Part shown: positions 1 through 64,000 of the stretch, piece by piece
How the letters are laid out: each line of letters starts with the position of its first letter
Position numbering within the stretch: the stretch's first letter is position 1
From: Clostridia bacterium
Lineage (GTDB): Bacteria; Bacillota; Clostridia; Oscillospirales; CAG-272
Length of the DNA: 64,000 bases
Direction of reading: 5' to 3'
Assembly (NCBI GenBank): GCA_017464805.1
Contig: JAFTYE010000005.1
Span: forward strand, 97,893-161,892
Notes under the pieces: generated by a model
Told to the model about the DNA's origin: nothing
Seen by the model: only the letters and a program-made list of their open reading frames with translations
Databases searched by the model: none
Program-made: the position numbers and the translations under genes

Positions 1-1662
1 CACACGCTCTCTTTGCAGACGGTCGGCCGCCAGCAAAAGAGCAGAGGCAAGGTAGGCCGTGACGGTCACGCCCTCTGTCTTCGCGCGGGCAAGAATGTCC
101 TCTGCGTCCAGAATAAAGGTGGTGTTGGTCTTAAAGCCGTCCGGCTCGCGCGGTCCCGTGATGCGGAAGGAATCGGTGTCGGCACGCGAGGCCTGATGTG
201 GGCCCGCATAGCGAAGGAAGCTGTCCTCCATCTCCGCCTCGCTCGGCTCCTCCAGACGGTCAAGTACGCCGTTTCCGAGCGGCACCTTCTCGCCGTATTT
301 TTGATAAATATATTCCGCGACCAGGGTTTTGAGGAACACAAGCCCCCCGTTGCCGTCGGTCAACGCATGGAAAAACTCTACCGCCACGCGTCGCTCGTAG
401 GCCACCACGCGGAAGGCACAGCGACGAATGTCGTCAAAGGGCATGCGTGCCAGCGGAAAGGGCTGTTCCTGTGCGATGACGGGAGCCTTCGGGATCTGCT
501 CGAGATAATACCAGAACAGGCCTCGCCGCACCCGTACCGCGATAGAGGGAAAGCGTCGTACCGTTACGTCCAAGGCACTTTGCAAAACCGAAAGATCCAC
601 TTCCTCGTTCAGCGTGGCAGACAGGCGGAACACGTTGCTCCAATGTCGTGTGCGCGCTGCGGGGAAGATCTTGGCGGCGTTATCCAGCGTCATCCAGCGC
701 AGCTTTCGCTGATGCGGTACGTGCGCGCGCACAAAGCGACGGATGAGGTCGAAATCCTTTTCGTTTTCCGCCAAATTGTAGAGCAGGTAGCCGTGCCACA
801 TGCCCTCGCGTATGCTCAATTGGCTCTCGCATCCCGCTGCAAGCAAACGCTCGTGCATGGCGCGCGCATCGTCCAGCATGATCTCGTCGCCCCCCACAAA
901 GGTAAGAGAGGGCGGCATACGGGACAGATCGCCAAAGAGAGGGGAAATGCCCGCCTCGCTTTTTCGGCGGCGATCCTCCTCCTCATTCTCGTTGCGGTTC
1001 GGGTAGATGCTCCTTCCCTCCGTGCGACCGCCGTACACGTAACAGTCCGCAAAGTAGCGCAAACGTTCCCGCGTCATAGAGGGATCGACCTTTTTGTTGT
1101 TTTCGTAAGACACGCCGCTCCCCGTCAGATCGGTCCAAGGGGACACCGTGATCATGCCCGCAGGCAGAGCCCAGCCCTTTTCCTTGATCCGCAGGCACAG
1201 GGAATACACAAGCCCGCCGCCCGCACTCTCGCCACAAAGCAGGATCTGCGAGGGGTCGTAGCCGTTTGCCAGCAAGTAGCCGTAGGCATCCAACGCATCG
1301 TTCTGCGCGGCGGGAAAGGGATGCTCGGGCGCGAGGCGGTAGGCCACACATAACACGCGCATGCCGCACTCGGCCGCCATCACGGTGCCAAAGCCCTTGG
1401 CGTAGGCAAGGCCGCCGCATGTGTAGCCACCGCCGTGCAGGTACAGGATTACCCCCGCGTTCAGCTCGTCGCTTGGCAGGATCATGGAGGCGGGAAGCGA
1501 GCCGATGCGGAAGTCCCGATACACCACATCCCCCTTATGTGTGCCGGCCATTAGCTCGCCGATCTTGTCCTGGCCGCGGCGCGCGGTGGAAAGTGAGCAG
1601 CTTGACAGAAAAGGCTTCCATAAAGCCAACTGGGAACGGATAAAATGCGCTTTCTGCTTCAC
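1..1662 (-). CDS. alpha/beta hydrolase - acyltransferase (condensation-like) fusion, 3' end outside the window
   Basis: One open frame runs from GTG 1662 (ribosome site GGGAGAGG just upstream) off the left edge, giving 554 residues without a stop. Residues 1-315 are an HSL-type alpha/beta hydrolase: oxyanion motif HGGG at 76-79, nucleophile Ser146 in GESAGG, Asp259 in GGDE and His290 in WHGY. Residues about 320-554 begin a second domain resembling the alcohol acetyltransferase/condensation superfamily, with the HxxxDG motif (HALTDG, 432-437). Substrate unknown; a lipid or ester role is inferred. It lies downstream of, and in the same direction as, the GH2 gene but is separated from it by a terminator. 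The hydrolase call is strong, the second domain moderate, and the full length is unknown. Confidence 0.8.
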   Translation of the reverse strand, partial: MKQKAHFIRSQLALWKPFLSSCSLSTARRGQDKIGELMAGTHKGDVVYRDFRIGSLPASMILPSDELNAGVILYLHGGGYTCGGLAYAKGFGTVMAAECGMRVLCVAYRLAPEHPFPAAQNDALDAYGYLLANGYDPSQILLCGESAGGGLVYSLCLRIKEKGWALPAGMITVSPWTDLTGSGVSYENNKKVDPSMTRERLRYFADCYVYGGRTEGRSIYPNRNENEEEDRRRKSEAGISPLFGDLSRMPPSLTFVGGDEIMLDDARAMHERLLAAGCESQLSIREGMWHGYLLYNLAENEKDFDLIRRFVRAHVPHQRKLRWMTLDNAAKIFPAARTRHWSNVFRLSATLNEEVDLSVLQSALDVTVRRFPSIAVRVRRGLFWYYLEQIPKAPVIAQEQPFPLARMPFDDIRRCAFRVVAYERRVAVEFFHALTDGNGGLVFLKTLVAEYIYQKYGEKVPLGNGVLDRLEEPSEAEMEDSFLRYAGPHQASRADTDSFRITGPREPDGFKTNTTFILDAEDILARAKTEGVTVTAYLASALLLAADRLQRERV

Positions 1663-1703
1663 GATTGCCTCTCCCTTTGTTTTTTCTTCGCTTATTATAC
1701 CAC

Positions 1704-1739
1704 AAAAAAGGCCGAGGGGCAAGCCCCTCGGCCTTTTTT
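1704..1739. terminator. Rho-independent terminator after the GH2 gene
   Basis: An 11-bp GC-rich stem (1710-1720 with 1723-1733) is flanked by A and T runs, so it can work in both directions. It ends the leftward GH2 transcript. Confidence 0.85.
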
Positions 1740-1747
1740 GTCATGGA

Positions 1748-4012
1748 TTATCGGAGATTCTTGGGCTTCTTGATGCGGTTGAGCTTCTTGTTCAGTGCAA
1801 GCAGCTCCTCCTTGGTGAAGGACACATTCATCATACCCATCATCGAGGAAAGACGAAGCACGGTAAAACCGCCCATCATCTGCATCAGACCGCCATCGGC
1901 CTTCAGATCGACGTCAAAGCCGCCGGACTTCTTCTCGCCGCCCTTCTTGCTCTCGTTCATCTTCTTCTTGATCTTCATGCCCATGCCGGCAAACCACAGC
2001 TTGCCGCGGAAGGACTGCATGATGTCGGAGATCTTGTCGTTGAGCGAGTAGCGGCCGGGAATCTCTACCACGTCGAACCAGTTCAGCACCGCACCGACCT
2101 CGCGCAGGACATAGTCCATGTTGCGCTCGGCTACCTTGCGGATTTTGCCTTCGTCGGTCAGCTCACCCGCGCGGGCCACGATCACGCTCTCACCCACGTT
2201 CGGCACGTCAAAGTAGAAGAAGTGATCGTCGGCCTGCTTCACGCCAAGGCTCTTGCCGTTCACAAGCAGCTCGACCTCGGGTTGATTGGAGTACACGGTC
2301 ACCTTCGTTACGTCCTCCACTCGGTCAATATAACGCTTGCCGCACAGATGCACGAAGGGCTCATCGGACAGCCATGCCTTGTAAGCGTAGAAGGCGTCCT
2401 TCTTGTACTTTCTGTCCATGGTGACCAGACCCTTGTGGTTCTGGCCGTTCTCGCCGCCCTCAGCTCGTGCATCGGCACCGAAGTCGAACATGTTCCATAC
2501 GTGGGTCGCCCACATATACTCGCGGGAGAATAGCTGACGGATCAGCTCCTCATGGTAAACGGCCTGATATTCCTCGGTATAGTCGCCCTGCTTCGGGTCG
2601 TTTGTATGCCAGTTGAGTGCCTCACAGCCGTACTCGGAGCAGCCGATCGGAATGGTCGGGTGGGTTTCGTGGAACTTGTCGAACCATGGGCCGTTCATCG
2701 AGGTATCGCCGCCGTACCAGCCGAAGTAGTGGTTGTAGGAAACAACGTCGGGAATCTGCAGATAAGGATCGTCCATCTTACACATGGAAACCGCCGCAAT
2801 GGTGGTCTTGCGGGTCTTATCCATCTCGTGTGCCAGATCGTTGAGGATACGGTGGTTTTCAAGCAGATCCTCATCCGAGCCCGCGATGGAGATCTCGTTC
2901 GACAGACCCCAAACCACGATGCACGGATGGTTGTAGTTCTGGGTGATCAGCTCCTTCATCTGGGAGATCGTATTCTCGCGGCCGCCCGGCATGTGCTTGG
3001 AGATGTAAGGGATCTCCGCCCAGATGACCAGACCCTTCTCGTCACACAGATCATAGAAATACTGATCGTGCTGGTAGTGCGCCAGACGAATGGTGGTCGC
3101 ACCGACCTCCATGATCAGCTCGATGTCCTCCTCGTGATGCTCGGGAAGCAGCGCGTTGCCGATGCCGAGGCGGTCCTGGTGACGGGAAACGCCGCGCAGG
3201 GGATATTCCTCACCATTGAGGATAAAGCCGCGGTCGGGATCGATTGCAAAGGAGCGGCAGCCGAAGCGGTTGCATATGTTGTCGATCACGGCGTCGCCCT
3301 CGCACAGCTCTACCTCGCAGCAGTACAGGTAGGGGTCGCGGCGGCCATGCCACAGATGCACGTCGGGAAGCTCGAAGGTCACCTTCTTTTCGGCACTCTC
3401 GATTTTGGCGATCTCCTTTTCGTCCTTATCGTACAGGGTGTAGACCAGCTTTTGGTCTTCCTTCATATTCGTAACGAATACCTCGACCTCGATCGTCGCG
3501 TCCTTCCCGTTCACGGCAGGGGTGATCTTCAGGCCGGGGCCGCCGTAGTAGTCCAGATCAAAGTGGGACTCTGCCACCGCGATCAGGCTCACGTTACGGT
3601 ACAGACCGCCGTAGAAGGTAAAGTCGGCCATCTGGGGGTATACGGTCTCATTCGGGGAGTTATCCACGGCAATGGCAATCTCGTTCTCCTCGGAAAGGGC
3701 ATCGGTCAGATTCACGCGCCAGGTGGAGTAGCCGCCGTCGTGGTGCGCCAGCTGCTTTCCGTTCACGTACACGTCGGCCGAGGAGTTGGCACCGCAGATC
3801 TCCAAATAATACTGATCTGCTGCAGGCAAATCGGACTTTTTCAGTGCCTTCTTGTACAGACAGGTGCCGCGGAAATAGTCGTTTCCGCCATCCTGGCCGT
3901 CGGTTGCGTTCCAGGAATGGGGCAGATTGACCGCCTCGCCGCCCTGTGCGCCGATGTCGGTTGTGTCCTTGAAAAAGGACCAATTTTCGTTCCACAAAAG
4001 CTTTTCTCTCAT
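1748..4012 (-). CDS. glycoside hydrolase family 2 (beta-galactosidase/beta-glucuronidase type)
   Basis: A 754-residue intracellular GH2 enzyme that should remove a beta-linked galactosyl, glucuronosyl or related sugar. The jelly-roll sugar-binding domain covers about 1-145, the immunoglobulin-like domain about 150-255 and the TIM barrel about 255-550. Acid/base Glu373 lies in SNEIS and nucleophile Glu460 in CSEYG. No signal peptide. ATG 4012 is chosen because GGAGGAAAC precedes it; an ATG 33 bases upstream has no such site. The last 100 or so residues are Met/Lys-rich and do not look like a standard GH2 domain. It is divergent from a GPH sugar symporter, so the two probably form one uptake-and-cleavage unit. 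The exact sugar cannot be told. Confidence 0.9.
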   Translation of the reverse strand: MREKLLWNENWSFFKDTTDIGAQGGEAVNLPHSWNATDGQDGGNDYFRGTCLYKKALKKSDLPAADQYYLEICGANSSADVYVNGKQLAHHDGGYSTWRVNLTDALSEENEIAIAVDNSPNETVYPQMADFTFYGGLYRNVSLIAVAESHFDLDYYGGPGLKITPAVNGKDATIEVEVFVTNMKEDQKLVYTLYDKDEKEIAKIESAEKKVTFELPDVHLWHGRRDPYLYCCEVELCEGDAVIDNICNRFGCRSFAIDPDRGFILNGEEYPLRGVSRHQDRLGIGNALLPEHHEEDIELIMEVGATTIRLAHYQHDQYFYDLCDEKGLVIWAEIPYISKHMPGGRENTISQMKELITQNYNHPCIVVWGLSNEISIAGSDEDLLENHRILNDLAHEMDKTRKTTIAAVSMCKMDDPYLQIPDVVSYNHYFGWYGGDTSMNGPWFDKFHETHPTIPIGCSEYGCEALNWHTNDPKQGDYTEEYQAVYHEELIRQLFSREYMWATHVWNMFDFGADARAEGGENGQNHKGLVTMDRKYKKDAFYAYKAWLSDEPFVHLCGKRYIDRVEDVTKVTVYSNQPEVELLVNGKSLGVKQADDHFFYFDVPNVGESVIVARAGELTDEGKIRKVAERNMDYVLREVGAVLNWFDVVEIPGRYSLNDKISDIMQSFRGKLWFAGMGMKIKKKMNESKKGGEKKSGGFDVDLKADGGLMQMMGGFTVLRLSSMMGMMNVSFTKEELLALNKKLNRIKKPKNLR

Positions 4013-4053
4013 CGTTTCCTCCAAAAATGTTTTAGGGAATTCCATACACTATT

Positions 4054-4082
4054 ATTATAAGGGATAAGACGGCCTGTGTCAA
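4054..4082 (-). promoter_or_regulatory. Sigma-A promoter of the GH2 gene
   Basis: On the minus strand TTGACA (4077-4082), a 17-base spacer and TATAAT (4054-4059) match consensus exactly, about 40 bases before the start codon. Confidence 0.85.
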
Positions 4083-4205
4083 GGACGAGTTGGCAATTTG
4101 ACGAGAAAAATGCCGGAAAAAATGCTTTTTAATCTTCAAATTCAAGCAATCTGTCCAAAAAAAGAGAAAAAATTAACAAATTTTTATCAAAATATCTAAA
4201 AAGGA

Positions 4206-4234
4206 TTGACAGAAAAGAATGCATGTTGTATAAT
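4206..4234 (+). promoter_or_regulatory. Sigma-A promoter of the GPH symporter gene
   Basis: TTGACA (4206-4211), 17 bases, TATAAT (4229-4234). Perfect consensus. The intervening 4083-4205 is AT-rich and shows no clear operator. Confidence 0.85.
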
Positions 4235-4304
4235 ATAGGTACAAATACCGTACGACAGAGGCATTCATTCGGATATGCCCCTTTTGTATGTTTAGGAGGA
4301 AAAT

Positions 4305-5738
4305 ATGGACAAACCGACAACCGCGAAGCGTCCCTTTGGAATCCGTGACAGCGTTGCCTACGCCGCCGGTGACCTGGGATGCAACATGAGCTTTGCGCTC
4401 AAGGGCTACATGATGGCGTTCTGGACGCAGGTCATGGGCATGGGTGCCTGGTACTCCCTGTTGCTCGTGATCGTGCAGATCTGGGATGCGATCAACGACC
4501 CGCTGATCGGCTCCATGATCGACGCCGACCACCGCAAGTACAAGAGAAATAAGTTCCTTACCTACATCTGGATCGGCTCGATCGGTCTGATCGTGGGTGG
4601 TGCCTGCTGCTTTATTCCCGTGGCCGGCTTCCCGCCGCTTGCCAAGGCGATCATCTTCGTGGCCGGCTACGTGATCTGGGATGCCTTCTACACGATCGCC
4701 AACGTGCCTTACGGCTCGCTGCTTTCCCTGGTCTCCAACGATCCCGCTGACCGCGCCTCTCTGTCCGCTTGGCGCTCCATCGGCTCCATGGTCGGTAATA
4801 TGCTGCCCATGGTCATTCTGCCGATGATCATCTACGATGCAAACGAGAACCTTGTTGGCTGGCGTGTCTTCCTTGCCGCCTTCATCATGGGTATTCTGGG
4901 CTTCATCTGCTTCCAGTTCATGATCCGCAACACCGAGGTTCGCGTGGATGAGGATATCAAGGTCAACGAGGATCAGCCCAAATTTAACGTCTTCAAGGCC
5001 ATGAAGAACTTTGTAAAGAACCGTCCCGCCGTCGGTGCTACCGTTGCCGCCATGGGTATGTTCGTGGGTATGCAGGGTGCTACTGCTGCCGTGCAGGTCG
5101 TGTTCCAGGTATACTTTGGCAACACCGATATCATGGGTATCGTGCAGCTGTTTGCCATGATTCCGATCGTCGTCTTCACCCCTCTCGCCCGTAAGATGGT
5201 CGTGAAGTACGGTAAGAAGGAGCTTGCCATCGTCGGCTCCATCGCCTCGATCATCGGCGCACTCGGCCTTTTTATCGTGACCCCGAACAACACGGGTCTG
5301 GACCTTGTCATTTACATTCTTTGCCAGCTCGTTTATAGCCTCGGCCTCGGTATCTACTCCACCGTTTCCTGGGCTATGATGGGCGACGCCATCGACTACA
5401 ACGAGTGGAAGACCGGCACCCGCGAGGAAGGTACCGTGTACTCCCTGCACTCCTTCTTCCGTAAGCTCGCACAGGGCCTTGGCCCAGCCGCAGCTCTTTT
5501 GATCATGCAGCCTCTTGGCTACGTCAACAACGCCATCAACGATATGGGTGAGGCGTACATCGACGTGGACCTGCTCTCCTTCGAGGTTGGCTACAAGCTG
5601 CGTGTGCTGGTTGCCGCACTGTTCCTGGTTGCTGCGCTTATGCAGTTCGTGGGCCTTGCCCTCATCTACAACCTTGACAAGAAGAAGCTTGCCACCATGC
5701 AGGCCGAGCTTGCCGAGCGTCACGCCGCTGAAGAATAA
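4305..5738 (+). CDS. GPH-family (glycoside/pentoside/hexuronide) cation symporter, MelB/YicJ type
   Basis: A 477-residue, 12-TM major-facilitator transporter that should bring a glycoside into the cell with Na+ or H+. The N-terminal signature (DSVAYAAGDLGCNMSF) and the IWDAINDPLIGSMIDAD segment are typical of MelB/YicJ/XynP proteins; the latter holds the Asp residues of the cation site. AGGAGGAAAAT precedes ATG 4305. It is transcribed away from the GH2 gene, so the imported sugar is probably the substrate of that hydrolase. Length is normal. Family assignment is firm; the sugar is unknown. Confidence 0.92.
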   Translation: MDKPTTAKRPFGIRDSVAYAAGDLGCNMSFALKGYMMAFWTQVMGMGAWYSLLLVIVQIWDAINDPLIGSMIDADHRKYKRNKFLTYIWIGSIGLIVGGACCFIPVAGFPPLAKAIIFVAGYVIWDAFYTIANVPYGSLLSLVSNDPADRASLSAWRSIGSMVGNMLPMVILPMIIYDANENLVGWRVFLAAFIMGILGFICFQFMIRNTEVRVDEDIKVNEDQPKFNVFKAMKNFVKNRPAVGATVAAMGMFVGMQGATAAVQVVFQVYFGNTDIMGIVQLFAMIPIVVFTPLARKMVVKYGKKELAIVGSIASIIGALGLFIVTPNNTGLDLVIYILCQLVYSLGLGIYSTVSWAMMGDAIDYNEWKTGTREEGTVYSLHSFFRKLAQGLGPAAALLIMQPLGYVNNAINDMGEAYIDVDLLSFEVGYKLRVLVAALFLVAALMQFVGLALIYNLDKKKLATMQAELAERHAAEE

Positions 5739-5749
5739 GACTTCGGCAG

Positions 5750-5778
5750 AAAAACACCGCCTACGGGCGGTGTTTTTC
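5750..5778 (+). terminator. Rho-independent terminator after the symporter gene
   Basis: An 8-bp stem ACACCGCC/GGCGGTGT (5754-5761 with 5766-5773) is followed by a T run. Confidence 0.85.
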
Positions 5779-5787
5779 ACTTTTCCC

Positions 5788-5816
5788 TTGACAAATTCTT
5801 CCCGATATGGTAAAAT
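5788..5816 (+). promoter_or_regulatory. Promoter of the Mn-riboswitch / P-type ATPase transcript
   Basis: TTGACA (5788-5793), 17 bases, TAAAAT (5811-5816). It places the start of transcription just before the riboswitch aptamer. Confidence 0.8.
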
Positions 5817-5828
5817 GACGTATACGCC

Positions 5829-5977
5829 CATGAGGGAGTAGCAAGCGCACCGCGTGCGGAGTAAGGTCAACATCATGGCTTATGCCTGTCTTACTTGAAA
5901 TTGCAAGACTCATGTATAGGAAGCTATACATGTAAGAGCGCCAAGTATAGCATCCCTGTTATACTTGGCGTTTTTTT
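5829..5977 (+). promoter_or_regulatory. yybP-ykoY Mn2+ riboswitch with terminator and antiterminator
   Basis: The closing helix P1 pairs CATGAG (5829-5834) with CTCATG (5909-5914). Inside are the conserved GGGAGTAGC (5834-5842) and GGTCAACATC (5865-5874), plus a GTAAG/CTTAC helix (5861-5865 with 5890-5894). Downstream is a strong terminator, stem 5939-5949 with 5960-5970 and seven T. GCTATAC (5923-5929) can pair with GTATAGC (5945-5951), which would open the terminator. A hairpin 5911-5932 competes for both P1 and this antiterminator. Known family members respond to Mn2+ and turn genes on, which fits the P-type ATPase that follows. Confidence 0.87.
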
Positions 5978-6003
5978 GCGGAATATATCATAGGAGGTAT
6001 ATG

Positions 6004-8643
6004 ATGAAATATTACAGCGAAACCACAGAAGAAGTCCTTTCCTCACTTGACTCTTCGGGGAAGGGTCTTGCGTCGGAGGAGGCCTCGCGGCGTTTGGAGC
6101 AGCACGGCAAGAACCGTCTGGCAGACGCGAAGGGCAAATCCATCATCCGTCGGTTCTTTGAGCAGCTCGCCGATCCCATGATCATCATCCTGCTCGTGGC
6201 GGCGGCCGTCAGCGGCGTGCTGGCCGTGCTTGAGAATGAGGGCTTTACCGACGTCATCATCATCCTTGCCGTCGTGCTGGTCAACGCCATCCTCGGTGTG
6301 TACCAGGAGAGCAAGGCAGAAAAAGCCATCGAGGCGTTACAGGAAATGTCCGCCGCGACCTCAAAGGTCTTCCGTGACGGTCACGTGCAGATCATCCACA
6401 GTGAGGATCTGACCGTTGGTGACGTGATCCTGCTGGAAGCCGGCGACGCCGTTCCTGCCGATGCCCGCATTCTGGAAAGTGCCAGCCTGCAGGTGGAGGA
6501 GGCTGCCCTGACGGGTGAATCCGTTCCCGTTACCAAGCATGCCGATGCCATCACCACCGAGGACGGAAAAGAGGTTCCCCTCGGCGACCGCAAGAACATG
6601 GTGTATATGGGCAGTACCGTCGTGTACGGCCGCGGCCTGGCTGTGATCGTTGCTGTCGGTATGGAAACCGAGATGGGTAAGATCGCCGATGCCCTTGCCC
6701 AGGCAGAGGAGGGGAAGACCCCCCTGCAAAAGAAACTCGGTCAGCTCTCCAAGACCCTGACCTGGCTCGTGCTTGGTATCTGCGTCGTTGTGTTCGGTGT
6801 CCAACTGCTCCGCGCAGGCGGTAACTTCCACTTTGATTTCGTGCTCGATTCCTTCATGGTCGCGGTGTCGCTGGCCGTTGCCGCCATTCCTGAGGGTCTT
6901 GCCGCAGTCGTGACTGTCGTGCTTTCCATCGGCGTGACCAACATGTCCAAGCGTAACGCCATCATCCGTAAGCTCACCGCCGTCGAAACGCTCGGCTGTG
7001 CACAGATTATCTGCTCGGATAAGACGGGTACGCTGACCCAGAACAAGATGACTGTCGTGGACTACTTCGGCAGCGACGAAAGCCACCTTGCCGCCGCCAT
7101 GGCACTCTGCACCGATGCGGAGCTTGGCGAGGACGGCACCGTAACGGGTGAGGCGACCGAATCCGCACTTGTTGCCTACGCCAATAAGCTGGGTCTTCCC
7201 AAGCCCGAGCTGGAAGCCAAATTCCCCCGCACGGGCGAAGCACCCTTCGATTCGAGCCGTAAAATGATGTCCACCGTCCATGCAAACGGCGAGGGCTTCA
7301 TTCAATATACCAAGGGCGCACCCGATGTGGTCATCGGTCGTTGCACCCACTATCTCGCAGACGGCAAGCCCGTTTCCATGACCGAGGAATACCGTGAAAA
7401 GATCCTTGCCGCCAACAAGGCTATGGCAGACCGCGCCCTGCGCGTGCTCGCGTGTGCGGAGCGCGTATGGACCGAGGCTCCCGCAAACGATGCCGCAGTC
7501 CTCGAACAGGAGCTCTGCTTTACGGGTCTGTGCGGCATGATCGACCCTGTCCGTCCCGAGGTTAAGGACGCCATCGTCAAGTGCGGCGAGGCAGGCGTTC
7601 GCCCCATCATGATAACGGGTGACCACGTGGATACCGCCGTTGCTATTGCCAAGGAGCTCGGCATCCTCTCAGACGCCTCCGCCGCCATGACCGGCGCACA
7701 GCTCAACGAAATGAGCGACGAGGAGTTTGAGGCCGTATTCCAGAACATTAGCGTGTACGCACGCGTACAGCCCGAGCATAAGACCCGCATCGTCAACGCA
7801 TGGCGTAAGGCGGGCTATGTCACCGCCATGACGGGTGACGGCGTCAACGATGCACCGTCCATCAAGAGTGCCGATATCGGCATCGGCATGGGCATCACGG
7901 GTACGGACGTGACCAAGAACGTTGCAGACATGGTACTGGCAGACGATAACTTTGCCACCATCGTCGGTGCTGTCGAGGAAGGCCGCCGTATCTACGACAA
8001 TATCCGTAAGGCGATCCAGTTCCTGCTCGGCTCGAACATGAGCGAGGTGCTCTCCATCTTCGGTGCCACCATGCTCGGCTTCTCGATCTTGCAGCCTGTG
8101 CACCTCTTGTGGATCAACCTCGTGACCGACTGCTTCCCGGCACTGGCCCTCGGTATGGAAAAGGCAGAGCCGGACATCATGCGCCGCAAGCCCCGCGATT
8201 CGAAGGCGGGCATCTTTGCAGGCGGCATGGGCGTGGACGTGGTATATCAGGGCGTGATCGTGACCCTTCTGGTCATGGCATCCTTCTTTATCGGTCACTT
8301 CCTTGAATCGGGTAACATCTCGCTCACCGATAGTTCGCACGGTACCACCATGGCGTTCCTTACCATGTCCATGGCAGAGATCTTCCACAGCTTCAATATG
8401 CGTTCCCAGCGCAAGAGCATCTTCTCACTCGGCTCGCAGAACAAGGCCCTGCTGCTCGCAGGCCTCGGCTCTCTGCTCGCCACCACGCTGGTTTGCGAGA
8501 TTCCGTTCCTTGCAAACGCCTTCGGCTTCACCTCGGTGGAATGGCACGAATACCTTATCGCCATCGCCCTCGGTGCCTGCATGATCCCGATTGTCGAGAT
8601 CGTCAAGGCTATCCAGCGCGCCATTGCCAAAAGAAAAGCATAA
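6004..8643 (+). CDS. P-type IIA cation ATPase, probable Mn2+ (or Ca2+) exporter
   Basis: An 879-residue membrane pump. Visible motifs: TGES (170-173) of the actuator domain, PEGL (296-299) in M4, phosphorylated Asp339 in DKTGTLT, and TGDGVNDAP (610-618) of the P domain. The PEGL motif and overall layout match SERCA/PMCA-like ATPases. The leader is a yybP-ykoY Mn2+ riboswitch. Homologous pumps behind this riboswitch in lactococci and streptococci export Mn2+, so manganese efflux is the best guess even though databases would say calcium. ATG 6004 is preferred over 6001 because AGGAGG (5992-5997) then sits six bases away. Confidence 0.92.
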   Translation: MKYYSETTEEVLSSLDSSGKGLASEEASRRLEQHGKNRLADAKGKSIIRRFFEQLADPMIIILLVAAAVSGVLAVLENEGFTDVIIILAVVLVNAILGVYQESKAEKAIEALQEMSAATSKVFRDGHVQIIHSEDLTVGDVILLEAGDAVPADARILESASLQVEEAALTGESVPVTKHADAITTEDGKEVPLGDRKNMVYMGSTVVYGRGLAVIVAVGMETEMGKIADALAQAEEGKTPLQKKLGQLSKTLTWLVLGICVVVFGVQLLRAGGNFHFDFVLDSFMVAVSLAVAAIPEGLAAVVTVVLSIGVTNMSKRNAIIRKLTAVETLGCAQIICSDKTGTLTQNKMTVVDYFGSDESHLAAAMALCTDAELGEDGTVTGEATESALVAYANKLGLPKPELEAKFPRTGEAPFDSSRKMMSTVHANGEGFIQYTKGAPDVVIGRCTHYLADGKPVSMTEEYREKILAANKAMADRALRVLACAERVWTEAPANDAAVLEQELCFTGLCGMIDPVRPEVKDAIVKCGEAGVRPIMITGDHVDTAVAIAKELGILSDASAAMTGAQLNEMSDEEFEAVFQNISVYARVQPEHKTRIVNAWRKAGYVTAMTGDGVNDAPSIKSADIGIGMGITGTDVTKNVADMVLADDNFATIVGAVEEGRRIYDNIRKAIQFLLGSNMSEVLSIFGATMLGFSILQPVHLLWINLVTDCFPALALGMEKAEPDIMRRKPRDSKAGIFAGGMGVDVVYQGVIVTLLVMASFFIGHFLESGNISLTDSSHGTTMAFLTMSMAEIFHSFNMRSQRKSIFSLGSQNKALLLAGLGSLLATTLVCEIPFLANAFGFTSVEWHEYLIAIALGACMIPIVEIVKAIQRAIAKRKA

Positions 8644-8648
8644 AACCA

Positions 8649-8683
8649 AAACCGACCGCAGCTTTGCTGCGGTCGGTTTTTCG
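8649..8683 (+). terminator. Rho-independent terminator after the P-type ATPase gene
   Basis: A 12-bp stem ACCGACCGCAGC / GCTGCGGTCGGT with a TTT loop and a T run. It also lies at the 3' end of the facing gene. Confidence 0.85.
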
Positions 8684-8685
8684 TG

Positions 8686-9096
8686 TTAAAGATAAATTGT
8701 TTTTATTCCTTTTTGCTTGCATTTTTCTGCTAAGCGATAGGAGTTTGAAATCTTATATCTTGCATACACAATAGCATGAGTGGCATGACGGATCAACCAT
8801 TCATTTCTTTTGGATATGGCAAAGCGGGGGAGAGCATTCTCTTGTCCAAACGGAAGGAGAGTAGCATTTTGATCACCGTTCAGGGCTTGCTCGCCTAAAA
8901 ATGAGAGAACAATGGTGTATTGAATGTCCTCTGTTTTGGATAATTCGCGTAAGATGTGTTGAGCATAAGAATCAAATCTTCCGTTATTCCCTACATAAAA
9001 GTGACGGATGCCTTCCGAGTAGATGATGTGCAGAATTTGTTTTTCGAGCAAGGGCAAAATCATTTCGGATGTATCCTTATGACCAAAAATATACAT
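8686..9096 (-). CDS. Hypothetical SLOG-like protein (DUF1273-type)
   Basis: A 136-residue soluble protein of unknown function. Features such as HFYVGNNGRFDSYA, a run on low-complexity-free beta/alpha pattern, and FAISKRNEWLIRHATHAIVYA resemble small SLOG-superfamily nucleotide-binding proteins (DUF1273/YpsA relatives); this is recognition by pattern, not a firm match. ATG 9096 has GAGAGG nine bases upstream. The gene is clearly lower in GC than its neighbours and is divergent from an XRE regulator, with shared operator-like repeats between them. It may be acquired. Confidence 0.6.
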   Translation of the reverse strand: MYIFGHKDTSEMILPLLEKQILHIIYSEGIRHFYVGNNGRFDSYAQHILRELSKTEDIQYTIVLSFLGEQALNGDQNATLLPFGQENALPRFAISKRNEWLIRHATHAIVYARYKISNSYRLAEKCKQKGIKTIYL

Positions 9097-9113
9097 GACA
9101 TAGCGCCTCTCTT

Positions 9114-9184
9114 TTTTGGGATATATCGTAATTATACCACAAAATTTTAATCTTTGGGATATATCCCACACGATATATCCCAAA
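9114..9184. promoter_or_regulatory. Triple operator repeats between the SLOG-like and XRE genes
   Basis: TTTTGGGATATATCG (9114-9128), the perfect 14-bp palindrome TGGGATATATCCCA (9155-9168) and the inverted GATATATCCCAAA (9172-9184) are copies of one motif. They flank a minus-strand TATAAT (9132-9137) and precede a plus-strand TATGAT (about 9191-9196). Likely bound by the adjacent XRE protein. Confidence 0.72.
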
Positions 9185-9226
9185 ATCGGGTATGATAAAC
9201 ATATATCCGAAGAGGGGAGGGGCGAT

Positions 9227-9469
9227 ATGAAGACAAAGCAAGCCATAGAAACGCGCATTTTACAGTTTTGTCAGGAAAGAAGCACCTCTGTCAATGCAAT
9301 TGCTAATGAATCGGGCATACCACCCTCTACGCTGTATAGCATTTTGAATGAAAAAAGTCAAAATCCGGGAATTGTGTCGCTTAAAATGTTATGTGATGGA
9401 TTTGGCATTACGTTGCGTCAGTTTTTTGATGATCCCATTTTTGATGATTTAGGGCAGGAGATTCAATAA
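9227..9469 (+). CDS. Small XRE-family helix-turn-helix regulator
   Basis: An 80-residue protein that is almost only a Cro/CI-type HTH. The turn is in VNAIANESGIPPSTLYSIL (about 23-41), where a recognition helix would read DNA. AGGGGAGGGG lies before ATG 9227. The gene is low in GC like the divergent SLOG-like gene, and three copies of TTGGGATATATC lie in the shared upstream region, so it probably represses itself and its partner. No effector domain is present. Confidence 0.85.
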   Translation: MKTKQAIETRILQFCQERSTSVNAIANESGIPPSTLYSILNEKSQNPGIVSLKMLCDGFGITLRQFFDDPIFDDLGQEIQ

Positions 9470-9500
9470 AAAAAGAGGAGCAAGGCTCCTCTTTTTTTAT
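9468..9500. terminator. Bidirectional terminator between the XRE and MarR genes
   Basis: Stem AAGAGGAGC/GCTCCTCTT with an AAG loop, bounded by A and T runs. It serves two facing genes. Confidence 0.85.
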
Positions 9501-9967
9501 TCCGTCGCCACCTTTGGCTCGGCGGTGATCTTGTGCAGATTGGCGCACAGTGCTTCAAAAACGCGGTAGAATACGGCAAGCTCTTCTTCGGAGATGCCCG
9601 TGTCCACGCGTTCTTGCAGGGCGATCGCACCCTCGCGGATGCGGGATGCGAGTGCCTTGCCCTTATCGGTCAGGCGAATGCGCGCGTTGTAGTTTTTGCG
9701 TTTTCCGCCACTCCCCTCGCCTACGGTGATGTAGCCACCGCGGCAAAGCTCGTTGATCTCGCGGGAAACGAGCGATCGGTCGATCATGCTTTCGGCGGCA
9801 AGCTCGGTTGCCGTCAACCCCTCGGGGTGAACCAGCAGCTTATAAAGCCAGAAAACGTGAACTCCCTTGACCTCGGGGGCGGACGCGATGGTACCCTTGA
9901 TCTTGTTGATACATTTTTGAGCACCGTCAACCAAGAGGATAAATCGGTCAAAGCGTTCAGGCCTCAT
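9497..9967 (-). CDS. MarR-family transcriptional regulator
   Basis: A 156-residue winged-helix regulator. The DNA-binding segment GLTATELAAESMIDRSLVSREINELCRGGYITV (about 52-84) and the wing with GGKRKNYNARIRLTDKGKALA are standard MarR features. AAGGAGG lies six bases before ATG 9967. It is the second gene of an operon with the AMP-binding enzyme, 20 bases downstream of it. A perfect 8-2-8 palindrome covers the -35 of that operon, so autoregulation by this protein is likely. A lipid-derived ligand is a reasonable guess given the neighbour. Confidence 0.9.
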   Translation of the reverse strand: MRPERFDRFILLVDGAQKCINKIKGTIASAPEVKGVHVFWLYKLLVHPEGLTATELAAESMIDRSLVSREINELCRGGYITVGEGSGGKRKNYNARIRLTDKGKALASRIREGAIALQERVDTGISEEELAVFYRVFEALCANLHKITAEPKVATE

Positions 9968-9987
9968 GGGTGCCTCCTTGACGGGAG

Positions 9988-11685
9988 TCAGTCGATGCTG
10001 CGATCCAGACGGAAACGCTGGATCTTACGCAGGGTGTTCTTCGGGAATTCGGTATCGCGGACACGCAGGATGGAGATCTTCTTGTAAGGGGTGCAGGTAC
10101 GGTTGTACTGATCCACAAAGCCCTGGAAGTAAGCCTTCACGTCCTCGTTGGCGTTCTTTTCAAAGTATTCCTTATCGGGGAAGATCTCGGCCACGATCGC
10201 GTTGTACTCGGGACCGCGGCGGCTCTCGCCCTCGTATACGATGATATCCAGTACACCGGGAACACCGCTTAACTCGGCCTCGATCTCCTCGGGGTAAACG
10301 TTCTTGCCGTTAGACAGGATGATAAGGTTCTTTTTGCGGCCCGTGATGTACAAAAGGCCATCCTTATCCAGCTTGCCGTAGTCGCCCGTGCAGAAGTAGC
10401 CCTTATCGTCAAATACCTCTGCCGTTGCTTCGGGATCCTTGTAGTAGCCCTGCATGACGTTTTCGCCCTTCACGCGGATCTCACCCTCGCCGTCCTCGTT
10501 CGGCTCGGCGATGTAGACCTCGTTGCAGGGTACGGGGAAGCCGACGCTGCCCTGTACACGGATCTTGTTGCGGTTGGCCGCCACAAGGGGAGCGCATTCG
10601 GTGATGCCGTAGCCGTTGATGATCTTCACGCCCCAGGTCTCGTAGGCGTTGGCGATCTCGCTGTTGATCGGTGCGCCGCCCGTGACCACGAAGTCAATAC
10701 GGCCGCCGAAGGCCGCGAGAATGGAAGAGAACATCTTGCGGCGGATCGGGGTGGGCAGATGCAGGACGTTACACAGCTTCATCATGTTCTTGACCAGCTT
10801 TTCCTTGCCCTGCTCGCGGATGTTGGCCCAGATCTTGCGGTAGAAGGTCTCCAGGTACAGCGGTACCATGACCATGTGACCGGGACGCTCGGTCTTCAGC
10901 TCGTTCTGAATATAGCGCAGGCCGCGGGAAAGATACAGCTCACTGCCACCGCCGAGGTGACCCAACAGATTGATGGTGGAGCCGAAGGTGTGGTGCGGGG
11001 GAAGCACGGCCATCGAGCGCATGCTCATCGTAAAGAAGGAGAGTGCCGAATGCACATTGGAAAGAATGTTGCGAGAGGAGAGCATAACGCCCTTGCCCTT
11101 GCCGGTGGTGCCGGACGTGAAGACGATGGAAGCAGTCGCGTCGGGATCAATCTTGGATTCTTCCCAAGCGCGGTCACCCGCCTCGCGGCGCGCCTTGCCC
11201 GCCTCAACGAGCGAGAATACCGTGTTCTCGGCATCCGTAGCGGTAGAAAGGAGGTAACTTGTCTCCACGCTGCCAACGGCAAGAACAGCCTCGGCGCGCT
11301 CTTCACCAAGGTCGGCATCATAGAAGACAACAGCGGTGTCCGCGCGCTCTACGGTCGAGGCAAGGTCAGCGGCCGTCCAGTCACGGTCCAGCGGAATGAA
11401 TACCGCACCGGCGGCGATGGTTGCCATATAGGTTACGATCCAGGGATAAGACAGACGGCCGACGCAAACGCAATGCTTGCCCGCATAGCCGCGTGCGCGC
11501 ATCTCGGTCGCGAGTGCGCGAACATCTTCGTGCAGCTTGGCATAGGTAACGGTCACCATGGGCGGGTTGCCCGCGCCCTCGCGGTAGGAATAGGCGTTGC
11601 GTTCGGCATATTGGGTGCAAACGCCATCCACCATGTCCCGCATGTTTTCATACTTGGGAATTTCGATCAAAGCATAATTCTTCAT
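9988..11685 (-). CDS. AMP-dependent synthetase/ligase (long-chain acyl-CoA synthetase type)
   Basis: A 565-residue ANL-superfamily enzyme that should activate a carboxylic acid, probably a fatty acid, as acyl-AMP and then transfer it to CoA or another thiol. The P-loop FTSGTTGKGKG lies near 183-193. GYGITECAPLVA and the TGDYGKLDKDGLLYITGRKK hinge segment follow, and a Lys near the C-terminus (PKNTLRKIQRF) fits the catalytic Lys. No carrier-protein or membrane domain is seen. It leads an operon with a MarR regulator and is divergent from gpsA, which suggests use of fatty acids for phospholipids. The acyl substrate is unknown. Confidence 0.88.
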   Translation of the reverse strand: MKNYALIEIPKYENMRDMVDGVCTQYAERNAYSYREGAGNPPMVTVTYAKLHEDVRALATEMRARGYAGKHCVCVGRLSYPWIVTYMATIAAGAVFIPLDRDWTAADLASTVERADTAVVFYDADLGEERAEAVLAVGSVETSYLLSTATDAENTVFSLVEAGKARREAGDRAWEESKIDPDATASIVFTSGTTGKGKGVMLSSRNILSNVHSALSFFTMSMRSMAVLPPHHTFGSTINLLGHLGGGSELYLSRGLRYIQNELKTERPGHMVMVPLYLETFYRKIWANIREQGKEKLVKNMMKLCNVLHLPTPIRRKMFSSILAAFGGRIDFVVTGGAPINSEIANAYETWGVKIINGYGITECAPLVAANRNKIRVQGSVGFPVPCNEVYIAEPNEDGEGEIRVKGENVMQGYYKDPEATAEVFDDKGYFCTGDYGKLDKDGLLYITGRKKNLIILSNGKNVYPEEIEAELSGVPGVLDIIVYEGESRRGPEYNAIVAEIFPDKEYFEKNANEDVKAYFQGFVDQYNRTCTPYKKISILRVRDTEFPKNTLRKIQRFRLDRSID

Positions 11686-11746
11686 AAAAACCTCGTTTTT
11701 GATTTTTTACAAGGGAAAAACGGTGATCGCTGTGCGACCGTCCTCT

Positions 11747-11778
11747 ATTATAACACACAAATGTTGACTTGTCAACAT
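11747..11778 (-). promoter_or_regulatory. Promoter of the ligase-marR operon with overlapping MarR operator
   Basis: Minus-strand TTGACA (11770-11775), 17 bases, TATAAT (11747-11752). The palindrome ATGTTGAC-TT-GTCAACAT (11761-11778) contains the -35, as expected for repression by a MarR dimer. Confidence 0.82.
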
Positions 11779-11791
11779 CTTTTTCATTTTA

Positions 11792-11820
11792 TTGACAGAT
11801 GGCTCATAATATGGTATAAT
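11792..11820 (+). promoter_or_regulatory. Sigma-A promoter of gpsA
   Basis: TTGACA (11792-11797), 17 bases, TATAAT (11815-11820). Perfect consensus; its -35 begins only 14 bases from the MarR-type palindrome. Confidence 0.85.
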
Positions 11821-11865
11821 AGTGTATTATAGCAACAAAACGCAAAAAGGAAATTTTACGTAAAA

Positions 11866-12831
11866 ATGAAAGCAACCGTACTCGGATGTGGGCGTTGGGG
11901 CTCCTTTATAACATGGTATTTGGCGGGGCAAAATATTCCCGTCACCGAATGGGGCCGGGAGGGCAGTGCCGCCCTTGCCGCCTTGCAGTCCAAAAGACAA
12001 AATGAATACGTCACTCTGTCCGACGCTGTAAGCCTGACAAGCGACCTCGGTGAAGCGATCGCGGCGGCGGATACCATCTTCATTTCTATCTCCTCGCAGG
12101 GATTGCGGGAGCTTGCTACCGCCGCATGTGCGCTCGGCGCGGCCGATTGCACCGTGGTGCTTTGCATGAAGGGACTGGAGGCGGAAAGCGGCAAGCGTTT
12201 GACCGAAATCATGCAGGAATGCGGCTACGACCCCGCGCGCCTTGCTGTGTGGGTTGGTCCCGGACATATCCAGGAGTTCACCGCAGGCCACCCAAACTGC
12301 ATGGTCATTGACGGCTACGATCCCGCCCTCGTTCACTCGCTTGTGGATACGCTCAAAAGCAACCTCATTCGCTTCTACTACGGTGAGGATATCGTGGGCA
12401 GTGAGGTGGGCGCGGCGGCCAAGAACGTCATGGGCATCGCCGCGGGGATTCTGGACGGCGGCGGCTATTCCTCGCTCAAAGGCCCCTTGATGGCACGCGG
12501 CGCACGTGAGGTCGCGCGGCTGATCGTCGCTATGGGCGGCAAAGAGCTTTCTGCCTATGGGCTTTGCCACCTCGGAGATTACGAAACCACTCTGTTTTCT
12601 CCGTATTCTCATAATCGTAAGTTTGGAGAAATGCTGTTTCACGGTGGAAGCTTTGATAAGCTGGCGGAGGGCGTGTATACTGTGCGTGCCATGTGCACTC
12701 TCGGTGAGCGGTACGGCGTGGATCTGCCGATTTGCCGCGCCGTCCATGCCATCATCTACGAGGGGGCAGAGCCACTTTCTGAACTACTTACTCTTTTTTC
12801 CCGCAAGACCGTCACCGAATTCCAAAAATAA
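11866..12831 (+). CDS. gpsA: NAD(P)-dependent glycerol-3-phosphate dehydrogenase
   Basis: A 321-residue cytosolic enzyme that reduces dihydroxyacetone phosphate to sn-glycerol 3-phosphate, the backbone of phospholipids. The Rossmann motif GCGRWGS is at 7-13. Conserved GPGHIQEF and Lys186 in EVGAAAKNV mark the active site. Length is close to the family norm. The ribosome site before ATG 11866 is weak (AAGGAAA about 13 bases away). It stands alone between a consensus promoter and a terminator, divergent from the acyl ligase/MarR operon. Confidence 0.92.
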   Translation: MKATVLGCGRWGSFITWYLAGQNIPVTEWGREGSAALAALQSKRQNEYVTLSDAVSLTSDLGEAIAAADTIFISISSQGLRELATAACALGAADCTVVLCMKGLEAESGKRLTEIMQECGYDPARLAVWVGPGHIQEFTAGHPNCMVIDGYDPALVHSLVDTLKSNLIRFYYGEDIVGSEVGAAAKNVMGIAAGILDGGGYSSLKGPLMARGAREVARLIVAMGGKELSAYGLCHLGDYETTLFSPYSHNRKFGEMLFHGGSFDKLAEGVYTVRAMCTLGERYGVDLPICRAVHAIIYEGAEPLSELLTLFSRKTVTEFQK

Positions 12832-12868
12832 AGAGGCAGACCGCTTATGCGGTCTGCCTCTTTTATTT
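12828..12868. terminator. Bidirectional terminator between gpsA and the ECF S-component gene
   Basis: A 14-bp stem, 12831-12844 with 12849-12862 (AAGAGGCAGACCGC and its complement), loop TTAT, T run on both strands. Confidence 0.88.
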
Positions 12869-12869
12869 T

Positions 12870-13460
12870 TTATGCCAGTCGGTTGCGCCGAAGCGACAAA
12901 AGCCGCAGAAGCGCAGGGGACAGGAGTAGATTGGAGAGTAACTCGAATATGAAGTTCAGTCCCACGAAGAAGATGATCAGATACGCGAACAGACCCATTC
13001 CCTCGCCGGCGGCCATGGTCGTAACGGCATCCATGAAGAATACAAGACAACCGAGCAGGAAAATGCCCGTGTTTACCACAGGGCAAACGATCGCGGCAAG
13101 CAGGACGGCGAGATAACGGTTGATTTTCTCGGCTGCGCGGTAAACCAGTCCCGCGCAAAGGCCCGAAAGAACGCCTTTCACCATGACCGTGATGATCGTG
13201 CCGGGGATACTCAACCCCAGCCAGAAGGCCGCGTCCGCCGTCAGAAAGAAGACCGCACCGGCCACACCGCCAAGCCACGCGCCCGCACCGGGACCGAGCA
13301 GGGCAGAGCCAAGCACGACGGGGATCAGCGTCAGAGAAATGGAGGCAAGGCCGCCAATCTTGATAAAGCCACCAAGGTACGCCAGCACTGCAACAAGGGC
13401 AGTCAGTACCGCCGTCAGCACCAGCTTTTCGGTTTTTTGTCTGGATTCAAGGTTTGTCAT
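12870..13460 (-). CDS. ECF transporter S component
   Basis: A 196-residue protein with about six TM helices that should bind a vitamin-like substrate and dock on the shared ECF energy-coupling module, which is not encoded here. The pattern near 25-70 (AYLGGFIKIGGLASISLTLI and the following LGSALLGPGAGAWLGGVAGAV) is typical of S components. AGGGAGAAGG precedes ATG 13460. It is a single-gene unit that faces gpsA. The substrate (pantothenate, riboflavin, other) cannot be told from sequence alone. Confidence 0.88.
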   Translation of the reverse strand: MTNLESRQKTEKLVLTAVLTALVAVLAYLGGFIKIGGLASISLTLIPVVLGSALLGPGAGAWLGGVAGAVFFLTADAAFWLGLSIPGTIITVMVKGVLSGLCAGLVYRAAEKINRYLAVLLAAIVCPVVNTGIFLLGCLVFFMDAVTTMAAGEGMGLFAYLIIFFVGLNFIFELLSNLLLSPALLRLLSLRRNRLA

Positions 13461-13546
13461 AGTCCTTCTCCCTGTTATTTTTAGGATAATTTATTATATA
13501 CCGCGTGCGTCGGTTTGTCAAGAGAGATCGTGGCATTTTTACGGAA

Positions 13547-13894
13547 TCACAGTGCTCGGCTGATGAATGCTGAGGACGCAAGAATAGCCATATATAATAT
13601 GAGCATATACGGATGCCTACCAAGCTTGGATATGCGCTCCAAATCGTTTCTATTGAAAAGGATGTCCGTAAAACAAAGAACAGCGTATACGGCTATACCG
13701 ACAAATAGAGGAATTGATAGGACGTGATGATGCAGTGCCCCTTTGAAATCAAGTCGAGGAATCGCTATAAAGCCCCGTGTCAAGCCGCATCCAAAGCAGG
13801 AAAATCCGAAAAGATTCTTGATCGGGCACAGGGTCGTTTGGAAAACGGTTGTCACAAAGTAAAGCAGAAAGAAAAAGGCAAGCCCTGCAAGCAA
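13547..13894 (-). pseudogene. DUF2752 membrane protein, N-terminus probably frameshifted
   Basis: The intact part encodes a DUF2752 protein: TM helix, then CPIKNLFGFSCFGCGLTRG with the family's CP...CxGCGxTR signature, then two more TM helices. The only in-frame starts are TTG 13894, with no ribosome site and inside a hairpin (13880-13913), or rare codons. Adding one base to the run of six G at 13938-13943 (minus strand) joins this frame to an ATG at 13968 and gives a plausible N-terminus (MSEVEPLPRGGFVTAPKR). A broken gene or a sequencing error are both possible. Function of DUF2752 is unknown. Confidence 0.6.
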
Positions 13895-13993
13895 AGAATG
13901 CAGGGCTTGTTTTTGTCTTTTCGGAGCTGTAACAAATCCCCCCGAGGCAACGGCTCAACCTCGCTCATTTGTGCTGCAAGCGGCAATGATGTT

Positions 13994-14049
13994 GCGAGTG
14001 CCACGCAAACGAATGAAAAAACCGACCCTGCCGGGTCGGTTCGTTTGTT
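13994..14049. repeat. Copy of the 56-bp tRNA-Gln trailer/terminator repeat
   Basis: This segment, from GCGAGTGCC through the AACCGACCC/GGGTCGGTT hairpin, is similar over its whole length and in the same orientation to 14754-14809, which sits at the 3' end of tRNA-Gln. No tRNA is attached here. Confidence 0.7.
14018..14046 (-). terminator. Terminator after the frameshifted membrane-protein gene
   Basis: On the minus strand AACCGACCC, loop GGCA, GGGTCGGTT and a run of T. It lies six bases after the restored stop codon of the leftward gene. Confidence 0.8.
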
Positions 14050-14051
14050 GC

Positions 14052-14563
14052 TTATTTCCAATGTCCAAGCTCTTCTCTTTTTTCCTGTTCTTGCTTTTTC
14101 TTTTCCAAAAGCTCCTCTTTGATTTTTCTTTCCTTCTTCTCGATCTTCATTTTTTGCATATCGATGCCTACCATAAAAGCTGGGGGGCCATCAACAGCAA
14201 AACGCACCACAAGGTGTGTACATTTTTCGAAGAAAACACAGAGAGCGGCAGATAAAAAGGAATGACCGCAAAATATACGGTGGCATTGAGATAAAAATCA
14301 TATAACGCCTTAAAGGTAGGTTTGTTATATCGCCAATAGTGTTTGGTGCCGTAGGATCGGAACACGAACAGAAGATCCTCATCCTTTGCCACGCACGCCA
14401 AAATGCCGCGGATAAGCGTAAGTGCAAAAAACGAGGCAGCAACTAAGGTGTTCGTGGATATTCTGACGTTGCTTCGGAATATAACGACACCGACGATGTT
14501 AAATAGGAAAAGAAACGCCGTTGAACTCCAAAAAACAATCTTCATTTTCAGAGCTTTTTCCAT
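14052..14563 (-). pseudogene. Hypothetical four-TM protein with charged tail, frameshifted
   Basis: From ATG 14563 the frame encodes 131 residues with four hydrophobic segments and then stops at 14168. If the run of six C on the coding strand (14182-14187) had one more base, the product would continue as MAPPAFMVGIDMQ and a Lys/Glu-rich tail of about 35 residues ending in ELGHWK at 14052, just before a terminator. That tail is good protein-like sequence and explains the otherwise empty gap. I do not recognise a family. The region is lower in GC than its surroundings. It may be a pseudogene, a phase-variable gene or a sequence error. Confidence 0.65.
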
Positions 14564-14619
14564 TCCGTCACCGCCTTTCTGGGATTAGTATGGCATAAAA
14601 AATTCGGAAAGTAAAGAAA

Positions 14620-14807
14620 ATTTGTGTACGGCGTAGGATGCGCGCCTGCGGCGCGTCACCCTCGCCCTGCGTCTCGGGAGCAAGCTCCCCGACCTTCGGG
14701 CGGGGTGATCGAACCTAACTCCACTTCGCTTCGCTCGCGGAGCGAGGTTCGAAGCGAGTGCCGCAGCCAAGAATGAAAAAACCGACCCTGTTGGGTCGGT
14801 TCGTTCT
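14620..14807. repeat. tRNA-Gln-linked mirror element
   Basis: It contains an inverted copy of the T arm and acceptor of the adjacent tRNA-Gln (14744-14773, GAGGTTCGAAGCGAG then the acceptor end). Exact 17-bp arms AGTGCCGCAGCCAAGAA (14757-14773) and its complement (14804-14820) enclose the terminator hairpin ACCGACCC/GGGTCGGT. A direct T-arm-like piece (GATCGAACCTAA, about 14707) is also present. No gene is seen in 14564-14807. Confidence 0.7.
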
Positions 14808-14883
14808 TGGCTGCGGCACTAGGATTCGAACCTAGGTAATGACGGAGTCAGAGTCCGTTGCCTTACCGCTTGGCGATGCCGCA
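14808..14883 (-). tRNA. tRNA-Gln (anticodon CTG)
   Basis: A 76-nt cloverleaf with encoded CCA. Acceptor TGCGGCA/TGCCGCA, discriminator G, anticodon stem ACGGA/TCCGT, loop CTCTGAC (reads CAG), T loop TTCGAAT. A promoter lies upstream on the minus strand: TTGACA (14925-14930), 18 bases, TATAAT (14901-14906). The trailer forms a Rho-independent terminator (14776-14803). Confidence 0.95.
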
Positions 14884-14975
14884 ATATTCGAACATCATGT
14901 ATTATAGCAAAGGAAGATGGCTTTTGTCAAGCCCTTTTTGAAATTTTCTTTTGAGAGATTATTTTTTGGTCCATC

Positions 14976-15004
14976 TTGACGAAAATACGGCAACGTGTTA
15001 CAAT
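14976..15004 (+). promoter_or_regulatory. Promoter of the glycerate kinase gene
   Basis: TTGACG (14976-14981), 17 bases, TACAAT (14999-15004). Confidence 0.8.
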
Positions 15005-15034
15005 AAAAAAGAACAAAAATAAAGGAGCATGTCT

Positions 15035-16171
15035 ATGAATGCGGTGATCGCCATAGATTCTTTCAAAGGCAGCCTTACCAGCTTGCAGGCAGGAGAGGCC
15101 GCGGCGCGCGGCATCCGCCGCGCCTGCCCCGATGCACATATCCGCGTTTTCCCCCTTGCCGACGGCGGAGAGGGAACGGCCGAGGCTATCGTTTTCGGTG
15201 CAGGCGGACAAATGCGAAGGGTGCGCGTATCCGACCCCCTCGGCCGACCGATTCAAGCTTTCTACGGTGTCATTCATGGTGAGAAGACCGCCGTGATCGA
15301 GATGGCATGCGCGGCAGGCCTGCCCCTGCTTTCCCAGAGCGAGCGCAATCCCCTACGTACCACCACCTACGGCGTGGGTGAGCTGATTCGCCATGCGGTG
15401 GAGCATGGTTGCCGCGACTTTATCGTCGGCATCGGCGGCAGTGCCACCAATGACGGTGGCGTCGGCATGCTCTCGGCACTCGGCGTGCGTTTTCTTGACC
15501 GAAACGGCAACCCCGTTGCACAGGGCGCACAGGGGCTTTTCGATCTTGCCAAAATCGACGTATCGGACATGCTGCCCGCGCTCCGCGACTGTCGCTTCTC
15601 GGTCGCCTGCGATGTCAAAAATCCTCTTTGCGGTGAAAGCGGATGCAGTGCTGTTTACGGCCCGCAAAAGGGGGCTACCCCCGACATGGTCGCGGATATG
15701 GATACCGCCCTTGCGCGCTATGCCGCACTTACCCGTGAGATATTCCCCGAGGCTGACGACACGCGCAAGGGATGTGGTGCGGCAGGAGGCATGGGCTTTG
15801 CGTTCCTTTCCTACCTGAACGCCGAGCTTCGCTCGGGAATTGCGATCGTGATGGAAGCCATCGGCCCGGAGGAGCACGTGAAGGATGCCGATATCGTCAT
15901 CACGGGAGAGGGAAGAATGGACGGTCAGTCGTCAATGGGCAAGGCACCCGTCGGCGTGGCAGGCCTTGCGAAAAAATACGGCAAGCCTGTTGTAGCCCTT
16001 GCGGGCGGTGTGACGGCCGATGCCGTACGGTGCCACGACTACGGCATCGATGCAGTTTTCTCCATTCTCCGCGCCCCCTGTACTCTTGCCGAAGCGATGG
16101 ACACCGCTCGCGCCGAGGAAAACCTCGCCGCCACCGCGGAGCAGGTCATTCGTCTGTTTTCGGCGAGATGA
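15035..16171 (+). CDS. Glycerate kinase (type I, GarK/GlxK family)
   Basis: A 378-residue cytosolic kinase that phosphorylates glycerate with ATP, feeding serine/glyoxylate-derived or sugar-acid carbon into glycolysis. Clear family marks are AIDSFKGSLTS near the N-terminus, FPLADGGEGTAEAI (about 42-55), GIGGSATNDGGVGML (about 134-148) and GEGRMDGQSSMGKAP near 290. ATG 15035 is chosen over 15029 because AAAGGAGC is then seven bases away. It is monocistronic with its own promoter; no clear terminator follows. Whether it makes 2- or 3-phosphoglycerate is not decided here. Confidence 0.93.
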   Translation: MNAVIAIDSFKGSLTSLQAGEAAARGIRRACPDAHIRVFPLADGGEGTAEAIVFGAGGQMRRVRVSDPLGRPIQAFYGVIHGEKTAVIEMACAAGLPLLSQSERNPLRTTTYGVGELIRHAVEHGCRDFIVGIGGSATNDGGVGMLSALGVRFLDRNGNPVAQGAQGLFDLAKIDVSDMLPALRDCRFSVACDVKNPLCGESGCSAVYGPQKGATPDMVADMDTALARYAALTREIFPEADDTRKGCGAAGGMGFAFLSYLNAELRSGIAIVMEAIGPEEHVKDADIVITGEGRMDGQSSMGKAPVGVAGLAKKYGKPVVALAGGVTADAVRCHDYGIDAVFSILRAPCTLAEAMDTARAEENLAATAEQVIRLFSAR

Positions 16172-16254
16172 TCAACTCGAGATCCCTTGAAAAAATACAA
16201 TTTTACCGTTATTTTCAACAAAAGTTAATTTTTGCTCCAAAATGCCGAAAAAGA

Positions 16255-16283
16255 TTGACAAGTTCGAGGTAGGATGCTAAAAT
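16255..16283 (+). promoter_or_regulatory. Promoter of the alpha/beta hydrolase gene
   Basis: TTGACA (16255-16260), 17 bases, TAAAAT (16278-16283). Confidence 0.82.
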
Positions 16284-16312
16284 TCTCATCAAAACAACTT
16301 TCGGAGGTCGTT

Positions 16313-17326
16313 ATGAATAAACAAGTTATGCCCTGGAAATACAACCTGAGCATTATCGAGAATATCAAGCCAGCGCTTCGCTATGACGGTAGCGAAGGCT
16401 TTGCGACCTGGCAGAGTCGCGCACGTGCCAAGCTTGCCGAGCTGCTCGGCATGGATAAGCTGAAAAAGCCAGAAGTCCCTGCCTTCGAGATCGAATACGA
16501 AAAGGAACAGGAAGGCTTTACGGAATACCGCATCCGCGTGGAGAGTGAGGTCGGTTATTCCTTTCCCTGTGTGATGCTGGTGCCGCGTAACCGCGCGCCC
16601 AAAATGCCCATGGTCTTCTGCCTGCAGGGACATTCTACGGGTATGCACGTTTCCCTCGGCCGTGCAAGACATTCCGAGGACGCGATGGACATCGAGGGCG
16701 ACCGCGATTTTGCCATCCGCGCTCTGCGCGAGGGTTGTGTTGCCGTTGCGATCGAGCAGAGAAACTTCGGTGAATGCGGTGCAAAGGAAAACGGCGCTCC
16801 CGATTGCCACGTTTCTTCGATGAGCGCCATTTTGTGCGGGCGCACCACCATCGGCGAGCGCGTATGCGACGTGTCCGCCGCGATCGATGTGGTTACCTCG
16901 CACTTTGACTTTGTCGATGAGGAGCGTATCATTCTGTTGGGCAATTCGGGTGGCGGTACGGCGACCTTCTATGCCGCCGCGATGGATGAGCGCATCTCGG
17001 TTGCCGTTCCGTCCTGCGCCGTTTGCACCTACAAGCATTCGATTGCCGCGATGGAGCATTGCGTGTGTAATTTCGTGCCGCATATCGCGGAATACTTCGA
17101 TATGGGCGACATCGGTGGCCTGATCGCGCCCCGTGCCTTGGTCGTGGTCAACGGACGCCTTGACCCCATTTTCCCCGACGCGGGCGTGCGCGAGACCTAC
17201 GCCGTCATCGAGGAGCTTTACCGCGCCGCAGATGCGCCGGACCGTTGCCGCCTCGTGACAGGTGAGGGCGATCATCGCTTCTATGCCGACCCTGTTTGGC
17301 CGCAGGTGCACGATCTGCTTGGATAA
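16313..17326 (+). CDS. Alpha/beta hydrolase (acetyl-xylan-esterase/dienelactone-hydrolase-like)
   Basis: A 337-residue intracellular esterase-like protein. The triad is visible: Ser212 in GNSGGG, Asp284 in GRLDPIF and His321 in GEGDHRF. The CLQGHSTGMH segment (103-112) would form the oxyanion region. The N-terminal 90 residues are a cap-like extension typical of Abhydrolase_7/AXE-type enzymes. ATG 16313 follows GGAGG; a longer frame upstream has no ribosome site and would begin upstream of the likely transcript start. It is single-gene and faces a lectin-fold gene. Substrate unknown; deacetylation of plant glycans is a guess. Confidence 0.8.
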   Translation: MNKQVMPWKYNLSIIENIKPALRYDGSEGFATWQSRARAKLAELLGMDKLKKPEVPAFEIEYEKEQEGFTEYRIRVESEVGYSFPCVMLVPRNRAPKMPMVFCLQGHSTGMHVSLGRARHSEDAMDIEGDRDFAIRALREGCVAVAIEQRNFGECGAKENGAPDCHVSSMSAILCGRTTIGERVCDVSAAIDVVTSHFDFVDEERIILLGNSGGGTATFYAAAMDERISVAVPSCAVCTYKHSIAAMEHCVCNFVPHIAEYFDMGDIGGLIAPRALVVVNGRLDPIFPDAGVRETYAVIEELYRAADAPDRCRLVTGEGDHRFYADPVWPQVHDLLG

Positions 17327-17365
17327 AAAAGAACCGCGAAGGGAACACCTTCGCGGTTTTTTCTT
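17325..17365. terminator. Bidirectional terminator
   Basis: Stem AACCGCGAAGG/CCTTCGCGGTT between A and T runs, shared by two facing genes. Confidence 0.88.
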
Positions 17366-17987
17366 ATTCAAATTCAGGCTTGTAGCTCTGCTCAAACGGC
17401 TCGTATACCGCGCGACGCACCTCAATGTCCTTAATGGCCAGCATCGTGGAGTAGGGAGAAAAGCCCACGTGACCGCCACTGATGAAGTGCGGGTCGATCA
17501 GCTCGGACACCAGCTCACCGTCCACGTACAAAAAGGAGTGACCCTCGATGATACCCGTGGTGATGTGGACCTCTTTGCCGGGGGTGTAGTGGTAGGCACC
17601 CGTCAGAGAACGAAGACCCGTTTCGGGACTGCGCTCAATGCCGCTTTTGCCCTCATACCAGCCGTTCAGACCAAACACGTATGCGTTGCCAAGGTAGTCG
17701 ATCTCCTCATCCCAGTGCGCGCAAAAAACGCCGTTGACGTCACGCGTTGCGGGGAGCACCGTTTTGGCGGTAAAGGAGAAGATGATATCGTGGTCAAAGC
17801 TCTTCTTGCTGAACAGAATGCCGCCGAAATTGCCCGGCTCGCGTCCGATCAGGTAACCGTTTTCCTCGTACCACGTTCCCAGCTTGACGTCAAAATGATC
17901 TTTCCAATTTGCGTCGGGCTGATAGGAGAATACGACGGGGCAGTTGTCAAGTTTTACGAGTTTTCCGAGCAGATGAAGCTCTTTCAT
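17364..17987 (-). CDS. Hypothetical concanavalin A-like (jelly-roll) protein
   Basis: A 207-residue protein with no signal peptide. The rise-and-fall of short beta strands, with GNFGGILFSKKSF, FSFTAKTVLPATRDVNGVF, and FLYVDGELVSE followed by HVGFSPYSTMLAIKDIEV, matches the beta-sandwich of LamG/GH16-like or DUF1961-type proteins. It could be a sugar-binding or glycan-cleaving protein, but I see no diagnostic catalytic pair. ATG 17987 has AGAGGAACGG upstream; a longer frame to 18119 would run over the promoter. Its own TTGACA-17-TATAAT promoter is at 18027-18055. Confidence 0.65.
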   Translation of the reverse strand: MKELHLLGKLVKLDNCPVVFSYQPDANWKDHFDVKLGTWYEENGYLIGREPGNFGGILFSKKSFDHDIIFSFTAKTVLPATRDVNGVFCAHWDEEIDYLGNAYVFGLNGWYEGKSGIERSPETGLRSLTGAYHYTPGKEVHITTGIIEGHSFLYVDGELVSELIDPHFISGGHVGFSPYSTMLAIKDIEVRRAVYEPFEQSYKPEFE

Positions 17988-18026
17988 GTCCGTTCCTCTT
18001 TTCGTTTTGATGGTTTTGATGGGGAA

Positions 18027-18055
18027 ATTATAGCATAAAAGGAAACGAGTGTCAA
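18027..18055 (-). promoter_or_regulatory. Promoter of the jelly-roll protein gene
   Basis: Minus-strand TTGACA (18050-18055), 17 bases, TATAAT (18027-18032). Confidence 0.85.
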
Positions 18056-18081
18056 GGGAAAGTGTTTTATGGGATAGAAGA

Positions 18082-18303
18082 TTTTTGGCAGAAGGACTTG
18101 TCGCAGGGCGGCCACGCAAAGCCGCCGTTCCATGCGCCTTTGCTCCGCCCTTTGGTTCCTCCTAAAGAGGACTTTCTCGCGTTGCTCGGGCGCGGCGCGG
18201 CTCTGACACCACACCGTGGTGTCATTCACTTCCGCGCCTATTCAAGTCCTTGTCAAAAGCCCCACCAAAACAGAAAGGCCGCCGAATGGCGACCTTTCTG
18301 TTT
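18082..18303. repeat. tRNA-Trp-linked mirror element
   Basis: The outer end TTTTTGGCAGAAGGACTTG (18082-18100) is a direct copy of the tRNA-Trp 3' end. The inner part 18241-18279 is an inverted copy (TTCAAGTCCTTGTCAAAAG and on). Arms 18265-18283 and 18288-18306 pair at 18 of 19 positions around the tRNA terminator. The core 18111-18155 is shared with the tRNA-Leu element at 41964-42005. A palindrome TGACACCAC/GTGGTGTCA lies inside. No protein gene is likely in 17988-18303. Confidence 0.75.
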
Positions 18304-18379
18304 TGGCAGGGGCAGAAGGACTTGAACCCACGACACTCAGTTTTGGAGACTGATGTTCTACCGACTGAACTATACCCCT
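18304..18379 (-). tRNA. tRNA-Trp (anticodon CCA)
   Basis: A 76-nt cloverleaf with encoded CCA. Acceptor AGGGGTA/TGCCCCT with a G-T pair, anticodon stem TCAGT/ACTGA, loop CTCCAAA, T loop TTCAAGT. Promoter on the minus strand: TTGCAT (18416-18421), 17 bases, TATACT (18393-18398). Confidence 0.95.
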
Positions 18380-18462
18380 GTACAACGCAGATAGTATAGC
18401 ACATCTGCGTGACAAATGCAAGGGTTTTTTGAAAAAAAACGGTGTTTTTGCGGTTTTTCCTC

Positions 18463-18963
18463 TTACTCCTTGATTTTTGGCTCGGTTTGTTCCAAGATCA
18501 GAGGGATCATCTCGGCTGGCGTGACCTCAAACACCAAGGAAAATTCCTGATGCAGCATCGTCGCCGCGCGCAGGCAGGAGGTTTCCTCCGCCGCCGTGGG
18601 GGTGTGTCCGCCGACGCGCACCGTTTTGATCAGTGAGATCAGGCAGGTGCGATCTCCCGAGGCAAGCAGCTCCTTACAACGCTTGTTGCGCGCGCGGCCG
18701 TCCTGCGGCCACTCCTCGCTCGGGATGGCGGGGGTTTCGCGGATCGCCGCCAAAAGCTCCTCGGCAGAGAGCAGACGTTGCATGCTACCAACCAGTGTTT
18801 CATTATCCGCGGGGACAAAGATTTTGGAGTTGCCCGTGTCCGCGGTAGGACGCAAAATATAATACGGACGCGCCTCGCCCGTAAAGCTCTCTTCCTTGAT
18901 GTCCTCGATGCGGCAGACGCCGCTTGTGCCGTATATGACCAGCTCACCCTTGGTCAGTTGCAT
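18463..18963 (-). CDS. CarD/CdnL-family RNA-polymerase-binding regulator
   Basis: A 166-residue protein with the CarD_CdnL_TRCF N-terminal fold (MQLTKGELVIYGTSGVCRIEDI, residues 1-22, and YYILRPT near 34-40), the part that binds RNA polymerase beta. The C-terminal half is helical and fits the DNA-contacting domain of CdnL. It would modulate open-complex formation at housekeeping promoters. GGGAGGGG precedes ATG 18963. It is a single gene between tRNA-Trp and nadE; no strong promoter was identified. Confidence 0.88.
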   Translation of the reverse strand: MQLTKGELVIYGTSGVCRIEDIKEESFTGEARPYYILRPTADTGNSKIFVPADNETLVGSMQRLLSAEELLAAIRETPAIPSEEWPQDGRARNKRCKELLASGDRTCLISLIKTVRVGGHTPTAAEETSCLRAATMLHQEFSLVFEVTPAEMIPLILEQTEPKIKE

Positions 18964-19112
18964 AGCTACCCCTCCCTTTTACAGGATCTTTATATATAGT
19001 ATACCACATTTTTCCGAAAAAAGCCCATGGGCAGATTAGACAAAAAGACGAATTTTTTTCTGCGCGAAATGTCCAAAAAGTAAAAAAAACCGAAAACATC
19101 CCCGAAAGCGGC

Positions 19113-19141
19113 TTGACTTGTCGGTTTTGGCATAGTATAAT
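19113..19141 (+). promoter_or_regulatory. Promoter of nadE
   Basis: TTGACT (19113-19118), 17 bases, TATAAT (19136-19141). Confidence 0.82.
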
Positions 19142-19165
19142 AAACACACAAAAGGATGGAGGAAG

Positions 19166-19900
19166 ATGATGTTTGACGCTTATAAGATGAAAGAAGAATG
19201 CGTTGCGTGGATACGCGACTTTTTTGAAAAGAACGGTAAGAACTGCAATGCCGTGCTGGGCATTTCGGGCGGTAAGGACAGCTCGGTCGTGGCGGCCTTA
19301 TGCGTGGAAGCACTCGGACGCGACCGTGTGATTGGCGTGCTGATGCCGAATGGCGAGCAGGGGGACATCGACTGCGCCTACGCGCTGGTGAATCACCTCG
19401 GCATCCGCTACTACGTTGTCAATATCCGGGACGCGGTCGAGGGCCTGTGCGGTGCGATGCCCGCCGACCTGCCGCTTTCCACCCAAACGAGAAATAACCT
19501 GCCGCCCCGCATCCGTATGGCGACGGTCTACGCCATCTCGCAGAGCTGTAACGGCCGCGTGGCCAATACCTGCAACCTCTCTGAAGACTGGGTTGGGTAT
19601 TCCACCCGCTACGGCGATGCTGCGGGCGATTTCAGCCCCCTGTCCCGATTGACGGTTGCCGAGGTAAAGGCGATCGGCCACGTCCTCGGTCTGCCGGTCG
19701 ATCTGGTGGAAAAGGTACCGATCGACGGCCTGTGCGGCAAAACCGACGAGGACAATCTCGGCTTTACCTACACGGAGCTTGACCGCTACATCCGCACGGG
19801 CGAGATCGAGGACGAGGCAAAGAAAGCGCGCATTGACATGCTACACGAGCGCAACCTCTTCAAGTTGGAGCTGATGCCCTGCTTTGAGCCGAATATATGA
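19166..19900 (+). CDS. nadE: NAD+ synthase, ammonia-dependent
   Basis: A 244-residue cytosolic enzyme for the last step of NAD synthesis: deamido-NAD plus ATP and ammonia to NAD. The PP-loop SGGKDSS is at 34-40. NTCNLSEDWVGYSTRYGDAAGDF (about 131-153) and EKVPIDGLCGKTDEDNLGFTY carry the substrate-binding residues. There is no glutaminase domain, so ammonia or a separate amidotransferase must supply nitrogen. Two adjacent ATGs (19166, 19169) follow GGAGGA; the second has the better spacing. A terminator follows the stop. Confidence 0.93.
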   Translation: MMFDAYKMKEECVAWIRDFFEKNGKNCNAVLGISGGKDSSVVAALCVEALGRDRVIGVLMPNGEQGDIDCAYALVNHLGIRYYVVNIRDAVEGLCGAMPADLPLSTQTRNNLPPRIRMATVYAISQSCNGRVANTCNLSEDWVGYSTRYGDAAGDFSPLSRLTVAEVKAIGHVLGLPVDLVEKVPIDGLCGKTDEDNLGFTYTELDRYIRTGEIEDEAKKARIDMLHERNLFKLELMPCFEPNI

Positions 19901-19935
19901 AAAAAAGCCCACGAGCTTGCTCGTGGGCTTTTCGC
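19900..19935. terminator. Bidirectional terminator between nadE and potD
   Basis: A 10-bp stem GCCCACGAGC/GCTCGTGGGC with A and T runs on both sides. Confidence 0.88.
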
Positions 19936-19936
19936 T

Positions 19937-21352
19937 TTAATAGAATTTCTGCCGATAACGGCGAACAAGGATATACGCGACAAGGATCAACAGAAGTACA
20001 CCTACGATCACACCCGTCAGCGCGTAAATGCCGCCGGCGGGGGCACTGGAAAGTTTCAGTGCTTCCCATCTGCCGTTGGCATATTCCAGCGTTTCGTTGT
20101 CGAGATTCTGGTAAATGTAGGTCGTGAAGTCGTCTGCATCTGCTGTAAACAGGTCGATGGTCGGTATCTCGCCCTCGTAGTCCGAGATGTCGTAGTCCTC
20201 GTCCTGCTCCGCGCGCCAATCGGCGTAGGCATTGACCATGGGAAGCAGGGTGTCGATATCCCCCTCTGGGTAGAGGATAGAAAGAGCCTCCTCGCCATAG
20301 CCCTCCTCGTCGTCCGTCATGTCCGCTAGGTAGTCGAGGTTGGTCGTGACCTTGACGTTGGGGGAGGAGTAGCCGATCCACTCGGCGTTGCCGATGGCAA
20401 TGTCCAGGCTCTCGCCCTCTGTGCCGCCCAGAAGGAAGTTAATATACCGTTGTGCCTCAATCTGGTTTTTCGAGGTTTTCGGCACGCACATGGCATCGTA
20501 GAAGAAGTTGGTGCCTTCCTTCGGATAGGCAAAGCGCAGGTTCTCGTTGACGCTCACCATCGTGAAGTAGTCGCCTGCGTAGTAGGGCGCGACCAGAGCT
20601 GCACCGCCCTCCATTTTGTTATAGATCTCATCCATGACGTAGGCTTGCAGGCAATCCTTTTGCTGTCCGAGCAGCTCGTATGCCTCGTCCCAGCGGGCAT
20701 GGTCGGTCGAATTGACGTACAGGTCTTCCTTGGCCCCCGACTCGTGGTTGAGGATAAACTGCGCGATGCCGAACGCATCGCGGCTGTTGTTGAAGGTCAA
20801 AATCTGACCAGAAAGATCGGTTCCGTCGGGAATTTCGTTCCAAAGCACCCGCCAACTGGCTTCGCTGTTTTCGTCAAACAGGGAATTGTCCAGGGACGCA
20901 TCATAGATCAGGCCGAGATAACCGTAGGTGTAGGGAACGCAGTAGGGCGCGGTCGCCATCTCTTGAAAGCGTTCCTCGATCGTGTTCTCGTAGGCTGCGA
21001 TGATGTCAAAGTCCAGCTTGATGAGCATGTCCTCCTTGATCAGGCGCTCCACCATGTACTCGGACGGTACGATCACGTCGATCTTGCTCGAGCCGTTTTG
21101 CATTTTCGCGTACATTTCCTCGTTGGAGGAAAAGACCGAATACACGACCTCGATGCGCTCGCCGTAGGTTTCCTCGTACCACGCCTCAAATTCGTGGTTG
21201 ACGTGCAGATCGTCCCCGCCCTCCAACGACATATATTCGCCCCAGTTGTACACGTACAGCTTTTTCACGGGAGAAAAATCGGCGCAGGAGCAAAGCAGGG
21301 GAAGAAGTAAAAAGCAAAGCAGGAGAAGAGAAAAAACACGCTTTTTCATCAC
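19937..21352 (-). CDS. potD: Spermidine/putrescine ABC transporter substrate-binding lipoprotein with C-terminal TM anchor
   Basis: A 471-residue periplasm-type (outer-face) binding protein of the PotD/PotF family. Signal peptide 1-22 with lipobox LCSC (Cys23 probably lipidated), then LYVYNWGEYM at 32-41, the usual PotD opening. Ligand-pocket signatures include VPYTYGYLGLIYD and APYYAGDYFTMV. Unlike classical PotD (about 350 residues) it ends with a TM helix and basic tail (about 440-471), so it may be anchored at both ends. It is the last gene of potABCD and overlaps potC by four bases. Confidence 0.9.
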   Translation of the reverse strand: MMKKRVFSLLLLCFLLLPLLCSCADFSPVKKLYVYNWGEYMSLEGGDDLHVNHEFEAWYEETYGERIEVVYSVFSSNEEMYAKMQNGSSKIDVIVPSEYMVERLIKEDMLIKLDFDIIAAYENTIEERFQEMATAPYCVPYTYGYLGLIYDASLDNSLFDENSEASWRVLWNEIPDGTDLSGQILTFNNSRDAFGIAQFILNHESGAKEDLYVNSTDHARWDEAYELLGQQKDCLQAYVMDEIYNKMEGGAALVAPYYAGDYFTMVSVNENLRFAYPKEGTNFFYDAMCVPKTSKNQIEAQRYINFLLGGTEGESLDIAIGNAEWIGYSSPNVKVTTNLDYLADMTDDEEGYGEEALSILYPEGDIDTLLPMVNAYADWRAEQDEDYDISDYEGEIPTIDLFTADADDFTTYIYQNLDNETLEYANGRWEALKLSSAPAGGIYALTGVIVGVLLLILVAYILVRRYRQKFY

Positions 21353-22197
21353 CGCACCCCCTTCTTTTTGCGGCGCGCACCCGCCTGTGCGGCGATCTTA
21401 CGCTGCTCCTTACGCTCGGCGTGGCCCTGCATGACATTGGAAAGGATCAGAAGCAGAAGCACCGCAACGAACAGCAGGGTAGAAAGCGAATAGATGTCGG
21501 GGGTGACCGTTCGCTTGGTCATGCCGAAGATGTAGATCGGCAGGGTCTGGAAGTCGCCCTCGGTGGTGAAATAGCTGATGACGAAGTCGTCAAGCGACAA
21601 TGTAAACGCCATGAGCAGGCCGCTGAGCACACCCGGCATGATCGCGGGCAGCTCCACCTTGAAAAAAGATTGGAGCGGTGTGCAGCCCAGATCCAGCGCG
21701 GCCTCGGGCAGATAACGGTCCATCTGACGGATCTTCGGGGTCACCGACAGGATCACGTAGGGCAGGTTGAAGGTCACGTGCGCGATCAGCACCGTCGGGA
21801 AGCCGAAAATGCTATCCATGCCGAACAGCTTCATGGCAAAGACGAAAAGCAAAGCCATCGAAATGCCCGTCACGATGTCGGGGTTCATCATCGGCATATT
21901 GGAGATCGTGGTCACCGCACTTTTGAGCCAGCGGGAGCGCATCTTTTCAATGCCGACAGCCGCCGCCGTGCCGATCACGGTCGCGATCACCGAGGAAAGG
22001 GCGGCAAGGATCAGGGTGTTGGAGAGAACTTCCAGCACCTCCTCGTTCTGAAACAGGTCGCGGTACCATTGCAGGGAAAAGCCCGTGAACACCGACAGAC
22101 TGTTTGCCTCGTTGAAGGAGAACAGTACCATGGTTAAGAGGGGCGCATACAGGAAAATGAAGATCAGCACCATATAGATGCGGGAAACAGCCTTCAT
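21349..22197 (-). CDS. potC: Spermidine/putrescine ABC transporter permease
   Basis: A 282-residue inner-membrane permease with about six TM helices. It carries the EAA motif that docks on PotA (LPEAALDLGCTPLQSFFKVELPAIMPGVLSG, middle of the second half). ATG 22197 overlaps the potB stop by four bases (ATGA), which indicates translational coupling; a longer frame upstream would cover the end of potB. It forms a heterodimer with PotB. Confidence 0.92.
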   Translation of the reverse strand: MKAVSRIYMVLIFIFLYAPLLTMVLFSFNEANSLSVFTGFSLQWYRDLFQNEEVLEVLSNTLILAALSSVIATVIGTAAAVGIEKMRSRWLKSAVTTISNMPMMNPDIVTGISMALLFVFAMKLFGMDSIFGFPTVLIAHVTFNLPYVILSVTPKIRQMDRYLPEAALDLGCTPLQSFFKVELPAIMPGVLSGLLMAFTLSLDDFVISYFTTEGDFQTLPIYIFGMTKRTVTPDIYSLSTLLFVAVLLLLILSNVMQGHAERKEQRKIAAQAGARRKKKGVR

Positions 22198-23036
22198 ACG
22201 AGCACACCTCCGTCCTCCTCGCCAAAGCGGTTCATGACCGCGAGGCAAATGATGATCAGAACCATCAGAACGAGCGACAGGGTCGCGCCCATGTGGTAGT
22301 CGTAGTTGGACATGAACTGCCGCTCGATCGTGTCACCGATCATCTCAAAGCGGCCGTTGCCCATCTTCTGGGAAATGTAGAAGGTACTGACCGACGGCAC
22401 AAAGACCATCGTGATGCCCGAGATCACGCCCGAGGCGGACAGGGGCAGAATAACGCGCAGCATGGTCTGCCAGCCGTTGCAGCCAAGGTCGGCGGCCGCC
22501 TCGATGTAGCGGCGGTCGATCTTGCTCATGACCGTGTAGATCGGCAGCACCATATAGGGCAGAAAGTTGTACACCATGCCAAGGATCACCGCCGCCGCAT
22601 TGCCAAGCAGCTGCACGCGGGGGAGACCGATCGAGGCAAGGAAGTTGTTGATCACACCGTTGGTTTCCAGAATGTTCATCCAGGAATAGGTGCGGATAAG
22701 CAGGTTCATCCACATCGGCAACATGACCAGCATGATCAGCATACGCTGGGAAGAAACCTTGCACTGGGTCAGGGCGTAGGCCAAGGGGTAGGCAAGGAGC
22801 AGGCAGATCACCGTCGCCACCACCGCAAAGCAGATGGAACGGATAAAGACGGGGAAATAGCTCTCGCTCCCGAGGGCCGTGATGTTGGCGAAGGAGAAGG
22901 AAAAGCTTCCGTCCGGGTTCTCCACTGTCAAGGCATAGTATAAAACAAACAGCAAGGGTACCACGATAAACAGCACACTCCACACCATGTGGGGATAAGC
23001 CGCCGCGGTACGCAGAAACGAGCGTTTTTTATTCAT
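22194..23036 (-). CDS. potB: Spermidine/putrescine ABC transporter permease
   Basis: A 280-residue, six-TM permease. The EAA loop reads IEAAADLGCNGWQTMLRVILPLSASGVISG. ATG 23036 lies eight bases after potA and is preceded by GAGGAG; a longer frame overlapping potA is unlikely. Together with PotC it forms the polyamine channel. Confidence 0.92.
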   Translation of the reverse strand: MNKKRSFLRTAAAYPHMVWSVLFIVVPLLFVLYYALTVENPDGSFSFSFANITALGSESYFPVFIRSICFAVVATVICLLLAYPLAYALTQCKVSSQRMLIMLVMLPMWMNLLIRTYSWMNILETNGVINNFLASIGLPRVQLLGNAAAVILGMVYNFLPYMVLPIYTVMSKIDRRYIEAAADLGCNGWQTMLRVILPLSASGVISGITMVFVPSVSTFYISQKMGNGRFEMIGDTIERQFMSNYDYHMGATLSLVLMVLIIICLAVMNRFGEEDGGVLV

Positions 23037-23044
23037 CTTCGCGC

Positions 23045-24163
23045 TCACTCCTCTTCGGTCGCGTCGGGATTGGAGATCTCGTCCATTTCGTCGCTGAACG
23101 AGCTGTAATCGCCGAACTGACCAGAAAATTCGGATTTGTGCATGATGTGGATCGCATCCGGCTCCAGATAGATGCCGATCTCGGCATTCTCCGCAACGTA
23201 ATCGGTGGTCTGGATCATCCATTTGAAGCCGTCGATGTCTACAATGATCTCATAATGCACGCCCTTGAAGGTAACCGAGGTCACGGTGCCGCGTAGCATG
23301 CCCTTCTCGGGTGCCACGACGTCTACGTCCTCTGGGCGCACGACTACGTCCACAGGCTGATTCTTCGCAAAGCCTGTGTCCAGACACTCAAAGGTATGAC
23401 CCGAGAAGGATACGCGATAGTCCGAGTGCATCACGCCGTCTACGATGTTACTTTCCCCAATAAAGTCGGCCACGAAGGCGTTGGACGGCTCGTTGTAAAT
23501 GTCGGTCGGAGAGCCAATTTGCTGGATCACACCGTTCTGCATAACCACCACGGTGTCCGACATCGAAAGAGCCTCCTCCTGGTCGTGGGTGACGTAGATA
23601 AAGGTGATGCCTGTCTGGGTTTGTATTTTTTTCAGTTCATTCTGCATGTCCTTGCGGAGCTTGAGGTCAAGCGCACCGAGTGGCTCGTCGAGCAGGAGCA
23701 CGCGCGGCTTGTTGATCAAGGCGCGCGCAATGGCCACGCGCTGCTGCTGACCGCCGGAAAGCAGATTGACGTTTTTACGTTCAAAGCCCGACAGAGCCAC
23801 CAGCTCCAACATTTCCTTTACGCGGCGGGAGATCTCCGCCTCGGGGAGCTTGGCAAGTCGCAGGGCAAAAGCGATATTTTCATATACGTTAAGATGGGGA
23901 AAAAGCGCATATTTTTGGAATACGGTGTTGACCGGCCTCTTGTAGGGGGGCAGATCGTTGATCTTGACACCATCAAAAATAACCTCCCCGTCGTCCGGCG
24001 TTACAAAGCCGCCGATGATACGCAGGGTGGTGGTTTTTCCGCAGCCGGAAGGTCCGAGAAGTGTCACAAATTCATGATCGTGAATATCGAGATGAATGTG
24101 GTCCAGGACAGTTTCTCCGTCATAGGATTTCGTGATACCTTTCAGTTCGATCAGCTTGTTCAT
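23045..24163 (-). CDS. potA: Spermidine/putrescine ABC transporter ATP-binding protein
   Basis: A 372-residue ATPase that powers polyamine import. Walker [10 protein letters not shown] at 37-45, signature [15 protein letters not shown] near 133-147, Walker [13 protein letters not shown] near 154-165, and a C-terminal TOBE domain ([10 protein letters not shown] near 265). It is the first gene of the four-gene operon, with the typical order A-B-C-D. A promoter TTGCAT-17-TATAAT lies at 24227-24255. The ribosome site is AGAAGAA or a more distant AAAGGAGC. Confidence 0.94.
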
Positions 24164-24226
24164 TTCTTCTGTGCTATCGTGCTCCTTTCTTTTGCCGAAA
24201 AGCGTCGCATTCGGTCAATTGAGTGC

Positions 24227-24255
24227 ATTATAGCAAATAACGAAGAAAAATGCAA
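24227..24255 (-). promoter_or_regulatory. Promoter of potABCD
   Basis: Minus-strand TTGCAT (24250-24255), 17 bases, TATAAT (24227-24232). Confidence 0.78.
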
Positions 24256-24297
24256 TATTTTTTGCAATATTTTTGAATATTTCTTCAAAAAACTAAG

Positions 24298-24990
24298 TTA
24301 GGTGCGATGAGGCAGGGGATTTTTGCGTTTTTTTGCAAAAATCTCCCGTTTTCTCGCAAATCCGCCAAAATCCTCGAAAAGGAACGGCCGCCGGCGCACC
24401 TCGCCGAGCAGAAGAAATACCGATAGCAAAAGTGCCAAGATATTCCCCCCTGCTACTCCGAATAAAAACAGAGAAAAAAAGTAAAACAGAACGGCAAAAA
24501 TGGCAGACACCGCATCCGCCGTCCCTTCCGCTATGTGTTGTGGCAGGAAGAGCAAAAGGGCGCATCGCAACACACGCCACCCGTCAAATCCGTATATCGG
24601 CAAAAAATTCAGGGTGGCGGTGAGTAGATTTAGGGCAAAAAAGCAGAAGTTTGCCTCGCTTGCGTTCCCTGCACGCAGGGCAGGAATCAGCGAAAGTGCG
24701 GCGAACAGGTTAAAAAGCGGCCCCGCCGCCGCCACAACCAGCTCCCGCCCGTAGGAAAGTGATGTGCCGCGCGGTGTCAGCAGAAAGCCGAACGCGCGAA
24801 AGGAAAAGCGCGGCACGCGCTCACCGCACACAAGGAAGGCGCACAGATGCCCCGCCTCGTGTAACGCCGCCGAGGCCAAAAGAAACAAAAGGTAGCCCCG
24901 TGGTTCCCGAAGAAGGATCGGCATGGCCAGGCAAAGTACCCACAGTCCCGCCGCCGTTGAGGCATAGCGGGGCAGGCCGCGTTTCGTCAT
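24298..24990 (-). CDS. Site-2 protease family (M50, SpoIVFB-like) membrane metalloprotease
   Basis: A 230-residue intramembrane zinc protease. HEAGH at 44-48 supplies two His ligands and the catalytic Glu, and Asp136 in FLPIYGFDGW is the third ligand in the usual NxxPxxxxDG position. Five or six TM helices. The compact size and lack of PDZ or CBS domain resemble SpoIVFB, which cleaves pro-sigma-K in sporulating relatives, but the substrate here is unknown. It overlaps the upstream small membrane-protein gene by four bases, so the two are co-translated and may act together. Confidence 0.87.
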   Translation of the reverse strand: MTKRGLPRYASTAAGLWVLCLAMPILLREPRGYLLFLLASAALHEAGHLCAFLVCGERVPRFSFRAFGFLLTPRGTSLSYGRELVVAAAGPLFNLFAALSLIPALRAGNASEANFCFFALNLLTATLNFLPIYGFDGWRVLRCALLLFLPQHIAEGTADAVSAIFAVLFYFFSLFLFGVAGGNILALLLSVFLLLGEVRRRPFLFEDFGGFARKREIFAKKRKNPLPHRT

Positions 24991-25307
24991 TCCTGTCGCT
25001 CCTTGATGTACGCTTCGGCCGCTGCCAGGATGCGTGCCTCGCGCTCGGCTGCTTCGGCATCCGCCTCCCCTTGGGAAAGCCCCAGAAAGACGGCCACAGA
25101 GTCGTTTTCCTCTACCAGATTGCGAAGGGCCAGCACCGCCCCGGGTAGCTCACCGTCCGTAAAGCCCCCCTCCTCGGCAAAGGCACCGTATGCCCCGAGG
25201 GAAAGGAAAAACACCCCGCAAAGCAGTAGGGCAAGGAGCACGACCCCGACCAATCCGCCGTCGTTTCGTTTCGCTTCTTCACCAAAGCCCGAAAATTCCA
25301 TATCCAT
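24987..25307 (-). CDS. Hypothetical single-TM protein paired with the M50 protease
   Basis: A 106-residue protein with a short charged N-terminus, one TM helix (about 19-42) and an acidic helical outer domain rich in Glu and Ala. No family recognised. AAAGGAG lies eight bases before ATG 25307. Four-base overlap with the protease gene suggests a functional pair, for example a regulator or substrate of the protease. Confidence 0.7.
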   Translation of the reverse strand: MDMEFSGFGEEAKRNDGGLVGVVLLALLLCGVFFLSLGAYGAFAEEGGFTDGELPGAVLALRNLVEENDSVAVFLGLSQGEADAEAAEREARILAAAEAYIKERQE

Positions 25308-25377
25308 CGTAAAGACTCCTTTCCCCCTATTGTATGCGCCGCTTGCCCCTCCTTATGAGAGGGCAAGGAAAGAAAAG

Positions 25378-25410
25378 AAAAAGCACCCACACAATGCGTG
25401 GGTGCTGTCA
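25378..25410 (-). terminator. Terminator after the BirA-like gene
   Basis: On the minus strand AGCACCCAC, loop of seven, GTGGGTGCT, then five T. Confidence 0.85.
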
Positions 25411-26163
25411 AAATACGATCTCGGAGCGCGAGGCCACCGCCAGCTCGTTGCCGTTTTTCAGGCGCACGTGCAGGGAAGCGTCCTCTCCGATGCCCGACAC
25501 ACGCGCGGGCACATAGGTGTCCCCCAAGAGGACCTTGACGCGCTTGCCCATCAGCGTGGAACGTGAGCGGTATTCGGCAAGGAAACTGCGGTCGCCTCCC
25601 ATCTTATCGTAGATGGAGAAAAATTCGTAAACAATCGCCTCGGTCAGGCGGGTAGACAGGGGGCGAAGCTCCCCGTTAAAGACGCGACGCACCACGTCTC
25701 CCAGTCGCGGCCCGAAATGCATGGGCGAGAGGCTGACGGTGATGCCGATGACTGCATAGTCGAAATAACCGTTCGGTCTCACGCGCGCGCTGGTCATCAT
25801 AGCAGCCAGCTTGTCACCCCCGCAGAACAGGTCGTTGACCCAGCGGATACTCACTCGGAGGTCGGCGACCCTTTCCATGGCGCGCGCCACAGCCACTGCG
25901 GTCGCGGCGGAGAGCAGACCTGCACGCTCTGCATGGAAAACGGGACGAACGAGAATGGAAAGGAACAGCCCGGGCGCGTTCGGCTCCAGAACCCCGTTCT
26001 CGGATGTCTCGGAATACAGGACGTAGCCCTCCTCCTTGCCCGCCTGTGCCAGCTCCAGCACACGGGCATTATCCGCGCGCTCGCGCTCGGTCTGTTCGAT
26101 GATGACCATGCGCCCGCTTTCACAGGATAAAATGGTCTTTTCGGAAGAGATCTCTGCTCCCAT
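25408..26163 (-). CDS. Biotin-protein-ligase (BirA)-like protein, biotin loop not conserved
   Basis: A 251-residue protein with the BirA/LplA catalytic fold: RWVNDLFCGGDKLAAM (about 127-142) matches the KWPNDL...K segment, and the last 50 residues match the BirA C-terminal SH3-like domain (VSGIGEDASLHVRLKNGNEL). There is no N-terminal HTH. The usual GRGRxGR biotinyl-AMP loop is replaced by YSETSENGVLEPN. It may be a degenerate or altered-function ligase. ATG 26163 has AAAGGAAAGG close upstream. It lies downstream of proS on the same strand, 86 bases away. Confidence 0.72.
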   Translation of the reverse strand: MGAEISSEKTILSCESGRMVIIEQTERERADNARVLELAQAGKEEGYVLYSETSENGVLEPNAPGLFLSILVRPVFHAERAGLLSAATAVAVARAMERVADLRVSIRWVNDLFCGGDKLAAMMTSARVRPNGYFDYAVIGITVSLSPMHFGPRLGDVVRRVFNGELRPLSTRLTEAIVYEFFSIYDKMGGDRSFLAEYRSRSTLMGKRVKVLLGDTYVPARVSGIGEDASLHVRLKNGNELAVASRSEIVF

Positions 26164-26249
26164 GGGCCTTTCCTTTCGTGAAATTTGTAAAATGGAGGTA
26201 AGATACCATTCGGGAAACGGCCGCAGCCGTTTCCCGAATTGAAATGTCT

Positions 26250-27689
26250 TTAATATGCCTTGCCCCAGACAACAAGCTGATGGGCGGGCTTGCCGCAACA
26301 AACGCACACGCCCTCATGTTTCTTTTCGTTTAGGGGAATGCAACGGCTGCCAACGCCGGTCTTAGCCTTGACCTCGTCCTCGCAGGCTTCCTCGCCGCAC
26401 CACAGGGCGCGTACAAAGCCGTCGCCGTTTTCGGCAAGAGCCGCATTGATCTGGTCAATTGTTTCGCAGTCGTAGGTGTGCTTTTCGCGGTTGGCAAGAG
26501 CCTTGTTATACATCGCCACGCGAACCTCTTCCAGCTTGGCGATTACGGTTTCGCCGATGCCATCCAGCGAGTGAAAGGACTTTTCACGGCCGGTACGGGT
26601 GACCAACACACACTGGTTACCCTCGATGTCGCGCGGGCCGAGCTCCAGGCGCAACGGAACGCCTTTCATCTCGTACTCGGCAAACTTCCATCCGGGGGAG
26701 TTATCGCTGTCATCCAGCTTCACGCGCACGCCTGCCGCACGCAGGGTAGCGGCAACCTCGGCGGCCTTTTCGAGCACGCCCTCCTTGTGCTGCTGCACGG
26801 GAACGATCACCACTTGAATGGGAGCGACCGCAGGCGGCAGGACCAGACCGTTGTCATCGCCGTGCGTCATGATGATGCCGCCAATCATGCGGGTGGTAAC
26901 GCCCCAGGACGTCTGGTGCGGATACTGACGCTTGTTTTCCTTGTCGGTGTAGGTGATGTCGAACGCGCGGGCAAAGCCGTCACCGAAATAGTGCGAGGTG
27001 CCTGCCTGTAGGGCCTTGCCGTCGTGCATCAGTGCCTCGATGGCGTAGGTGTCCTCCGCCCCCGCGAATTTGTCACTCGGGGTCTTGACACCGCGGATGA
27101 CGGGAATGGCCAGATCGTTTTCATGGAAATCCGCATAGACGTTGAGCATCTGCACGGTCTCGGCACGCGCCTCCTCGGCGGTGGCGTGCATGGTGTGACC
27201 CTCCTGCCACAAAAACTCACGGGTACGCAGGAAGGGGCGGGTCGTCTTTTCCCAGCGAACCACGCTACACCACTGGTTATACAGCTTCGGCAGGTCGCGC
27301 CAGGAGCTGATGATGTTCGCATAATGCTCGCAGAACAGTGTCTCGGACGTCGGGCGCACGCACAGACGTTCGGTCAGCTTTTCGCTGCCGCCGTGGGTGA
27401 CCCAGGCTACCTCGGGCGCAAATCCCGCCACGTGGTCCTTTTCCTTCTGCAAAAGCGACTCGGAAATGAACATGGGCATATAGACATTCTCATGCCCCAG
27501 CTCCTTGAAACGGGTGTCAAGGATTTTTTGAATATTCTCCCAGATCGCATAGGCGTAGGGGCGGATGATCATGCAGCCCTTTACGCTGGAATAATCGGCA
27601 AGGTCAGCCTTTTTTACGATGTCGGTGTACCACTGTGCAAAATCCTCGTCCATGGACGTGATTTGCTTCACCATTTTGTTGTCAGCCAT
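26250..27689 (-). CDS. proS: Prolyl-tRNA synthetase (archaeal/eukaryotic-like short form)
   Basis: A 479-residue class II synthetase that charges tRNA-Pro. Motif 2 region with [22 protein letters not shown] (about 159-180) and motif 3 [17 protein letters not shown] (about 277-293) are clear. The C-terminal domain has a zinc-type Cys cluster (CVCCGKPA) and ends in KAY, which is diagnostic for the ProS3/archaeal-type enzyme lacking the editing insertion. AGGAGA precedes ATG 27689; a consensus promoter is just upstream. No T-box was seen in the short leader. Confidence 0.95.
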
Positions 27690-27731
27690 AATATTCTCCT
27701 GTCCTGCGTCAAAAAATCAGTTCAATACCAT

Positions 27732-27760
27732 ATTATAACTTGGATTTTACGGATTGTCAA
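27732..27760 (-). promoter_or_regulatory. Promoter of proS
   Basis: Minus-strand TTGACA (27755-27760), 17 bases, TATAAT (27732-27737). Confidence 0.85.
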
Positions 27761-27851
27761 GCGGATTGACGCTTTTTGGAGCGCAAATTGCATGCAAAAA
27801 AAGTCACAGAATGCGAAAAAAAGAAATTTTTGAAGAATTTTGTCAAACATA

Positions 27852-27880
27852 TTGCAAAAATGCGCCCTATATGCTATACT
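27852..27880 (+). promoter_or_regulatory. Promoter of the aminotransferase gene
   Basis: TTGCAA (27852-27857), 17 bases, TATACT (27875-27880). Confidence 0.8.
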
Positions 27881-27950
27881 AAGCGTATGCGATATGAATT
27901 TTTTGAATGAACGAGCTTCAAAAAATGCAAAAACAACTTGGAGGAGCTTC

Positions 27951-29210
27951 ATGCAGTACCCTAAAATGACACAGGCCGCTCTGGCGGCCGAAAAGGATAA
28001 ATGCGAGGCGGCGTACCGCGCCCTCGCGGGAAAGGGCCTTTCCCTGGATCTGTCGCGCGGCAAGCCCGCCGCTGACCAGCTGGATTTATCCATGGCGATG
28101 CTGTCCGAGGCGGATATCCGCACCGCTACCACCGATTGCCGTAACTACGGCATTTTGGAGGGCATCCCCGAAATGCGTGCCCTGTTTGCTGAGCTGACGG
28201 GCATTCCTGCCGAGAATATTGTCGTGGGCGGCAATTCCAGCCTCAATCTTATGTACGACAGCGTCGCGCGCGCCATGCTTTACGGCACCTGCGATTCGGC
28301 TCGTCCGTGGTCGCGCGAGGAGCGCGTGCTCTTCCTTTGCCCCGCCCCCGGCTATGACCGCCACTTCCGCATCTGTGAGTCGCTTGGCATCGAGATGATC
28401 GCCGTACCGATGACTGAAAACGGCCCCGATATGGACGAAGTGGAACGCCTCGTAGCCGATCCCGCCGTCAAGGGTATGTGGTGCGTGCCGAAGTACAGCA
28501 ACCCTACAGGCATCACCTACTCGGAGGAAACGGTGCGCCGTCTTGCGGCCATGAAAGCCGCCGCCCCCGATTTCCGCATCTTCTGGGATAATGCCTACGT
28601 CATCCACGACCTTTATAACGAAACCAATCCGCTTGCCGACATTTTCACGCTGACGAAGGAATACGGCAACGAAAACCGCATCCTCTACTTCACCTCGACC
28701 TCCAAGGTCACTTTCCCCGGTGCGGGCGTTGCCATGATGGCGGCAAGTGAGAAGAACCTGGCACAGATTTTGCCTATTCTCGGTGCACAGACCATCGGCC
28801 ACGACAAGCTCAATCAGCTCCGTCACGTGAAGTTCCTCAAAAACAAAGAAAATACCGCCGCCCTGATGCGCCGCCATGCCGATTGTATCCGCCCGAAGTT
28901 TGAGGCGATGCTCTCTGTACTGGAAAGCGAGCTGACAGGCCTCGGCATCGCCGCCTGGACCAAGCCGCGCGGCGGCTACTTCATCAGCCTGGACGTTCTT
29001 CCCGGATGCGCGCGTCGCGTTTACATGCTCGCCAAGGAAGCAGGCGTTACGCTGACCGGTGTGGGTGCGACCTTCCCCTACGGAAAGGATCCCGCCGACA
29101 GCAATCTGCGCCTTGCCCCCACCTTTGCCACGGTGGATGAGGTGCGTGCCGCCACCGAGGTGCTTTGTGCCGCCGTGCGCCTTGCCGCTGCGGAAAAGCT
29201 GATGGCATAA
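27951..29210 (+). CDS. PLP-dependent aminotransferase (MocR-like aspartate aminotransferase type)
   Basis: A 419-residue fold-type I aminotransferase. [18 protein letters not shown] at the N-terminus is typical of the PF12897 group, whose members act as aspartate or alanine-type aminotransferases. PLP Lys252 is in [19 protein letters not shown] (about 221-230) has the Asp and Tyr that contact PLP. There is no HTH domain. GGAGGAGC lies before ATG 27951; the longer upstream frame would start upstream of the -10. Exact amino-acid specificity is not decided. Confidence 0.88.
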
Positions 29211-29212
29211 AT

Positions 29213-29246
29213 CAAAGCGGAAGGGGAAGCACCCTTCCGCTTTTTG
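29213..29246 (+). terminator. Terminator after the aminotransferase gene
   Basis: Stem AAAGCGGAAGGG/CCCTTCCGCTTT with a loop of six and a T run. Confidence 0.85.
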
Positions 29247-29296
29247 TATAAACGACCGTATAAAAACAAACAATAGCTAAAAACGAGGAGAATATT

Positions 29297-30250
29297 ATGA
29301 TAAACGAACAAAAATGCGCCGTCATCGGATGCGGCTTCGTAGGGGCGAGCATCGCCTACACCTACGCCGAAAGCGGTCTGTTTTCCGAGATGGTGCTCAT
29401 CGACGCCAACCGCAAAAAAGCCGAGGGCGAGGCTCTCGATATCGCCCACGGCCTGCCCTTTCTCGCACCCATGAAGCTCTACGCGGGCGACTATCCCGAC
29501 CTCGCGGACGCGCGTCTGATCGTCATCGCCGCAGGCGCGGGACAGAAGCCGGGAGAGACGCGTCTTGACCTGCTTGCCCGCAATCTTAAAATTTTCGATA
29601 GCATCATCGACAGCATCGTCGCCTATAACCGCGAGGCGATTTTGCTTGTCGTGACCAACCCCGTCGATCTGCTCACTTATCACACCCTGCGTCGCTCCGG
29701 TTATCCCGCCTCCCGTGTTATCGGCTCGGGCACGGTGTTGGATAGCGCACGTCTGAAATACCTCATGGGTGAGAAGATGCACGTCGATCCGCGCAACGTA
29801 CACGCCTTTATCATCGGGGAGCACGGGGACAGTGAGCTGCCTGTATTCAGCTCTGCCAACGTCTCGGGTATCGATCTGCCCGACTACTGCCGTCTTGCGG
29901 GTATGGAAAACTGGGAAGAAACCCTGTACGCCATGTTCCGCGAGGTGCGCGACAGTGCCTACAAGATCATCGAGGGCAAGGGCGCGACCTACTACGCGAT
30001 CGCACAGGCGGTCATGCGGATCACGCGCAGCATCATGCGGAACGAGCATTCGGTGCTCCCCGTTTCCACCCTCGTCGAGGGACACTACTGCACCACGGAC
30101 ATCTGCCTCGGCGTGCCGAGCGTGGTCGGTGAAAACGGCGTGGAGCGCGTGCTCGACCTGCCGCTTAACGAAGAGGAGAGCCGCGCCTTCTGCGAAAGTG
30201 CCGCCAAGCTTCGCGCAACGCTGGAAGAAACCTACGCGCAATTTGTATAA
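29297..30250 (+). CDS. ldh: L-lactate dehydrogenase
   Basis: A 317-residue NAD-dependent enzyme that reduces pyruvate to L-lactate in fermentation. Rossmann motif GCGFVGAS at the N-terminus, Gln83 in the mobile loop (AGQKPGETR), which marks lactate rather than malate dehydrogenase, and catalytic His176 in GEHGDSE. GAGGAGAA precedes ATG 29297. It is flanked by terminators, so it is probably monocistronic. Confidence 0.94.
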   Translation: MINEQKCAVIGCGFVGASIAYTYAESGLFSEMVLIDANRKKAEGEALDIAHGLPFLAPMKLYAGDYPDLADARLIVIAAGAGQKPGETRLDLLARNLKIFDSIIDSIVAYNREAILLVVTNPVDLLTYHTLRRSGYPASRVIGSGTVLDSARLKYLMGEKMHVDPRNVHAFIIGEHGDSELPVFSSANVSGIDLPDYCRLAGMENWEETLYAMFREVRDSAYKIIEGKGATYYAIAQAVMRITRSIMRNEHSVLPVSTLVEGHYCTTDICLGVPSVVGENGVERVLDLPLNEEESRAFCESAAKLRATLEETYAQFV

Positions 30251-30283
30251 AAGAAGCCCGACAGATTGTCTGTCGGGCTTCTT

Positions 30284-30285
<2 letters not shown>
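30249..30285. terminator. Bidirectional terminator
   Basis: A long stem AAAAGAAGCCCGACAGA / TCTGTCGGGCTTCTTTT with a TTG loop, shared by ldh and the facing SGNH gene. Confidence 0.9.
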
Positions 30286-33181
<2,896 letters not shown>

Positions 33182-33206
33182 TTATATTTTTGGGGAGGAC
33201 AAGTTT

Positions 33207-34088
33207 ATGAGATACACCATTGAGAATGAGCATTTGAAGGTAGAGATCGCCGATCTCGGCGCGGAGCTGATGTCGGTCGTCGGCAAAAAGACGGGCTTTG
33301 AGTACCTGTGGCAGGGAAACCCCGAGTACTGGAAGAACCGTGCGACCGTGCCTTTTCCGATTTGCGGTCGTGTGTTTGAGGGGAAATACACCTGGCGTGG
33401 TCAGGAGTATGAGATGATCCTGCACGGCTTCGCCAAGCTCCAAACCTACCGTGTCGTAGAGCAGAAGCCGGACAGCATCACCTTTGAGTTGACGGCCAAC
33501 GAGGAAACGCGCAAATGCTATCCCTTTGAGTTTATTCTGCGCCTTACTTACTCGCTTGACGGCGCGACCGTTCGCACCGGCTTTTACGTAGAAAATGTGA
33601 CTGAAGAGGATCTGCCCTTCTCGATCGGCGGCCACCCCGGCTTTAACGTCCCCTTTGTAGAAGGAGAGGCGTTTGAGGACTACTATCTCGCCTTTGCTTG
33701 TGAGAAGCCTGCCCGCCAGCGCATCAACTCCGCTACCTGCTTCTTTACCGGAGAGACCAAGCCGTTTGCTTTGCGTGAGGGCAAATATCTCGATCTGCGC
33801 CGGGATCTCTTTGACAACGATGCCGTATTTTTGCAGGATGCCTGCAAAAAGGTTTCCCTCTGCTCACGCAAAAATGACCGTGCCGTGACCGTTTCCTACT
33901 ACGATATCCCCTACCTCGGCCTGTGGCAGAAGCCGCACAGCGATGCGGGCTACGTCTGCATCGAGCCCTGGAACGGCTATCCGTCCTTTGACGGAAAAGT
34001 TGATGACTTTGCCACCAAGGCAGACATGATGCACCTCGCCAAGGGGGAAACCTACACGGGCTGCTTCGATATCACGATCACCGAATAA
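33207..34088 (+). CDS. Aldose 1-epimerase family protein (LacX-like)
   Basis: A 293-residue mutarotase-fold protein that should interconvert the anomers of a hexose or hexose phosphate. The N-terminal LGAELMSVVGK and EYLWQGNPEYW segments, GGHPGFNVPF (about 145-154, with catalytic-type His) and a late Glu in CIEPWNG are typical of the LacX branch. GGGGAGG lies before ATG 33207. A terminator follows directly. Substrate not known. Confidence 0.88.
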   Translation: MRYTIENEHLKVEIADLGAELMSVVGKKTGFEYLWQGNPEYWKNRATVPFPICGRVFEGKYTWRGQEYEMILHGFAKLQTYRVVEQKPDSITFELTANEETRKCYPFEFILRLTYSLDGATVRTGFYVENVTEEDLPFSIGGHPGFNVPFVEGEAFEDYYLAFACEKPARQRINSATCFFTGETKPFALREGKYLDLRRDLFDNDAVFLQDACKKVSLCSRKNDRAVTVSYYDIPYLGLWQKPHSDAGYVCIEPWNGYPSFDGKVDDFATKADMMHLAKGETYTGCFDITITE

Positions 34089-34123
34089 AAGAAGCAGAGC
34101 TCATACGAGCTCTGCTTTTTTCT
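34087..34123. terminator. Bidirectional terminator
   Basis: Stem AGCAGAGCTC/GAGCTCTGCT with loop ATAC and A/T runs. Confidence 0.88.
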
Positions 34124-34925
34124 TTTTTCGTGTTACAAGCCATCCTATCAGCATAGCCATCAGCAAAATGACGTATGCTGCCCCCGTAAAGCCAAGGATG
34201 TAGATGATCAGGCAGAAGGGGAAGGGAACGAGTGCCTGTACCGAGGAATATACGGGTAAGTGCGGCTCGCAGTACGGGCTGATAAAGAAGAGGTTCAGAT
34301 CTTCCGTTTCCAGCAAACCCGAAAGATGCGCGATCTCGTTGCCTGTGGCGGCGATCAGCACCATCACGATGAAGATGGGAAGCGCACGCAAAATCGTTTT
34401 GTGCCGCAGCTTTACATGTCCTGTCGCATACAAATACACCCCAAGGAAGATCATGGAGTCGTGGCAGATAAGCGACTGGATGTTGATGCCGATGGTGCCG
34501 ATAAAGATGGTCGTGGGGTAGAACATCACCGCCGCACCCGCGAAGATCGCGTAGGTGGCAAGATAGGCACACAGGCAGTCGTGCAGCTTGCCCTTTCCGA
34601 GTATGCCCGCAAGCAATCCCACGTACATCGGGGTGGAGCAGAACTGGAAGGGGAAGGCGTACCACTGATAATCGAACTCGATTACACCGTCCGATACGGT
34701 AAAGCTGTAGTTGATCTGCTTGTATACTTCAAGCAGAATGACAAGGATCGAAACGAACAGCAGCATAAAACGTACATGCTTTTGCTTGCCGCGATGCAGT
34801 ACGGCAAAGAGTACGGTTAATGCGATGAAGAAGGCGAAAAAAGAAAGATGAAACCACCCGTAAGGCTCGGGCTTTTCCATTTGAAGATCAAAAAAATTAA
34901 GAATATGTATCCAAAAATCCATCAT
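34101..34925 (-). CDS. YwaF/TMEM164-family integral membrane protein
   Basis: A 274-residue protein with seven or eight TM helices. LEVYKQINYSF, FQFCSTPMYVGLLAG and the conserved His in ICHDSMIFLG are marks of the YwaF (TIGR02206)/TMEM164 group; the eukaryotic relative is an acyltransferase, but the bacterial role is unknown. ATG 34925 has AGAGG five bases upstream; a GTG six bases earlier is possible. A promoter (TTGACT-17-TATAAT) is at 34982-35010. Confidence 0.8.
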   Translation of the reverse strand: MMDFWIHILNFFDLQMEKPEPYGWFHLSFFAFFIALTVLFAVLHRGKQKHVRFMLLFVSILVILLEVYKQINYSFTVSDGVIEFDYQWYAFPFQFCSTPMYVGLLAGILGKGKLHDCLCAYLATYAIFAGAAVMFYPTTIFIGTIGINIQSLICHDSMIFLGVYLYATGHVKLRHKTILRALPIFIVMVLIAATGNEIAHLSGLLETEDLNLFFISPYCEPHLPVYSSVQALVPFPFCLIIYILGFTGAAYVILLMAMLIGWLVTRKKKKAELV

Positions 34926-34981
34926 AATCACCTCTGTTGTAAAGAGAATTCAAAATGTCATATTTCGACACACACAACGAC

Positions 34982-35010
34982 ATTATAGCATATGTGGGGT
35001 GAAAAGTCAA
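34982..35010 (-). promoter_or_regulatory. Promoter of the YwaF-like gene
   Basis: Minus-strand TTGACT (35005-35010), 17 bases, TATAAT (34982-34987). Confidence 0.82.
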
Positions 35011-35045
35011 CCCCTATCCACCGTCTCAAAAACCGACCGCCGTTG

Positions 35046-35074
35046 TTGACATTTCTTGACCTTCATGCTATAAT
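35046..35074 (+). promoter_or_regulatory. Promoter of the GH78-PHP operon
   Basis: TTGACA (35046-35051), 17 bases, TATAAT (35069-35074). Perfect consensus. Confidence 0.85.
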
Positions 35075-35107
35075 GAACAGAAGAAAAACTGCAAGGAGGA
35101 TGATCTT

Positions 35108-36556
35108 ATGACGCAAAAGGAAATTCAGTTTCCTACCCGCATGCTGCTTTGCAAGGGAGATGTGCGCGGTGCAGAAAACCTCACGAAGCCGATCCCCCTG
35201 CAAAACCCGACGGGGAAGTATCCCGCCCGTCCGTGGGCAGAGCTGCGCGGAAAATGCGCGCTCCTGTTTGATTTTGGACGCGAAATGCGCGGCGGGGTGC
35301 GGATCGTGTGCCACTGGCTCACGGGTGTGGAGAAAAGCTCGGTACAAGCGCGTCTGCGCTTCGGGGAATCCGCCGCCGAATGCTGCGCGGAGCTTGGTGA
35401 GCGCGGTGCCTCCAATGACCACGCGCCCCGCGATTTTTCTCTGTCACTTGCGGGCATGTCCTCCGTTCGCTACGGGGAAACGGGCTTCCGCTTTGCACGC
35501 CTGGATATGGATCTGCCTGCGGGTGCGTGCCTGAACTTGCTGGCCGTTGCGGCGGAGGGGGAGATCCTCTCTCTGCCCGTGCAATATACCTATTCGGGCA
35601 AGGATCCGAGCTTGTCCGGAATTTACAAGGTTGCCAAGCGTACCGTGGACCTGTGCGCGGCAGGCGATTACGTCTGGGATGGCATTAAACGCGACCGCCT
35701 GGTCTGGATCGGGGACATGCACCCCGAGATGCTGGCACTCACCACCCTCTACGGCCGTTTGCCGTCCCTTGAAAATTCCATTCTGTTTATGAAGGATACC
35801 ACGCCCCCCGATACCTGGATGTGTAACATCGTGACCTATTCCGCCTGGTGGCTGACCACCCTTGCTGATTACTGTGAGATCACGGGGGCGACCGACTTCG
35901 CTGCCCCTCTGCTCCCCTACGCCCAAAGGACCGTGCGGCACCTGCTCTCGGCCTTGAATGCGGACGGGGAATTTGACACGGACGGACGCCTGTTCGTCGA
36001 CTGGCCCACCAAGGGAAAGGAAGATGAGGAAATCGGTGCACGGGCGATTTTGCTGCTTGCCGCCAAAAAGACCGCCGCGCTCTTTTCGTCCTTGGCTTAC
36101 CCGACAAACGATGCCGTACAGCTGATCGCTCGCTTGCAGAAAAAGCCGCTTATTGTTAAGTCCTCTATGCAGGTGGTGGGGCTGAAATATATGGCGACGG
36201 GTGCACTGGATCCCTCGGATGTTGCCATTCTCCGCGAACGTGGTGCGCGCGGTATGTCTACGTTTATGAGCTACTATATCCTCACCGCCTATGCCCGCTA
36301 TCTCGGCAAAGATTCGGCTCTTGCCATGATGAAGGAATACTACGGCGGGATGCTTTCGCGCGGTGCGACCACCTTCTTTGAGGATTTTGACCTGGCGTGG
36401 CTGGATGGCTCCTCCCGCATTGATGAGCTTCCCACCGAGGGGGAGCGTGACCTGCACGGCGACTTCGGTGCCTACTGCTACCTCGGCTTCCGTCACTCGC
36501 TCTGCCACGGCTGGAGCGCGGGCGTGTTGCGCTTTATGAAGGATTGCGGAGTATAA
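35108..36556 (+). CDS. Alpha-L-rhamnosidase-like glycosidase (GH78 six-hairpin barrel)
   Basis: A 482-residue intracellular protein. The first 160 residues are beta-rich; the rest is an (alpha/alpha)6 barrel. DGIKRDRLVWIGDMHPE (191-207) corresponds to the DGxKRDRxxWxGD signature of GH78, whose acidic residues bind and hydrolyse L-rhamnosides. It is about half the usual GH78 length because accessory sandwich domains are missing. AAGGAGGA precedes ATG 35108. A PHP phosphatase starts one base after its stop, so the two share an operon. Confidence 0.8.
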   Translation: MTQKEIQFPTRMLLCKGDVRGAENLTKPIPLQNPTGKYPARPWAELRGKCALLFDFGREMRGGVRIVCHWLTGVEKSSVQARLRFGESAAECCAELGERGASNDHAPRDFSLSLAGMSSVRYGETGFRFARLDMDLPAGACLNLLAVAAEGEILSLPVQYTYSGKDPSLSGIYKVAKRTVDLCAAGDYVWDGIKRDRLVWIGDMHPEMLALTTLYGRLPSLENSILFMKDTTPPDTWMCNIVTYSAWWLTTLADYCEITGATDFAAPLLPYAQRTVRHLLSALNADGEFDTDGRLFVDWPTKGKEDEEIGARAILLLAAKKTAALFSSLAYPTNDAVQLIARLQKKPLIVKSSMQVVGLKYMATGALDPSDVAILRERGARGMSTFMSYYILTAYARYLGKDSALAMMKEYYGGMLSRGATTFFEDFDLAWLDGSSRIDELPTEGERDLHGDFGAYCYLGFRHSLCHGWSAGVLRFMKDCGV

Positions 36557-36557
36557 T

Positions 36558-37331
36558 ATGAAAGCCAACTACCACACCCATACCTTTCGTTGCTACCACG
36601 CGATGGGCAACGAATATGCCTATATCCGCCGCGCCATCGCGGCAGGCATCGAGGTTCTGGGCTTTTCGGACCACGCGCCCATGCTTTTTCCGCCCGAGCA
36701 CGATGCCTACTACCGCATGAAGCCCTCGCTTTTGCCCGATTACGTCGAAACAATTCTTTCCTTGCGGGAACAATACCGCGGCGTACTGAAAATGCCCCTT
36801 GGATTTGAGGTCGAGTACTATCCCGATCTGTTTGCCTCATTTCTTGAGATGATCCGCCCCTACCCGATCGACTACCTCATCCTCGGCCAGCATTTTCTCG
36901 GCAACGAGATGGGCGGCGCGCACGTGATGAAGGAAACCAAGGAGGAGCGCATCCTCGTTGATTACGTCGATCAGGTTATCGAGGGAATGAATACCGGCGT
37001 CTTCTCCTGTCTTGCGCACCCCGACGTGGTCTTTTATACGGGGGACACGATCGCCTTTCGCCGCGAGATGCGCCGGCTTTGCCGCGCGGCAAAGGAATGC
37101 GGGTTGCCGCTTGAATACAATCTCCTCGGCCTGTCCGAGGGGCGTAATTATCCAAGCCCCGACTTCTGGCCGATCGCGGCAGAGGAGGGGAATGCTGTCA
37201 TCCTCGGCTGGGATGCCCATCGCCCCACAGCCTTTTTGCAGCATGAGGTGGAGGAAAAGGCACTCACCTACCTCCACTCCCTTGGCATCACGCCGATAGA
37301 GACGCTCCCTTTTCGAAAAATTTTCCCCTGA
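36558..37331 (+). CDS. PHP-domain phosphatase (histidinol-phosphatase family, HisK/HisJ type)
   Basis: A 257-residue metal-dependent phosphatase. Metal-binding His6 and His8 in YHTHTF, SDHAPM near 39-44, GFEVEYYPD (about 78-86), HPDVVFYTG and a C-terminal GWDAHRP are the standard PHP motif series. The closest annotation is histidinol-phosphatase, which would serve histidine synthesis, but no other his genes are here; the operon with a GH78-like gene leaves another phosphate ester possible. It starts one base after the upstream stop. Confidence 0.85.
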   Translation: MKANYHTHTFRCYHAMGNEYAYIRRAIAAGIEVLGFSDHAPMLFPPEHDAYYRMKPSLLPDYVETILSLREQYRGVLKMPLGFEVEYYPDLFASFLEMIRPYPIDYLILGQHFLGNEMGGAHVMKETKEERILVDYVDQVIEGMNTGVFSCLAHPDVVFYTGDTIAFRREMRRLCRAAKECGLPLEYNLLGLSEGRNYPSPDFWPIAAEEGNAVILGWDAHRPTAFLQHEVEEKALTYLHSLGITPIETLPFRKIFP

Positions 37332-37396
37332 TCTGCGGGTCCTTGCAACACACGGGTGCCGTTTTTTGCAAAAAACAGAAAAAGCAACCGACGGTT

Positions 37397-37448
37397 GACA
37401 AATTGTCGGCTTCGGTTGGTTGTCGCTTTGTGCTTCGCATGATAGAAT
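37397..37448 (+). promoter_or_regulatory. Promoter and operator-like palindrome of the membrane XRE regulator
   Basis: TTGTCG (37420-37425), 17 bases, TAGAAT (37443-37448). The palindrome GACAAATTGTC (37397-37407) lies just upstream. Confidence 0.65.
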
Positions 37449-37478
37449 ATCCTCACAGAAAAAGAAAGGGGAATGTTC

Positions 37479-38498
37479 ATGACACTTGCCGATAAGATTA
37501 TAACGCTTCGTAAAAAACAAGGCTGGTCACAGGAGGAGCTGGCGGAGCGGGTAAACGTCACCCGCCAGTCGGTCTCCAAATGGGAAAGTAGCTTGTCCGT
37601 GCCCGATCTGGATAAAATCGTGGTGCTTGCCGAGCTGTTCGGCGTCAGCTGTGACTATCTGTTGCGTGAGGACGCGGGAAGGCCTATACGGGCGGGGGAT
37701 GCCGTCTCCGAGGAGAAAGGGGAGACAAGCACCGCCGAGAGAATGGGTAAACGCCCTGTGACGAGCGAGGAAACGGAGGGCTATCTTTCCGCCGGAAAAT
37801 ATGCCGCGCCGCGTATTGCGACGGGAGTGCTTCTTTGTATCCTCGGCGCGGCAGTGTTGATCCTGTCTGTCGGTATGGCCGATACGGGTGTTTTGCCGAT
37901 GGACACGGGCGTGTATATCGGTCTTGGGATCCTGATCCTGCTTGTATGTATCGCGGTCCTTTTGTTTATTGCATCGGCTATGCGGTATTCTCCCTATTCT
38001 TATATGGGGACGGAGGCGCTTGTGATGACCGGGGAGGTCCGCGGTGACCTATGCAGAGCAAGAGAGGCATACCGACCGCGCTTCGTACGCGGCATCATTA
38101 TCGGGGTGTCACTTTGCATCCTGTCACTTGCACCGCTTTTTATAGCCCTTGCGCTGTCCGATGAGCGGGACCCCTCTCATGCTCTGCATGTGCTGGGTAG
38201 CGTATCCGCCATGCTGGTGGTTGTGGCTTGCGGTGTGTTCTCCATTGTATTGGTGGGGGTGCGATTCGGTGGCTTCGGCGTTCTTCTCGAGGAGGGGGAG
38301 TATGCCCCCGACAACAAGCGTGCCAAGAAAAGGAGCGAGGCTATACAGAGCATTTTCTGGCTTGCGGTCACGGCGGGGTATCTCGCTTACAGCTTCACTA
38401 CGCACGATTGGGGACGCAGCTGGGTCGTGTGGCCCGTGGCGGCAATCCTTTCGGGGGTCATCGAGCAGATCTTTGCTCTTTGCGATAAAAGCAAATAA
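37479..38498 (+). CDS. XRE-family regulator with C-terminal membrane domain
   Basis: A 339-residue protein. An N-terminal Cro/CI HTH (residues 5-60, WSQEELAERVNVTRQSVSKWE) is linked by about 45 polar residues to five or six TM helices. Such proteins in Firmicutes are thought to sense membrane or envelope state and act on DNA at the membrane. ATG 37479 has AAAGGGG seven bases upstream and is preferred over 37473. It is monocistronic; target genes are not evident. Confidence 0.85.
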   Translation: MTLADKIITLRKKQGWSQEELAERVNVTRQSVSKWESSLSVPDLDKIVVLAELFGVSCDYLLREDAGRPIRAGDAVSEEKGETSTAERMGKRPVTSEETEGYLSAGKYAAPRIATGVLLCILGAAVLILSVGMADTGVLPMDTGVYIGLGILILLVCIAVLLFIASAMRYSPYSYMGTEALVMTGEVRGDLCRAREAYRPRFVRGIIIGVSLCILSLAPLFIALALSDERDPSHALHVLGSVSAMLVVVACGVFSIVLVGVRFGGFGVLLEEGEYAPDNKRAKKRSEAIQSIFWLAVTAGYLAYSFTTHDWGRSWVVWPVAAILSGVIEQIFALCDKSK

Positions 38499-38499
38499 G

Positions 38500-38530
38500 A
38501 AAAGCACCGCTTGGCAAAGCGATGCTTTTT
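38500..38530 (+). terminator. Terminator after the membrane XRE gene
   Basis: An imperfect hairpin AAAGCA-c-CGCTT / AAGCG-a-TGCTTT with a T run. Confidence 0.7.
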
Positions 38531-38553
38531 GTCGGGATATAGTGCCAGACGGT

Positions 38554-38958
38554 TTATTCCTTCGAGGTTTTATCTGTTTTTCTGGGTAACAACAGCGGGA
38601 GTACACTCCACAGCACGGCCCCAAAAAAGAGAAGGGTACTGTAAGTCAGCGTTTCCTCTTCCTTGCAAAACGAAAAAAAACAGAACAAGGTCAACACAAA
38701 GGAATTATAAAAGGCGAACAGATATTTTCTTTTCTCGTTTCGTAATATTCTTTTGCCGTATAGAAGGCAATAACACGGTACAGCAACCAAAAACAGGTAC
38801 AAAACAAATCCAAATTCCATCACTATCCCGGCAAGAAATCCGATAACCGCCCCAAAGATATCCGTGACTTCAAGCACTATGAGGGAAACCATATAATAAC
38901 TCAAAACGCAGGAAAGCGAAAATGCGAAGGGATAAATATATTTTTTTAGCCCATTCAT
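38554..38958 (-). CDS. Hypothetical four-TM protein
   Basis: A 134-residue protein with four TM helices and short charged loops (YGKRILRNEKRKY in the middle). No family recognised. Lower GC than its neighbours, as for other small membrane-protein genes in this window. A minus-strand TATAAT lies at about 38976-38981 with TTGTTT 17 bases upstream, inside the terminator of the next gene. Confidence 0.6.
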   Translation of the reverse strand: MNGLKKYIYPFAFSLSCVLSYYMVSLIVLEVTDIFGAVIGFLAGIVMEFGFVLYLFLVAVPCYCLLYGKRILRNEKRKYLFAFYNSFVLTLFCFFSFCKEEETLTYSTLLFFGAVLWSVLPLLLPRKTDKTSKE

Positions 38959-38984
38959 TTTTCATCACCCATATCATTATAACA

Positions 38985-39023
38985 GAAAATCGGCAGAGAA
39001 ACAATATCTCTGCCGATTTTTGC
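38985..39023 (-). terminator. Terminator after the DMT transporter gene
   Basis: A 14-bp stem AAAATCGGCAGAGA/TCTCTGCCGATTTT with T runs. Confidence 0.82.
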
Positions 39024-39049
39024 GTAACATTCCCGCGAGAATCCTTTTG

Positions 39050-40030
39050 TTATACGTCGTAAATGCCCAGGATCACGATACCGATAAGGGCCGCCGCGAG
39101 TGCCAGATAGTGCTTGACGGAGAGCTTTTCCTTCAGGAAAATGCGGCTCCAGACCATCGAAAGCAGGCAGTAGGCGGAGATGATGACAAGGCCGACCTTG
39201 TAGTCGGATACCACCACCATCATGTAGAAGACCTGACCGACCGTTTCGCACACGCCGCCCAGAAGCTTGGTGCCGTCGTAACGCAGATCGGGCTTTTCAC
39301 GGCGAATGGCGAACACGTAAATGAGGAAGATGATCGCCATGAACATCCAGGTGAACTCATAGGCGGTATTCAGAATGTCGCCGCAGAGCAGGTCTGCTGC
39401 CTCCTCCGAGAGGGTGGGATCTTTTTCCAGCAGCTTTGCCGTGTAGTTGTCCGCGATCAGGGTATCCACGAAGGTGCCGCAGGCATCCAAGAGACAGTAG
39501 ATCACGGGGAGCAGGATGGCAAGCAGGCTCTTGGTATACTTACGGCCGCCCGATGATTGGCGTGCCTCGCGTGCCTCCTCATTTTCGTGATAATCCACAA
39601 AGCCAAGAGATACAACGCCGAGAACGATCAGCACCACGCCGATGATGATGGGCGCGTTGAGAAAGATCGCGTCGGAGTCGTCGTCTACCCACTTTACCCC
39701 GAAGTAGAGCAGGCTGAAGATCAGCGCAAGTGCTCCCGAGGTGTTGCAGATTGGCGAGGAAATGGATAGCTCGATATACCGCAGGCCGATGTAGCCGATC
39801 AGCATGGAAGCGATGTAGAAGATCGAGGCGGGCAGGTACACGAGAATGTCCGAGAAGGCAAACGGCGTGCCACCCAGGGTGATCATGTAGATGGCGTGCA
39901 GACCCATGATCAGGCCGACCGCGATGCCGACCTTATAATGACTGCGCTTGTCGTTGAGCTTGGTGCCTGCCTTGCTGAAAATGTCCGAGCCGCTCCAGCA
40001 GAGCATGGCGAGTACGGATGTAAGCCACAT
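39050..40030 (-). CDS. DMT/EamA-family transporter
   Basis: A 326-residue membrane protein with ten TM helices in two EamA-like halves, separated by a charged cytoplasmic loop (YHENEEAREARQSSGGRKY). Such proteins export or import amino acids, nucleobases or other small metabolites; the substrate is unknown. It is the third gene of an AbrB / aluminium-resistance / DMT operon, starting 23 bases after the previous stop. Confidence 0.85.
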   Translation of the reverse strand: MWLTSVLAMLCWSGSDIFSKAGTKLNDKRSHYKVGIAVGLIMGLHAIYMITLGGTPFAFSDILVYLPASIFYIASMLIGYIGLRYIELSISSPICNTSGALALIFSLLYFGVKWVDDDSDAIFLNAPIIIGVVLIVLGVVSLGFVDYHENEEAREARQSSGGRKYTKSLLAILLPVIYCLLDACGTFVDTLIADNYTAKLLEKDPTLSEEAADLLCGDILNTAYEFTWMFMAIIFLIYVFAIRREKPDLRYDGTKLLGGVCETVGQVFYMMVVVSDYKVGLVIISAYCLLSMVWSRIFLKEKLSVKHYLALAAALIGIVILGIYDV

Positions 40031-40053
40031 AAAATTGTTCTCCTTTTACTGTT

Positions 40054-41346
40054 TTATTGCAATTTCGACGGGTCGACAAGACCCGCATCGAGCATTTTTT
40101 GCAGGGACATCAGAATGCCCAGCTTCGCGTGATACCAGGTCAGTCCCCCCTGGAAGTAGACCGCGTAGGGCGGGCGGATCGGTCCGTCGGCGCTCAGCTC
40201 GATGGACGAGCCCTGTACGAACGCGCCTGCCGCCATGATGACTTCGTCATCGTAGCCCGGCATCGCCCACGGTTCGGGACGCACGTAGCTGTCCACGGGT
40301 GCGGCCGCCTGAATGCCCGCACAAAAGGCCATCATGCCCTCCCGTGAGCCAAGCTCCACTGCCTGAATGATGTCGTGGCGATCCTCGCTGCCCGTGGGGA
40401 TCACGTGGTAGCCCAGCCGCTCATAAATATTGGCGGCGAAGATCGCGCCCTTGAGCGCGGAGGCAACTACCGTCGGGGCGAAGAAAAATCCCTGATAAAA
40501 GGCAGGCATGATGCCGAGGTTCGCGCCCACCTCCTGGCCAAGGCCGGGAGCCGAAAGGCGATAGGCACAACGGGTCACACAGGCCTCGGTGCCGCAGATG
40601 TAGCCGCCGATCGGGGCAAGGCCGCCGCCGGGATTTTTGATCAGTGAGCCAACGATCATGTCCGCGCCGACATCGGAAGGCTCTTCTTCCTCAACAAACT
40701 CGCCGTAGCAGTTGTCCACCATGCAAATGAGCGAGGGCTTGATGCTCTTGACGAAGGCGATCAGCTCCCCGATCTGCGCGACTGAGAAGGACGGGCGGGT
40801 CTGATAGCCCTTGGATCGCTGGATGGTCACCAGCTTGGTCTTTTCGTTAATGGCCGTACGGATGCCGTCCCAGTCGAACGTTCCGTCGTCGAGCAGGTCG
40901 ACCTGACGGTAGCTCACGCCGTACTCGGCAAGCGAGCAGGTCGAGGGGCGGATGCCGATGACCTCTTCGAGGGTATCGTAGGGGCGACCGACAGGGGAGA
41001 GAAGCTCGTCTCCGGGAAGCAGGTTTGCCGAAAGCGCGACGGTCAGCGCGTGTGTGCCGCAGGTGATCTGCGGACGGACGAGTGCCGCCTCGGTATGGAA
41101 GCAGTCGGCGTACACCTTTTCCAGCGTCGTGCGTCCCACGTCGTCGTAGCCGTAGCCTGTGGTGGCGGCAAAGCAGGCGGCACTGACGCGGTTCTTCTGC
41201 ATCGCGTCGATCACCTTGGTCTGGTTGTATTCGGATACGCGGTCGATGGTGTCAAATCGGTCGCGCAGCCCCTCTAAAATTTTCTCACCGAAGGCATACA
41301 CCTCATGGGAGATGCCAACAGTGTTGTACATGTGCTCGGTATTCAT
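40054..41346 (-). CDS. Methionine gamma-lyase-family protein (aluminium resistance protein)
   Basis: A 430-residue fold-type I PLP enzyme of the PF06838 group. PLP Lys in GSLIKNPGGGLAPIGGYICG (about 236-255) and CFAATTGYGYDD near 60 are family marks. Homologues are annotated as aluminium resistance proteins or methionine gamma-lyase-like; the true reaction is uncertain. Its ATG overlaps the stop of the abrB-like gene by four bases, and it is followed by a DMT transporter, which may export the substrate or product. Confidence 0.85.
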   Translation of the reverse strand: MNTEHMYNTVGISHEVYAFGEKILEGLRDRFDTIDRVSEYNQTKVIDAMQKNRVSAACFAATTGYGYDDVGRTTLEKVYADCFHTEAALVRPQITCGTHALTVALSANLLPGDELLSPVGRPYDTLEEVIGIRPSTCSLAEYGVSYRQVDLLDDGTFDWDGIRTAINEKTKLVTIQRSKGYQTRPSFSVAQIGELIAFVKSIKPSLICMVDNCYGEFVEEEEPSDVGADMIVGSLIKNPGGGLAPIGGYICGTEACVTRCAYRLSAPGLGQEVGANLGIMPAFYQGFFFAPTVVASALKGAIFAANIYERLGYHVIPTGSEDRHDIIQAVELGSREGMMAFCAGIQAAAPVDSYVRPEPWAMPGYDDEVIMAAGAFVQGSSIELSADGPIRPPYAVYFQGGLTWYHAKLGILMSLQKMLDAGLVDPSKLQ

Positions 41347-41603
41347 TCCTCTTTGTCCTTCCTCTCCTCCGATTGATCCATTTTTTTGAAAACGCGCATC
41401 GCGGCATCCTTGACAAGGGTCGGGGGCGTGACGATAATGCCGCTTTTGTCATCGCCGAGGATGAGAAGCGTGTCACCCGGCTGTATTCCGAATAACTCAC
41501 GCGCTTCCTTGGGGATGACGATCTGTCCCTTTTCCCCCACGCGCACTGTGCCGAAAATGTGCTTTCCGCCCGGCACGCCCAGTATATGCTTACTGTTCGG
41601 CAT
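41343..41603 (-). CDS. AbrB/SpoVT-type swapped-hairpin DNA-binding protein
   Basis: An 86-residue transcription factor. GTVRVGEKGQIVIPKEAREL (about 18-37) followed by FGIQPGDTLLILGDD is the classic AbrB N-terminal swapped-hairpin domain; the Lys-rich tail may help dimer or DNA contact. It leads the operon with the methionine-gamma-lyase-like and DMT genes and probably regulates it. GGAGGAGAC precedes the start; a consensus promoter lies at 41649-41677. Confidence 0.9.
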   Translation of the reverse strand: MPNSKHILGVPGGKHIFGTVRVGEKGQIVIPKEARELFGIQPGDTLLILGDDKSGIIVTPPTLVKDAAMRVFKKMDQSEERKDKEE

Positions 41604-41648
41604 GTCTCCTCCAAAAAGTTATACTTTTCCAACTTGTAGGACTTACAA

Positions 41649-41677
41649 AGTATAGCACAAAGCAAAAAAAATGTCAA
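41649..41677 (-). promoter_or_regulatory. Promoter of the abrB-like operon
   Basis: Minus-strand TTGACA (41672-41677), 17 bases, TATACT (41649-41654). Confidence 0.83.
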
Positions 41678-41712
41678 TATATATAAGAAAAAAGCGAGAG
41701 AAATTCTCTCGC

Positions 41713-41910
41713 TCATTTCTTGTATTCCATAATATCCTCGACGCGGCAGTCGAGTATCGCACAAAGCTTGTCTAGCGTTTTGGTTTCCATATTCTCATTG
41801 GCGCGCAAACGACGCACGGTTTTGCTGTCAATGCCGCATTTTTCGCGCAGAGTATAGGTGCTGATGCCCTTTTCCTTCATAAGAAGCCATAGCTTATCGA
41901 ATGTGATCAT
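41713..41910 (-). CDS. Small XRE-family HTH protein
   Basis: A 65-residue Cro/CI-type domain: WLLMKEKGISTYTLREKCGIDSKTVRRL holds the HTH, and LDKLCAILDCRVEDIMEY is the typical last helix pair. GGAGAG lies before ATG 41910. Its 5' leader runs straight into the tRNA-Leu-linked repeat, and I found no separate promoter, so it may be transcribed from tRNA-Leu read-through or from within the element. Confidence 0.85.
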   Translation of the reverse strand: MITFDKLWLLMKEKGISTYTLREKCGIDSKTVRRLRANENMETKTLDKLCAILDCRVEDIMEYKK

Positions 41911-41934
41911 GTTTCTCTCCTCGCCATATGATGT

Positions 41935-42089
41935 CGGGTTAAAGGACTTGGCTCGGGGCGACGACGCAAAGCCGCTGTACCATGCGCCTTTGCTCCGCCC
42001 TTCGGTCATTCACTCCCGCGCCCATTCAAATCCTTAGCATAATACCCGCACCAAAAAATAAGGGGTAGCACATGCTACCCCTTATTTTT
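41935..42089. repeat. tRNA-Leu-linked mirror element
   Basis: The outer end CGGGTTAAAGGACTTG (41935-41950) is a direct copy of the tRNA-Leu 3' end. The inner end is an inverted copy. Arms 42045-42070 and 42073-42098 are perfect over 26 bp with a two-base loop and include both the terminator and nine bases of the tRNA. The core 41964-42034 matches the tRNA-Trp element but lacks about 65 bp of its middle. Confidence 0.78.
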
Positions 42090-42176
42090 TGGTGCGGGTT
42101 AAAGGACTTGAACCTTCACAGAGTTGCCCCCATAAGAACCTGAATCTTACGCGTCTGCCAATTCCGCCAAACCCGC
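42090..42176 (-). tRNA. tRNA-Leu (anticodon CAG)
   Basis: An 87-nt class II tRNA with encoded CCA. Acceptor GCGGGTT/AACCCGC, anticodon stem TAAGA/TCTTA, loop TTCAGGT, long variable arm, T loop TTCAAGT. The promoter is perfect consensus on the minus strand (TTGACA 42222-42227, 17 bases, TATAAT 42199-42204). Confidence 0.95.
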
Positions 42177-42198
42177 ATGCCCTTTGCAGAACGGTGTT

Positions 42199-42227
42199 AT
42201 TATAGCATTTTGTTTCGGTCTTGTCAA
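42199..42227 (-). promoter_or_regulatory. Promoter of tRNA-Leu
   Basis: Minus-strand TTGACA, 17 bases, TATAAT, 23 bases before the mature 5' end. Confidence 0.85.
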
Positions 42228-42351
42228 GAGTTTTTTTGAAAAAGTTTCGTTTTTCTTGAACCGGGTGTCAAAAAACTGCGATGGAAGGACATTCCTGTCT
42301 TCTTTTTGCATCTTGACTCGCTTGGTGGGGGATGATTGAGTCAAGAATGGA

Positions 42352-42380
42352 TTGACAAGGCGGTGCTTTTGTGGTAAAAT
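42352..42380 (+). promoter_or_regulatory. Promoter candidate of the polysaccharide unit
   Basis: TTGACA (42352-42357), 17 bases, TAAAAT (42375-42380). It overlaps the best GTG start of the next gene. An inverted repeat TCTTGACTC/GAGTCAAGA (42311-42319 with 42338-42346) lies upstream. Confidence 0.65.
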
Positions 42381-43018
42381 TAAAGGGTAGAAAAATTCCT
42401 CTCGGCGATGGTGTGCGCCGATCGCTTCGCGTGCGGCTGTATCCTCTTGGCAAGCGTTGCCTTGATTTTGTGCTTGCCGCCTTTTTGCTCCTCGCCGCTA
42501 CACCGATGTTTTTTTTCGTGGCTTTCGGTATTCGCGTGACCTCATGCGGGCCTGTCCTGTTTCGTCAGGTGCGCGTCGGACGGCGACTGGAGCCCTTTCT
42601 CTTGTACAAATTCCGCACCATGTCCTGCCGCGCGCCGCACGATGTGGCCACGGCCGACATGCCCGCGCGGTATATCACGCGCTTCGGTCGCTTTTTGCGA
42701 AAAACCAGCTTGGACGAGCTTCCCCAACTCATCAACGTCCTGCGGGGGGACATGAGTCTGCTCGGACCGCGCCCCGTGGTGCTCTCGGAGGTCGAGCTGA
42801 TCGCCTCGCGTGCGGCGCGCGGTGTGTATACAGTGCGCCCCGGTATTTCGGGCCTAGCCCAAATTTCGGGCAGGGATCTGCTTTCCCCCGAGGAAAAGGC
42901 GCGTCTGGATTCCGAATACGTGCAACAGATGTCCTTTCTTAGGGACGTGCGACTATTTTTGTCTACTTGCCTCGCGGTCTTTTCCCGCCGCGATATCCGG
43001 GAGGGGAACATCTCATGA
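42371..43018 (+). CDS. Sugar transferase (monotopic phosphoglycosyl transferase, WcaJ/RfbP C-terminal type)
   Basis: A protein of up to 215 residues that moves a sugar-phosphate from a UDP-sugar onto undecaprenyl phosphate, the first step of surface-polysaccharide assembly. One membrane re-entrant helix (RCLDFVLAAFLLLAATPMF), then PVLFRQVRVG, YKFRTM, TSLDELPQLINVLRGDMSL with the catalytic Asp-Glu, and VRPGISGLAQISGRD. The start is unclear: GTG 42371 has AAGGCGG seven bases upstream but lies on the -10 of a good promoter; GTG 42407 or a rare ATT 42395 behind AAAGGG are alternatives. It begins a three-gene unit. Confidence 0.85.
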   Translation: MVKLKGRKIPLGDGVRRSLRVRLYPLGKRCLDFVLAAFLLLAATPMFFFVAFGIRVTSCGPVLFRQVRVGRRLEPFLLYKFRTMSCRAPHDVATADMPARYITRFGRFLRKTSLDELPQLINVLRGDMSLLGPRPVVLSEVELIASRAARGVYTVRPGISGLAQISGRDLLSPEEKARLDSEYVQQMSFLRDVRLFLSTCLAVFSRRDIREGNIS

Positions 43019-43043
43019 CCCCTTCACATATACAGGAGGCCTT

Positions 43044-44183
43044 ATGTACGAAACCGAATATAGCCAGCTCCTTTCGCTGATCGGGGCGCAGGTCGGCGGC
43101 GTGAAAACGCCCGTCGCCGTGTCGGATTACAAGACCCTGATCCTGCTTGCCAAGCAGCATAGCGTTCTCAATATTCTCTACTTCGCCTTAAAGGACGACC
43201 CGTGTTTGCCGCCCGAATGTCGCACGGTGCTGGAGCGGCAGCTCTTTTCCACCGCCCATCAGCAAGCATCGCAGGAGGTGGAGGCGAAGCGCGTGTTTGC
43301 CATGCTGACGCGCGAGGGGATCCGGCATCTCCCCATGAAGGGGGAGGGCATCCGTTCCCTGTATCCTGCGCCCGAGATGCGTATTTCCTGCGACGTGGAT
43401 ATCTACTACGACAAGGCCGCGCGTTCGCGCATGGACGAGCTGTTTGCCGCTCTCGGCTACGAAAAAGAGGAGTCCGACCCCAACCACACCGCCTACAAAA
43501 AGGGCTTTGTTTCCATGGAAATGCACCATAATCTCCTCACAGATTTTGACAATATCGACCGCTACTACCGAAACGTGTGGGATCGTCTGATCCCCGACGG
43601 CGAATTCGCCTTCCGCATGCGGGACGAGGATTTTTACATATATCACCTCGTGCATACGATGAAGCACTTTGCCCACGGCGGTACGGGTATCCGTTCGGTC
43701 CTGGATACCTATGTTTATCTGCACAAAAAGACCGACATGGATATGGCCTATCTGCGCGCGGAGCTGGAAAAGCTCGCCCTGTGGGACTTCCACCTGACCC
43801 TTGCGGAGCTTGCCGAGGTCTGGTTCGGCGGCATGGAAATGCCCGCCGATCTTGCGGGTGTGTCGGCGTATGTGCTGGACAGCGGTACCTACGGCAAGAC
43901 CCTGCACACGGTGACCAATCTGTCCTCCGGCTCGGGCGGCCGCCTCGGCTTTTATATTCGCCGCGCCTTTCCGCCCTACCGCTATATGGCGGAAAAGTAT
44001 CCCTCTCTTCGCCGTTTTCCGCCCGCGCTCCCCTTTTATTGGATCGGACGCATTTTCCGTGCCGCCTTCGGCGGGGAACGCTACATGGCAAATGAGGTCA
44101 AGGCCTCGGGCAAGGCGGATGCCGCCCTGCGCGAGCAGCTTTCTGCCGTGATGGCTCGTGCAGGTCTTGGCGAATACCGATAA
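43044..44183 (+). CDS. Nucleotidyltransferase-family protein (NTP_transf_5)
   Basis: A 379-residue protein of the PF14907 group. LPMKGEGIRSLYPAPEMRISCDVDIYY (about 96-122) has the conserved K-G and the metal-binding D-x-D of the polymerase-beta-like fold. Relatives are common in capsule and exopolysaccharide clusters, and a few are near lasso or sactipeptide genes; the reaction is unknown. AGGAGGCCTT precedes ATG 43044, 25 bases after the transferase gene. It may modify a sugar or phosphate in the polymer made with its neighbours. Confidence 0.82.
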   Translation: MYETEYSQLLSLIGAQVGGVKTPVAVSDYKTLILLAKQHSVLNILYFALKDDPCLPPECRTVLERQLFSTAHQQASQEVEAKRVFAMLTREGIRHLPMKGEGIRSLYPAPEMRISCDVDIYYDKAARSRMDELFAALGYEKEESDPNHTAYKKGFVSMEMHHNLLTDFDNIDRYYRNVWDRLIPDGEFAFRMRDEDFYIYHLVHTMKHFAHGGTGIRSVLDTYVYLHKKTDMDMAYLRAELEKLALWDFHLTLAELAEVWFGGMEMPADLAGVSAYVLDSGTYGKTLHTVTNLSSGSGGRLGFYIRRAFPPYRYMAEKYPSLRRFPPALPFYWIGRIFRAAFGGERYMANEVKASGKADAALREQLSAVMARAGLGEYR

Positions 44184-44196
44184 AGGAAAGGGAAGA

Positions 44197-45558
44197 ATGA
44201 AACTGTTAGACCGTATTCGAAGCTTTGCGGCCACCGAGGCCTTTATGCTTCTTTGCTTTATGGTGGCGTACGGATGCGTTGTGTTTGAGATCCCTGCCGT
44301 CGGTATCTGTCTGATGGCGGCGGTGCTGTGCCTGCTTTTTGTGATCTCGGACGATATCCTTCTGACCATCACACCCTTGCTTTTTTTGTGCTGCCTTGCC
44401 TTTTTGTGCACGGAGCAGTTGTTTTTGCTTTGGCTTTTGATCCCGCTGATCGGTACGCTTTTCTATCGCTTTGTCCGTAATCTGCGCCTTTCGCGACAGG
44501 CAAAGAACCTTTACTCGCTCCCGGGTCTGATCGCGGTCGCGGTCGCGGTGACGGTAGCAGGTCTGCTGGTGATCACGCCGGAGGAATACTTTCGTCCCAT
44601 CCCCTTTGTGACCGTGCTCTGCCTTGGGGTTCTGATGATCCCGATCTACCTGTTCTTCAAGGGAGGTATGGTCTGCCCCCGCTCCTACAACGTAGCCGAT
44701 CGGGTGTCGGGGATTCTGTATATGCTTGGTGTTTTTCTTGCGTTCATGATCCTGCGCTTGTTTATCGTGCATCCCGAGCTGTGGGATGCCGAGAATGTGG
44801 GCTTTGCTCTCTCCTCGCTTGCCTGGTGGCGAAACGGTGCTGCCACGCTGACAGTGATGGTTTTGCCCTTTATCTTTTACTATGCCGTGCATCATCATCC
44901 GATTCATTTGTTTTCGGTGATCCTGGTGTATGGAGCAACGGTGTTAAGCGGCTCGCGCGGCGGCCTGTTCTGCGGTGCGATCGAGATCTTTCTTTGTCTG
45001 ATCTATTTCGGGTATTATCAGAAAAAGCGCAGTCGTATCATCTGGCTGGTGCTTGCCGTTTGCGCGGTCCTTGTGCTGGTATTTCACCGTCAGTTCTGGG
45101 AGACCTGCCAGCATCTGTTCCGCCTGACGCTGGATCTTGATCTGCTTTTAAAGGAGGATCGTGTTCTTTTTGTTATCCGTTCTTTTGAAGATTTTCTCAA
45201 AAATCCGCTATTCGGCGTTGGCTTCGGATACGTAGGGAACTACGATATCCACGTGCTGAACGTGAACTGGTATCATTCACTCTTGCCGCAGATCATCGGC
45301 GGCATGGGGATCGTGGGTATCCTTGCCTACGCTTATCAGTTCATCATTCGTCTGCGTCTGATGGTTGCTGCGCCGCGCAACCCATATATGGGTGCCTTGA
45401 CCCTCGCCTATCTCGGCATTCTGATCTATTCGCAGATCGACCCGGGCCTCGTATCCCCTTACGCTATTGTGGCCACGGTGTTCTTCGTGTTGATGGAGGA
45501 GGAGTCGCACCCCGCGCTCCTCTTACCCCTAAAAAAGAAGAAAAAAGAAAAGGGATGA
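44197..45558 (+). CDS. O-antigen ligase/polymerase-family membrane protein
   Basis: A 453-residue protein with 11-12 TM helices. The Wzy_C-type signature appears as GATVLSGSRGGLFCG (SRGG) followed by a large outer loop (about 300-355) where polymer units would be joined. The start at ATG 44197 follows AAAGGGAAG. It ends the three-gene unit; with the phosphoglycosyl transferase it suggests synthesis of a simple surface polymer, though no ordinary glycosyltransferase or flippase is present here. Confidence 0.82.
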   Translation: MKLLDRIRSFAATEAFMLLCFMVAYGCVVFEIPAVGICLMAAVLCLLFVISDDILLTITPLLFLCCLAFLCTEQLFLLWLLIPLIGTLFYRFVRNLRLSRQAKNLYSLPGLIAVAVAVTVAGLLVITPEEYFRPIPFVTVLCLGVLMIPIYLFFKGGMVCPRSYNVADRVSGILYMLGVFLAFMILRLFIVHPELWDAENVGFALSSLAWWRNGAATLTVMVLPFIFYYAVHHHPIHLFSVILVYGATVLSGSRGGLFCGAIEIFLCLIYFGYYQKKRSRIIWLVLAVCAVLVLVFHRQFWETCQHLFRLTLDLDLLLKEDRVLFVIRSFEDFLKNPLFGVGFGYVGNYDIHVLNVNWYHSLLPQIIGGMGIVGILAYAYQFIIRLRLMVAAPRNPYMGALTLAYLGILIYSQIDPGLVSPYAIVATVFFVLMEEESHPALLLPLKKKKKEKG

Positions 45559-45581
45559 CCTCACGGCCATCCCTTTTCTTA
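45543..45581. terminator. Bidirectional terminator
   Basis: Stem AAAAGGGATG/CATCCCTTTT with A and T runs. It ends the polysaccharide unit and the facing two-component operon. Confidence 0.85.
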
Positions 45582-45983
45582 TTGCATCAGCTCCTCGGTG
45601 AGGCGAAGGATCTCGGGCGCGACCCGCTCCTGTTCCTTTTTCAGTATGCATTCGTAGATCGGATAGGCAAGGCAGATGAGCACCCCGCCCACAAGCCCCG
45701 TAAGGATCCCCACAGGCAGGGCCAGGACTCCCAGAGCAAGACCCAGCTCGGACATGATAAGGCTCATGCCGAGGCCAAGGATCAGCGAGCCGAGAATGCC
45801 GAATATCAGCGAAAAGATCTCTGCCTTTTGTGTGACACGGCGGTCAAGGCGGCGAAGCCGCGCCATCTTATCCTCTTCCATTTGCTTGGCGGGGGCGTAT
45901 TTTTCGCGGATGCGTTTCAGCTCCGCCTGCTCCCCCGCGGAGTAGGTGTAGTGAAAGCCTTCGCTACCTTGTTTGTTCTCCAT
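45579..45983 (-). CDS. Small two-TM protein, paralogue A of the local family
   Basis: A 134-residue protein. Cytosolic N-terminus with IREKYAPAKQMEEDKMARLRRLDRRV (about 25-50), two TM helices joined by a short loop (GILGSLILGLGMSLIM about 62-77, and GGVLICLAYPIYE), and a tail APEILRLTEELMQ. The same plan is seen at 50812-51186 and 51291-51658. Databases sometimes give this family a misleading reductase name; I see no catalytic motif. It is the last gene of the response-regulator/kinase operon and overlaps the previous gene by 20 bases. Confidence 0.78.
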   Translation of the reverse strand: MENKQGSEGFHYTYSAGEQAELKRIREKYAPAKQMEEDKMARLRRLDRRVTQKAEIFSLIFGILGSLILGLGMSLIMSELGLALGVLALPVGILTGLVGGVLICLAYPIYECILKKEQERVAPEILRLTEELMQ

Positions 45984-46857
45984 GTGAGCTCTCCTTTTGT
46001 AACAGTCGTAGTTCTCTTGTACCGCGTAGAATCATAAAGATCGCCATGATGATCAGAAATAACGACACGGCGGCTCCCGTTGTTCCCAGCATGATCAGGC
46101 GGAAGGTAGCGTCCTGTTCCTCGCCGAAGGTGGTCAGCATCGTGGACTCCAGCGTTAGCATCGAAACGCAGGCGGCGGCGAGGCCGATGACCTTTGATGC
46201 CGAGAAAACGGGACTCTTGTATCGGCGATAGCGTACCAGGTTGACGATGGCCACGGTAAAGGAGGTGAAGGTGTAGGCCGCCATGGCAATGGTCGTGATC
46301 TCGTGATGATGAAAAGTGCGTCCCCAGTAGATCATAAAAAAGATAATCAGTGACAGGGCAAGGTTCATCCATAACAGAAACTGTCCCGTCGCGCGAAAGG
46401 CACGTAGCTCGGCCTCCCGGCTCCCGCCGTTTTCCGCCATTCGCCGTAACAGGAAAAACCGTACCACGGCGAGCAACAAATAGTAGGCGGAAAGCGAATA
46501 AAACCAGAAGGAGGCGTGGTAAAAGCCAAGTCCCAGCTGTAATACCGCATACGCCGTATTGAAGAGCAGGGCGGCATACAGGGATGCCTTCGTCCGAAGA
46601 TGCGCGTTCTCCAGCCACACGCGAATGTAGCGGTTGTTCCCTTTGAATTGCCGAAAAAACGCAATGATAGCGGGTGTGCGTAAGCACAAAATGGTCAGCG
46701 TGTAGGCGGCAAAGGCATAGGAAATATAAGATGTGGTCGCCTCCGAACCGAGGAAGACCATCGAGTAGATGAGGAAAACCGTCGCAACGGGCACGAACAC
46801 AAGCAGAAGAGCTGTGGGCGGATATAAAAACGATTTACAGATTTTCTTCAGCTTCAT
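45964..46857 (-). CDS. Hypothetical polytopic membrane protein of the two-component operon
   Basis: A 297-residue protein with six to eight TM helices and no recognised motif. ATG 46857 lies within the end of the histidine-kinase gene (23-base overlap); a longer frame would cover more of the kinase and is unlikely. Its place directly after the kinase suggests a sensor partner, a transporter-like detector or an effector of the same stress response. Confidence 0.72.
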   Translation of the reverse strand: MKLKKICKSFLYPPTALLLVFVPVATVFLIYSMVFLGSEATTSYISYAFAAYTLTILCLRTPAIIAFFRQFKGNNRYIRVWLENAHLRTKASLYAALLFNTAYAVLQLGLGFYHASFWFYSLSAYYLLLAVVRFFLLRRMAENGGSREAELRAFRATGQFLLWMNLALSLIIFFMIYWGRTFHHHEITTIAMAAYTFTSFTVAIVNLVRYRRYKSPVFSASKVIGLAAACVSMLTLESTMLTTFGEEQDATFRLIMLGTTGAAVSLFLIIMAIFMILRGTRELRLLQKESSHGEQTR

Positions 46858-47932
46858 GGATTGCCCTCTTGATTCTGACGGTGAAAACCGAACCAATGCC
46901 CGGTGTGCTTTCCACACCGATCTCCCCCTGCAGGATGTCCACCACGCGCTTGACCAGTGCCAGCCCAAGACCATTGCCCTGCGTAGCGTGGGAGGAGTCC
47001 CCCTGATAGAATTTTTCAAAGATATGCGCGCCAACCTCGGGTGACATGCCACAGCCCGTGTCCATGACCTTCACTACCGCGTGATGCTCGGTTGCCGTCA
47101 AGGTAAGCGACACACGCCCCCCCGCTTCGGTGAATTTGAAGGCGTTGGAAAGCAGATTGTTCCAGACCAGCGAAAGCAGCTCCGCATCGGCCGAGACTGT
47201 CACGTCCTCGGCGATATCCGTTTGGATGTCGATGCCGCGGCTTTCCCACACGCTTTCATACTGCAAAAGGCACTCGCAAAGCTGCTCGCCCAGATCGTAG
47301 GTCTTCGCTTTCGGATAGATCTGCTGATTTTCCAGGCGATTCAGCTTGAGGATGTTCGTCATCATGTCCGAGAGTCGCCGGGAGGCCTCGGTAATCGCCT
47401 TGGCGTATTCGATCCTTTTTTCCTCGGGCAGATCGGGGGTTTGCAGAAGCGTGCCGTAGTTCTGCATCACGGCAAGAGGCGTTTTCATCTCGTGCGATAC
47501 GTTGGTGATGAAGTCGGTGCGGAGCGTTTCTACACCCGACAGTTCCTCTGCCATGTGGTTGATGCAGTCGATGATTTCGTTGAACTTGCCGTCGGTGGCG
47601 AATTTCGTGACCGCAGGAATGCGGACGGAAAAATCCCCCTGCATCATTTTTTCGGTCGCTTGTGTGATGTGGCGAACGGGCAGCTCTACCGTTAGGCGGC
47701 GGCGCACGGCGTCGACGACCGTGAACAGCAGGCTGATCAGCACTACGTTCAGAAAGGTTAGCTTAGCGGCGGCGTTCAGATTTTCGTCTGTCAGAGGAAT
47801 ATCCAGCGTGCCCGACAAAACCGACACGAACAGCATGGTGCAGCAGGTAATGACAAACGCGACGAGCAGAAAAAAGGTGAAATACCGATTGACCGCTTGC
47901 AAGACTCTCTTGAAGTGCCCCTCGCCCCTCAT
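46835..47932 (-). CDS. Sensor histidine kinase (HisKA/HATPase_c)
   Basis: A 365-residue membrane kinase. TM helices at about 19-39 and 59-75 flank a very short outer loop of about 20 residues, then HAMP (about 76-130), phosphorylated His147 in NVSHEMKTPLAV, N box VWNNLLSNAFKFT, G1 DTGCGMS and G2 GNGLGLALV. Such a small outer loop fits intramembrane-sensing kinases that respond to envelope stress or antimicrobials. It overlaps the response-regulator gene by four bases. Confidence 0.93.
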   Translation of the reverse strand: MRGEGHFKRVLQAVNRYFTFFLLVAFVITCCTMLFVSVLSGTLDIPLTDENLNAAAKLTFLNVVLISLLFTVVDAVRRRLTVELPVRHITQATEKMMQGDFSVRIPAVTKFATDGKFNEIIDCINHMAEELSGVETLRTDFITNVSHEMKTPLAVMQNYGTLLQTPDLPEEKRIEYAKAITEASRRLSDMMTNILKLNRLENQQIYPKAKTYDLGEQLCECLLQYESVWESRGIDIQTDIAEDVTVSADAELLSLVWNNLLSNAFKFTEAGGRVSLTLTATEHHAVVKVMDTGCGMSPEVGAHIFEKFYQGDSSHATQGNGLGLALVKRVVDILQGEIGVESTPGIGSVFTVRIKRAIHEAEENL

Positions 47933-48600
47933 TTGATCACCGCCTTGTAGCCAAGCCCGTGTACCGTCACGATCTCAAAATTCTCGCATGCGGCCAGCTT
48001 GCTGCGGAGCTTGGTCATGTACACGTCTACCGTGCGGGTGCTTGCTTGCGTGTCTGCATCCCAGAATTCGTCCATCAGCTGGGTGCGGGTAAAGGTCTTT
48101 TTCGGGTAGGAGAGCAGCTTGTACAGCAGGTTGAATTCCCGCGCGGTCAGCGGGATCTCCTCACCATCGAGATACACTGTGCGCTCGTCCGCATCCATCA
48201 GGAAATTTCCGATCTCCAGTCGATGGCTGGATGCAATTTTGGCACGGCGCAAGATCGCCCCGATACGCAGAAGCAGCTCGTCAAGGTCGATGGGCTTGAC
48301 CATGTAGTCGTCAATGCCCATGCGGAAGCCCCGCTGTTTGGAGGCAAGGTCGTCCCGTGCGGTCATGAACAGGATTGGAATTTCCTCGTTCAGCGAGCGC
48401 ACCGTGCGCGCGAATTCAAAGCCGTCGATGCGTGGCATCATAATGTCCGAAATAATCAGATCGAAGGTCGTTTTGTACATTTCATCGTAGGCTGCCTCCG
48501 CGTCAAGGCAACCTGTGGCCTCGTAGCCGCCCAGCTCCAGATAGGAGCATACCGAACGGTTCAGCTCCCGATCGTCCTCTACCACCAAAATCTTAAACAT
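47929..48600 (-). CDS. OmpR/PhoB-family response regulator
   Basis: A 223-residue regulator. Receiver domain 1-118 with acidic pair EDD, phospho-acceptor Asp52 in SDIMMPRIDG, Thr in FMTARDD and Lys in VKPID; winged-helix output domain about 128-223 (LTAREFNLLYKLLSYPKKTFTRTQL). It leads the operon regulator-kinase-membrane protein-paralogue A. A 54-bp block shared by the promoters of two nearby units (48704-48758 and 51202-51256) is a likely target. Confidence 0.94.
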   Translation of the reverse strand: MFKILVVEDDRELNRSVCSYLELGGYEATGCLDAEAAYDEMYKTTFDLIISDIMMPRIDGFEFARTVRSLNEEIPILFMTARDDLASKQRGFRMGIDDYMVKPIDLDELLLRIGAILRRAKIASSHRLEIGNFLMDADERTVYLDGEEIPLTAREFNLLYKLLSYPKKTFTRTQLMDEFWDADTQASTRTVDVYMTKLRSKLAACENFEIVTVHGLGYKAVIK

Positions 48601-48703
48601 ACGCGCGCCTCCTTCTTCAACTTGCTACGTCTATTGTATCACACAAATGTTAAAAATTTGTTTGTATTTTCATTTTCCTTGGACATTGGAATCTTTTTTT
48701 TGT

Positions 48704-48758
48704 TTTAACAAAACACAAACATTTCATCAAACTTTCCAAAACAAGGAGAGGGTAAGAT
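48704..48758 (+). promoter_or_regulatory. Shared promoter block, copy 1 (upstream of the cls unit)
   Basis: From TTAACAAAACACAAACATTT to the -10 TAAGAT (48753-48758). It matches 51203-51256 at 39 of 54 positions with no gap, so the distance to the -10 is identical. The -35 is poor, as expected for an activator-dependent promoter. Confidence 0.72.
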
Positions 48759-48793
48759 AGGAACGTGCGTGAAATCAAACGCGGAGGCTTGAC

Positions 48794-50359
48794 ATGAAAA
48801 GAACGATCGAATACCAGGTTAACGATAAGAAGGTGGAGAGGGAGATCAACTATATTCCCGTCCGTTACATCATCGCCGTTTTGATCACGGCACTCGAGGT
48901 CGTGGCGGTCATCGGCATTGTGGTCGCGCTTTGCTACTACGTGCCGTATTTCTATCTCGCCGCGTGGGTGACTGAGATCGCCTGTGTGATCAAGATCATC
49001 TCCTCGGATGACAATCCCGATTATAAGGTGCCGTGGCTGCTGTTCGTTCTCATTTTGCCGATCGCGGGTTTTATGCTCTATTTCCTGTTCTATTCCCGCA
49101 AGCTGCAAAAACGGTTCATTCGACGTCTTGACGAGCTGAAGAAGCATGGCTATCTCAAACAAGACGGGGAGCTTCTGCAAGCCCTTGCAAAAGAGGATGC
49201 CGTGGCGGCATCGCAGGCAAGAATGCTGACCGAGATCGCAGACACGCATGTCTTCACGAACACAAAACAGACCTACTATCCTCTCGGGGAGGATATGCAC
49301 ACCGCCCTGCTCGAGGATCTCAAAAAAGCAGAAAAGTTCATTTTTATGGAATACTTCATCATCGAGGAAGGGAAGTTTTGGAACTCAATTCTCGATATTC
49401 TGCGGGAAAAGGCCGCCGCAGGGATAACGGTGCGCGTGGTGTACGACGATATCGGCTGTATGAGCACCTTGCCGGGCGACTACGCGGGGATTTTGAAAAA
49501 GCAGGGCATCGAGGCGACTCCCTTTTCCCGTCTGCGCGGCAATGCCGACAGCGAGTTCAACAACCGCAGTCACCGCAAGATCACGGTCATTGACGGTAAG
49601 GTCGGGTACACGGGCGGTGTCAACATCGCCGACGAGTATATCAACGAGGTCGTTCGATTCGGTCACTGGAAGGATACGGCCATTCGCCTGGAGGGAGAGG
49701 CCGTGTGGGAGCTGACCCGCCTGTTTTTGACCGACTACGGCATCAACGTCAAAAATCTACCTACCATGCCACATAACTTCTACCCCACACAGTCCGACAT
49801 CCGTGAGGGCGGTTACGTCATTCCCTTTGGAGACGGCCCTCGTCCGCTCTACGAGCGGCGCGTCGGCAAGAGCGTGATCATGAACATGCTGAACAGTGCC
49901 ACGCGCTATGTGTACATGACCACGCCCTATCTCATCATCGACAACGATCTTTGCTCCTGCATCGAGGGTGCGGCCCTGCGCGGTGTGGATGTGCGTATCA
50001 TCGTACCGCACATTCCCGACAAAAAGCTCGTGTTTGGCATCACCCGTAGCTTTTACCGTCGGCTCATGGACGCGGGCGTTCGTGTGTATGAGTACGAGCC
50101 CGGCTTTATCCATGCCAAAAGCTATATCGCTGATGACAAGTATGCCATGATCGGCACCATCAATCTGGACTATCGTAGTCTGGTACACCACTTTGAAAAC
50201 GGTGTGTGGATGTACGGTAGCTCCTCGATTGGGGATCTTCGCTCGGACATCGAGAAAACGATGGAAAAGTCCATCCTCGTTACCTCCGATATGCTGAAAA
50301 CCAATCTTCTTTCCCGCGTCGTGCGTGCGGTGGTGAGAATCTTCGCACCGATGCTGTGA
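48794..50359 (+). CDS. cls: Cardiolipin synthase (phospholipase D family)
   Basis: A 521-residue membrane enzyme that joins phosphatidylglycerol molecules into cardiolipin. Two N-terminal TM helices (about 20-45 and 70-92, with a short third hydrophobic stretch between), then two HKD motifs: His260/Lys262/Asp267 in SHRKITVIDG and His440 in FIHAKSYIADD. GGAGG precedes ATG 48794. It starts a unit with an HD protein and a small two-TM paralogue and is driven by the shared promoter block, which suggests cardiolipin is adjusted as part of a membrane-stress response. Confidence 0.93.
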   Translation: MKRTIEYQVNDKKVEREINYIPVRYIIAVLITALEVVAVIGIVVALCYYVPYFYLAAWVTEIACVIKIISSDDNPDYKVPWLLFVLILPIAGFMLYFLFYSRKLQKRFIRRLDELKKHGYLKQDGELLQALAKEDAVAASQARMLTEIADTHVFTNTKQTYYPLGEDMHTALLEDLKKAEKFIFMEYFIIEEGKFWNSILDILREKAAAGITVRVVYDDIGCMSTLPGDYAGILKKQGIEATPFSRLRGNADSEFNNRSHRKITVIDGKVGYTGGVNIADEYINEVVRFGHWKDTAIRLEGEAVWELTRLFLTDYGINVKNLPTMPHNFYPTQSDIREGGYVIPFGDGPRPLYERRVGKSVIMNMLNSATRYVYMTTPYLIIDNDLCSCIEGAALRGVDVRIIVPHIPDKKLVFGITRSFYRRLMDAGVRVYEYEPGFIHAKSYIADDKYAMIGTINLDYRSLVHHFENGVWMYGSSSIGDLRSDIEKTMEKSILVTSDMLKTNLLSRVVRAVVRIFAPML

Positions 50360-50790
50360 TGGAAAAGGAATTTATTCTCCTCGCAAGGGATATCATCCGT
50401 TCCGAGGACTTTCAAAAAACGAAAAACCAGCGACATCACGTGCGGGGAACGGTGTACGGACATTCGCTCAAGGTTGCCTATCTGTGCTATCGGCATCACA
50501 AGCTTTTCCACATGAAAATGGATGCCCGTGAGCTGGTGACGGGGGCATTGCTACACGATTTTTACCTGTACGATCGGCAACGAAAGGACGAAAAGCACCG
50601 ATTTCATTGGCTTCGACATCCGCGCACGGCTCTTGAAAATGCCAAGAGCCGATACCCGCTTACCGATGCCCAACAGGACATGATACGGCGACACATGTTC
50701 CCCGTGACACCCGTCCCCCCGAAAACCAAGGCAGGCTGGCTTGTCTGCTTTTACGACAAGGTGGCCGCCGTGGACGATCGCTTCGGATAA
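50359..50790 (+). CDS. HD-domain phosphohydrolase-like protein
   Basis: A 143-residue protein with a single HD domain: HVRGTVYGHSLKVAYLCYRHH, LVTGALLHDFYLYD (HD pair near 71-72), and a later His in RRHMFP. Small HD proteins of this type are common in Clostridia and are of unknown substrate. ATG 50359 overlaps the cls stop by one base (TGATG), a sign of coupled translation. Confidence 0.82.
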   Translation: MEKEFILLARDIIRSEDFQKTKNQRHHVRGTVYGHSLKVAYLCYRHHKLFHMKMDARELVTGALLHDFYLYDRQRKDEKHRFHWLRHPRTALENAKSRYPLTDAQQDMIRRHMFPVTPVPPKTKAGWLVCFYDKVAAVDDRFG

Positions 50791-50811
50791 TATTCAGGAA
50801 AAGAGAGAAGT

Positions 50812-51186
50812 ATGGAGAATCGAGACACCTTTACGTATCAATACTCGGCCAAGCGAAACCGCGAGGTCGAGAATATTCGGAAAAAGTATATGCCAAAGGA
50901 GGAAAACAAGCTGGATACCCTGCGGGCTTTGGATCGACGTGTGCAGTCGGCAGGCCAGCTGCAGGGGCTGACACTCGGCATTCTGGGTTGCCTTTTGTTC
51001 GGCATCGGTATGTGCTTCGGTCTTGGCGTGTTTGCGGGAGTGACCTGGCTTTCGATCCCCTTCGGGATCATCGGTATCGCCGTCATGATTCCCGCTTATC
51101 CCGTGTCGAGACATATTGCCAGGAAAACAAAAACGGAGCTTACCCCGCGCATCTTGCAATTGTCCGAGGAGATTATGCGCTCATGA
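50812..51186 (+). CDS. Small two-TM protein, paralogue B of the local family
   Basis: A 124-residue protein: IRKKYMPKEENKLDTLRALDRRV, then TM1 with GILGCLLFGIGMCFGLG, TM2 with IAVMIPAYPVSRH, and tail TPRILQLSEEIM. It aligns along its whole length with the products at 45579-45983 and 51291-51658. It lies 21 bases after the HD gene, so it is the last gene of the cls unit. No catalytic residues are apparent; a membrane sensor or scaffold role is possible. Confidence 0.78.
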   Translation: MENRDTFTYQYSAKRNREVENIRKKYMPKEENKLDTLRALDRRVQSAGQLQGLTLGILGCLLFGIGMCFGLGVFAGVTWLSIPFGIIGIAVMIPAYPVSRHIARKTKTELTPRILQLSEEIMRS

Positions 51187-51201
51187 GGGAAAATTTTTCG
51201 G

Positions 51202-51256
51202 ATTAACGAAACAAAAACATTTTGCCAAAAAATCAACAACAAGCGGACGGTATAAT
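51202..51256 (+). promoter_or_regulatory. Shared promoter block, copy 2 (upstream of paralogue C)
   Basis: From TTAACGAAACAAAAACATTT to the -10 TATAAT (51251-51256). It is the counterpart of 48705-48758, with identical spacing. Confidence 0.72.
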
Positions 51257-51290
51257 AAACTCGTAAAAAGAAAACGAAACGAGGTACTTA

Positions 51291-51658
51291 TGATGAACAA
51301 GAACGATCAGCAATTTATCGCGCAGAAGATCCGCACGCAGTATATGGAGAAGGAGAGCACAGAACTGGACGCTCTGCGCGTCCTTGACGAAAAGGTCAAA
51401 CGACCCGCCAATATCTTTGCCTACGTATTCGGCAGCATCGGTGCCATTGTCATGGGCACGGGCATGAGCCTGGTCATGACTGACATCGGTTCGACTCTGG
51501 CCATCGCCAACACCCTGCCGCTCGGTGTGACCGTCGGTGTGGTCGGTCTTGTCATGGCTCTTATCAATTATCCGGTCCACAAGAATATCCTGAACGGTCG
51601 CAAAAGGAAATACGCTGCCGAGATCCTTGCCATCAGCGAAAGGATCATGGGAGAATAA
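51291..51658 (+). CDS. Small two-TM protein, paralogue C of the local family
   Basis: A 122-residue protein: IRTQYMEKESTELDALRVLDEKV, TM1 with GSIGAIVMGTGMSLVM, TM2 with GLVMALINYPVHK, tail AAEILAISERIMGE. Same plan as paralogues A and B; the GMSLVM stretch is nearly the same as in A. GAGGTACTT precedes two adjacent ATGs (51291, 51294). It leads a two-gene unit behind the shared promoter block. Confidence 0.8.
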
Positions 51659-51660
51659 GC

Positions 51661-51942
51661 ATGAATTTTATGAAAGGGAGTATACGAAAAATGGGAAACT
51701 TTTTTAAGAACGCATTCAACGACATGAAGGAAAGTGCAAGGGCACAGCACGAGGTGGACAAGGCCAACCTCGCCGCCGTCAAGGCCGAATCCAAGGCCCA
51801 GTGGGAGGAGGCCAAGGCCATGGGTAAGCCCGAGACCCGCAAAGCCATGATGCAGGCAGAGCGCGATAAGCAGATTGCCGAGGCAAACGAAAGAAAAACT
51901 GCCGCCGAGGCACGCATCCGCGCTGCGAAGGGAGAGAAATGA
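51661..51942 (+). CDS. Small charged coiled-coil protein
   Basis: A protein of up to 93 residues, almost entirely helical and rich in Ala, Lys and Glu: MGNFFKNAFNDMKESARAQ, then VDKANLAAVKAESKAQWEEAKAM and later EANERKTAAEARIRAAKGEK. Starts at 51661 (GGGAG eight bases upstream) or 51691 (AAAGGGAG ten bases upstream) are both possible. The amphipathic N-terminus could touch the membrane. It begins two bases after paralogue C, so the two are surely co-expressed. Function unknown; phage-shock-like scaffolding is only a guess. Confidence 0.72.
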   Translation: MNFMKGSIRKMGNFFKNAFNDMKESARAQHEVDKANLAAVKAESKAQWEEAKAMGKPETRKAMMQAERDKQIAEANERKTAAEARIRAAKGEK

Positions 51943-51979
51943 AAAGAAAAAGAGGCGTGAGCCTCTTTTCTTTTCATTT
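51936..51979. terminator. Bidirectional terminator
   Basis: A long stem ending AAAGAGGC/GCCTCTTT with loop GTGA. It separates the stress locus from the GlcNAc locus. Confidence 0.85.
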
Positions 51980-53769
51980 CATTCGGATTGTTCGGGAAAT
52001 TGCTTCGCAACGACCTCACCGTATAAATGCTCCTCGAGAAAATCGTGGAAGAAAAAGCGTGAGGCAAGGAACAGCTCTGCCATCCCCTCGGACATGAATT
52101 CCGAAAGGAGAGATTCCATTTGTGCACGGATGGGAGCGAGCTGTTCACGGAAGGCAAGGATTTTTGAACGCAGGGAAGCCACCTCCCCCTCTTCGTTGCC
52201 ATAGAAACGGTAGCGGTAAGCATACAGGTGTGGCGGAAAGTGGCACTTTACCTGTTCGTATCGGCGGGATACGCCGATCCATTGTGCGATGCTCTTGTGC
52301 TTTGTGCAATACTCCGAAAGCGACCCGATCGCGTAGTAGTAATCGGGAGCGCGTCTACCGCGCAGAAGCTCTGCCATCTCGGGAAGGGACGTGTCTATGC
52401 CGTGAAAATCTGTGAGAAAGCGGGTGAGATAGGTTTCTCTATCGGCAGTTTTGTTCCAATATTTTTCAAATGAATAGTACAGCGTGTACAAAGAGGTCTC
52501 GTAAATACCGTAGGGGCAGGCCATGCCGAAAGAAGCCGACCAGTTGGTGGACACGATCGTGTCAATGCTGGTGTGTGCAAGCGGTGCGACCCATGCATCT
52601 ACGTTGTTTAAGCGATTGTCCGCCAAGGGGTAGTTTTGGTCATCCCGGCCGCCGTTGTTGCAAACGGCGCACGCCCCCATCACGGTCATGCCGTAGGTAC
52701 TGAATTTTTTATATAGCGAGGTCACTTGCTCCTCGGAGAGCTTAGCCGCATACAGCCAAAGCATCACGGCAGCGCGCTTATCCATGCGGGCAGAATTCTC
52801 CTCGGAGCAATGCTCCAGCATGTCGTGCCAGACAATGGGGATCTTGCCGTGCGCGCAGACGAAATCCACGATGCGGTTGACGAAGTCGATAAAGCAGCCT
52901 TCTTTGTCTTCGCCGTAGGCGGCGTGGCAGACCTCGCAGGAGCAGAGCGTCCACACCTCGTCGCAGCCCACGTGAATATAGCGGCTTTCGGGATGCTTCT
53001 CCATCATCTCTTCCAGTAGGTTGCATACAAGCGCAAAGGACTCTTCCTTTGACGGGCAAAGCTCGCCAAGCGAGTCTTCACACTCACGCAGCTGGCGGAA
53101 GACGGGGTGCTTGAGCACGTATTCGAGATGTCCGAAGCACTGTTGCAGGGGTATGATCTCCACGTAGTTGTCCGCCGCCACGCTCAAAAGCTCCGCATGC
53201 TGCTCGGCGGTCATGGCAAAATCCTTGTGCGACAGGAACGGGTAACGGGTAAAGGGAAGCTTGTCCTCGTACTCTATGATTAGGCCGTTCGCTTTATAGC
53301 TTGCCATTTCCTCAATATAAGACAAAAGGCACTCGTGTTTTGGGTGAAGCATTCGCAGGTCAAAATAACCAAAGCGGTTTTTGACATCGGCATAGTCCTC
53401 AATGTAAAGCTCTGTGCGTGCCTCGTTCTTGATCCGGCAAAGTGTGACGATGCCATAAAACAGACCGCGCGCCGTAGGGGCGTAAACCGTAAGATCACCG
53501 CCCTTTGCCGAAAGCAGATAGCCGTCATATTTGTCCTTTACGGCATTCTTATCGAGGCCTGCCGCTAAAGGGTTTTCCGCAGAAAGGGAAAGGTAGTATT
53601 CTTCGCATTCGTGCAGGGTCAGCGCGGCATCGGGAAACTCCCGACGGAGCTTTTTTGTCAGTCGACCGCTCTCGGTCTTGGGCGCAAACAAATGCAAATT
53701 CGCAAAGCAAAGGGAAAGCGCCCCCTTTCCCTTCCCCATCCTTTGCGGCTTGGGTATGATGGTCAGCAT
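51979..53769 (-). CDS. Beta-N-acetylhexosaminidase (GH20)
   Basis: A 596-residue glycosidase without a signal peptide. A GH20b-like N-terminal domain (about 1-125) is followed by the barrel; Asp270-Glu271 in YIHVGCDEVW is the family's catalytic pair for substrate-assisted cleavage of GlcNAc or GalNAc. It would act inside the cell on imported chitooligosaccharides, glycans or muropeptides. It follows nagB after 12 bases on the same strand, so freed GlcNAc can be fed to glycolysis after phosphorylation and deacetylation by enzymes encoded elsewhere. Confidence 0.9.
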   Translation of the reverse strand: MLTIIPKPQRMGKGKGALSLCFANLHLFAPKTESGRLTKKLRREFPDAALTLHECEEYYLSLSAENPLAAGLDKNAVKDKYDGYLLSAKGGDLTVYAPTARGLFYGIVTLCRIKNEARTELYIEDYADVKNRFGYFDLRMLHPKHECLLSYIEEMASYKANGLIIEYEDKLPFTRYPFLSHKDFAMTAEQHAELLSVAADNYVEIIPLQQCFGHLEYVLKHPVFRQLRECEDSLGELCPSKEESFALVCNLLEEMMEKHPESRYIHVGCDEVWTLCSCEVCHAAYGEDKEGCFIDFVNRIVDFVCAHGKIPIVWHDMLEHCSEENSARMDKRAAVMLWLYAAKLSEEQVTSLYKKFSTYGMTVMGACAVCNNGGRDDQNYPLADNRLNNVDAWVAPLAHTSIDTIVSTNWSASFGMACPYGIYETSLYTLYYSFEKYWNKTADRETYLTRFLTDFHGIDTSLPEMAELLRGRRAPDYYYAIGSLSEYCTKHKSIAQWIGVSRRYEQVKCHFPPHLYAYRYRFYGNEEGEVASLRSKILAFREQLAPIRAQMESLLSEFMSEGMAELFLASRFFFHDFLEEHLYGEVVAKQFPEQSE

Positions 53770-53781
53770 GTCCCCACCTCT

Positions 53782-54519
53782 TTACAGGGCTACGTCGCCT
53801 GTCAGAATATCCTTTGCGGAGTCCTTGTCCACATACAGGACGAAACGGTCATGCCCCTTTAGGATGGTGGCGGGAACGGTGTTTGTGGTTTTGTTGGTCA
53901 TGGTGGCGTGCACGGCCTTAGCCTTGACGGCGTAGGGCACACAGGAGACGATGTGGCGGCAGGAAAGGATCTGCCGTACAGACATGGAGATCGCCTGCTT
54001 CGGCACATCATCCACAGTCGCAAACCAGCCCTCGCCCACCTGCTGTCTTTTGCAGGTGTCGTTGAGGTTTACCACGATGTAGGCGTCCTCGGTATCAAAA
54101 TCGGCGGGTGGATCGTTGAAGGCGATGTGTGCGTTCTCGCCGATGCCGATCAGACCAACGTCGATGGGCGAGCGGCGGATCTCTTCGGTCAGCTCGGGGA
54201 TACAGGCGGGATCTGCTTCGACCAGATGCGCCGCTTTTAGATTTACCTTTGAGATGAAGCGCTCCTTTAAGTATTTGCGAAAGCTTGCCTTGTGCCTTTC
54301 GTCAAGCCCTACGTACTCGTCCAGGTGGAACATCTCCACGCGCGACCAGTCCACATCCTCTTTGATCAGGGCTGCGATGGTGTCAAACTGGGATGCACCT
54401 GTGGAGAGGGCGATACGTGCCTCCCCTTTTTCGGCGATGCAGCCACGCAGGATCTCGGCCACGTATGTTGCCGCGCTTTTACCAAGCTCGTCGGGGTTTT
54501 TGCAAATTCTGATTTCCAT
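53782..54519 (-). CDS. nagB: Glucosamine-6-phosphate deaminase
   Basis: A 245-residue cytosolic enzyme converting glucosamine 6-phosphate to fructose 6-phosphate and ammonia. ALSTGASQFDTI (phosphate loop), FHLDEYVGLDERHKASFRKYL with the catalytic Asp, and GIGENAHIAFNDPP with the His/Glu relay are visible. It leads the nagB-GH20 operon and is divergent from an AraC regulator, which likely controls it. Confidence 0.93.
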   Translation of the reverse strand: MEIRICKNPDELGKSAATYVAEILRGCIAEKGEARIALSTGASQFDTIAALIKEDVDWSRVEMFHLDEYVGLDERHKASFRKYLKERFISKVNLKAAHLVEADPACIPELTEEIRRSPIDVGLIGIGENAHIAFNDPPADFDTEDAYIVVNLNDTCKRQQVGEGWFATVDDVPKQAISMSVRQILSCRHIVSCVPYAVKAKAVHATMTNKTTNTVPATILKGHDRFVLYVDKDSAKDILTGDVAL

Positions 54520-54574
54520 ATTTGATTCCTCCGAATTGTTTTGGTAGGTTCATTATATCATATAAACAAATTTC

Positions 54575-54603
54575 TTGACAGGAAGAATGTTGTGTGCTAT
54601 CAT
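54575..54603 (+). promoter_or_regulatory. Promoter of the AraC-type gene
   Basis: TTGACA (54575-54580), 17 bases, TATCAT (54598-54603). A minus-strand TATAAT for nagB (about 54552-54557) lies next to it. Confidence 0.8.
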
Positions 54604-54644
54604 ATCATTGTTATAAGAATATTGTGCAAAAAACGGGGAGTTTT

Positions 54645-55487
54645 ATGAAAAATACCGATAAAACCGAGATTTTATATAACAATATCGTGATAGAGAAAAA
54701 AGAAAACGAGCCGGAGCGATCCATGATGCGCGAGCATTATCACGATTTCTATGAGCTCTATTTTTTCCTCGGTGACCGCATGCGCTACTTTGTCAGCGGT
54801 ACCGCCTACGACGTGCGGCGGGGTGGACTGGTGTTTGTGGATAAATTTACCTACCACCGTACCACCTACCGCGAGGCAAACAAGGAACGGGTGGTTTTGT
54901 TCTTTCGAGACGAATTGTTTGATGCCTTTTCCGACAAAGCTCCCATTCTGGCGGCCCTCGCGGCCCTGTCCGAGAACGTGATGCTGAACTTTGACGCGGG
55001 GGCGACCGCACGCATCGAGGAACTGACCTTGCGCCTGATTGAGGAATACGAGCGTGGCGAGGGAATGATGACCGTGCTCTTGTTTGCCGAGCTGCTGCTC
55101 ACCATTGCGCGCTATATCGCCTCGCCCGCCCTACTCCCAAGCAAGGCAGAGGGCGGGGAAAATGCCGTGCGCGTCGCCGAGGTGATTGCGTATATCAATA
55201 CGCACTATGGAGAGAAGGTTTCACTATCATCGCTTTCTGACCTTGTTTTTGTTGATAAATTTTACTTTTGTCATATATTTAAGAGGATCACGGGCATGAC
55301 GGTGGTGGAGTTTATCAACGGCAAACGCCTTAACGAGGCAAAACGACTGCTTCTTACAACCGACCGTCGAGTGGGGGATATCGCTGCGGCGGTGGGCTTT
55401 GCTAACCAGAACCACTTCAACACTCTGTTCCGTCAGACCTACGGCAAAACGCCTACGGAATTTCGATCGGAACGAAAAAGTCTGTAA
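54645..55487 (+). CDS. AraC-family transcriptional regulator
   Basis: A 280-residue regulator. The N-terminal cupin (HYHDFYELYFFLG near 28-40, GGLVFVDKFTYH near 62-73) would bind a sugar; the C-terminal pair of HTHs (about 180-278) includes LSSLSDLVFVDKFYFCHIFK and VGDIAAAVGFANQNHFNTLFRQTYGKTP. GGGGAG lies before ATG 54645. Divergence from nagB-GH20 makes it the probable regulator of GlcNAc use. Confidence 0.9.
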   Translation: MKNTDKTEILYNNIVIEKKENEPERSMMREHYHDFYELYFFLGDRMRYFVSGTAYDVRRGGLVFVDKFTYHRTTYREANKERVVLFFRDELFDAFSDKAPILAALAALSENVMLNFDAGATARIEELTLRLIEEYERGEGMMTVLLFAELLLTIARYIASPALLPSKAEGGENAVRVAEVIAYINTHYGEKVSLSSLSDLVFVDKFYFCHIFKRITGMTVVEFINGKRLNEAKRLLLTTDRRVGDIAAAVGFANQNHFNTLFRQTYGKTPTEFRSERKSL

Positions 55488-55489
55488 AT

Positions 55490-55532
55490 ACAAAGCTCCG
55501 CGCGGCAGGACCGCGCGGAGCTTTGTATTATT
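55490..55532. terminator. Bidirectional terminator
   Basis: A 17-bp stem TACAAAGCTCCGCGCGG and its complement with loop CAGGA. Confidence 0.88.
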
Positions 55533-56532
55533 CCTGCGTGAGTAGCTGTGCGATCTGCACGGCGTTGGTTGCCGCACCCTTACGCACCTGGTCGCCACAG
55601 CACCACAGGGCGATGCCGTTCTCGCCAATCAGGTCGGGGCGAATACGGCCGATGAAGACCAGATCCTGGTCGCTGGTGTCCAGCGGCATCGGATATGCCT
55701 TGCTTGCGGGATCGTCCACCAGACGGCAGCCGTCCTCGGTGGCAAGAGCCGCGCGGACCTCGTCCACGGTCAGCTTCTTTTCGGTGTATACGGTCACGGA
55801 AATGGAATGCGAACGAACAACGGGCACGCGCACGCAGGTGCAGGTGACCTTCAGCTCGGGCAGATGCAGAATCTTGCGACCCTCGTTCTGCATCTTCATT
55901 TCCTCGGTGGTGTAGCCGTCGAGGTTGAAGGATCCGATCTGGGGGATTAGGTTCTCGGCGATCTGGTAGGGGAAGGTCTTGCACTCAATGGGTGTACCCT
56001 CGGCAAGAGCCTTGGTCTGCGCGGCCAGCTCGATCGGACCGCCGGCACCGGCACCGCTGACCGCCTGATAGGTAGAGGCGACCATCGCGCGGATGGGGGA
56101 AAGACGGTTGATGCCCTTCACAGCCATCAGGGTGATGATGGTGGAGCAGTTGGGGTTGGAGATGATGCCGTTGTGCTTCTTCACGTCCTCGCCGTTGACC
56201 TCGGGAACGACCAGCGGCACGTTGTCCTGCATACGGAAGGCACTGGAGTTGTCGACGAATACGGCACCTGCAGCACGGATGGCGGGGGCGAACTGACGGG
56301 CAAGGTCGGCGGATGCCGCACCCAGCACGATGTCCATACCCTCAAAGGAAGCCTCGGTGGCTTCCATCACGGTCAGTTCCTCGTCGCCGAAGGCGATCTT
56401 CTTGCCGGCCGAGCGCGCGGAGGCAAGCAGGCGAAGCTCTGCAAGAGGGAAGTTGCGCTCGCGGAGCACCTTCATCATTTCACGGCCGACCTCTCCTGTC
56501 GCGCCGAGAATGGCTACACGGTAAAGTTTCAT
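55528..56532 (-). CDS. asd: Aspartate-semialdehyde dehydrogenase
   Basis: A 334-residue enzyme reducing aspartyl phosphate to the semialdehyde, the branch point to lysine/peptidoglycan, methionine and threonine. NADP motif GATGEVGREM at 10-19, nucleophile Cys129 in SNPNCSTI, and a late catalytic His in VVRSHS. It is the last gene of the hom-lysC-asd operon, 18 bases after lysC. Confidence 0.94.
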   Translation of the reverse strand: MKLYRVAILGATGEVGREMMKVLRERNFPLAELRLLASARSAGKKIAFGDEELTVMEATEASFEGMDIVLGAASADLARQFAPAIRAAGAVFVDNSSAFRMQDNVPLVVPEVNGEDVKKHNGIISNPNCSTIITLMAVKGINRLSPIRAMVASTYQAVSGAGAGGPIELAAQTKALAEGTPIECKTFPYQIAENLIPQIGSFNLDGYTTEEMKMQNEGRKILHLPELKVTCTCVRVPVVRSHSISVTVYTEKKLTVDEVRAALATEDGCRLVDDPASKAYPMPLDTSDQDLVFIGRIRPDLIGENGIALWCCGDQVRKGAATNAVQIAQLLTQE

Positions 56533-56550
56533 ATCATCTATTCCTTTCTA

Positions 56551-57867
56551 TCAGGTAAAGCTATTGTAAAGGGTGCGGATGGTTGTGGCGAAGTCAGCAT
56601 CCATGACACCGACGATGATGTTGATCTCATCCGAGCCCTGCTCGATCATACGGATGTTGATGCCCTTGGCACCCAGTGCGGCAAACACCTTGCCGGAGGT
56701 ACCGGTCGCGGCGGCCATACGGCGGCCGACCACGGCAACCAGGCTGACACCGTCGCAGACCTTCACGCTGTCGGGTGCGCATTCTTCACGGATGTCCGCG
56801 ATCAGCTTGTGTAGGCAGTATTCCAGGTCCGCCGTCGCGATGACAAGCGAGATGCTGTCCACGCTGCTCGGGATATGCTCCACGGTCAGACGATGCTTTT
56901 CGGTGATCTCCAGCACGCGGCGGACGAAGGAAATGTCCTCTGCCATGCGGTTTTTGCTGATGGTGATGATGGAGTAGTGCTTCTTACCCGTGATGCCCGT
57001 GATGAAGCGGGAACGCTCCTCCTCGCTCTCCTCGGCAAAGCTCTCCATAACCAGCGTACCCTGTGCTTCGGGAGCCTTGGTGTTCTTGATGTACAGGGGG
57101 ATGTTCGCCTGGCGGACGGGGAACACCGTCTCCTCGTGCAGCACCTCTGCGCCCATGTAGGAAAGCTCACGAAGCTCGCTGAAGGTGATGCGCTCGATGG
57201 TCTTGGGGTTCTCCACGATTTTGGGATCGGCCATCAGAATACCCGATACGTCCGTCCAGTTCTCGTAGCACTCGGCGGAAAGAGCCGCCGCAGCCAAGGC
57301 ACCCGTCACGTCCGAGCCACCGCGCGAGAAGGTGTGCACCGTGCCGTTCGGCAGGGCACCGTAGAAGCCGGGCAGCACCATTTTGGGGTGTACCTTGGCG
57401 ATCTCACGGAGCTGGGCGTAGGTTTTTTCGTAATCCACCGTTCCGTCATAGCGGAAAGCAAGCCACTCGGTTGCGTCCACAAAGTCGTAGCCGAGGTATT
57501 CGGCCATCAGACGGGCATTGAGGTATTCACCGCGGGAAACGATATCGTCCACGGTTGCACGGCGGGTCATGCCCTCACGCACCTCGGAAAGCGCGCCCTC
57601 AATCGCATCCGAGAGGCCGCAGGTCGCTGCGATCTCGCGGTAACGGCCCGCGATGTTTTCCCAGATGTCGTCAAACTCAACCTTGTAACGCAGATGCGCG
57701 TGGCAAACGTAGAGCAGGTCGGTTACCTTTTTGTCGGAAGAAGAGCGCTTGCCGGGGGCGGATACCACCACGACCTTGCGCTCGGGGTCACTCGTTACGA
57801 TCTCCTTCACGCGGCGAAAGGTTTCGCCCGATGCCAGGGAAGATCCACCAAATTTTACTACTTTCAT
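56551..57867 (-). CDS. lysC: Aspartate kinase
   Basis: A 438-residue enzyme that phosphorylates aspartate, the entry step to the aspartate family of amino acids. KFGGSSLA at 5-12, SRGEYLNARLMA near 115, and RGGSDVTGALAA near 183 mark the kinase domain. Two ACT domains (about 305-438) should give feedback control by lysine or threonine. It overlaps the hom stop by four bases. There is no lysine riboswitch in front of the operon. Confidence 0.94.
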   Translation of the reverse strand: MKVVKFGGSSLASGETFRRVKEIVTSDPERKVVVVSAPGKRSSSDKKVTDLLYVCHAHLRYKVEFDDIWENIAGRYREIAATCGLSDAIEGALSEVREGMTRRATVDDIVSRGEYLNARLMAEYLGYDFVDATEWLAFRYDGTVDYEKTYAQLREIAKVHPKMVLPGFYGALPNGTVHTFSRGGSDVTGALAAAALSAECYENWTDVSGILMADPKIVENPKTIERITFSELRELSYMGAEVLHEETVFPVRQANIPLYIKNTKAPEAQGTLVMESFAEESEEERSRFITGITGKKHYSIITISKNRMAEDISFVRRVLEITEKHRLTVEHIPSSVDSISLVIATADLEYCLHKLIADIREECAPDSVKVCDGVSLVAVVGRRMAAATGTSGKVFAALGAKGINIRMIEQGSDEINIIVGVMDADFATTIRTLYNSFT

Positions 57868-59009
57868 TCAACACTGTCCTCCAATCCCGCGATGAAAAGA
57901 AGCGGGTCAATGTCAGCCGCCGCGGCGGCCGCTTTATGCATGGCGGCAGGGGACAAGGGACGCGTGATGACCACGTCGCCGTCCCGCCGCTCCACCAGAC
58001 CGTCTGCAATCTTGGCGGTTGTACGGATATAATAACGGTGGGGGAAGCGGTCTGCATTGACCGTGATATCTCCGCCAGCAGTCTGCTTTTTCATGGCAAC
58101 GTCGTCGCGGATGTCCAGCATATCCTCGACCAGCGCGTGGCCGGTCGGGTACTTGCCCGCACCCTGTCCGATAAAGGAAAGGCGGCCGACATACTTGCCC
58201 CACAGGGAAATGCAGTTGAAGTTGGAGCCGACCGAGGCCTCGGTCGCGTCGGCGGGGAGCAGGGTAGGCTCCACGTACGCGGTGACCTCGTTTCCGTTCT
58301 TCTTGGCGAAGGCAAGAAGCTTGCAGCAAAGGCCCATCGACTTGAAGTAGGCAATGTCCGCCGCCGTGACGGTGCGGATGCCGAAGGTGGGCACATCATC
58401 TTCTCCAAGCACCGTGTCGTAGGCGATGGACGCGGAGATGGCGCATTTGCGGCGCACGTCCCAGCCGTCGATATCGGCGGAGGGATCTGCCTCGGCATAA
58501 CCGAGCGACTGCGCGACTGCCAGCACCTCGGCAAAATCACTACCGAGATTCTGCATGGAATCCAGAATGTAGTTGGTCGTGCCGTTCATGATGCCGCGAA
58601 GCGATTCGATCTCATCACAGCGGCGCGCACGACGCAGATTAAAGAGCCAGGGAATACCGCCGCCGGCCGAGGGGGTAAAGCGTAGCTTCACACCGTTTTC
58701 CCTTGCCAGCTCGTGCAACTCACGGTAATAATGGCAGATGAGGTGCTTGTTGGCACTGACCACGTGCTTGCCCGCGCGAAGTGCCGCCGTCACAAATTCG
58801 TAGGCGGGATGCAGGCCGCCGATGGCCTCTGCCACGATCTTGATCTCGGGGTCGCCAAGGATCTCGTCATAGTTGGTCGTGACCAGCCCCTCGAGCCCTT
58901 CGGGGACATAACGGTCAAGCACACGCGCGACCGTGAGGCCGCAGTCGCTTTCCCGTATAATATCGTACGCGCCGGAGCCGACGGTGCCGATGCCGAGAAT
59001 CGCTACCTT
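57864..59009 (-). CDS. hom: Homoserine dehydrogenase (short form)
   Basis: A 381-residue enzyme reducing aspartate semialdehyde to homoserine. NAD(P) motif GIGTVGSGAY at 6-15, catalytic region with Lys in SANKHL (about 92-97) and GIMNGTTNYIL (about 155-165). Typical Hom of about 430 residues ends in a complete ACT domain; here only a short remnant (HRYYIRTTAKIADG) is present, so feedback control may be reduced. ATG 59009 is the first with a sensible N-terminus (MKVAILG). It starts the operon and is divergent from thrC. Confidence 0.93.
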   Translation of the reverse strand, partial: KVAILGIGTVGSGAYDIIRESDCGLTVARVLDRYVPEGLEGLVTTNYDEILGDPEIKIVAEAIGGLHPAYEFVTAALRAGKHVVSANKHLICHYYRELHELARENGVKLRFTPSAGGGIPWLFNLRRARRCDEIESLRGIMNGTTNYILDSMQNLGSDFAEVLAVAQSLGYAEADPSADIDGWDVRRKCAISASIAYDTVLGEDDVPTFGIRTVTAADIAYFKSMGLCCKLLAFAKKNGNEVTAYVEPTLLPADATEASVGSNFNCISLWGKYVGRLSFIGQGAGKYPTGHALVEDMLDIRDDVAMKKQTAGGDITVNADRFPHRYYIRTTAKIADGLVERRDGDVVITRPLSPAAMHKAAAAAADIDPLLFIAGLEDSVE

Positions 59010-59051
59010 CATTATTTTATTCTCCAATCCTTTTCTTTTGCGCAAAACCTC

Positions 59052-59080
59052 TTGAAATCCTGCGAAAAATAGTGTATATT
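59052..59080 (+). promoter_or_regulatory. Promoter of the thrC operon
   Basis: TTGAAA (59052-59057), 17 bases, TATATT (59075-59080). Confidence 0.75.
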
Positions 59081-59140
59081 ATACATAATAGAGCCATTTT
59101 ATCACGAAACTTGCAAAAAATCAAGAGGGAATTGAAGAAA

Positions 59141-60613
59141 ATGAAATTTTTTAGCACCAGAAACCCCAAAATCTGCCGTACCCCGTCCGAGGCGATTGCC
59201 GAGGGCATCGCACCCGACGGCGGACTTTACCTTCCCGAAAGCTTTCCCGTTTTCCCAATGGAGGCCCTTTCCTCCATGTCGGGTGATGATATATCGGTAG
59301 CCGTCCTGTCTCGCCTCTTTGACGACTTCACCGAGAACGAGCTTCGCCGCGCGGTCACGGCCGCCTATGACGAGAGCTTTGAGAACGGCGACATCGCGCC
59401 GCTTGCTGAGGCAGGGGACGCGCATATCATGGAGCTGTGGCACGGCCCGACCTGTGCCTTCAAGGACGTGGCACTCTCCCTCCTCCCGCATCTCTTGACC
59501 GCCTCCGCAAAAAAGTGCGGCATCACCGACGAGATCTGCATCCTCACCGCCACCAGCGGTGACACGGGCAGTGCGGCCCTGTCGGGATTTTCCGACGTGC
59601 CCGGCACGCGCATCATCGTCTTTTTCCCGGACGGCGGCGTCAGCCCCGCGCAGAAGAAGCAAATGGTGACCTGCCCCGGTAAAAATACCGCTGTTTGTGC
59701 CGTGCGCGGCAACTTTGACGACGCGCAAAGCGGCGTCAAGGCCATCTTTACAGGTGAGGCCCCTGCCGCAGGCATGCGCTTCTCCTCCGCCAACTCTATC
59801 AACATCGGACGCCTTGCCCCCCAGATCGCCTACTACTTCAAGGCCTACCGCGACCTGCTTGCAAAGGGGCGCATCAAGATGGGTGAGTCCGTGAACTTCG
59901 TTGTTCCCACGGGCAACTTCGGTGACATCCTCGCGGGCTATTTCGCCAAGAAAATGGGTCTGCCCGTTGCGCGCTTTGTCTGCGCGTCCAACCGCAACCG
60001 CGTGCTGGCCGATTTCTTTGAAAGCGGCCTGTATGACCGCCGCCGTGAGTTCCATCTCACGTCCTCCCCTTCTATGGATATTCTGATCTCCAGCAATCTG
60101 GAACGTCTGCTTTGCATGTTTGTGGGTACGGACAAGACCGCCGCCCTGATGCAGGATCTAAAGGAAAAGGGTATGTATCAGCTGGAGGGGGATACCCTTG
60201 CCGCCCTGCGTGCCGAATTTTCCGCCGCCTGGGCGGACGAGGCCGAAACCGCCGCTGCCATTCGCAGTTATTTTGAAAAATACGGCTACCTGGCCGATCC
60301 GCACACCGCCGTCGGCATCTGTGCTTACGAAAAATGGAAGGCATCCGAGGAAGCGAACGATCACGAAACCGTCATCCTCTCTACTGCCTCGCCCTATAAA
60401 TTCTCCCGCCACGTGCTGGCCGCCCTTGGCGTCGCCGCAGGTGAGGATGAGTTTGCCGACATGGAGAAGCTTTCCGAGATCAGCGGCATGAAGATTCCCG
60501 CACCCCTTGCCTCGCTTGTGGATAAGAAGGTCTGCCATACCGCCATCGTGGACATCGATGAAATGCCTGCTTACGTTCGCGGAAAAACGGAGGAGAAAGA
60601 ATGGAACGTATAA
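59141..60613 (+). CDS. thrC: Threonine synthase
   Basis: A 490-residue PLP enzyme making threonine from O-phosphohomoserine. The N-terminal TRNPKICRTPSEAIAEGIAPDG is typical of the longer bacterial/yeast-type ThrC; PLP Lys108 is in PTCAFKDVAL; ATSGDTGSAAL (about 144-154) binds the PLP phosphate. ATG 59141 has AGAGGGAATTGAAG upstream; an earlier ATG in frame lies on the promoter. It overlaps thrB by 13 bases. Confidence 0.95.
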   Translation: MKFFSTRNPKICRTPSEAIAEGIAPDGGLYLPESFPVFPMEALSSMSGDDISVAVLSRLFDDFTENELRRAVTAAYDESFENGDIAPLAEAGDAHIMELWHGPTCAFKDVALSLLPHLLTASAKKCGITDEICILTATSGDTGSAALSGFSDVPGTRIIVFFPDGGVSPAQKKQMVTCPGKNTAVCAVRGNFDDAQSGVKAIFTGEAPAAGMRFSSANSINIGRLAPQIAYYFKAYRDLLAKGRIKMGESVNFVVPTGNFGDILAGYFAKKMGLPVARFVCASNRNRVLADFFESGLYDRRREFHLTSSPSMDILISSNLERLLCMFVGTDKTAALMQDLKEKGMYQLEGDTLAALRAEFSAAWADEAETAAAIRSYFEKYGYLADPHTAVGICAYEKWKASEEANDHETVILSTASPYKFSRHVLAALGVAAGEDEFADMEKLSEISGMKIPAPLASLVDKKVCHTAIVDIDEMPAYVRGKTEEKEWNV

Positions 60614-61479
60614 CCGTCCGCGTCCCTGCCACCTCGGCCAACATCGGCCCGGGCTTTGACTCGCTGGGGCTTGCCTTCGCGTTCTACAATACCTTTGCCT
60701 TTGAACCCGCCGAAAAGACGGTGATCACAGGCTGTCCTGCCGCCTACGCGGGAGAGGACAACCTCGCGCTCGTGGCCTTTCGTGCCGCCTGCCGCCGCGC
60801 AGGCAGGGAAGCACCCGCCGTTCATATCGACATCGGGGGGGACGTACCCGTTTCACGCGGTCTCGGTTCCTCTGCCACATTGCTCGTCGGCGGCGCACTG
60901 GGGGCAAATCTTCTGCTCTCGCTGGGACTTTCGCGTGAGGATATCCTTGCCGTTGCGACCGAGATTGAGGGACACCCCGATAACATCGCCCCTGCCGTTT
61001 ACGGTGGCTTCACCGCCTCGTTGATGCAGGACGGCAAGCCTATCGCGGTCGCCTGTCCCGTGCATCCGTCCCTGCGCTTCTGCGCCTTTATCCCGGATTT
61101 TAAGACCAGCACCCACGACGCGCGCGCCGTTCTGCCGAAAAGCGTGCCCTTCGCGGATGCGGTACATAATATCTCGCACGTTGCCGTTTTGCTTTCCGCC
61201 ATGGCAAAGGGGGACACCGACTTGCTGTCGCTCTCCCTGCAGGACCGCCTGCACCAGCCTTATCGCACCTCGCTCATTGATGGATACGATACCGTCCGTG
61301 AGGCAGCACTGGCCGCAGGCGCGCACGCCTTCTTCATCAGCGGAAGCGGCTCGACCTGCATGGCTATCTACACCGAGGACGGCTTCGCCGACCGCGTTCG
61401 TTCCGCTGTGGAAAAATTGCCGCACAATTGGTGGGTTCTCCCCCTTTCGCTTGACGAAACGGGTGCCTGTTCCGTATGA
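60601..61479 (+). CDS. thrB: Homoserine kinase
   Basis: A 292-residue GHMP kinase that phosphorylates homoserine. VPATSANIGPGFDSLGLAF at the N-terminus, ATP loop VPVSRGLGSSATLLVGG (about 84-100) and a late GSGSTC are family marks. GGAGGAGAAAG precedes ATG 60601. It follows thrC with overlap and is itself overlapped by mutY. Confidence 0.95.
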   Translation: MERITVRVPATSANIGPGFDSLGLAFAFYNTFAFEPAEKTVITGCPAAYAGEDNLALVAFRAACRRAGREAPAVHIDIGGDVPVSRGLGSSATLLVGGALGANLLLSLGLSREDILAVATEIEGHPDNIAPAVYGGFTASLMQDGKPIAVACPVHPSLRFCAFIPDFKTSTHDARAVLPKSVPFADAVHNISHVAVLLSAMAKGDTDLLSLSLQDRLHQPYRTSLIDGYDTVREAALAAGAHAFFISGSGSTCMAIYTEDGFADRVRSAVEKLPHNWWVLPLSLDETGACSV

Positions 61480-62600
61480 AGGATGCCTTGACTCTTTCGC
61501 GTGGCCTGCCACTTGAGGAGCTTTTTGTCCCCCTGTCATCGTGGTACCGCGAGAACGCACGACCCTTGCCGTGGCGTGAAAACGCTACCCCCTACCATGT
61601 CTGGCTCTCCGAGGTCATGCTCCAACAGACCCGCATCGAGGCCGTGCGCCCCTACTACGCGCGCTTCCTCGCGGCCGCGCCCGACATCCCTGCGCTTGCG
61701 GCTCTGTCCGACGATCGGCTGATGAAGCTGTGGGAGGGACTCGGCTATTACAGCCGCGCCCGCAACCTGGGGCGCACTGCGATCGTTCTGTGCGAGCAGT
61801 ATGGTGCCCAAATGCCGCGCGACTACGCCGCTCTGCGTGCCCTGCCCGGTATCGGAGAATACACAGCAGGCGCGATTGCCTCAATCGCCTTTGACCTACC
61901 TACCCCTGCCGTGGACGGCAATGTCCTGCGTGTGGTCTGCCGCCTGACGGCCGACCGCTCCGATGTGCTCGCCCCCGCGACCAAAAAACGCATCACCGCC
62001 CGCCTCTTTGCCCTGTACGAGAAATGTTGCAGACAGGCAGGGGATGCCGCCACCCTCACCCAAGCACTGATGGAGCTTGGCGAGGTGCTCTGCCTGCCGA
62101 ACCGCGCCCCGCTTTGCGATGCTTGTCCGCTCGCGCCGCTTTGCCGTGCAAGGGAGGAAAAGTGTCAGACCGAAATTCCGTTCCGATCCCCCAAAAAGGC
62201 GCGTAAGGAAAGCCACAAGCTGGTGCTTCTTCTGCGCGACGACAAGGGCCGCTACGCCATCCGCCGCCGCCCCGAGGACGGCCTGCTCGGGGGGCTTTGG
62301 GAGCTGCCGCACATTGACCTGCCCACCCCATCCACCGAGGACGGTGACGCACTCGACCGCCTTGCACGGGAATTTTGCCGCGAAAATGGCCTTCTCGCAG
62401 CGGAAAGCACCACCCTGCCGCCGTCAAAGCATATCTTCACGCACCTGACCTGGCAGATGCAGGGATGTTACATAAACGTCACCCAAACCGAACATACAAG
62501 CAGGGAGCTGCTGTTCGTTTCCCCCGAGGAGCTTCGAACGCAATACGCCCTACCCACCGCGTTTGCCGCCTATCGTCGGATCATCGTGGCAAAAACTTGA
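61476..62600 (+). CDS. mutY: A/G-specific adenine glycosylase
   Basis: A 374-residue repair enzyme that removes adenine opposite 8-oxoguanine. Catalytic Glu46 in SEVMLQQTRIEAV, helix-hairpin-helix LPGIGEYTAGAI with Asp147 in VDGNVL, a 4Fe-4S cluster loop with four Cys near 207-224 (CLPNRAPLCDACPLAPLC) and a C-terminal NUDIX-like 8-oxoG recognition domain. Full length. It overlaps thrB by four bases; this link to threonine genes seems to be transcriptional convenience rather than function. Confidence 0.95.
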   Translation: MKDALTLSRGLPLEELFVPLSSWYRENARPLPWRENATPYHVWLSEVMLQQTRIEAVRPYYARFLAAAPDIPALAALSDDRLMKLWEGLGYYSRARNLGRTAIVLCEQYGAQMPRDYAALRALPGIGEYTAGAIASIAFDLPTPAVDGNVLRVVCRLTADRSDVLAPATKKRITARLFALYEKCCRQAGDAATLTQALMELGEVLCLPNRAPLCDACPLAPLCRAREEKCQTEIPFRSPKKARKESHKLVLLLRDDKGRYAIRRRPEDGLLGGLWELPHIDLPTPSTEDGDALDRLAREFCRENGLLAAESTTLPPSKHIFTHLTWQMQGCYINVTQTEHTSRELLFVSPEELRTQYALPTAFAAYRRIIVAKT

Positions 62601-62614
62601 AAATCCGTGCTAAA

Positions 62615-62640
62615 ATCCGCGCGCGCGGATACAATATAAT
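62615..62640 (+). promoter_or_regulatory. Perfect 16-bp palindrome next to the -10 of the coiled-coil gene
   Basis: ATCCGCGC/GCGCGGAT (62615-62630) directly precedes TATAAT (62635-62640). It may be an operator in place of a good -35. Confidence 0.55.
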
Positions 62641-62681
62641 GAGGAACCGTTCAGACAAATCAATCGAAAAGGAGAAATGAT

Positions 62682-63134
62682 ATGAGTCAGTACAGTACGC
62701 TTCTTGGTGTGATCGTTGGTGCCGCCGTTGTGGGCGCGACCCTCGCGGCAAAGGAAATCATGGACGATCCCGAAAAGTCCGCCGCCGTTAAGGAAAAGCT
62801 GAATAACGGCTATCGCAAGATCTGCACAAAGGTCGGCCAGGGATGTGCCGCCGTACGTGGCAAGGTTGCCGAGGGCTATGCCATCGCCAAGGAGAAGGCA
62901 ACCGAAGGCTACAATACCGCCAAGGAAAAGATGGCCGATGGCTACAACACCGTCAAGGAAAAGGCCGCCGAGGCCCGTGACAAGGTCGAGAACAGCGAGC
63001 CCGTCCGCAAGATCAAAAAGAAGGTGGAGGACATCCGCCGCGCGGCCGAGCCGGCATCCCCCTACTTCCGCGAGGAGGAAGAGGAGACCGATGCTCCTGC
63101 CGAGGAAGCAGAGGCCGATCCTGCCGCCGAATAA
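62682..63134 (+). CDS. YtxH/LEA-like coiled-coil protein with 11-residue repeats
   Basis: A 150-residue protein. A hydrophobic N-terminal helix (YSTLLGVIVGAAVVGATLAA, 4-23) is followed by amphipathic repeats of about 11 residues (VAEGYAIAKEK, ATEGYNTAKEK, MADGYNTVKEK, AAEARDKVENS) and a very acidic tail. This resembles YtxH/LEA-type stress proteins that associate with membranes. AAAAGGAG is eight bases before ATG 62682. It is a single-gene unit; role unproven. Confidence 0.75.
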   Translation: MSQYSTLLGVIVGAAVVGATLAAKEIMDDPEKSAAVKEKLNNGYRKICTKVGQGCAAVRGKVAEGYAIAKEKATEGYNTAKEKMADGYNTVKEKAAEARDKVENSEPVRKIKKKVEDIRRAAEPASPYFREEEEETDAPAEEAEADPAAE

Positions 63135-63138
63135 ACCA

Positions 63139-63180
63139 AAAATAAAAGGAGATGTACGTGGTACATCTCCTTTTATTTTT
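63139..63180. terminator. Bidirectional terminator
   Basis: A long stem ending GGAGATGTAC/GTACATCTCC, loop GTG, T runs on both sides. Confidence 0.88.
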
Positions 63181-63382
63181 CCGTTTTTTCCTCTGGATCG
63201 ATGAATTCGAGATTGTCAAAGGCGAAACGCAATGCTTTATTGATCAGCTCATTACGCGACCTCCCACTTTTGCGCGCGATCTGTTCGATGTAGCTGTTCA
63301 GCTCGGTCTCCAGACGAACGGTGAGGGTCACGGACCTTTCTACCTTGGGCGTGATGATAAACCTTTTCGTTTTGTTTTCCAT
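63173..63382 (-). CDS. Ribbon-helix-helix DNA-binding protein
   Basis: A 69-residue Arc/MetJ-type protein. The beta strand RSVTLTVRLETELNSYIE and helices with IARKSGRSRNELINKALRFAF form the RHH fold. ATG 63382 has GAGAGG eight bases upstream; a GTG three codons earlier is possible. No toxin gene is adjacent, so an antitoxin role is not supported. A palindrome at 63457-63471 is the probable operator. Confidence 0.85.
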   Translation of the reverse strand: MENKTKRFIITPKVERSVTLTVRLETELNSYIEQIARKSGRSRNELINKALRFAFDNLEFIDPEEKTEK

Positions 63383-63456
63383 GGTGTTCACCTCTCATAT
63401 CTATTATATCCTTCCCGCGTTCGGAAAAAAAGAATACAATACGCATGATTAAATAG

Positions 63457-63498
63457 AACACAAATTGTGTTAACAAATGAAAAAATAAGTGATATAAT
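63457..63498 (+). promoter_or_regulatory. Palindromic operator overlapping the promoter of the peptide/secreted-protein unit
   Basis: AACACAA-A-TTGTGTT (63457-63471) overlaps the -35 TTAACA (63470-63475); 17 bases later is TATAAT (63493-63498). Confidence 0.72.
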
Positions 63499-63544
63499 GA
63501 TGACAATATGCCGCAGGGCTATGACAAAACGGAAAGGACAAGCC

Positions 63545-63700
63545 ATGGAAGAATTGAAAAAAGACTATACACCACCTGCCGTGCAGTTGTATAGTTTGCC
63601 GCAAAAGGAGCCGATCATGCTCTCGTATGATACCGACCCCAACCAAGGCTCATGGGAGCTGCTGATGAAGGGCACGGGCAGTGCCATCCAAAACGGATAA
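63545..63700 (+). CDS. Short acidic peptide of unknown function
   Basis: A 51-residue product (begins MEELKKDYTPPAVQLYSLPQ, ends TGSAIQNG) with AAAGGAC upstream of ATG 63545. The pattern Y-x-P-P-A-V then a hydrophobic strand and an Asp/Asn-rich C-terminal half resembles short peptides seen before exported proteins in gut Clostridia; no function is known to me. No Cys-rich core, so a RiPP precursor is not supported. It is followed after 11 bases by a secreted-protein gene. Confidence 0.65.
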   Translation: MEELKKDYTPPAVQLYSLPQKEPIMLSYDTDPNQGSWELLMKGTGSAIQNG

Positions 63701-63711
63701 GGAGAAAAGAC

Positions 63712-64000
63712 AATGAAGAAAAAGCTGTTACTTTTGGCCACCGTCGTCCTGTGCCTTGTGTGTCTGCTCGCCGTTGGCGTGTCGGCCGAGGATGACACCC
63801 CCGCACTCGACCTCACCTATGCAAACCTCTCGTTTAACGATTCGGTATACCTCAAATATGCCGTATCGGCCAAGAACGTCACCGAGGATGACGTGCGCCT
63901 GTACGTATGGACCGAGCCGCAGAGCGACTACACCGACACAAGCAAGGCCACGATCCTGTCGCCCCTGTATCTTGAAGAGATCGAGGGCGAGGACTACATC
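63712..64000 (+). CDS. Secreted protein, N-terminal part only
   Basis: The first 96 residues are visible, open to the right edge. A clear signal peptide (MKKKLLLLATVVLCLVCLLA, cleavage after VSA near 25) is followed by LDLTYANLSFNDSVYLKYAVSA, a beta-rich repeat-like domain found at the N-terminus of large surface proteins in gut Firmicutes. GGAGAAAAGAC precedes ATG 63712. The rest, including any anchor, dockerin or enzyme domain, lies outside the window. Confidence 0.8.

Follow-up and report, generated by a model that had tools for sequence, protein, structure and literature searches.

Intramembrane-sensing histidine kinases have two N-terminal transmembrane (TM) helices and a loop of under about 25 residues. 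In BceRS/GraRS-type intramembrane-sensing systems, a short-loop kinase is combined with an OmpR-type regulator and a transporter partner. In the Lia system, LiaS has a short loop, LiaH is a coiled-coil relative of PspA, and the LiaR-type regulator is of the NarL/LuxR type with a GerE domain, which is at odds with its description as a REC-wHTH protein. That description of LiaR is given in PMC11237479, and in PMC3543457 and PMC11237479 the LiaS kinase has LiaF as its accessory protein in the membrane. In Bacillus anthracis, envelope damage causes the two-component pair of the EdsRS-ClsT system to switch on its own operon together with a cardiolipin synthase; EdsR has a GerE-type DNA-binding domain, and ABC transporter genes are located in both operons (PMC7157781).

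The locus studied here lies in a 64-kb stretch of DNA (the window) and is composed of three transcription units: RR-HK-polytopic-A runs on the minus strand, and the plus strand carries cls-HD-B and C-coiled coil. A system of the same composition was not found described in the papers searched and a promoter box links the units, both of which support the proposal of the first-pass annotation that the genes form one system of a composition without description. Gene calls confirmed all of its gene coordinates except the start of C (51290, not 51291), as well as its placement of one paralogue in each of the three units. The features are as follows:

45579..45983, minus strand: A, small two-TM (2TM) protein, last in the RR-HK-polytopic-A unit (homology search, alignment)
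45964..46857, minus strand: polytopic membrane protein, 297 aa (Pfam, NCBIfam and PDB searches)
46835..47932, minus strand: HK, histidine kinase with two TM helices and a short loop, HisKA and HATPase_c (domain search)
47929..48600, minus strand: RR, OmpR-type response regulator, Response_reg and Trans_reg_C (domain search)
48645..48662, minus strand: box upstream of RR-HK-polytopic-A, AACAAATTTTTAACATTT
48707..48724, plus strand: box preceding cls-HD-B, AACAAAACACAAACATTT, scoring 39.5 bits with the 33-bp model at 48704-48736
48794..50359, plus strand: cls, cardiolipin synthase (TIGR04265 match)
50359..50790, plus strand: HD-domain protein (domain search)
50812..51186, plus strand: B, small two-TM paralogue, last in the cls unit (homology, alignment, tree)
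51205..51222, plus strand: box preceding C-coiled coil, AACGAAACAAAAACATTT, scoring 26.5 bits with the 33-bp model in a match that begins at 51202
51290..51658, plus strand: C, small two-TM paralogue (homology, alignment)
51661..51942, plus strand: 93-aa coiled-coil/amphipathic protein, with 51691 as another possible start

No ABC transporter gene is present among the nine window genes according to Pfam, and gene calls and Pfam give no transporter gene in the three units.

Each unit has its own upstream box, a direct repeat (core AACAAAAC-N3-AACATTT) that is followed at the three promoters by -10-like sequences (judged by eye). In the 1.76-Mb assembly, perfect matches to the box AACNAAWYNNNAACATTT number exactly three, and each of the units has one of them ahead of it; the search pattern was written after sight of the three window sites. 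A 33-bp model, trained on C promoters with the window excluded and applied to both strands of the 64 kb, reaches at least 9 bits at the cls and C promoters only; it gives the RR promoter -7.4 bits, and 0 of 73 RR promoters reach 15 bits. The RR box is a variant: of 70 relatives, 57 have its core ahead of RR, but the core turns up in just 11 of 34 promoters of C and 1 of 10 of cls, so that a single regulator reading both kinds of box is what we infer. Unchanged expression in a regulator mutant had been named beforehand as evidence against the system, and the perfect boxes, one per unit, provide an in silico answer in favor of co-regulation.

Related gut Clostridia retain the order RR-HK-polytopic-A; C and the coiled coil often lie upstream of it, cls less often. 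Among relatives' loci found via an A/B/C profile, linkage was counted in the 46 of 80 whose stretch upstream of RR measures at least 5 kb: HK (46/46), the polytopic gene (45/46) and A (46/46) lie behind RR, and within 5 kb upstream there is another 2TM gene in 30, the coiled coil in 21 and cls in 8, compared with a single cls in control sequence totalling 415.6 kb. An order-wide sample (60 of 75 genomes with a match, one locus each, weaker matches dropped) includes 24 loci with the two-component pair, 29 with an adjacent TetR gene instead, and 7 with neither; among 20 loci counted in this sample, the polytopic gene and A each stand behind RR-HK in 18, and cls is linked in 1. The finding that the first-pass annotation had set as a refutation, homologues mostly unlinked to two-component or cls genes, is thus only half avoided: 24 of the 60 loci have the pair, and linkage of cls is confined to a minority. 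The 2TM family itself is without a match at E <= 0.001 in 26 of 59 genomes of one set and 122 of 197 of another, and a phylum-wide search at this threshold yielded 7 of 299 genomes, the window's own among them. Five of the other loci (L118-L122) carry a divergent 2TM relative of about 123 aa adjoining a divergently oriented TetR gene, with a polytopic homologue in L118, L120 and L121, three genomes outside the order, and an S-like protein, a match in its own right, behind it in L119, L121 and L122; a further locus from the phylum-wide search, L123, was dismissed as noise.

In relatives, variants of the box precede C, B, the coiled coil, RR and unit-heading cls of the system type, and within the sequence stretches examined the box is also found before cls and C genes that have no linkage to the two-component pair. 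Across 60 genomes of the genus, the strict box with at most one mismatch has 20 sites versus 1 for the reversed pattern, with three contigs (L243, L245, L248) shared with the training loci; 17 sites are directly before C, B, the coiled coil, RR or cls, and one each is before HD, before S and before nothing recognised. The strict site is absent from 43 of these genomes, several of which carry the 2TM family. In the first set of relatives, the 33-bp model scores at least 15 bits in only 3 of 10 cls promoters, and 4 of the 7 cls below this value sit directly behind C or the coiled coil on the same strand. Among 20 further cls regions, the box is present at 5/5 system-type cls and 0/15 others, a split (859-971 versus 286-588 bits) that was drawn after the scores had been seen. 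In the order-wide sample, 13 of 18 C genes outside the TetR class have the box (11 of 16 non-TetR C promoters without two contigs identical to training loci, L158 = L047 and L163 = L072), and it precedes none of the 2TM-TetR-(polytopic) homologues in the 26 of 29 TetR-class loci whose C score exceeds 110 and whose upstream sequence is long enough. Since the full ACAAC..GTTGT palindrome occurs in just 3 of 28 TetR-class promoters, no operator is claimed for this class. Because the box precedes the units and system-type cls and is absent at other cls and in the TetR class, the three window units very probably constitute one autoregulated regulon. Were they merely neighbors without a common function, with cls, HD and the small genes there by chance, the linkage of HD and cls in only a minority of relatives would be expected, but the restriction of perfect boxes in the assembly to these three promoters and the boxes before a cls and C genes without regulator linkage in the stretches examined make this highly improbable.

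With A as the query against its own genome, C and B are retrieved at E 1.9e-20 and 1.0e-19, beyond which just two rows appear (E 0.026 and 0.11), confirming the three as paralogues. A is 45% identical to B and 37% to C, and the alignment has 27 invariant columns; of the motifs previously described as common to all, IRxKY holds for A and B but reads IRTQY in C, and GMS reads GMC in B. In a tree of 2TM proteins, B falls inside the A branch with moderate support, the bootstrap being not yet settled; three rows named B, at 23-31 bits, were wrongly assigned (L209, L215, L216), and L033 and L036, labelled two-component class, are copies of TetR-class genes. There is no convincing Pfam or NCBIfam family for the 2TM proteins, and their profile finds nothing in the PDB better than E 0.32. 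The NCBIfam matches to 2TM members, spread over 22 families none of which was hit by more than 6 of the 71 members (best E 3.4e-5), and the scattered weak Pfam matches of single 2TM, polytopic or coiled-coil members (best E 0.00049) were taken as chance similarities of hydrophobic helices. Small C-type homologues in Lachnospiraceae bear the database label 'dihydropteridine reductase', such as WP_075681297.1 of Roseburia sp. 831b, which shares 34.8% identity with the C-type query protein of L102 across 95% of that query; they differ from the C-type proteins here in adjoining TetR, not a two-component pair. This enzyme identity is rejected because the family consists of membrane proteins and the reductase (short-chain dehydrogenase) domain is absent, from all 23 C-type members in Pfam and, among the 22 NCBIfam families listed, from all 71 2TM members.

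The hydrophobic cores of HK (17-residue windows 20-36 and 60-76) are about 20 residues apart, agreeing with the small outer loop noted earlier and with the two-TM, short-loop feature of intramembrane-sensing kinases, and a weak HAMP match follows the second core. Among orthologues, the median core-to-core distance is 19 in the 69 of 71 giving two segments (5-95% range -10 to 25, the crude method having merged some segments). RR matches Trans_reg_C at E 6.4e-22 and GerE merely at E 0.22 in Pfam. The polytopic protein has no Pfam or NCBIfam match above cut-off and, as a profile, no PDB match better than E 0.14. The cls product scores 328.5 bits against TIGR04265 (curated cut-off 290), and no other protein of this assembly, which is 91.7% complete, exceeds that cut-off. 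HD matches occur in 8 of 60 genus genomes, its own included; the closest homologue, in G534 (66%), adjoins cls and C, and that in G537 (51%) is directly downstream of a one-mismatch box, so that HD is a rare accessory member of the system. The coiled-coil protein belongs to no known family in Pfam or NCBIfam (best PDB E with its profile, 0.61), and PspA was matched neither by it (E up to 1) nor by 21 family members (E up to 0.01) in Pfam. In 37 sequences of this family, three of which are copies of the window's own, the mean hydrophobic moment is 0.46 in the first 18 residues versus 0.20 in the rest.

Which parts are likely effectors is indicated by the TetR class, 14 of whose 29 loci contain a polytopic homologue, the one in TetR operons being shorter. 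The 2TM and polytopic proteins would form an effector core and not only serve the kinase, since 2TM-TetR-polytopic operons, along with the divergent version in three genomes outside the order, have both families in the absence of this kinase. A purely accessory role, in which the polytopic protein and A would be sensory or inhibitory partners of the kinase, the outputs only cls and the coiled coil, and B and C decoys or feedback copies of A, has a precedent in LiaF with LiaS (PMC3543457, PMC11237479) and agrees with the almost invariable positions of both genes behind HK; it is rather doubtful, given the 14 loci that have both homologues without this kinase and the boxes that the C and B genes carry themselves. 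Alternatively, the genes might form a resistance or immunity module against one restricted class of compounds active on membranes (antimicrobial peptides, bile acids, amphiphilic drugs), on which the 2TM and polytopic proteins would act directly, TetR and the pair being two ways of sensing. The exchange of regulators fits this, as does Roseburia sp. 831b, where an MFS transporter gene comes after the TetR gene, but the three window units have no transporter gene, and a lipid synthase and amphipathic proteins as recurrent partners suggest general membrane care; we consider such a module unlikely.

On balance, the evidence leans toward one autoregulated envelope-stress regulon whose outputs would act on the cytoplasmic membrane. 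The short-loop kinase, probably with membrane partners, would sense disturbance of the cytoplasmic membrane and phosphorylate the OmpR-type regulator, as expected from its family; the regulator would bind the direct-repeat box at the three promoters and raise its own operon, cls-HD-B and C-coiled coil. More cardiolipin would then come from the single TIGR04265-type cls of this assembly, and the peripheral amphipathic coiled coil would be placed on the inner leaflet, where A, B and C may hold it as two-TM adaptors, much as LiaI holds LiaH/PspA. Analogy is the basis for the proposed stress, lipid effect and contact between the 2TM proteins and the coiled coil. As the first-pass annotation suggested, the paralogues may read or set one membrane property in common, possibly as hetero-oligomers. 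A broader and more tentative view, to which we give somewhat less than an even chance, is a phage-shock-like membrane repair made from families without description, in which two-TM adaptors recruit amphipathic peripheral proteins to damaged membrane, together with cardiolipin made under stress, the core being wired to either a two-component pair or TetR across gut Clostridia. These peripheral proteins would be the coiled coil and, in relatives, an 11-residue-repeat, synuclein-like protein.

Several nameless families, namely 2TM, polytopic and coiled coil along with S of the relatives, are thereby placed in one defined regulon whose binding site is predicted, and their functions therefore become directly testable; the regulator swap around a common core tells which parts are likely effectors, and a misleading database label would be corrected. 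If the proposal is true, uncultured gut Clostridia, which face bile acids and antimicrobial peptides, would have a stress-inducible cardiolipin branch, and an unstudied means of protecting the cell membrane would be at work in an uncultured gut bacterium.

Compared with described systems, the locus shares a short-loop kinase and an OmpR-type regulator with the BceRS/GraRS type, from which it differs in that its units have no ABC transporter gene and the partner is a polytopic protein without description plus A. With EdsRS-ClsT it has in common a pair associated with cls, which here adjoins the pair and carries the box, so that its induction is predicted; RR is, however, of the OmpR type, ABC genes are missing, and EdsRS-ClsT, as described in the available portion of PMC7157781, has neither 2TM paralogues nor a coiled coil. 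The likeness to LiaFSR-LiaIH/PSP (PMC3543457, PMC11237479) lies in a membrane kinase that has an accessory protein in the membrane and in a small TM protein beside a peripheral stress protein. The response of LiaFSR-LiaIH/PSP raises its own locus, and the box core before RR predicts the like here. No system part matches PspA, LiaI/LiaF, PspC or Toastrack in Pfam, and LiaF and LiaI-LiaF-TM matches are likewise absent from A, B, C, the polytopic protein and 23 C-type and 21 polytopic members. In contrast to LiaFSR-LiaIH/PSP, the output includes cls, and the OmpR-type regulator would be a further difference if LiaR is of the NarL/LuxR type; we read the locus as an envelope-stress module that would work like LiaFSR-LiaIH/PSP, minus its membrane families.

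All nine genes that the first-pass annotation had placed at 45579-51942 are present there, with the start of C at 51290 instead of 51291. Its view of the small two-transmembrane (2TM) proteins A, B and C as paralogues is borne out: searched against its own genome, A recovers C (E 1.9e-20) and B (E 1.0e-19), with no other match below E 0.026, and the alignment of the three has 27 invariant columns. The kinase (HK) fits the small outer loop ascribed to it, its two hydrophobic cores lying about 20 residues apart, N-terminal to HisKA and HATPase_c. Pfam and NCBIfam recognise the kinase, the regulator (RR, OmpR-type), the cardiolipin synthase (cls), which alone in the assembly passes the TIGR04265 cut-off, and the HD domain, while A, B, C, the polytopic membrane protein and the coiled-coil protein have no match over cut-off. 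Matches were few and weak, without a consistent family, both in Pfam for 23 C-type, 21 polytopic and 21 coiled-coil members and in NCBIfam for 71 2TM members (at most 6 of 71); the best E value across these family scans was 3.4e-5. The coiled-coil N-terminus is amphipathic, with a mean hydrophobic moment of 0.46 versus 0.20 in the remainder (37 sequences). Convergent with A and ending beside it, the genes at 42371-45558 are presumably sugar transferase-, nucleotidyltransferase- and O-antigen-ligase-like; on this side the system may adjoin an exopolysaccharide cluster.

With a profile built from the three paralogues, matches at E ≤ 0.001 were obtained in 33 of 59 related genomes, a few of them weak. 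In the loci mapped from a species collection (the best 80 of 332 relative-encoding stretches, all titled as metagenome-assembled genomes (MAGs), many from the gut of deer, sheep, goat and other ruminants), the constant block is RR-HK-polytopic-A; C and the coiled coil commonly adjoin it upstream on the same strand, and B and cls are sometimes present too. The window has this block in the opposite orientation, making RR and cls divergent. Because most of the genomes are MAGs, contig ends may account for genes that seem unlinked or missing. Where the sequence upstream of RR extends for at least 5 kb (46 loci), the genes downstream of RR include HK in all 46, the polytopic gene in all but one (45) and A again in all 46, the last being expected since the loci were recovered through the A/B/C profile; within 5 kb upstream are found another 2TM gene (30), C (23), the coiled coil (21), the further small protein S (9), cls (8) and B (7). 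The order sample (n = 20) gives HK 20, polytopic 18 and A 18 downstream, and another 2TM gene 12, C 11, coiled coil 8, S 5 and cls 1 upstream. The frequency of cls is 8 in the 230 kb upstream of RR versus 1 in 415.6 kb of control sequence beyond the block (Poisson p 1e-7; 2e-5 with the control rate doubled). In two loci of relatives, L107 and L114, 2TM, coiled-coil and cls genes form another unit, convergent with the block and directly 3' of it. In another, L084, a single open frame (1054-1764) spans B and the coiled-coil protein; its junction resembles a translated ribosome-binding site, so that the frame may reflect a lost stop and not a genuine fusion.

Each unit of the window has a box upstream, matching AACNAAWYNNNAACATTT perfectly.

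Perfect AACNAAWYNNNAACATTT matches in the window
48645-48662, minus strand, box upstream of the RR unit
48707-48724, plus strand, box upstream of the cls unit
51205-51222, plus strand, box upstream of the C unit

Shuffles predict 0 such matches in the window, and these three are the only ones in the 1.76-Mb assembly (91.7% complete), which holds five more sites with one mismatch. A palindromic one-mismatch relative, reading on both strands, lies at G000:C7:141164-141185 (genome, contig, positions). A 33-bp element, aTTAACAAAAC.CAAACATTTCacAAAAaAtTC, recurs upstream of C in relatives. Trained on 34 loci with the window left out, its model reaches at least 15 bits at 27 of the 34 training C promoters, by construction. 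Run over the window in both orientations, it yields just two sites of at least 9 bits, before cls (39.5) and C (26.5). At 15 bits or more it also marks regions upstream of cls (3/10), the coiled coil (6/27) and A (5/82), none upstream of RR (0/73), HK (0/77) or the polytopic gene (0/72), and 6 of 1600 random 150-mers from the same loci, true sites possibly among them. Of the seven cls promoters below 15 bits, four lie directly 3' of a same-strand C or coiled-coil gene; the other three are one at a locus edge, that of L044, whose recognisable box scores 3.5 bits, and one belonging to another cls type. By eye, hairpin-like GC-rich sequence separates cls from the preceding system gene in L057, L070, L076, L107 and L035. 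At RR promoters of relatives the box takes a variant form, with the core AAC.AA(A/T)(C/T)...AACA(T/A)TT (57/70). This core occurs in 0 of 231 regions preceding HK, polytopic or A genes and in 4 of 1600 random 150-mers, and it matches 11 of 34 C promoters and 1 of 10 cls promoters.

Since AACNAAWYNNNAACATTT was composed after inspection of the window sites, three independent tests weigh more. In the first, the strict box TTAACAAAACNNAAACATTTC, allowing one mismatch, was scanned over 60 genus genomes and gave 20 sites in 17 genomes (one being the cls site of the window itself, and three lying on training-set contigs), versus 1 for the reversed pattern; the other 43 genomes had none. Seventeen of the 20 immediately precede C, B, the coiled coil, RR or cls, and the rest precede an HD gene, S and nothing recognised (one each). 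The HD homologue, at about 1501-2097 of L235 (genome G537), is directly 3' of a one-mismatch box in a 3-kb stretch where cls was not recognised, which suggests that HD is a genuine but rare regulon member. A perfect strict box at 1501 of L233 (G033) has no recognised system gene behind it; its flanking genes look spoVA-type. In the second test, on 20 cls regions from relatives, the box precedes 5 of 5 system-type cls genes (17.9 to 26.6 bits), versus 0 of 15 others (best 3.8 bits; Fisher p 6e-5); one of the five, in L262, is the sole system gene of its 2.6-kb stretch. In the third, the box precedes 13 of 18 C genes of the order sample outside the TetR class, including 3 of the 5 not linked to the pair within the stretch examined, and 0 of 26 TetR-class genes.

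The TetR class emerged in the order-wide sample, where the C profile matches 75 of 197 genomes at E ≤ 0.001. The expectation that homologues travel with the two-component pair and cls held in part: of 60 loci classified by regulator, the pair is present in 24, and in 29 its place is taken by a TetR regulator encoded no more than 1.5 kb from a C-like 2TM gene; the remaining 7 fall in neither class (one of these has RR and a kinase truncated by the contig end). cls was found in 1 of the 20 order-sample loci counted above. The one TetR protein scanned has TetR_N and TetR_C_8 domains, and a polytopic homologue, mostly of 190-240 aa, lies within 3 kb in 14 of the 29 loci. Among annotated genomes, Roseburia sp. 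831b has the 2TM gene under the label dihydropteridine reductase together with TetR and MFS genes, and in Eubacterium eligens the gene beside TetR is annotated as a hypothetical protein. Outside the order, a divergent version occurs in 5 of 298 genomes of the phylum sample (own genome not counted), all with a divergently oriented TetR gene and three with a polytopic homologue. In these loci (L118-L122) the 2TM-like protein, about 123 aa long, has two GMC-type segments; it is accompanied by a TetR of 174-184 aa and by a polytopic homologue, an S-like protein or both, and the loci may represent a third form of the system. Most of the weak phylum-wide matches are thereby real divergent relatives; they support a 2TM-TetR-polytopic core and do not shift the likelihood of the overall reading. 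Support in the tree is 96/91 for the group of two-component-class C genes and 100/99 for A together with B, with B nested within A at moderate support, the bootstrap not having settled; TetR-class genes are the rows left over outside both groups. The joint occurrence of 2TM and polytopic homologues in loci lacking this kinase makes an effector role likelier for them than a purely sensory one.

In many relatives S, absent from the window, lies upstream of C or B (33 matches, 27 distinct ORF strings); carriers include L045, L054, L060, L066, L071, L085, L086, L091, L093, L096, L108, L136, L216 and L242, among others. It contains 11-residue repeats (VVEGYKKIENG). One of two members scanned against Pfam matched Synuclein below threshold (E 0.032; 14.9 bits versus a cut-off of 23.3), and PDB matches, alpha-synuclein among them (E 1.3), were non-significant. 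S is possibly a convergent membrane-binding 11-mer helix.

Gene content, conservation, and the box with its distribution are direct observations, and a working of the system can be proposed around them. The kinase would sense membrane disturbance and the regulator of this locus would bind both box forms; the coiled coil, through its amphipathic N-terminus, may sit on the inner leaflet, where A, B and C could anchor it or else form a complex with the polytopic protein, and cls would contribute additional cardiolipin.

No description of this gene set was found in the open-access literature searched. LiaFSR-LiaIH and PSP (PMC3543457, PMC11237479) are similar in layout to the proposed working, but PspA, LiaF and LiaI family matches are absent here. 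EdsRS-ClsT (PMC7157781) joins a two-component pair to a cardiolipin synthase, as this system would, but the regulator here is OmpR-type and an ABC transporter gene is absent. Set beside these systems, the locus is read as an envelope-stress two-component regulon whose membrane parts, except the kinase and cls, represent undescribed families.
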